Below, piece after piece: positions 1 to 21,921 of a DNA stretch of 21,921 nucleotides. Source of the stretch: a virus; the IMG/VR virus record IMGVR_UViG_3300031658_000159, positions 1 to 21,921 of that record; one strand, written 5' to 3'. The translations under genes and the position numbers were made by a program. The notes below the pieces were generated by a model. The model searched no databases and was not told where the DNA came from. It was given only the letters and a program-made list of their open reading frames with translations. The stretch's first letter is position 1. Each line of letters begins with the position of its first letter.

Positions 1-263
1 TCAGGAGGATTAACCGTTTCAGTAGTTCTACCATTGAAAATGCAGTACATGGTAGAAGGACTTGCAATAGTGCTAGTGGTTAAAGCTGTGCCTGATACAC
101 TGTAACTGGCAGGGTCTTGTTTAACATTATCAATGTATAAATCAATATCGACCGAATTAGTAACCGCTTGAGACAATGTAAACGAAGTGCCTGTAGGGGA
201 ACTAAAGGTCTGCTGTGTCAGTGCAATGTACTTTTCTGCTGGTACGTTACCAATATAAGCCAT
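1..263 (-). CDS. Tail fibre-like protein, N-terminal part (cut by window edge)
   Basis: The reading frame opens at ATG 263 and runs off the left edge without a stop, giving 87 residues. A clear AGGAG lies 5 bases upstream of the ATG and overlaps the stop of the preceding gene. The start MAYIGNVPAEKY and the later ASYSVSGTAL and TETVNPP segments match, from memory, a recurrent N-terminal module of aquatic phage fibre or receptor-binding proteins, in which a beta-rich head (here with a YIDNVKQDP turn) is followed by variable domains. It is the last gene of the fibre block and probably carries or binds the receptor-binding part. The C-terminal region that would show this is outside the window. 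The fibre assignment is fairly safe; exact role and partner are inferred. Confidence 0.72.
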   Translation of the reverse strand, partial: MAYIGNVPAEKYIALTQQTFSSPTGTSFTLSQAVTNSVDIDLYIDNVKQDPASYSVSGTALTTSTIASPSTMYCIFNGRTTETVNPP

Positions 264-271
264 GTTATCTC

Positions 272-601
272 CTAAGTACTGATGGCATCAATGCGTGAGA
301 CTACAGTATCTAAGCTACTGGCTACGCTTGACTTAATAGTTAAGGCATCACCACTTTGTAGTATTACCTTAGACCCACCATCTATAAGTTCAAGTTGACC
401 GCCTACACTGATCGGAGTAGTTTTTGCTAGGTAGTAATTATTACCACCGTTTACTATATAAACATCTACATTGATGGAAAGAGATGCGTGTACATTACAG
501 CAACGTATACCAACTACAGTATCGTCACTGTTGCTAGTGAATACGGTAACTGCCCCTGTACCTGTATTACGGCTAATGTGTCTTTCAAAATCTTGTGCCA
601 T
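272..601 (-). CDS. Small fibre-associated virion protein (109 aa)
   Basis: This is a complete 109-residue protein with an excellent AAGGAG six bases before ATG 601. It begins MAQDFERHISRNTG and is dominated by alternating beta-strand patterns (VTVF, VDVYIV, YYLAKTTPISVGGQLELI, KVILQSGDALTIKSS), the look of a compact beta-sandwich. I recall similar proteins of about 110 residues next to fibre genes in aquatic phages, usually left as hypothetical. There is no signal peptide or membrane segment. It sits between two fibre genes and is separated from each by only 8 to 21 bases, which supports co-expression with them. A role as fibre adaptor, tip or chaperone is plausible, but no catalytic or binding motif is visible. 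Confidence 0.75.
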   Translation of the reverse strand: MAQDFERHISRNTGTGAVTVFTSNSDDTVVGIRCCNVHASLSINVDVYIVNGGNNYYLAKTTPISVGGQLELIDGGSKVILQSGDALTIKSSVASSLDTVVSRIDAIST

Positions 602-622
602 TTGCTGCTCCTTTTATTTACC

Positions 623-2020
623 CTAAAGCGCAACAGCCATTGCTATTACGAAACCGTTAGATGCCTCACCTTCTGGGCCTTGTGCCCCAGTAGAACCTGT
701 TGAGCCAGTTGAACCAGTTGATCCAGTTGCACCAACATTACCGCTTCGTGAAAATGAAACATATAGTGTATCAGCGTTACTTAAACTCCCGCCACTAGCT
801 GCGTGTGTAACGGTCACTTGTAGCCACCCAGTATTATCAGTAACGGCTGCGGTGACATTGTACGCCATGAATGTAGCAGGGGCACCAGACTTCCTGAGAA
901 AAATATACCCCTCATGCGTACTATTAGTACCATCGTCTATAGATGTAATCAAGTCTGACACATCTGGATTACCTGTATCTGCTGTAGTAGCATCAAACGC
1001 TATAGCTGTTACTGACGCTAAAGTACCATGATTCAACCGTATTTCACCTGTGCCCGGATCAGCCATAGTAGTAGAGTTATCGAATGTATACTTCCAAGCT
1101 AATGCTCCTGTTGAAGCTGCTGCTGCTGTAGCTGAACTAGCTGAGGCTGTAGCTGAACTGGCTGCTGCCGTAGCACTACTTGCCCCTGCTGTTGCACTAG
1201 ACGCTCCTGCCGTTGCACTGTTTGCTGCTGCTGTGGCACTACTCGCCCCTGCTGTAGCACTATTGGCTGCTGCCGTAGCACTTGAAGCTCCTGCTGTTGC
1301 GCTATTAGCTGCTGCTGTAGCACTTGAAGCTGCTGCCGTAGCGGATGTAGTAGCACTAGCTGCATCTACAATTAAAGCCCATTTAGCTGCATCAGTATTA
1401 CTAGAGATCGGTTGTGAGCCACTAGAGGTATGTACTGTAATACAGATATATATATTATTATTAGAAGTATCTTTAACAATATCACGTAATGCGTATGCTG
1501 TAGAAGCAGCCCAGTTGCCAGTATATGTACCTATTTCTTGGGTAGCTTGGAGGTTGCCAGAGGCATCAAAGGACAGTATTTTACTAGCTCTGGTGGCAGC
1601 ATTAAGTGTGATAGTAACCGTTCCTGCATCAGAGACAGACTCAGCAAACCTGAATATATCCGCATTCAGTGTGTTGTCTATTTCCTGTAGGATAAAGGTA
1701 AGTTTATCCAGTGCAGCCTCATGTGTTTCTGCTGGAAAAGTGTCATTCTCCACATAGTCTGTAAGCTGAGTACGGGCTAGGTTACGTAATAAAACTACCT
1801 TAGTAGATGAAGCTGGTGTATTCCCGCCTGTAAATGTAACATTACCACCATTAGTGGCACCGATTCCGCTGAGGGTATAATGGGTAGTAAGTGTCTTTTT
1901 TACGTTATCTACATAGACACTAACCTCAGACTCAGTAAAAACCTTAAAGGTATAGGCGAATACAGTAGTTGAGTTATTCCCTGTGTAGGAAACCTTGGTT
2001 GTCGTTGAGGATACGGTCAT
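623..2020 (-). CDS. Tail fibre protein with T7 fibre-like head, Ala-rich heptads and collagen-like end
   Basis: This 465-residue protein has a modular layout. Residues 1-125 (KVSYTGNNSTTVFAYTFKV, then DYVENDTFPAETHEAALDKL) match the N-terminal, virion-attaching region of T7-type and similar fibres. Residues about 165-215 (GNWAASTAYALRDIV, YICITVH, AAKW) look like a CBM5/12-type carbohydrate-binding module. Residues 226-302 are eleven alanine-rich heptads, probably a trimeric shaft. Residues 310-425 form another beta-rich domain. Residues 427-451 are Gly-X-Y repeats, and only 14 residues follow. The start overlaps the stop of the preceding ejection-protein gene as ATGA, so translation is probably coupled. 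The absence of a sizeable domain after the collagen-like stretch suggests that receptor binding may rest on the internal domains or on the next two small gene products. Confidence 0.88.
   Translation of the reverse strand: MTVSSTTTKVSYTGNNSTTVFAYTFKVFTESEVSVYVDNVKKTLTTHYTLSGIGATNGGNVTFTGGNTPASSTKVVLLRNLARTQLTDYVENDTFPAETHEAALDKLTFILQEIDNTLNADIFRFAESVSDAGTVTITLNAATRASKILSFDASGNLQATQEIGTYTGNWAASTAYALRDIVKDTSNNNIYICITVHTSSGSQPISSNTDAAKWALIVDAASATTSATAAASSATAAANSATAGASSATAAANSATAGASSATAAANSATAGASSATAGASSATAAASSATASASSATAAAASTGALAWKYTFDNSTTMADPGTGEIRLNHGTLASVTAIAFDATTADTGNPDVSDLITSIDDGTNSTHEGYIFLRKSGAPATFMAYNVTAAVTDNTGWLQVTVTHAASGGSLSNADTLYVSFSRSGNVGATGSTGSTGSTGSTGAQGPEGEASNGFVIAMAVAL
668..742 (-). 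repeat. Collagen-like Gly-X-Y repeat in the tail fibre
   Basis: Fibre residues 427-451 have nine glycines at strict three-residue spacing, mostly as GST triplets and ending AQGPEG. At DNA level this is a short run of 9-base units, several nearly identical. Collagen-like segments in phage fibres are known to form trimeric rods. The near-identity of the units suggests length variation by slippage or recombination. Confidence 0.85.
1115..1345 (-). repeat. Eleven 21-base repeats encoding alanine-rich heptads
   Basis: Fibre residues 226-302 are eleven consecutive heptads of the form SATAxAx. In order the variable ends are AAS, AAN, GAS, AAN, GAS, AAN, GAS, GAS, AAS, SAS and AAA, so the inner part alternates AAN/GAS. 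The 21-base units differ mainly at silent positions. This is the kind of degenerate coding repeat seen in the shafts of many phage fibres, probably an alanine-zipper coiled coil. Confidence 0.9.
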
Positions 2021-5000
2021 TGCTTAGTCCATTCAGCTTCAACCCGCATGGATCGTTGCTTGTCTTTTTGAGTGAATAGTTTATTCAGTGCCTTGGCACG
2101 TGCCTTTAGACCAAAATCACGAATCATAGTGCCCCTAGCAGCATTCGTATGACTATTATACACATTAGTCATCATACTAGCCATCTCGCCTTCTGCTATT
2201 TTACTGCCTTTGCCCTTATCCCATTCTTTGAGCCTTTTTTGGTAAGCAGGGCTATTGTACATATATTCCCAATGTTGCTTTAAGTTCATGCCCTTGAGAT
2301 TAAAAGCAGTTTGTTTACCGATACGTTTTGTAAATTCTTTCCACTCGCTAGGTTTTAGTTTAACGCCTGTATCCATACCCGGCACATTAATTTCTAAAGG
2401 GGGTGGTCGAAAGTCTACACCTAGCGTATCTTTATCACCAAATAGATGTACTAGGGCAGGTGTTTCGTCTGCTTTACGTATACGCATAAATGACCACACT
2501 GGGTCACTAAAGATAGCTGGTATCCCACTACCAGTTTCGCCTCGCTCATGCTTTACCTCGTCACCTAATACATTATTTTTAGTCAAAATCGCCTCAGAAT
2601 GTACCCCGGTAGCAAGTAACTGGGCTGTAAACCCACTCCAATCTTGTGTGGTACGCTCCCGAATATTTTCCGTCTCCATTTTATAAGGTCGTAACTCCGC
2701 TTTACCCGGATGGCGTAATGTTTCATTCGCACGAACAAACGCAGGTTGCATCGTACCCATAATGGACTTAATCGCTCTTGTATTGGTGCCGGGGTCAGAA
2801 GAGCTATCCGCTATAACACCCAATACCTTATGCAGACTTGGTGCCCATGTTGGGTCAATTAAATTAGTTTGCAGACTAGAGTATGCTTTGTGCATAATAT
2901 CACTTAACGGAGCATCTTTATGCGTCTGCCGGATCGCTTCTATATCTGCACCCATACCCAAAAGGTTACTGTATGGAGCAAAACGACTGACATCCACCCA
3001 GTACTTCTGATTAGCTTTAGCATAAGGTGACTTAACCTTCAAGGACTTTGGTGGGCGTACACCTGTTTCTTTGGAGTTAGTATCCTTCCAGTATTCACGA
3101 TGACCAGAGCCAGTCATATCACCACGTGAGTAGAGTTGCGCTCCGTATAGCATCATCATGCTACCGTAGGCCATACGTCCATACTCTAGCATTTTTGCAG
3201 AACCGCCTCTTTGGAACTCCTCGCTTTTAAGACCCGGCACCAACCCTAGAGGAGAATGCTGAATCGTCCATTTAGGTATATTAGCGAGTACTTTGATAAA
3301 AGGAATACCAATTTTTAATACAGGCAAATGATAAGTAATCTTGCTGAGGCCATCAGCTAACATACCGTTCTTTTTTTGGAATGTAACCAGATCAGCCAGT
3401 TCTTTCATCTGCTGTTCAAAAGGATAGTCTACACCAGCCATGCGCTCTTTAAACGTACCCGGATTATCAATTATATCCTTGTATAACTCTTGTGCCCCAT
3501 CTGCTTTCCTACCGTTAGCGAACGCATACTTCCAAGCTAAGCTATGCTTTTTCATTTCACTAGCAATGGTCTTAACAAACTCATCTTCCATTAACAGAAA
3601 GCGACCAGAGGATCGGGTAAGGGAACCCATATAGTCTAGCCCTAGACCTATCGCTGTACCCTCCATATCTAGTGATTTAGCAGCGATATGTTGCATACCG
3701 TAGTTGTCAATTTTAGCGGTGCCCCACTTAGACTCTCCAGTAATACCAGCTTTAAACGACAATCTAAATGCTTTGGTGAGTCCAGCCATAACACCGTACA
3801 TTGATCCCCACGCTTCACGTAGAGTGACATCCTCAGTACCTAGCATATGTGTCATTCCGGGAATCTTAGACGCTCCTACTGCGACTAATTGGGAACCGAT
3901 ATGACTAGCTATATTGGCAGAACCAATCACCATATTCATAATATGGGTGGCTGGATTGCTTAGTAGGCCTTGGTTAATCCATGCCTCAATAAACATATCC
4001 ATCCCACCAGACTTGAGGCCATCTTTAATTGTGTTCGCTACACCCCTAGGCCCAGTCTCTAAACTCGCCTTACCAAGCATAGCAGCTAAACGCCCAATCT
4101 CAGTCCCACCAAATTTAGTACTTTTGAGTAGGTTAGCAAGCTCTGGTGAGGATAAAATATCTTGTGTGACATCACCTAATACATGATTGTCTTTTTTGAT
4201 CGCTTTCCATGCCGACAACGATTTACCTAATGTAGTACCTAGATTTCGATCACCTTTAATCAGTTCCTGCATATCTATATGATCGACTAAATTACGTACA
4301 AAATTACTTTGTATTTGTGTAGCCATCTCATCGCTTACTTCACCAGCAGCAGCCAAACCTAATTCTTCTACCCTAGTAATTGAGGTCATTAAATTATTAG
4401 TAGTCGATTTAGCGAGATGAGCAAAAGCATAAAGTTGAGTAGGATTTAATGCGGTATCTTCTCGTAATAACCTAGCGACATCTACATCTATTCCAGACTG
4501 GTTCAGTAATTCTTGCCCCTGTTTTGCCCAGTTAGCGGTTGTCTCAGCGACCTTCTTAGCTCCTTGACTTTCTAACAGTTGGTGCGTTAAATCATTCAAG
4601 ACTAAAGTTTTTGCTTCTTTACCTACCGCAGCGTCTAGCTGCTCAGTAAACGCTTTCAATCCTTCTTCTGTTTGTATGAATTGTGAAGCCGTTTTCCCTG
4701 TGGGAGCTTGAAAAGTTAAGCGTTCTGAGGTAGTCGTAGGATTAGGTAGTTCGCCAATCTTAGACTTTAGCAAAGAGCTTATAGCTTCATCATCAACAAA
4801 CTCTGCCTTGCCATCTATAATTTGCAACACTCTAGCTGTTTGCTTAGGCTGCACCCCTTTGGCTTGGCGTACCTTCATGGCGTGAACTTGTTTTTGCAAA
4901 CCTAACGCTTCGATAAACCATTCATGTACCGGAGCAATATCTAATGCTTTTTGCCCACCTGCTTGAATTGCGCCTCCTACAGCACGTAAAGCAGGCATCA

Positions 5001-5859
5001 TAATCTTATCCCCTGCAAGAGCTAAACCGCCTTCCTGCAAAGCATTACGTAGCCTATTTTTCCACTCTGGGTCATTGGGATCAGTAGCAAAAGCCCTAGA
5101 AATAGCTCCACCTAAATAACTGTCTGCCCCCTCCAGTGCGTTGCCAAAATTTTGATGGTCGGGAGAAAAAGCAGTTGCCCCAGCTAGTGTAGAAGCTAAT
5201 GCGTTTGCTGGTATTCCTTTTGCCCCTTTCGCTATAAATTCCCCTGCCTTACCTAATTTACTAGCACCATCTAACATTTTTACAGCACGCAACATCGGTA
5301 TCCAGCCTAGCACAAACTGACCTATGCTACGGCTTGCATCTACTACTCCATTACCATATACGCCTTTTTGCTTTGCCATCTCATCTAAGTATTTAGAGAG
5401 CATTCTGCTTTCATACTGCTCGTTCATTACTTCATCTGGAGTAAGCATATTCAGTAAGCTACTGGTACTAGCTACAAGCTCATCCGCACCATACCCTAAC
5501 CCCATGACAAACCCAGTAGAAGCATCCGAGGTAAAATCTACCATTTTAGACAAAATACCTTGCTCTTCTGCTTCTTCAGGAGTAGGAATTGGTTTCCTTG
5601 CTTTAGCTGGAGTATTCATAGTCTCAGGCTCACCAATCCCTTGACGCAAATATTCCCCTTCGGCTGCGTGTTTTGATGCACGTTTTTGCAGGTTCATATA
5701 AAATGTGGGATCAGCAGACTCAAGAGTAGGCTCCATTTCCGACACTGGAGTGCGAAACAAATCCTCTTTATGTAATTCGAGGAAATCTGACTGTAGGGCT
5801 TTACCCTCTTCCTCTAAATTTTGTGTAATCTCTTCAGCAGAGGGAATTTCACGCTTCAT
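2017..5859 (-). CDS. Large internal virion (ejection) protein, 1280 aa
   Basis: Its length and its place just before the fibre gene correspond to T7 gp16 (about 1318 aa), but the N-terminal transglycosylase of gp16 is not visible here. Residues 105-135 and 175-300 hold hydrophobic, Gly/Ala-rich helices (TGFVMGLGYGADEL, IGQFVLGWIPML) compatible with membrane insertion after ejection. Residues about 630-980 carry a pattern I recall from very large phage virion and polyvalent proteins: LLSNPATHIMNMVIG (632-646), RFLLMEDEFVKTIASEM, IPFIKVLANIPKW (852-864), GDMTGSGHREYW (913-924) and W-V-D-V-S-R-F-AP. The C-terminus is lysine-rich. The start has AAGGA six bases upstream. The frame is the same as that of the preceding ORF, separated from it by one stop codon and nine bases. 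The role as a DNA-ejection protein is inferred from context and composition. Confidence 0.82.
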   Translation of the reverse strand: MKREIPSAEEITQNLEEEGKALQSDFLELHKEDLFRTPVSEMEPTLESADPTFYMNLQKRASKHAAEGEYLRQGIGEPETMNTPAKARKPIPTPEEAEEQGILSKMVDFTSDASTGFVMGLGYGADELVASTSSLLNMLTPDEVMNEQYESRMLSKYLDEMAKQKGVYGNGVVDASRSIGQFVLGWIPMLRAVKMLDGASKLGKAGEFIAKGAKGIPANALASTLAGATAFSPDHQNFGNALEGADSYLGGAISRAFATDPNDPEWKNRLRNALQEGGLALAGDKIMMPALRAVGGAIQAGGQKALDIAPVHEWFIEALGLQKQVHAMKVRQAKGVQPKQTARVLQIIDGKAEFVDDEAISSLLKSKIGELPNPTTTSERLTFQAPTGKTASQFIQTEEGLKAFTEQLDAAVGKEAKTLVLNDLTHQLLESQGAKKVAETTANWAKQGQELLNQSGIDVDVARLLREDTALNPTQLYAFAHLAKSTTNNLMTSITRVEELGLAAAGEVSDEMATQIQSNFVRNLVDHIDMQELIKGDRNLGTTLGKSLSAWKAIKKDNHVLGDVTQDILSSPELANLLKSTKFGGTEIGRLAAMLGKASLETGPRGVANTIKDGLKSGGMDMFIEAWINQGLLSNPATHIMNMVIGSANIASHIGSQLVAVGASKIPGMTHMLGTEDVTLREAWGSMYGVMAGLTKAFRLSFKAGITGESKWGTAKIDNYGMQHIAAKSLDMEGTAIGLGLDYMGSLTRSSGRFLLMEDEFVKTIASEMKKHSLAWKYAFANGRKADGAQELYKDIIDNPGTFKERMAGVDYPFEQQMKELADLVTFQKKNGMLADGLSKITYHLPVLKIGIPFIKVLANIPKWTIQHSPLGLVPGLKSEEFQRGGSAKMLEYGRMAYGSMMMLYGAQLYSRGDMTGSGHREYWKDTNSKETGVRPPKSLKVKSPYAKANQKYWVDVSRFAPYSNLLGMGADIEAIRQTHKDAPLSDIMHKAYSSLQTNLIDPTWAPSLHKVLGVIADSSSDPGTNTRAIKSIMGTMQPAFVRANETLRHPGKAELRPYKMETENIRERTTQDWSGFTAQLLATGVHSEAILTKNNVLGDEVKHERGETGSGIPAIFSDPVWSFMRIRKADETPALVHLFGDKDTLGVDFRPPPLEINVPGMDTGVKLKPSEWKEFTKRIGKQTAFNLKGMNLKQHWEYMYNSPAYQKRLKEWDKGKGSKIAEGEMASMMTNVYNSHTNAARGTMIRDFGLKARAKALNKLFTQKDKQRSMRVEAEWTKQ

Positions 5860-5868
5860 AGAACATCC

Positions 5869-8800
5869 TTAGTTGTATTGCAATTTGCTGAGTAATATAG
5901 CTGCCCCAGCAAGGAAATTTAATTTCTTATTATTCAATAGAAGTTTTCTTAGTTTAGCATCATTTTTCGGCAGAGCAAGCGTCCGTAGCTTCTCAATGCT
6001 AAAACCTGCTGCTGCTGCCATTTGTGGCCCCAGATTCCCTTCAGGTTTGACTACATCACCAAAAGACTCTCTAGTGACCTGCAATTCGCCAACTACACCA
6101 GTTTTAGAGACTTTCTTAGTAGTACCGAAATTAGTCTCAGCCCCGTAAATACTAATCATGTAATCTAAAAATTCATCGTAAGGCATTTTCAGATAAGTTA
6201 AATCATCAATAAACGAAGACTTAGCTTTGTCTAACACAGAAATCATACCATCTAAATTACTCTTCTCTTTTGGGCTTAACCTCTCAGTGTAATATGCCTC
6301 TAAGCGTTCTTTAGACCTAGCAGAATATTCTGCCTGCTGTTCAGGTGATGAAGCATTATAATTCTGTGCGAGAAAGTCTGACATCATCAAAGTAACTTCT
6401 TCACCTGCGGGGGCATTCTTTTCTAGTGTAATTGTACCGTCTATTGGCTCTGTAGCGTATTGACTCAGTTCCTGCTGTCGTTGCTCGTCTGAGGTTGGTT
6501 CCCATAACCCCTTACCCAGCACTTGCTCTACCGCAGGTACTACTGACTCAATTAAAGTATCAAGAGGGGGGATTGGTGGTGTATCCATTGGCATCATATC
6601 TGATTCTGGGGTAGTGGATTTTGGTTGTCTAACAGGGGAATTTGGGAACTCTGCCTCTAATTGACGATCTACCGCTGCCAATTCTTTTGATCCTCTTGCA
6701 GGCCATCCAGCTTGTTTAGATAACTCAAGTGATCTTTTCACTTTATCTGAATTAAGAAGCGAACTTGGTAGTGATTTTAACGCAGGGCTATTAATCATAT
6801 TCGTCTTCATTTTTGCTGCTGCGTTATGTAGGGATTCGTTTACAGTATCTGCAATCGCCTGTTTTGCTTGAATTGCTCCCTTGATTGCAACATTTTTAAC
6901 TTCAGTAGCATAATCAATTGCAGGGTCTAATGGATCAAAGACTGAGCCTAGAGTACGCAAATCATCGCCTACAGCGTCTACAATGGTTGCCCATGTTTGA
7001 CCATCCCATATAGGGGTTTCTTCAGAGCCTAGGGTAATAACCCCATTGGCCTTATCTACTAAATTTTGTAAACGTAGCGTTTCAATCATATCTGATAAGC
7101 CCGTATTTTCTTGTTCCTTTAATACCGATAATTGTTCTGCCAGTGCTTCCGGGGTTTCACTAGCTGCTTTCTTCTCTTCCGCAGCTTCAATTTCCTTTTG
7201 TACTTCTAAGGCATTCTCAGCTTGCTTAGCCCGCATTTCCTCGTTCGCCTTCTTCAAAACTTTGGCTTGGGCTGCATTCTCTTGTTTAAGAATAACTCGT
7301 TGCCCAGTCGCAGCCTTTTCCTGATCTATAGCAGAACTCATTAAACCGTTCCTAACTCGCATCTTAACATCTGTCGCAAGAGACTTGTACCACTCATCAT
7401 ATGGGGTCTTTTCCATAATTTCTTTGTTAAATCGCCCTGTACCAGATTCCGCTTCAGTTTTTAATTGTGTTTCTACTGAGGCAATCACAGCAAGTAACTC
7501 TGGCGTTAAGGCTTTCCGTGGCCCAGTCCCTTTAGTAGATAAATTTAAAAAATCTTGCTGGAAGTTAGCATTATTTGCTATTAATGAATTGACCATAATC
7601 CCGTCTGGAGTACCTTCTCCTGATGCAAAAATATCACTTACAGAAGTGTTGACCAAATTTGGGATATAACTTGATCTCTTAGTAATATTCTTCGTATTTT
7701 CAGCACTAAACTTCTGGCGCATAGCGATTACTGTCGCTGCATTGGTATCAAATCCATCTAACATCTTTTCTACATTAGCGATATTCCATAAGCCGTTATT
7801 GTATAAATCAGAATCACGCCTATGTCCAGCCATCGTTGTATCATCTGTATATTGGGCAACCTGTAATTGGTCAGCAGCCCCGCTAAACCATCCTTCTAGT
7901 TTATGCGTCAAAGCATCAGCAGTAGCTTGCAATTCCGTAGGTAACTCAGCAATAACAGAACGATAAGCGTCATATTGCTCAATACTCACGTGTCCTTTAG
8001 CGATTTGGTCAGTCATTTCAAAAGTCAATGAGTCAACCTGCTCACGATATTGATTAGTAACAAACTTTCTCTCTGCAATCTCCTTCGTGTTTGCAACAGA
8101 AATACGCTTAATGTACTGATCTTCATAATCCTGTGTAATTTGCGTCCGTAGATGATCTGGAATCTCCATCTGTATATGCCCCATTGATGCAAGCATACCT
8201 TCCTCGCTAGGAATATCTCCAGACTGCACCAACCCATCCGTATATGCAGACGCAGCTAAACTCACTCGTTTATCTAGTACTCCACGATTCAATTTCTGTA
8301 AATCAAATACCGCCCCGTCTGGGGTAATACCTCCTAGGTCAACTTTCTTAAGATATAGAGCAGCTAATTCTTTTTGTTTAGATGGTATGTCATTGACTAG
8401 ATTTTCAGACATATCTTGTTCTAGCGTAGCAATCTGTGTATCAATTTTTGAGATCGTCTGCTTATGCAATAAAAGAGAAGTACTACTATGAAAGGTACTG
8501 TATTGATCGCCAGCAGTTTTCTTTAGCCTAGAGAACCGAACTTTATTTTCAGTCGTTGGGGGCACAGTTTCACCCCATTGGCTAGTGAGATTACCAACAG
8601 ATTGATTGTAGTTCTTAGTGACCTCTTGTTTATCGGCTAATGTAATAGCCTCCGCAAAGGCTTGCTTGTATTGCTGGTTTTGTGTATCCCAGTCAGACAT
8701 TAAATCTAATGTCTTATGTTCTTTTGCCGTCTTATCTAGTAAAACCGCAGCATTAACACCTGCTGATACCATGCCAACCAACTCACCAGATACTGCTTGG

Positions 8801-8952
8801 GAGGCTAAAGCGTTATTCATGCCAATACTATAATCTGCCATTGCAATCTTTTGCACAGGCACATTAGAGCTTAATGCTTGTGTTTGAGCAGACAAGACAG
8901 GGTTAGCGACACTTTTTCTCTCTGTAACTAATAGAGGTTTACCTATTGCCAT
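5869..8952 (-). CDS. Internal virion protein with C-terminal lytic-transglycosylase-like domain, 1027 aa
   Basis: This long, mostly helical protein sits at the position of T7 gp15. Residues 545-615 are charged and coiled-coil-like (repeated KKANEEM, EIEAAEEKK). Residues 770-800 are proline-rich and look like a linker. Residues 926-1027 resemble the SLT/gp16 transglycosylase fold: IYGAETNFG with E939 as the likely catalytic glutamate, then SKTGVVGELQVTRESF, and finally LNFLAGAAILLSKL, matching the N-h-xGA-xhL helix of that family. The protein stops right there, so the usual AYN-containing last part of the fold is missing or reduced. In T7 the transglycosylase is at the N-terminus of gp16, so a C-terminal location in the preceding protein is different. 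AGGAT lies five bases before ATG 8952. Ejection role inferred; domain call moderate. Confidence 0.83.
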   Translation of the reverse strand: MAIGKPLLVTERKSVANPVLSAQTQALSSNVPVQKIAMADYSIGMNNALASQAVSGELVGMVSAGVNAAVLLDKTAKEHKTLDLMSDWDTQNQQYKQAFAEAITLADKQEVTKNYNQSVGNLTSQWGETVPPTTENKVRFSRLKKTAGDQYSTFHSSTSLLLHKQTISKIDTQIATLEQDMSENLVNDIPSKQKELAALYLKKVDLGGITPDGAVFDLQKLNRGVLDKRVSLAASAYTDGLVQSGDIPSEEGMLASMGHIQMEIPDHLRTQITQDYEDQYIKRISVANTKEIAERKFVTNQYREQVDSLTFEMTDQIAKGHVSIEQYDAYRSVIAELPTELQATADALTHKLEGWFSGAADQLQVAQYTDDTTMAGHRRDSDLYNNGLWNIANVEKMLDGFDTNAATVIAMRQKFSAENTKNITKRSSYIPNLVNTSVSDIFASGEGTPDGIMVNSLIANNANFQQDFLNLSTKGTGPRKALTPELLAVIASVETQLKTEAESGTGRFNKEIMEKTPYDEWYKSLATDVKMRVRNGLMSSAIDQEKAATGQRVILKQENAAQAKVLKKANEEMRAKQAENALEVQKEIEAAEEKKAASETPEALAEQLSVLKEQENTGLSDMIETLRLQNLVDKANGVITLGSEETPIWDGQTWATIVDAVGDDLRTLGSVFDPLDPAIDYATEVKNVAIKGAIQAKQAIADTVNESLHNAAAKMKTNMINSPALKSLPSSLLNSDKVKRSLELSKQAGWPARGSKELAAVDRQLEAEFPNSPVRQPKSTTPESDMMPMDTPPIPPLDTLIESVVPAVEQVLGKGLWEPTSDEQRQQELSQYATEPIDGTITLEKNAPAGEEVTLMMSDFLAQNYNASSPEQQAEYSARSKERLEAYYTERLSPKEKSNLDGMISVLDKAKSSFIDDLTYLKMPYDEFLDYMISIYGAETNFGTTKKVSKTGVVGELQVTRESFGDVVKPEGNLGPQMAAAAGFSIEKLRTLALPKNDAKLRKLLLNNKKLNFLAGAAILLSKLQYN

Positions 8953-8960
8953 AATTTATC

Positions 8961-9779
8961 CTAATATGTAATTGCTTGAGAAGGTGCCCCTAGGTTAGCT
9001 GCACTAACGCCACCAGAAGCACCATCAATACCTGTAAAAGAAGTACTTAGACCGCCACCACCACCGCCACCGAAGGTTCCACCTGCCCCAGCATAAGCCC
9101 CGGCTGCGGATGAAATACCGTCAGCTATACCACCAATCAGGGCTGCGTTAGCTTGCTGTTTCATTTGATACGCCTTAGACATCCCAGCATACATATTCAT
9201 ATTACCTTCATTAATTATATTAGACCGTTGAATATCAGAAGCATACTGCTGTAATACAGCTTGTTGCATAGTAGCATTGTAATCAGATTTACCTTGATAA
9301 CGCCTCATAGCAGCAGATTGCTCTATACCAGACTGAGCTTGTGCCCCACGAAACTCTATATTCGACAAGTTAAGAGCAGCAGCATGAGCATCAGCAAAAG
9401 CTACGGTAGCTGGGCTACCCTGCATGGTAACGCCTGAGCTTCCCCACCTTGCTCTTTTTTCTGAAGTGAATATGTCATACTGCCTTGTAGCTATTTGTAC
9501 GTCAAAATCAGTCTGGGCGATCTGTTCGTCAACCTGACGATCAATTAGAAACGCATCATAGGACGCACGATCTGCTACAACTTCTGCATTACGCTCAGTG
9601 ATATTTCTTTGGATTATGCCCCTGTCCTTTTCCATCTGGGCATTAATGTCACTAATCTGCTTATTATACTGGGCTGTGGCTGCTGCTGATTTAGAAGAAG
9701 CCTGACCAGCTTTATAGCCAGAAACACCTTTAGCTACACCAGCCCCACCAGCTACTCCTGCTGCTACAAGACCAACCAT
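8961..9779 (-). CDS. Internal virion protein B-like (T7 gp14 position), 272 aa
   Basis: The protein opens with a Gly/Ala-rich hydrophobic stretch (MVGLVAAGVAGGAGVAKGVSGYKAG), followed by an alanine- and glutamine-rich helical part, a typical pattern for gp14-like ejection proteins in podoviruses. Residues 30-90 look coiled-coil-forming, residues 110-125 read RWGSSGVTMQGSPATVAFAD, a segment I associate with the same group, and residues 215-245 are glycine-rich with seven consecutive glycines. It begins at ATG 9779, overlapping the stop of the DUF5131 gene by one base (TAATG), so translation is coupled. It lies directly upstream of the two larger ejection proteins, giving the order gp14, gp15, gp16. 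Length is somewhat above T7 gp14 (196 aa). Confidence 0.8.
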   Translation of the reverse strand: MVGLVAAGVAGGAGVAKGVSGYKAGQASSKSAAATAQYNKQISDINAQMEKDRGIIQRNITERNAEVVADRASYDAFLIDRQVDEQIAQTDFDVQIATRQYDIFTSEKRARWGSSGVTMQGSPATVAFADAHAAALNLSNIEFRGAQAQSGIEQSAAMRRYQGKSDYNATMQQAVLQQYASDIQRSNIINEGNMNMYAGMSKAYQMKQQANAALIGGIADGISSAAGAYAGAGGTFGGGGGGGLSTSFTGIDGASGGVSAANLGAPSQAITY

Positions 9780-10390
9780 TAGTTAGCCTCCCATGTATAA
9801 GATTCGTTTAGTGTATGTGCTACACCCTGCTCATCACACTGGCGTATTAGGTCTTCAGCCCACTCAATATCCATTGGTCGTTTCATACCCCATGTTTCCT
9901 CAACAATACCTACATAGTCTATCGCATTTAAATTAGCGTTAGGGAATGACCCCAGCATTGGACATGCAGAAACAAACCTGTATTTAGCAGGAATATCTCG
10001 TAAGTAATCTAGTCTCCACCTATATCTACCAGACTCTACCGCCACACCCAAATGTATATTGTCAGACCATTCAAACTCGTTAGCTATACAAGCTGCTCTT
10101 TCGATACGTTTAGTCGTGATCTCAAAAATATGGTGTCTAGCGTTATTCATAGTCTTGAATATAATCTTCAAATTATTAACTGATACAGACTCATGAAACA
10201 AGTCGCTACCGTGCGCTACTAGATATTTTGTAGGTATTACCTCTAGTTCCGGCACTTCCAGCTTATCCATACCCACTCTAACTGAGTAGTCTAACCCGTT
10301 TTTTTCATGGTACCAATAAGATGGGCATGAATCGCAACCATGGGTAAGTCTTTCGCAGCCAGTGACTATCTGCCAATTGATACTCTTCAC
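9779..10390 (-). CDS. DUF5131 / phage Gp37-Gp68 family three-Cys protein
   Basis: The 203-residue protein follows the PF07505/COG4422 pattern closely: INWQIVTGCERLTHGCDSCPS with C12, C19 and C22 (family TGC-x6-GC-x2-C), then HGSDLFHESV (61-70), HHIFEITTKRIERA (86-99), NIHLGVAVES (111-120), LRDIPAKYRFVSACPMLG (130-147) and a reduced C-terminal strand-helix unit. The usual family segment with GGESG and the FFKQWG end are replaced by YVGIVEETWGMKRP and AHTLNES. The family has a cysteine motif reminiscent of radical SAM proteins, but no reaction has been established that I know of. The start is GTG 10390, overlapping the GNAT stop as GTGA. It sits within virion structural genes and is short for its family (many are 220-380 aa). 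The family call is confident; function is unknown. Confidence 0.85.
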   Translation of the reverse strand: MKSINWQIVTGCERLTHGCDSCPSYWYHEKNGLDYSVRVGMDKLEVPELEVIPTKYLVAHGSDLFHESVSVNNLKIIFKTMNNARHHIFEITTKRIERAACIANEFEWSDNIHLGVAVESGRYRWRLDYLRDIPAKYRFVSACPMLGSFPNANLNAIDYVGIVEETWGMKRPMDIEWAEDLIRQCDEQGVAHTLNESYTWEAN

Positions 10391-10881
10391 TTATGATCCC
10401 AAATAGCGTACATACAATTATCAAGATCACCCCCACAATAATTGTGTAATGTACCTTCATAAACAAATCCAAGACGTTCTGCAAACCGTTTCAGCATATC
10501 GTAGTCATCCACAATCTGTGCTTGTACTCTTTTGAGCTTATACTTATCCTTGAAGTACTTTAAGTAGAACTTAATGACCTTCATGTACGAAAACTTGTTC
10601 TTAGAGATACCGGGAGAACCGATTACCCAGACTTCTCCAACCCCTTCCCAGAGGATATTTAACCCACCTATACAAAATATTTCTCCATCTACGTAGCAAG
10701 TATACGCTTCTACTGCCTCTTTGCCTATAGAATTGGCCCACTCTGTATCTGATAACTTAACTGCTTTTTTGATTACATCTTCGTGTGGTCTAACTACTAA
10801 TCTTTTAAAATGAGAAAACTTGTATGGTCGTATTGTAATCTTACCCTTACATTCTAGCGGTGCGTGGCTAATCGCTAACAC
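10387..10881 (-). CDS. GNAT-family acetyltransferase-like protein
   Basis: This 164-residue protein shows a degenerate GNAT fold: IFCIGGLNIL (beta strand), VWVIGSPGISKN (strand and a possible acetyl-CoA loop region), a helix to KVIKFYLKYFKDKY, RVQAQIVDDY (strand) and the diagnostic ML-KRFAERLGFVYEGTLHNYCGG block near residues 128-152. The canonical Q/RxxGxG/A loop is not obvious, so acetyl-CoA binding may be weak or altered. The start is GTG 10881: it is the first possible start in the frame, directly follows an in-frame TGA, and has AGGAG six bases upstream. It overlaps the nozzle gene by 14 bases. T7 has gene 13 in this place. Similar phage GNAT proteins occur among virion genes, but the target of acetylation, if any, is unknown. 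Confidence 0.75.
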   Translation of the reverse strand: MLAISHAPLECKGKITIRPYKFSHFKRLVVRPHEDVIKKAVKLSDTEWANSIGKEAVEAYTCYVDGEIFCIGGLNILWEGVGEVWVIGSPGISKNKFSYMKVIKFYLKYFKDKYKLKRVQAQIVDDYDMLKRFAERLGFVYEGTLHNYCGGDLDNCMYAIWDHK

Positions 10882-12970
10882 TCAATTCTCCTGCTAATGA
10901 TATTAAAGTCATGCCTAATGGCTGTGTTTGTTTTATATTAATCGTAGCGTCCGACTCTTTCCACCCAAAATTAGTAATATCGTGTTGACCTGTGAACGTA
11001 GGGGGTGCAGAATCCATAGGATCACCACCACCTCTAAAATATAATTGCTTGCCGTTCACTGTAATCCCTAGAGTTTGATATAGATTTAAGATAATTCGAT
11101 TCCAACCCTTCTTCTTACCAAAACTTGCACCATCAGCTTGTGGTACCTCTGGGCTTAATGTTACTAGCTCTGTGACATAGGGTAATCCAATGTAGGCTGA
11201 TGTTACCGCTACCGACAAAACGATTGAACCTTCTGATACAACTGCGTCTGGGAAAACTGCTCCATCACCTACTATACTAACTGTTTGGCCTTCAAGATGA
11301 CCTAGCCCAGAAAGAGTGGCGGTAGCTGATCCAGAATATTTCAATCCTGAATCTACAAAAATAGTATCATCTAAATATTCTATAGTACGAACTGTTGCAC
11401 CAGCTATAGTACGCTTAACGCTGATCCAAAGATCATCAGACAATCCATCTGCTGAAGGAATAACAGCTACACTTTCAACTTCTGTATTAGTCCCACCAAT
11501 AGGATGTTGGTGCCAAGCTACTACCTGCTGATCCCTTTGGTACGTAAGACCCAATAGCACCCCATCTGCACGGACTGACCATATAATAGAGTCCGGCTCT
11601 TGCTGATATGCCATGTGACTAATACCGTCACCCGTTATGTCTTCCGCTAGAATAGTCAAGTCTGGCGCAACGAACCCTTCTACGTTCAAGTCAAAGATCA
11701 TTTGTCTTAGTTTCTTAGTAGCCCGTTGGTTAAAAATAACAGCCCTACCAGAAGTTATAGGCGTGATTGAACTAGAACCATACTTAGTTTCTTGTACTAC
11801 ACGCACATTAGAAGGCGTAACTGGTGCGCCATTACCATGCAATTTAAACTCACCACCTACTGTACCGATCAGTAGTACGTCAGAAGCCTTGAGCCACCGT
11901 ATGACATTTACATCATCTGTAGCTAAAGTGAAGGCAATAGATTCATCATCCAAGCCAGTACCTTGATCCATGTTTAAAAAATCCCCAGACTTACTAGCCC
12001 AGATTGTTTGTGGTTTATTATCTGACCCTGCCCAATACAACCGTTCCTCGAAGAAAGTAACACAACGGGGGTAATCTCCAGCACCAGCTACAAAATCTGA
12101 AGGTTTGTTGGAGAAGGAAAGCGTAGCAAGAGTCCATGCAATATCGCTGGTTCTTGTAAGTTTACGTGGGGCGTGACTTGCGTGGGATATGTATAGGGTG
12201 TCGGCTGATTGGGCAAAGTACACATCAAATATTTGTGCAGTAGTAAACGGTGTAACAATCTCTACTGGCTTTCCAGCAGTACTAACCCGACCATTATCCT
12301 TGTATACACGTATATATAAGTTACCAAATTCTAAAATATAGGCTTGCGTTATACTGAACTCAAATCGTACTAAGCGTATCTTAGCATCTTGAGTAGCTAC
12401 TTTAACTGTAACTGTATCTAAAGTATGTGTTGCCCCAACGGTATGTTTAAATCCAATAAATGTAGCGGAGCTAAGAGCGATAAACTCTATAGTATGTGTT
12501 GCAACGGCATAAGAGGTTGAGGCTAAAATATCGACCCCACCAGTCGTAGTACCTATTTGAACATTGATTGCACCAGTACCAATAGTGAAACTCATCACAT
12601 ATCGTTTACCTGCTACTGTGACAATTTCATCTTCTGCCCAACCATAGTTACTGGCATCAACAGAAACAATATTCATCAGGTTAGTTGCATGGGCAATAGA
12701 GCTACCAGAGCCTACACTTTTATCTGTCCAACCTGTAAGATTAGACGCAAATGTTCCGTTAGCAACTAGCTCAGCACCACTTGCTATACCCTTAGCTTCA
12801 GCAACGTAACGAAAACCACCCCGTCTAACTACACCGCCATGCGGGAGACTAAAGGCATTCTTCTGTGTCTGTAGCCCATTCTTATATTTATTTATATCTA
12901 CTCGACCATGTAGCCTAGCGGATAACTGCCCTGCTGTAAAATTGGTTTGTATAGGCCATACTTTTGCCAT
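10868..12970 (-). CDS. Tail nozzle / tail tubular protein B-like, with carbohydrate-binding-like insertion
   Basis: The N-terminus (QTNFTAGQLSARLHGRVDIN, then NAF-S-LPHGGVVRRGG-FRYVAEAKG) is the hallmark of podovirus tail tubular protein B/stabilization proteins, the nozzle that closes the tail in T7 (gp12) and relatives. At 700 aa it is near the usual length. After residue 61 the family normally goes straight on to a K-h-R-L-h-x-F-E-F-S block; here that block begins only at about residue 196 (DAKIRLVRFEFSITQAYILEF). Residues about 64-193 intervene and begin GAELVANGTFASNLTGWT, a typical start of jelly-roll carbohydrate-binding modules. The middle and end contain beta-propeller-like repeats. 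It starts directly after the stop of the tail tubular A gene with only a weak upstream AGG, so translational coupling is likely. Confidence 0.9.
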   Translation of the reverse strand: MAKVWPIQTNFTAGQLSARLHGRVDINKYKNGLQTQKNAFSLPHGGVVRRGGFRYVAEAKGIASGAELVANGTFASNLTGWTDKSVGSGSSIAHATNLMNIVSVDASNYGWAEDEIVTVAGKRYVMSFTIGTGAINVQIGTTTGGVDILASTSYAVATHTIEFIALSSATFIGFKHTVGATHTLDTVTVKVATQDAKIRLVRFEFSITQAYILEFGNLYIRVYKDNGRVSTAGKPVEIVTPFTTAQIFDVYFAQSADTLYISHASHAPRKLTRTSDIAWTLATLSFSNKPSDFVAGAGDYPRCVTFFEERLYWAGSDNKPQTIWASKSGDFLNMDQGTGLDDESIAFTLATDDVNVIRWLKASDVLLIGTVGGEFKLHGNGAPVTPSNVRVVQETKYGSSSITPITSGRAVIFNQRATKKLRQMIFDLNVEGFVAPDLTILAEDITGDGISHMAYQQEPDSIIWSVRADGVLLGLTYQRDQQVVAWHQHPIGGTNTEVESVAVIPSADGLSDDLWISVKRTIAGATVRTIEYLDDTIFVDSGLKYSGSATATLSGLGHLEGQTVSIVGDGAVFPDAVVSEGSIVLSVAVTSAYIGLPYVTELVTLSPEVPQADGASFGKKKGWNRIILNLYQTLGITVNGKQLYFRGGGDPMDSAPPTFTGQHDITNFGWKESDATINIKQTQPLGMTLISLAGELSVSD
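10888..10892 (-). promoter_or_regulatory. Ribosome binding site that fixes the GTG start of the GNAT gene
   Basis: AGGAG lies six bases before GTG 10881, inside the 3' end of the nozzle gene. An in-frame TGA stands immediately before the GTG, so no earlier start is possible. Confidence 0.7.
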
Positions 12971-13549
12971 TTAGCGTAACCTTACGTCTGTCAAAGTATC
13001 GGTTGCAATAATTTCTGGAGTGCCTTCTTGTGAATCTACGGTACGTGCATCACGAACAACTGAATCATACATTTGTCCCATGAGTGTCATAGTACCAGAA
13101 GAACGTGTAACAGGATACGCCATTTTCCATGCCAAACGAAATACTAACGCTTGGTAAAATAACGCATCAAACTGAGTAGGGTCTTCCACACGCTGAACAT
13201 AAGTAATATCAACCGTAGACTCCTCAGTATACAACTCACGCCCTTGTATAGCGAAGTCAAGGTAGATGTCACCCGTTACTGTACGCACATCTAGTATACG
13301 TAAGCAATACGGATCAGTAGGTAATGTAAATTTAAACTCCCAATCTACAATAGGCGTAGCTTCTAATGAAGCTAGGTTTGCATTGCCTATCGCAAAATTC
13401 CATCTATGACTACGCAGGAGCGCATCTCTCTCACTAGCGTAGAAACGATTAATCAACACAGCATTAGAATCGTCATCATTAAAACTGGTAATCGTATTAG
13501 CCCCTAGAAGCAATAACGACTCGTTAGCTAAATCAACTTGAGAACCCAT
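12971..13549 (-). CDS. Tail tubular protein A-like (head-tail adaptor)
   Basis: The 192-residue protein has the signature of tail tubular protein A (T7 gp11, 196 aa): an N-terminal helix with ANESLLLLGANTITSF-NDDD, then RFYASERDALLRSHRWNFA and a beta-rich middle ending in a helix with LVFRLAWKMAYPVT. These proteins form the ring between portal and nozzle. GGAGA lies five bases before ATG 13549. The gene is preceded by a stem-loop and followed without a gap by the nozzle gene, matching the usual A-then-B order. Confidence 0.9.
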   Translation of the reverse strand: MGSQVDLANESLLLLGANTITSFNDDDSNAVLINRFYASERDALLRSHRWNFAIGNANLASLEATPIVDWEFKFTLPTDPYCLRILDVRTVTGDIYLDFAIQGRELYTEESTVDITYVQRVEDPTQFDALFYQALVFRLAWKMAYPVTRSSGTMTLMGQMYDSVVRDARTVDSQEGTPEIIATDTLTDVRLR

Positions 13550-13580
13550 TCAACTCTCCAGATACTGTATTAGAAAGTAA

Positions 13581-13602
13581 GGTGGCCCATAAAGGCACCA
13601 CC
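13581..13602 (-). terminator. Stem-loop after the capsid/decoration genes, possible terminator
   Basis: On the transcribed (minus) strand GGTGGT-G-CC pairs with GGGCCACC around a UUUAU loop: about eight pairs including one G-U, with one bulged G. It is followed directly by TTACTTTCT, a moderate U-rich tract. It lies in the 61-base gap between the decoration protein and tail tubular A genes, one of the two largest gaps in the window. T7 has its terminator just after the capsid gene, so a partial terminator or RNA-stabilising hairpin fits. Not folded computationally. Confidence 0.45.
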
Positions 13603-13610
13603 AAACCAGT

Positions 13611-14078
13611 TTAGTTAGGATCAGCGTACATGATATGAAAATCAAAAGTATCTGCTGCAACCGAAGTCCCGGCTGACAAACCAAAAGTTAAGATTAACTC
13701 ACCAGTAGTTACATATCCCGTGTCATGCGTTGTGCTTTCATGGAAATTAGTAACTGTACGTGCTGAAGCTGCTGCCAATGCGCTGATAAACGCATCAACA
13801 TCCAAAGCAACTGCTGCTCCTGTACTTTGCGTAGTATGCGCTGCATACCCCACATTAACCGCAGCCGAGGCTTCAAGATCACTAATGATCGCCATAGACT
13901 GAGGCATGATACGAACCCCAGAAGGAATTGTCATAACCTGCACTGTGTCAGAAGAACTAAGGGCTTGCCCAGTAAATCTAGCGTAGCGATAGGTTACTCC
14001 ATTCCAAGTAGTAGGAGCATTTTTTACACCTGTACCACCCGTAGCGGTGGTGTATTCTGTACTTTTAAAAGTAGCCAT
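13611..14078 (-). CDS. Head decoration (cement) protein, 155 aa
   Basis: The gene follows the major capsid gene by 12 bases and has the strong site GGAGGT five bases before ATG 14078, as expected for an abundantly made protein. The protein is rich in Ala, Thr, Ser and Val with beta-strand patterns (TVQVMTIPSGVRIMPQS, VNVGYA, GELILTFGL, DFHIMYADPN) and no obvious catalytic residues, like the capsid cement protein that follows the major capsid protein in BPP-1-type phages (Bbp16, similar length). The FxGQALSSSDTVQVMTIPSG pattern is typical of such virion beta-barrels. No signal or membrane segment is seen. The assignment rests on position, composition and size. Confidence 0.75.
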   Translation of the reverse strand: MATFKSTEYTTATGGTGVKNAPTTWNGVTYRYARFTGQALSSSDTVQVMTIPSGVRIMPQSMAIISDLEASAAVNVGYAAHTTQSTGAAVALDVDAFISALAAASARTVTNFHESTTHDTGYVTTGELILTFGLSAGTSVAADTFDFHIMYADPN

Positions 14079-14090
14079 TTAACACCTCCG

Positions 14091-14966
14091 TTAAGAATCA
14101 GTACACGCAATTTCTACTACCTTCTCGTCTTCGATGCGAACTGCACCTAAGCACATTTGGGCGTAGACCTGCGTACTATAGTTTTTATCTGAACGCTCAG
14201 AAATTTCAGTCTTAACGTCCATACCCATACTCAAACCGATTCCATCGTTAATCCAAGCAATACACTGGGTATCACCGTTGGAATCAGTAGTCAAACGCTC
14301 AGATCGCATGAATTTGAAACCCATAAAGGTATCAATATCGCCAGCAACTAGAGCTTTAACAGTATTGTAATCTGAGCTTTGAATTTCAGTATCCCCTAAG
14401 AGATCATAAAATTGATTGCTCTTCATAACAATACAACGTGGTAGATCAGGATCAACATCAGACGCATCCAAAATCTGTTTTGCAGACCTTAGTTTGTCGA
14501 TATTCATATCCGTTGCACTGGATACAACAACTTTCTGTGCGGATGGTAATCCAACATTAGATGAAGAATCGTTCTCATCCACACTGACAGCATTACCCAA
14601 CATCGCACTGATGATTATATCATCCATAGTACGACCCATTGCCCAAACACCAGCTTTCATATATTCACTGGTGGGATCAGCAAGCATTCGGACTTTATCG
14701 ACCTTATCAATTAGATCAGCCCAATTGTAGTCTTCCATGCTTACCCGTCTACGGGAGTGGGGGGTAGAGATCAAAGGAGTATCACTGTGTCGGCTAGTTA
14801 TTTTTACCGCAGCAGTGTTACCCAAACGATCAAAATGGTCATACTTGCCTTGCACATCCGTATTTACTCGAACGTACTCACGCAAACGTGAACCTTTTTG
14901 CTGTACCAAGTGGATAAAGCTGTCCCGAAACTTCTGGGCAAACGCCTTATTGACTTCAGTACTCAT
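14091..14966 (-). CDS. Major capsid protein (BPP-1-like HK97 fold)
   Basis: This 291-residue protein matches the phage capsid family of BPP-1-type podoviruses: LVQQKGSRLREYV (20-32) near the N-terminus, then FDRLGNTAAVKITSRHSDTP (45-64), HSRRRVSMEDYNWADLIDKV (70-89), DKVRMLADPTSEYMKAGVWAMGR (90-112) and the MDDIIISAMLGNA helix. The C-terminal half has the expected alternating strands with ALVAGDIDTFMGFKF (A-domain/E-loop region not resolved by eye). It would form the icosahedral shell with the scaffold and decoration protein encoded on either side. AGAGG lies six bases before ATG 14966. Product length agrees with the family, with no sign of a cleaved propeptide. Confidence 0.95.
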   Translation of the reverse strand: MSTEVNKAFAQKFRDSFIHLVQQKGSRLREYVRVNTDVQGKYDHFDRLGNTAAVKITSRHSDTPLISTPHSRRRVSMEDYNWADLIDKVDKVRMLADPTSEYMKAGVWAMGRTMDDIIISAMLGNAVSVDENDSSSNVGLPSAQKVVVSSATDMNIDKLRSAKQILDASDVDPDLPRCIVMKSNQFYDLLGDTEIQSSDYNTVKALVAGDIDTFMGFKFMRSERLTTDSNGDTQCIAWINDGIGLSMGMDVKTEISERSDKNYSTQVYAQMCLGAVRIEDEKVVEIACTDS

Positions 14967-15000
14967 AATATACCTCTAGCAAAAGAGATTTTAAGAAGCA

Positions 15001-15024
15001 GAGTTGTCTACACCATGTAGGCTC
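15001..15024 (-). other. Weak stem-loop before the major capsid gene
   Basis: A five-base-pair stem (CTACA/TGTAG) with a three-base loop, flanked by a GAG/CTC outer pairing with unpaired bases between, lies in the 57-base gap between the small cysteine protein and the capsid gene. It could be an RNA processing or stabilising element ahead of a highly expressed gene. The U-run that follows on the transcript is poor, so I do not call it a terminator. Confidence 0.25.
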
Positions 15025-15266
15025 TATTTGCGTGAAGATTTGGTTGTCCGTTTCGGGGCCGTTAGCTTCACAATATTTGGTTTCTCCACAACAACTGGTA
15101 TGCGGGAACCACCGGGGCATATCGTATAAAATGTTTCAGCAGAAGTTTGCCGATCATAATATGTGCAATACCCATATTGTTCGGGTGTGGATTTACTACC
15201 AACAGTGCGCTCTCTGTGAGTAAATTGTCCACAATCAGAACATTTAATGTTTTCTTTAATTGTCAT
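15024..15266 (-). CDS. Small four-cysteine, putative zinc-binding protein (80 aa)
   Basis: Cysteines 9, 12, 34 and 50 (IKCSDCGQF, YGYCTYY, TICPGG) give a C-x2-C ... C ... C arrangement compatible with one zinc site. The C-terminal 20 residues are strongly basic (KLTAPKRTTKSSRK). The gene overlaps the scaffold stop as ATGA and has GGAGG four bases upstream, so it is translated together with the scaffold. I do not recognise it as a named family. Its position between scaffold and capsid genes suggests a head-assembly or nucleic-acid-binding role, but that is inference. Confidence 0.75.
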   Translation of the reverse strand: MTIKENIKCSDCGQFTHRERTVGSKSTPEQYGYCTYYDRQTSAETFYTICPGGSRIPVVVEKPNIVKLTAPKRTTKSSRK

Positions 15267-16093
15267 TCATCCTCCGCATATACAATATCATATAGATGAT
15301 CTCTATATGAAATAGCTTCTAAATGCTTGGAATGTTTATTATCAAATAATGCTGCATTGTATTTGTGGCCTGTGTCTTTTAACATGGCTGCAATCTCAAT
15401 CTTCGCAGAATCACCATCAATCGAACCAGAATCTTTACCTGCACCAGCCATAGAAGGCTCACTAAAAGCCTTGCCAATACGGTTAAGAAACTTAATCATT
15501 GATACATTATTAGTAACACCAGTCTCAGATACAAACGCTTTAAGGTCATCATCAGCAAACCGATTAAAAGCCCGTCTGGAAACAGCCAACTCTTTAGCGT
15601 ACTCTGTTGGCCCCCACTCTTTCTTAAGAGCAGACTCAGCGTCTACTTTAGCTTGTTGCATTGCTGCCTCACTATTAATCTGCCCATCTGTTTCGATAGA
15701 GTTATAGAAATTAATAGCAGACTGCGCTTGCTTGTTCGTTAATCCTGAAGCATGAGCTTCTTTTAAAAAGGATTGTATAACTTCTGGAGGGTAGTTGTCA
15801 CTAGGCAAATCAATTGCATAGTTTTCTGGTGTATCTGGCCTACCCACCTGAGTATAAAATGAATTAATATCTTCTTCTGTAGACTCATCTGTAGGCACTT
15901 TAACCCTCGAACCTACTAGCTTTTGCAGTTCTACATAAGAATTGCCTAGCGAACCAACGTCTTTAAACTTAGATAACGTGTCATTAGCCTGTAAATCTTC
16001 TGACAGATACTGTGTTTGCCATGTTGCCTCCGATACCTCTGGTGCTGTATCAATGAGGTTGTCGCTTGTCACGGCCTCGGTTTCTTCTAACAT
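15263..16093 (-). CDS. Capsid assembly scaffold protein
   Basis: The 276-residue protein is acidic and helical, lies directly before the capsid gene block, and has the segments SLGNSYVELQKLVGSRVKVP (48-67) and VGRPDTPENYAIDLP (88-102), a pattern shared by scaffold proteins of podoviruses and related phages (T7 gp9-type role). Residues 105-215 are predicted helices with many Gln/Ala/Lys, and the C-terminus is charged (HKYNAALFDNKHSKHLEAI), as expected for the capsid-binding end. AGGAG lies five bases before ATG 16093. It would guide procapsid assembly and leave before DNA packaging. No protease motif was seen in or next to it. Confidence 0.85.
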   Translation of the reverse strand: MLEETEAVTSDNLIDTAPEVSEATWQTQYLSEDLQANDTLSKFKDVGSLGNSYVELQKLVGSRVKVPTDESTEEDINSFYTQVGRPDTPENYAIDLPSDNYPPEVIQSFLKEAHASGLTNKQAQSAINFYNSIETDGQINSEAAMQQAKVDAESALKKEWGPTEYAKELAVSRRAFNRFADDDLKAFVSETGVTNNVSMIKFLNRIGKAFSEPSMAGAGKDSGSIDGDSAKIEIAAMLKDTGHKYNAALFDNKHSKHLEAISYRDHLYDIVYAEDE

Positions 16094-16108
16094 TGTAGCT
16101 CCTTGTAA

Positions 16109-16366
16109 TCAGATTTGAACTTCTTCCTGCTGTATTGGTTTACTGTCTCTATGCTTATACGCATAAATCTGTGCTTTCAATCCTAAAACTAATCCCCTAC
16201 CACCCTCATTAAAGTAAGTACTGTACGGGTCATTAGGTTCTGCTGACAATTGGTTCATGTACGTATCTTCTAAAAACTGTAGTACCTTTTCACCATAAGT
16301 GCCAGTGAATGTTTTTGCAATTGCTTCTCTAATATCATCCAGTTCATTATTGTACTGGGAACGCAT
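16109..16366 (-). CDS. Bbp19-like small virion-region protein (85 aa)
   Basis: The start is ATG 16366, with AGGAGG five bases upstream; a GTG two codons earlier lies directly against that site and is unlikely. The product has the small helical pattern of the Bbp19-like phage domain: FTGTYGEKVLQFLEDTY, then NDPYSTYFNEGGRGLVLGL, where the D-PY-x2-xFNEG-R core is diagnostic from memory. It is found between portal and scaffold genes in BPP-1-type phages; function is not known to me. It overlaps the portal gene's 3' end by 20 bases, so the two are coupled. The C-terminus is short and polar. Confidence 0.8.
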   Translation of the reverse strand: MRSQYNNELDDIREAIAKTFTGTYGEKVLQFLEDTYMNQLSAEPNDPYSTYFNEGGRGLVLGLKAQIYAYKHRDSKPIQQEEVQI

Positions 16367-17987
16367 CTGCACCTCCTAGTGCTTTAACCATTGGGGCTGC
16401 TCTACCTGCGCCTTCTGCAACCTGTGACGCTTGTGCTAATTGCTCCTGCATCTGCATTTGCTCTTGTCTGGAAGCACGTAATTCCTCTACTTCCTCTTTA
16501 GAGCGCATGACGGAAGATGGCACAGCCATTCTATCGCCAATGATATGTAGAGCTTCGTCCACATTAATGTTATCAAGAACTTCAGGTGCAAAGCCTGCCA
16601 TGTTTGCAGCCACACCCAACCATCTTTGTATCGCAGTAACGTCTTGTATCTTTTGGTTCTTAGCCATCTGACCAATGTAAGCGACCTCAATTTCATCTAA
16701 TTCAGCAAGTTCTGGTGGTGCAGGTGGAAGCGCACCAGCCCTATTGAGCAACCCAAAACTACGCAATATCAGAGGTGTAAGTACCTCACTCTCAAACCTA
16801 GCAACTGTTGGGCCAAGTAGATTTTGAATTTGTTCTCGTACTGTAGCAACTTCTTCAGCAGTCATGTTGAGCTTTTCAGGTAGCACCAATTGATCTGCTA
16901 AGAAAATGCCACGTATAGACTTCTTTAGTTCATTAGCTTTCAGGGATGACAAATCAATGCGCCCCTCAAAACGTAAGAACTTGAAACGCTCCGGTTCTCT
17001 GGAGTAGTTAATTGCTGAAGGAGTCATACGAAAGGTACCAATGATACCTTGATCCGGTGCAATCAACGGTGGGTGAACAGCCATAGCCAGCCCTTTAAGT
17101 TCGAGTTCTCGAATCTTATTGAGTGTCTTTATATCTGGCATGGCAATATCGGCAGGACTTCTGCCCCATAGTTCGCCTGATGCCTTTTCAAATCGACCGA
17201 TCACATACGGTAACTCATCAAAACCGCTTCTTCTAACTACGGTTTTAGAATCATAATGTATATCTAACGCTGCAAATTTCTTATTCTTTGAGTCTATAGA
17301 GTTAGCAGCATACTCCTCGCTAGGCAGAACTACTCTAACGAAGGTAAATTTAGCATCTGGTGTTTCACGGCAAGCCTTCTTAATAGAGTCTGGTAATCTT
17401 TTATTACCAAACATCTGTTTAGCCTGTCGTGCTGTAAACACATACTCCCAGAATACAGTATCAGGTTTGCCTCTCTTATCTTCAGAGAAAACAAATTGAC
17501 CAGTAGGGATAGAAGTAAAAGCTAGACCACCAAACTCTTTGTTAGGGTCATCGTTTTCTTCTAGTAATAAATTGATTGTGCCAAAGGAAGTAAAATCTAA
17601 GAATGCTTCGCCTATTGCTGTGTAGAAATTGCTTTCGTGCATACCGTAAAACATTTTCTGCGTTACATCATGGAACCAGCGTTTTACATTAGGAACCTCA
17701 TTCAGTGCGTATAACGGGTGCCCTGCGGGAATAGACAAACCAAACCATACAATAGACTGTGGTACTAACGCTTGTTGCATCGACATTGCCATAATACGAC
17801 TAGCTTCTGGAGCAGACGAATCAAACATTTTATTTGTATGACGTTCTCCGCTTATATGATGGCTGCTGTCAATCTGCTGTTTACGTGGCCTAATGTAGTC
17901 TCGCACATCACGGAAGAATGGCTCCCAGAGAATACGATCACTCTTTAGAACCTCGTACCGTTTCATTAAATCATTCGCTACAGACAT
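16347..17987 (-). CDS. Portal protein (head-tail connector)
   Basis: The 546-residue protein belongs to the podovirus head-to-tail connector family (PF12236, T7 gp8 is 536 aa): N-terminal RYEVLKSDRILWEPFFRDVR-DYIRPRK, then MFDSSAPEASRIMAMSMQQAL and FGLSIPAG, then FYTAIGEAFLDFTSFGTINLL and the middle YVIGRFEKASGELWGRSPAD. The C-terminal 40 residues are a Gln/Met-rich helix followed by a short tail, as in this family. Twelve copies would form the DNA entry vertex and bind the terminase and tail tubular protein A. TAGGAG lies six bases before ATG 17987, overlapping the stop of the 162-aa gene. No truncation or frame break is visible. Confidence 0.95.
   Translation of the reverse strand: MSVANDLMKRYEVLKSDRILWEPFFRDVRDYIRPRKQQIDSSHHISGERHTNKMFDSSAPEASRIMAMSMQQALVPQSIVWFGLSIPAGHPLYALNEVPNVKRWFHDVTQKMFYGMHESNFYTAIGEAFLDFTSFGTINLLLEENDDPNKEFGGLAFTSIPTGQFVFSEDKRGKPDTVFWEYVFTARQAKQMFGNKRLPDSIKKACRETPDAKFTFVRVVLPSEEYAANSIDSKNKKFAALDIHYDSKTVVRRSGFDELPYVIGRFEKASGELWGRSPADIAMPDIKTLNKIRELELKGLAMAVHPPLIAPDQGIIGTFRMTPSAINYSREPERFKFLRFEGRIDLSSLKANELKKSIRGIFLADQLVLPEKLNMTAEEVATVREQIQNLLGPTVARFESEVLTPLILRSFGLLNRAGALPPAPPELAELDEIEVAYIGQMAKNQKIQDVTAIQRWLGVAANMAGFAPEVLDNINVDEALHIIGDRMAVPSSVMRSKEEVEELRASRQEQMQMQEQLAQASQVAEGAGRAAPMVKALGGADAFPVQ
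16372..16377 (-). promoter_or_regulatory. Ribosome binding site choosing ATG 16366
   Basis: AGGAGG lies five bases before ATG 16366. A GTG start at 16372 would have no spacing from this site, so the ATG is preferred. The site lies within the portal coding sequence. Confidence 0.75.
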
Positions 17988-17988
17988 A

Positions 17989-18477
17989 CTAGGCTCCTAA
18001 CAATGTTTTTTGTTCTTTTCCACCACCGCCCAATAAACCACCTTGGTCTGTCGTAGACCTATCCGCAGTTTTACCAAACTTAATACGGCCCGGTTTAATA
18101 GATGCCTCGCTAGTACGCCTGTCAAAGTACTTACTAGGATCAGCCTTTAGCGACTTAGCTGTGATTGACTTATCAGACTGGTAGTTAGCAAGCACTTTAT
18201 TTGGGGTAGCTCCGGGGCTAACACCTGTAAAGTATCTACCAGTAGCAGACTGATGTTTAGATTGCTCTGGATTGTCATACATGAAATCAATGAAATCGCT
18301 CACACCTTGAACACGGAAATTCTCATCTTGAATGCCCTGTAGACGTTGCCGTTCTGCCTCTTGCTGCGCTGCCACAGCAGCATAGTCAATCTGCGGTGCC
18401 CTACGACCTTTACAGTCTGCAAAACGAAAAATCTTTCCTAGGATACGTTCTAGTTCGTAGTTCTCATCTTTCTTCAT
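17989..18477 (-). CDS. Protein of unknown function upstream of portal (162 aa)
   Basis: A complete frame with AAGGAG five bases before ATG 18477 and one base of space to the portal start, so it is certainly translated with the head genes. Residues 35-55 are a charged, Ala/Gln-rich helix (VAAQQEAERQRLQGIQD), the middle is Ser/Lys-rich, and the end is glycine-rich (GGLLGGGGKEQKTLLGA). I do not recognise the family. Small proteins with low-complexity Gly-rich ends are common near podovirus portals; involvement in the head or portal assembly is inferred only from position. Confidence 0.75.
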   Translation of the reverse strand: MKKDENYELERILGKIFRFADCKGRRAPQIDYAAVAAQQEAERQRLQGIQDENFRVQGVSDFIDFMYDNPEQSKHQSATGRYFTGVSPGATPNKVLANYQSDKSITAKSLKADPSKYFDRRTSEASIKPGRIKFGKTADRSTTDQGGLLGGGGKEQKTLLGA

Positions 18478-18487
18478 ACCTACTCCT

Positions 18488-18799
18488 TTATGAGCTTAGT
18501 AGCCCTTTAGTAGCACTTTTACCAATTTTTTTAGGTGTTATAAATAAATTAGGCTTTTGAATTTCTTCATCTTCCACAAGACCTACTCCTAACGCACCAC
18601 CTATATTAGTGATCGTGCTTTCTCTTGTGTCAGTACTTGCCAAGCGTTGAAATTTCCTACGCTTTTCTGCATCTAGTTTAGCTTGCGTCACCTGCGGTAT
18701 TTCAGGCAGGGATGCTTTCTCAGGCAAGTAGTCTGCTTCTTTTGGTGGCGCAGTCACTACTGGTGCTGGCATTGCTGGCATTGATCCCTTACCGCCCAT
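18488..18799 (-). CDS. Small proline-rich protein of head region (103 aa)
   Basis: The N-terminus is methionine-, alanine- and proline-rich (MPAMPAPVVTAPPKEAD), followed by a charged helix (TQAKLDAEKRRKFQRLAST), an ST-rich turn and NIGGALGVGL. The order Pro-rich start, K/R-R cluster, S/T-rich turn and GG-x-GhG loop recalls small proteins lying between terminase and portal in many podoviruses. AGGAG lies seven bases before ATG 18799. No signal peptide or membrane helix is seen. The function is unknown; membership of that small-protein group is from memory and moderately sure. Confidence 0.75.
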   Translation of the reverse strand: MGGKGSMPAMPAPVVTAPPKEADYLPEKASLPEIPQVTQAKLDAEKRRKFQRLASTDTRESTITNIGGALGVGLVEDEEIQKPNLFITPKKIGKSATKGLLSS

Positions 18800-18809
18800 A
18801 CTTTATCTC

Positions 18810-20336
18810 CTACTCGAATACATCGTAATCGGCTACTGCGCTATCCTGCATTACAGTAACATTTAAATAACCTGCTTCAAAGCCTAAAGCACAAGTAGCT
18901 AAAGCATCAAAACCATGAGATGCCCAGTTATGCAGAGGCCGATTCTTGTAACAACCGTGTTTGTCATCCCATTCTTTACGGTAATTCTTCAAACAAGTCA
19001 ATCCACGACCACATTTATTCTCATCAAAGTAGTACTGTGGAAATAAAGCACGTACACTTTCTATTTTGTCCATTACATCATTAGGACGGGGTACTGTCTC
19101 AAAGATTAAGCCCTGCTCCCTCGCAAATTCCTTCCGGGTCTTACCAATGGTGAAGTCTCTCACCTCAATATCATGCGGTGCAAGGTGCTTGCCGTATCTA
19201 TAATCTCTTTGCTTCAGTAGATTAATGTAGTGGGTCAAGCCCTCGTCAGAATTTTCATAGTAATCAATAAAGCGTACACAGTCTTGGTGTATTTGAAAGA
19301 ACCAGATACAGGTTGTGTCATTAATACCTAAATCCCATGCAGTATGTACAGGTAGTCTACGTATATAAGGTATCGCATCAATCCTACCGTCTACATAAGC
19401 AGATTGTATGTGCCTAGACAGGTAAGCCCCTTCGATACTCTGCTCAAATGCTTCTTTAGCTGTAGTTGGGTATTCCCGTTTAACATCATCACCTAACTCA
19501 GACAGCTTTTTAGAGTACCAAGCCTTCTGCGCCTTACTAAAAGTCATGTCTAGGTCGAGACTTTGTTGCTCAAAGTAAGTTTCTACGTCTGGAGGGATGG
19601 GTGCGCTAGTCTCTAGCTTATAAGCCTTCTCCTTATACCAAGGAAAGAAGAAGAACCTGTAGTCCATAGTAGTCAGTTCTTTATGAGCTAGGTTATCAAG
19701 CTCTGCATCACGGCATTTAGTAAAGAAGTCACCTTCATTACCCATAGCAGTAGATTCCATAGCTAGCAAAGCATCTCTAGGCAGAGTTTCAATACTACCA
19801 GTGCGCACCTCTCTAGCTTTCTCAGGTTCTTTCGCACAAATCTTACCGTACTCAGTGATTAGTAACTGACTGAGGGTACCAGAGCGCATAGAAGTAGACA
19901 CACGAAAGGCCGATCCATTACTAAAGATCAGCCTCTTACCTTGGTCGCTCTCTAACCGTACAGTATCTTTAATTAGAGTACGCAATGCGGGTATATCACG
20001 GGCTATATTGTCCCATACATCCTTAACCTTCGTCCTAAAGATTTCTTCTGCGTTCTCTCTAGTATCAGCGATGATACCAGCTTCACGATTAGCGTTAAAC
20101 AAGCAATCATCCAAGAAGAGTACAGCAAAAAAGGTTGTTACACCTAACTGCCTAGCCTTTAGAACGATTAATCTATTCCATATATTGTCATATAGTTCCT
20201 TCTGCGCCCAATTAAGGCGAAAGGGAATTAGATTACTACCCTCTTTAGGGCGTATATGGTAAAGATTGTTTAACCGCCATGTCCTACTCTTAATTAGTTG
20301 TACTAGGTTCTTCGGGGTCTTTGGTTCCACTAACAT
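18810..20336 (-). CDS. terL: Terminase large subunit
   Basis: The 508-residue protein has the two expected domains. The ATPase has a variant Walker A, LKARQLGVTTF (59-69), a strand with AGIIADTRENAEEIF (86-100) and the Walker B-like LLITEYGKI (158-166), where a Thr stands before the catalytic Glu162 instead of Asp, as in many podovirus terminases. The nuclease has HTAWDLGINDT (D335), RFIDYYE (D358) and NWASHGFDAL (D477) as likely metal ligands. It would cut and translocate concatemeric DNA into the head through the portal. Two starts compete: ATG 20336 touches an AGGA with no spacing, while GTG 20330 two codons later has AGGA six bases upstream. The gene overlaps the small-subunit gene by 41-47 bases. 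Confidence 0.95.
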   Translation of the reverse strand: MLVEPKTPKNLVQLIKSRTWRLNNLYHIRPKEGSNLIPFRLNWAQKELYDNIWNRLIVLKARQLGVTTFFAVLFLDDCLFNANREAGIIADTRENAEEIFRTKVKDVWDNIARDIPALRTLIKDTVRLESDQGKRLIFSNGSAFRVSTSMRSGTLSQLLITEYGKICAKEPEKAREVRTGSIETLPRDALLAMESTAMGNEGDFFTKCRDAELDNLAHKELTTMDYRFFFFPWYKEKAYKLETSAPIPPDVETYFEQQSLDLDMTFSKAQKAWYSKKLSELGDDVKREYPTTAKEAFEQSIEGAYLSRHIQSAYVDGRIDAIPYIRRLPVHTAWDLGINDTTCIWFFQIHQDCVRFIDYYENSDEGLTHYINLLKQRDYRYGKHLAPHDIEVRDFTIGKTRKEFAREQGLIFETVPRPNDVMDKIESVRALFPQYYFDENKCGRGLTCLKNYRKEWDDKHGCYKNRPLHNWASHGFDALATCALGFEAGYLNVTVMQDSAVADYDVFE

Positions 20337-20670
20337 TCCTAGGTTTATAGGAGAAGCCCTCCGCTTTATCCTGTATCTGCATCATAGCTTCTGCAATTGG
20401 GTTCAAATTAGTAGCCATACTGTGACTTTCCACCTGAATTTGTTTAACCTCTGGGTAGACTAGCCTCATCATCTTAGTAACCAAGTCTGCCTTTACTTTA
20501 ATCGGAGTCTCTTCATCCCTAAACAATGAAACTGCTTCGGTAAGGGGGTCGAAGTTTAATTTATTTAACACTTCCGACACTAGGCGGTTCTTGTTTATGG
20601 CGTTCTTAGGTCTACCGGGGCCACCTACCCCGCCCTTCATAAATCTTGTTGTTTTATTTTCTATTTCCAT
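20290..20670 (-). CDS. terS: Terminase small subunit-like protein
   Basis: The 126-residue protein has GGVGGPGRPKNAINKNR (13-29), a basic Gly/Pro-rich start common in small terminases of the DUF5681 type, followed by helices including LVSEVLNKLN, PLTEAVSLFRDEETPIKVKADLV and TKMMRLVYPEVKQIQV. The location directly before terL and the 41-47 base overlap support the call. It would recognise the phage DNA and load the large subunit. It overlaps the preceding 117-aa gene by 17 bases, ATG at 20670. The C-terminal part (Gln/Lys-rich, ends PSTTN) is low complexity. The helix-turn-helix cannot be assigned with certainty. Confidence 0.8.
   Translation of the reverse strand: MEIENKTTRFMKGGVGGPGRPKNAINKNRLVSEVLNKLNFDPLTEAVSLFRDEETPIKVKADLVTKMMRLVYPEVKQIQVESHSMATNLNPIAEAMMQIQDKAEGFSYKPRNVSGTKDPEEPSTTN
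20337..20340 (-). promoter_or_regulatory. Ribosome binding site near the terL start
   Basis: AGGA directly abuts ATG 20336 but stands six bases before GTG 20330. By spacing, the GTG start is the better partner. Both starts give almost the same protein. Confidence 0.45.
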
Positions 20671-21007
20671 CCCACATTTTCCAATCTATATTATCGGTAC
20701 GGTACAATGAAGGTAAACTTGATACTACAAACTGCATACCATGCTCAACTAAGATCACCTCCTCCCCAACCTGTCTATAAGGTGCGCATTCACGCATTGG
20801 GTTCTGAGTTAGTATAGGATAAGCCAAATATAACATTCCGTCATCTGTTTCTACCGTTACTACAATACCTAGTGCAAAATCTAAGTCCCAATTTGTCATA
20901 TAGGCAAAGCTAGGTTCCTCTAGTACCGCTTTTAATGTCTGCCCGGAAGAAGGAGGAGGACTTGTAAGCAAACACGACACTAGAAGAACCCGGATTACCC
21001 AGTTCAT
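20654..21007 (-). CDS. Small secreted protein of unknown function (117 aa)
   Basis: A short basic/aromatic N-terminus and hydrophobic core (MNWVIRVLLVSCLL) are followed by SPPPSSGQT, so a signal peptide with cleavage near residue 23 is likely; an uncleaved anchor or a lipoprotein with LVSC at residues 9-12 is also possible. The mature part has alternating beta patterns (ALGIVVTVETDDGMLYLAYP, EEVILVEHGMQFVVSSLPS). It overlaps the holin-like gene as ATGA, which suggests a lysis, periplasmic or superinfection-related role; this is inferred. I do not recognise a family. Confidence 0.75.
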   Translation of the reverse strand: MNWVIRVLLVSCLLTSPPPSSGQTLKAVLEEPSFAYMTNWDLDFALGIVVTVETDDGMLYLAYPILTQNPMRECAPYRQVGEEVILVEHGMQFVVSSLPSLYRTDNIDWKMWDGNRK

Positions 21008-21198
21008 TCTTTCTTACGGTCTGCACCCATCTTCCAAGTTGCAGCACCACCGATACCCATCATACCCCAGACCTCAGCAGAGAAGGAATGAAACCCTAAT
21101 CCCTGACAGGCCATCATCAACATACTCATACCCAACAGAATATATGTTTTTTGACCGGGAAACATACTGTCTACCAGACCAATTGCTGTCTTAACCAT
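21004..21198 (-). CDS. Holin-like small membrane protein (64 aa)
   Basis: It has two hydrophobic segments, roughly residues 17-35 (TYILLGMSMLMMACQG) and 43-56 (VWGMMGIGGAATWKM), a short polar link, and a basic C-terminal end (GADRKKE). Size and topology suit a two-segment holin, which would pierce the inner membrane at lysis. The site is strong: AGGAGAGG four bases before ATG 21198. The lipoprotein gene precedes it by 12 bases, and the secreted protein follows with an ATGA overlap, so the three form a lysis-type cluster. No endolysin gene is visible next to it. The holin label rests on topology and position, not on a recognised family. Confidence 0.65.
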   Translation of the reverse strand: MVKTAIGLVDSMFPGQKTYILLGMSMLMMACQGLGFHSFSAEVWGMMGIGGAATWKMGADRKKE

Positions 21199-21210
21199 TA
21201 TACCTCTCCT

Positions 21211-21480
21211 TTAATTTGGTGCATGACATTCCTGCAACCGTTTTACCATATCGTTCTCAAATTGCAAGCGTTCCTCCACCCATGATTCGGATACAGCGTA
21301 CCATCCATCCTCAAGTACTCGCATTTCACCGCTTTTCAGAAGAACTACCTTGCTTTCGCAACTTACTAAAAAGAGCAGTAATCCTATTAGGGTCACGATC
21401 GCCCAAAGACTCTTTAATCTCTTCTTGGTTCTTCTTCCATTCAGTGTCAAATTTACCAAGTGACCTTCTTCTGAGGACAT
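21211..21480 (-). CDS. Small lipoprotein, candidate outer-membrane spanin (89 aa)
   Basis: The frame has a basic stretch (GRRTKKRLK, 15-23), a hydrophobic core (WAIVTLIGLLLFLVS) and a lipobox LVSC with Cys41, so the mature part would be a 49-residue lipoprotein ending ECHAPN. The first 52 codons overlap the 64-aa gene in another frame. The start is uncertain: ATG 21480 has only a weak site, and TTG 21459 has AAGG four bases upstream. A short outer-membrane lipoprotein next to a holin fits an o-spanin (Rz1-like), but Rz1 usually overlaps an inner-membrane Rz partner, and the overlapping gene lacks an obvious membrane helix. The lipoprotein call is good; spanin function is inferred. Confidence 0.65.
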   Translation of the reverse strand: MSSEEGHLVNLTLNGRRTKKRLKSLWAIVTLIGLLLFLVSCESKVVLLKSGEMRVLEDGWYAVSESWVEERLQFENDMVKRLQECHAPN

Positions 21481-21520
21481 CTCTTGCGAGTCCGAAGAAT
21501 TCTGCGATTGCTCTAAACAT
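21326..21520 (-). CDS. Small protein with amphipathic N-terminus (64 aa)
   Basis: ATG 21520 has GGAG five bases upstream, so I choose it over a TTG eight codons earlier. The product starts with an amphipathic, membrane-associating-looking helix (MFRAIAEFFGLARDVLRRRS), then a charged helical part (FDTEWKKNQEEIKESLG), DRDPNRITALFSKLRK and a basic Ser-rich tail. It has no clear transmembrane segment. I do not recognise the family. It precedes the holin-like gene and is overlapped out of frame by the lipoprotein gene, so a role in lysis is possible. Confidence 0.7.
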   Translation of the reverse strand: MFRAIAEFFGLARDVLRRRSLGKFDTEWKKNQEEIKESLGDRDPNRITALFSKLRKQGSSSEKR

Positions 21521-21525
21521 ACTGG

Positions 21526-21529
21526 CTCC
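21526..21529 (-). promoter_or_regulatory. Ribosome binding site choosing ATG 21520
   Basis: GGAG lies five bases before ATG 21520. The TTG eight codons earlier has no site at suitable distance apart from the stop region of the preceding gene. Confidence 0.6.
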
Positions 21530-21544
21530 GCTTTGTAAGGGCAA

Positions 21545-21736
21545 TCACTCTTCAGTAGCTTCTGGTTTGTCTTTCTTGCCGATGTATACGATGTAATCAG
21601 GCTCATTATCCTTCTCCTTAAAGGTGTTAGCCATGACCAATAGTTTTGTGCCATATGTAAACCCACCACTAAAGTAATCGTTGTCATTTTTATCCTTGTT
21701 CTTCCATAACCCACCAATCTTAATCAAGTCGCTCAT
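21545..21736 (-). CDS. DUF736-like small protein (63 aa)
   Basis: The start SDLIKIGGLWKNKDKN is followed by FSGGFTYGTKLLVMANTF (22-39) and NEPDYIVYIGKK (45-56). This follows the DUF736-like scheme of a glycine start, short strand, a middle LhVhxN segment and a D-Y-h-V-Y end, common as small accessory proteins in phages and plasmids. Function is not established. AGGAG lies six bases before ATG 21736, and the start overlaps the preceding partial gene by 17 bases. The C-terminal end is acidic (PEATEE). Confidence 0.7.
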   Translation of the reverse strand: MSDLIKIGGLWKNKDKNDNDYFSGGFTYGTKLLVMANTFKEKDNEPDYIVYIGKKDKPEATEE

Positions 21737-21921
21737 TAAACACTCCTCGTTTTATTTCGATGCTTTTTTTAGGACGGCCTACTGAGCGTTTAACAGGGGG
21801 CATCTCCTCTGCAAACTCAGGTTTGTCGTTATGTAGGTCGTTAAATTCAGGCAGATTTGCCTCGTTCCACTTCAACATCATTAGATTAGCCAATGCGTGT
21901 CCTATATGATCCTCACCTACA
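21720..21921 (-). CDS. C-terminal end of a possible nucleotide pyrophosphohydrolase-like protein (partial)
   Basis: The frame enters at the right window edge (first full codon at 21920) and ends at TAA 21722, giving 66 residues. It begins GEDHIGHALANLMMLKWNEA, which resembles the last helix of DUF5664/MazG-like dATP/dGTP diphosphohydrolases (D-x-HhxHAxxNhxhL). It then has ANLPEFND and a proline/basic tail VKRSVGRPKKS with an AT-hook-like GRP core. The helix match is suggestive, not decisive, because the N-terminal three quarters are outside the window. It overlaps the DUF736-like start by 17 bases. Confidence 0.5.
   Translation of the reverse strand, partial: VGEDHIGHALANLMMLKWNEANLPEFNDLHNDKPEFAEEMPPVKRSVGRPKKSIEIKRGVFNERLD

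Follow-up and report, generated by a model that had tools for sequence, protein, structure and literature searches.

The DUF5131 family and its usual context

Proteins of the DUF5131 family, also called phage Gp37-Gp68 (PF07505, phrog_2045), are encoded on hundreds of viral contigs and on plasmids, and are common in temperate phages. PADLOC files the family among candidate defence proteins. In the literature searched, no tested function was found for these proteins, nor any mention of 'DUF5131' or 'PDC-M41'. The initial annotation of the DNA described below had regarded them as usually accessory and often paired with TcmP, and wider counts bear out both statements. All seven annotated phage records inspected place canonical DUF5131 among accessory-type neighbours, namely integrase, methylase, repressor, replication or recombination genes. 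The neighbours of the copy in a Nostoc phage are mostly unannotated, with an integrase nearby. TcmP is found in 31 of the 50 viral contigs that carry canonical copies.

We analysed a shortened DUF5131 protein that is instead encoded in a virion operon. The window, a virus record 21,921 bases long, is a 21.9-kb fragment of a marine phage. TcmP had been noted as absent here, and indeed no TIGR04474 match was obtained in the window or in any of the six contigs with the short form. One of these related contigs measures 37,973 bp and is probably complete because it has a 127-bp terminal repeat.

A short-form DUF5131 gene within a late operon

The late genes of the window run in the order TerL, portal, scaffold, MCP, tail tubular protein A (TTA), tail tubular protein B (TTB), GNAT, DUF5131, gp14-like, long internal proteins and fibre (Table 1). 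The GNAT gene upstream of DUF5131 is gp13-like. The GNAT and DUF5131 genes overlap by 4 nt (GTGA), and DUF5131 and the gp14-like gene by 1 nt (TAATG), so that the described coupling to both neighbours was confirmed. The gp14-like gene probably has its ribosome-binding site (GGGAGG) within the 3' end of DUF5131. A separate promoter for DUF5131 was not indicated, as promoter-like sites were not in excess (8 versus 12.2 in shuffles). TAATG also forms the 3' end of every short-form copy whose 3' end is visible.

Table 1. Coordinates of the short-form gene, its neighbours and related features (window positions unless a contig is named)
Feature	Position	Strand	Remarks
gp14-like internal virion protein	8961..9779	minus	phrog_418, 4.7e-07
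TAATG overlap: DUF5131 stop / gp14-like start	9777..9781	minus	
Short-form DUF5131 gene	9779..10390	minus	203 aa, GTG start, TAA stop, C12-x6-C19-x2-C22
CX6CX2C loop, codons 12-22	10357-10325	minus	from translation
Cys12 codon, first Cys of CX6CX2C loop	10355..10357	minus	from translation
GTGA overlap: GNAT stop (TGA) / DUF5131 start (GTG)	10387..10390	minus	
GNAT-like protein	10387..10881	minus	164 aa; phrog_4177, phrog_308 internal virion protein, phrog_1249 acetyltransferase
TTB-like protein	10868..12970	minus	phrog_376
TTA-like protein	12971..13549	minus	phrog_394
Small Cys-containing ORF	window 15024-15266; L002 1126-1368; L043 1441-1668		
Varying stretch after GNAT	L040 from 7823; L099 after 4459; L100 after 4462; L101 after 4456; L102 after 4459		

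Other genes of the late region were also inspected. Among named phages, HTVC010P-type pelagiphages carry the nearest relatives of the window TTB, and the nearest relatives of the large terminase (18810-20336; 43-44%) are in prophage-like or siphovirus records of Pseudomonas, Erwinia and Klebsiella. Judged by these nearest relatives, the late region is a mosaic. A small Cys-containing ORF of 75-80 aa lies between the scaffold and major capsid genes in both clades of relatives defined below; its window copy had no match in Pfam or PHROG. The 1027-aa internal protein (5869-8952) matched no family in these two collections, and its C-terminal part resembles a lytic transglycosylase by eye (IYGAETNFG...GVVGELQVT).

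Family membership and conserved residues

The window protein matches PF07505 over residues 5-201 with an E value of 6.4e-37 and 127.8 bits (cut-off 28.9), so the family assignment made from the letters alone was retained on profile search. Further matches are to phrog_2045 (5.9e-31) and to the PADLOC profiles PDC-M41B/PDC-M30B (3e-41 and 5e-40). The translation contains all the elements first listed, that is, C12, C19 and C22 together with the family segments SDLFHE (62-67), TTKRIER (92-98), LGVAVE (114-119) and LRDIPA (130-135). Conservation was computed over 59 sequences of the family. Sixteen columns are invariant, in canonical and short forms alike: the Cys triad (C12, C19, C22), G18, V58, the SDxF residues S62, D63 and F65, H87, the TKR residues T93, K94 and R95, E119, R126, S141 and P144. 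The segments GGESG and KQWG, reported as lost from the window copy, are both replaced in it, and they are lost or replaced across all short forms, with part of KQW retained as KHW in one clade (clade B). Both segments are common in canonical members, and the PF07505 profile does not require them. The short form, as aligned, is a distinct derived form of DUF5131 in a virion operon, in which the Cys loop and the core residues remain while segments characteristic of partnered canonical members are gone.

The closest GenBank phage matches to the window protein are about 30% identical and all long-form. When the short-form alignment was searched against genome contigs, only one distant canonical copy, in Streptomyces, was found. 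TIGR04471 (radical SAM mobile pair protein A) matches the window protein weakly over its full length (1.5e-08, 34.4 bits) and canonical DUF5131 more strongly (1.7e-22). Membership of the window protein in TIGR04471 was rejected because the cut-off of that model is 355 bits. A canonical DUF5131 protein of another contig (L091 538-1257) also matches Pfam GP88 (PF17338) at 5e-5, slightly below the cut-off, so that GP88 may be part of this superfamily as well.

Recurrence at an apparently variable junction and probable transfer between phages

Relatives were gathered by searches with TTB, two GNAT proteins and DUF5131 proteins. DUF5131 was found 3' of GNAT in six contigs from two divergent podovirus clades: the window and L002 in clade A, and L043, L089/L090, L096 and L097 in clade B. 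The L002 and L096 contigs stop within DUF5131, and the downstream gene lies beyond the contig end. The initial annotation had named, as a result that would speak against it, a survey in which the family proved a routine neighbour of TTB genes. That survey was run, and the idea of a routine neighbour was rejected, since 24 clade A and 5 clade B relatives, 29 distinct relatives in all, have no DUF5131 after GNAT. In these relatives, GNAT runs almost straight into the gp14-like gene. On the GNAT tree, the pattern of presence and absence takes three changes.

The junction looks like a variable slot, because in clade B relatives that have no DUF5131 the stretch from GNAT to the point where the conserved part of the gp14-like protein starts holds varying short coding sequence (Table 1). 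At another junction, L097 has a 75-aa ORF (4548-4775) that resembles an AP2-type DNA-binding domain by eye; it lies after the gp14-like gene and before the virion gene that follows.

The short form is not confined to one genome, nor to podoviruses. In contig L088, it lies immediately upstream of a gene for central tail fibre J, again with TAATG, and tail-fibre-like proteins come next. Only 21 residues of the gene upstream of it are on the contig. The nearest named relatives of this J protein are in Roseobacter phages and pelagiphages that have tape-measure genes, so L088 represents another phage type.

In a tree of six short forms and 32 other family members, the six fall on one side of a branch with an SH-aLRT support of 100. 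The window and L002 copies group with L088 and not with clade B (support 97). Identity to L088 is 47% for the window copy and 47% for the L043 copy. Between the window and L043, identity is 42% for DUF5131, 28% for GNAT, 48% for MCP and 54% for TTB. Simple vertical inheritance with the operon is unlikely because L088, the nearest copy to the window pair, comes from a different phage type. The simplest account of the tree is that the short form was moved by transfer between late operons. The dN/dS of DUF5131 is 0.075 between the window and L002 and 0.10-0.13 in clade B, which indicates that the gene is under purifying selection in both clades. The corresponding values for GNAT are somewhat lower (0.018 and 0.05-0.06).

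Predicted fold and probable relationship to radical-SAM proteins

The AlphaFold2 model of the window protein (mean pLDDT 92.8, pTM 0.88) is a six-stranded partial TIM barrel. Its main strands span residues 2-6, 54-58, 88-93, 112-117, 137-142 and 159-162, and the Cys loop follows the first strand. In a Foldseek search of the PDB, where all matches of this model were at E 0.03 or worse, spore photoproduct lyase (SPL) was in the top matches (probability 0.99, TMq 0.62-0.64, E 0.03); NifB, viperin and MiaB were also among the matches. With the model of a canonical DUF5131 protein, SPL was the first match (3e-4, probability 1.00). Sequence searches of solved structures found no credible relative.

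Profiles were also compared. The canonical DUF5131 profile matches an SPL-like radical-SAM family of Actinomycetota at 7e-5; the match covers 135 columns and aligns the Cys loops and an LTK segment. Reversed and shuffled controls gave 0.17-0.62, and the six short forms by themselves gave no match to the SPL-like profile (0.19). The seed of the SPL-like family matches Pfam Radical_SAM, and by its motif we read the family as COG1533-type. One phage record labels a DUF5131 protein as a spore photoproduct lyase. The Foldseek matches and the canonical profile match make it very probable that the short form has a radical-SAM barrel of the SPL-like type. Binding of SAM or of the substrate may be altered or gone in the short form, because the E of SxEPL, the GG of GGES and the strand-end NSM have been lost.

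Possible functions of the short form

The locus is probably a portable late-operon cassette for a stand-alone, SPL-like radical-SAM barrel protein with a CX6CX2C iron-sulphur loop. The protein would be co-translated with virion proteins through the overlaps at both ends, and the gene order suggests that this stand-alone enzyme is made late in infection. Its predicted chemistry is a radical reaction that depends on SAM and a [4Fe-4S] cluster. Nucleic acid would be slightly favoured as the substrate, since SPL comes closest among the solved folds and most canonical copies have DNA methylase, repressor, replication or integrase genes nearby; the substrate may also be a protein. Without GGESG, KQWG and the C-terminal tail, the short form would then lack the partner or substrate side but keep the cluster site. 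A more specific version, which seems rather unlikely, is that a partner-free DUF5131 lineage has specialised for phage late operons and moves between unrelated phages. As a radical-SAM enzyme, it would act while the virion is assembled or enters the cell, and its target for chemical modification would be a virion protein, the genome being packaged or DNA that is damaged.

Gene position makes a cargo in the virion, or an enzyme that modifies it, possible. The protein might be packaged or ejected with the gp14-gp16-like proteins, or might modify one of these by radical-SAM chemistry. The gene strictly adjoins the gp14-like gene in two podovirus clades and the tail fibre J gene in another phage, and starts and stops are coupled at these places. 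However, the 29 relatives without DUF5131 have the same internal virion genes and manage without it, and the downstream proteins of the podoviruses and of L088 belong to different families. We therefore consider a virion-coupled role unlikely. The patchy occurrence at a site that varies, after GNAT and before the gp14-like gene, the PADLOC matches, and the frequency of the family in temperate phages and plasmids would also suit a moron for inter-phage competition or defence. Such a gene, descended from the candidate defence family (PDC-M41B/M30B) but working alone, would act late against competitors or host functions. The family is, however, listed only as a candidate for defence, its partner TcmP is absent here, and defence genes are not typically expressed late, so that this function appears quite improbable.

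Patchy occurrence, together with the missing C-terminal tail and the disappearance of several strand-end motifs of canonical members, could instead mark a decaying or catalytically dead remnant, retained solely for translational coupling of the gp14-like gene. Against this stand the purifying selection in both clades (dN/dS 0.075-0.13) and the fact that three lineages retain the core together with all three Cys. What has been lost is common to the whole clade and not scattered, and relatives translate the gp14-like gene without DUF5131. A dead remnant is thus very improbable.

Beyond the initial annotation, the analysis adds that the short form recurs and forms one clade, apparently a portable one. 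With the evidence for an SPL-like barrel, a candidate defence family acquires a chemistry that can be tested. The short form, reduced by nature, free of a partner and linked to virion genes, shows which residues are kept by selection, and its patchy occurrence supplies matched phage pairs with and without DUF5131.

Comparison with known systems

The late region of HTVC010P-type pelagiphages has TTA, TTB, an acetyltransferase and internal virion proteins in the identical order. Its TTB is about 43-47% identical to that of the window, and DUF5131 is missing from the site in all three isolates inspected. Canonical DUF5131 matches nearly the whole length of the short form, but it typically has 236-275 aa, compared with 203-206 aa. 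The short forms do not have the canonical IEWT N-terminus, CYA, NSM before SD, the E of SxEPL, the GG of GGES, most of FFFKQWGG or the conserved C-terminal segment. Whereas the canonical gene is usually accessory and often accompanied by TcmP, the short form resides in a late operon without it. The radical-SAM model TIGR04471 shows a weak but consistent relationship to DUF5131. SPL and SPL-like (COG1533-type) radical-SAM proteins share with DUF5131 the predicted barrel and the Cys loop after strand 1, and canonical DUF5131 matches a profile of the SPL-like kind. The SPL-like proteins have the usual CX3CX2C whereas DUF5131 has CX6CX2C, identity is about 13%, and the substrate sides do not lend themselves to comparison; in the radical SAM superfamily, spacings other than CX3CX2C also occur.
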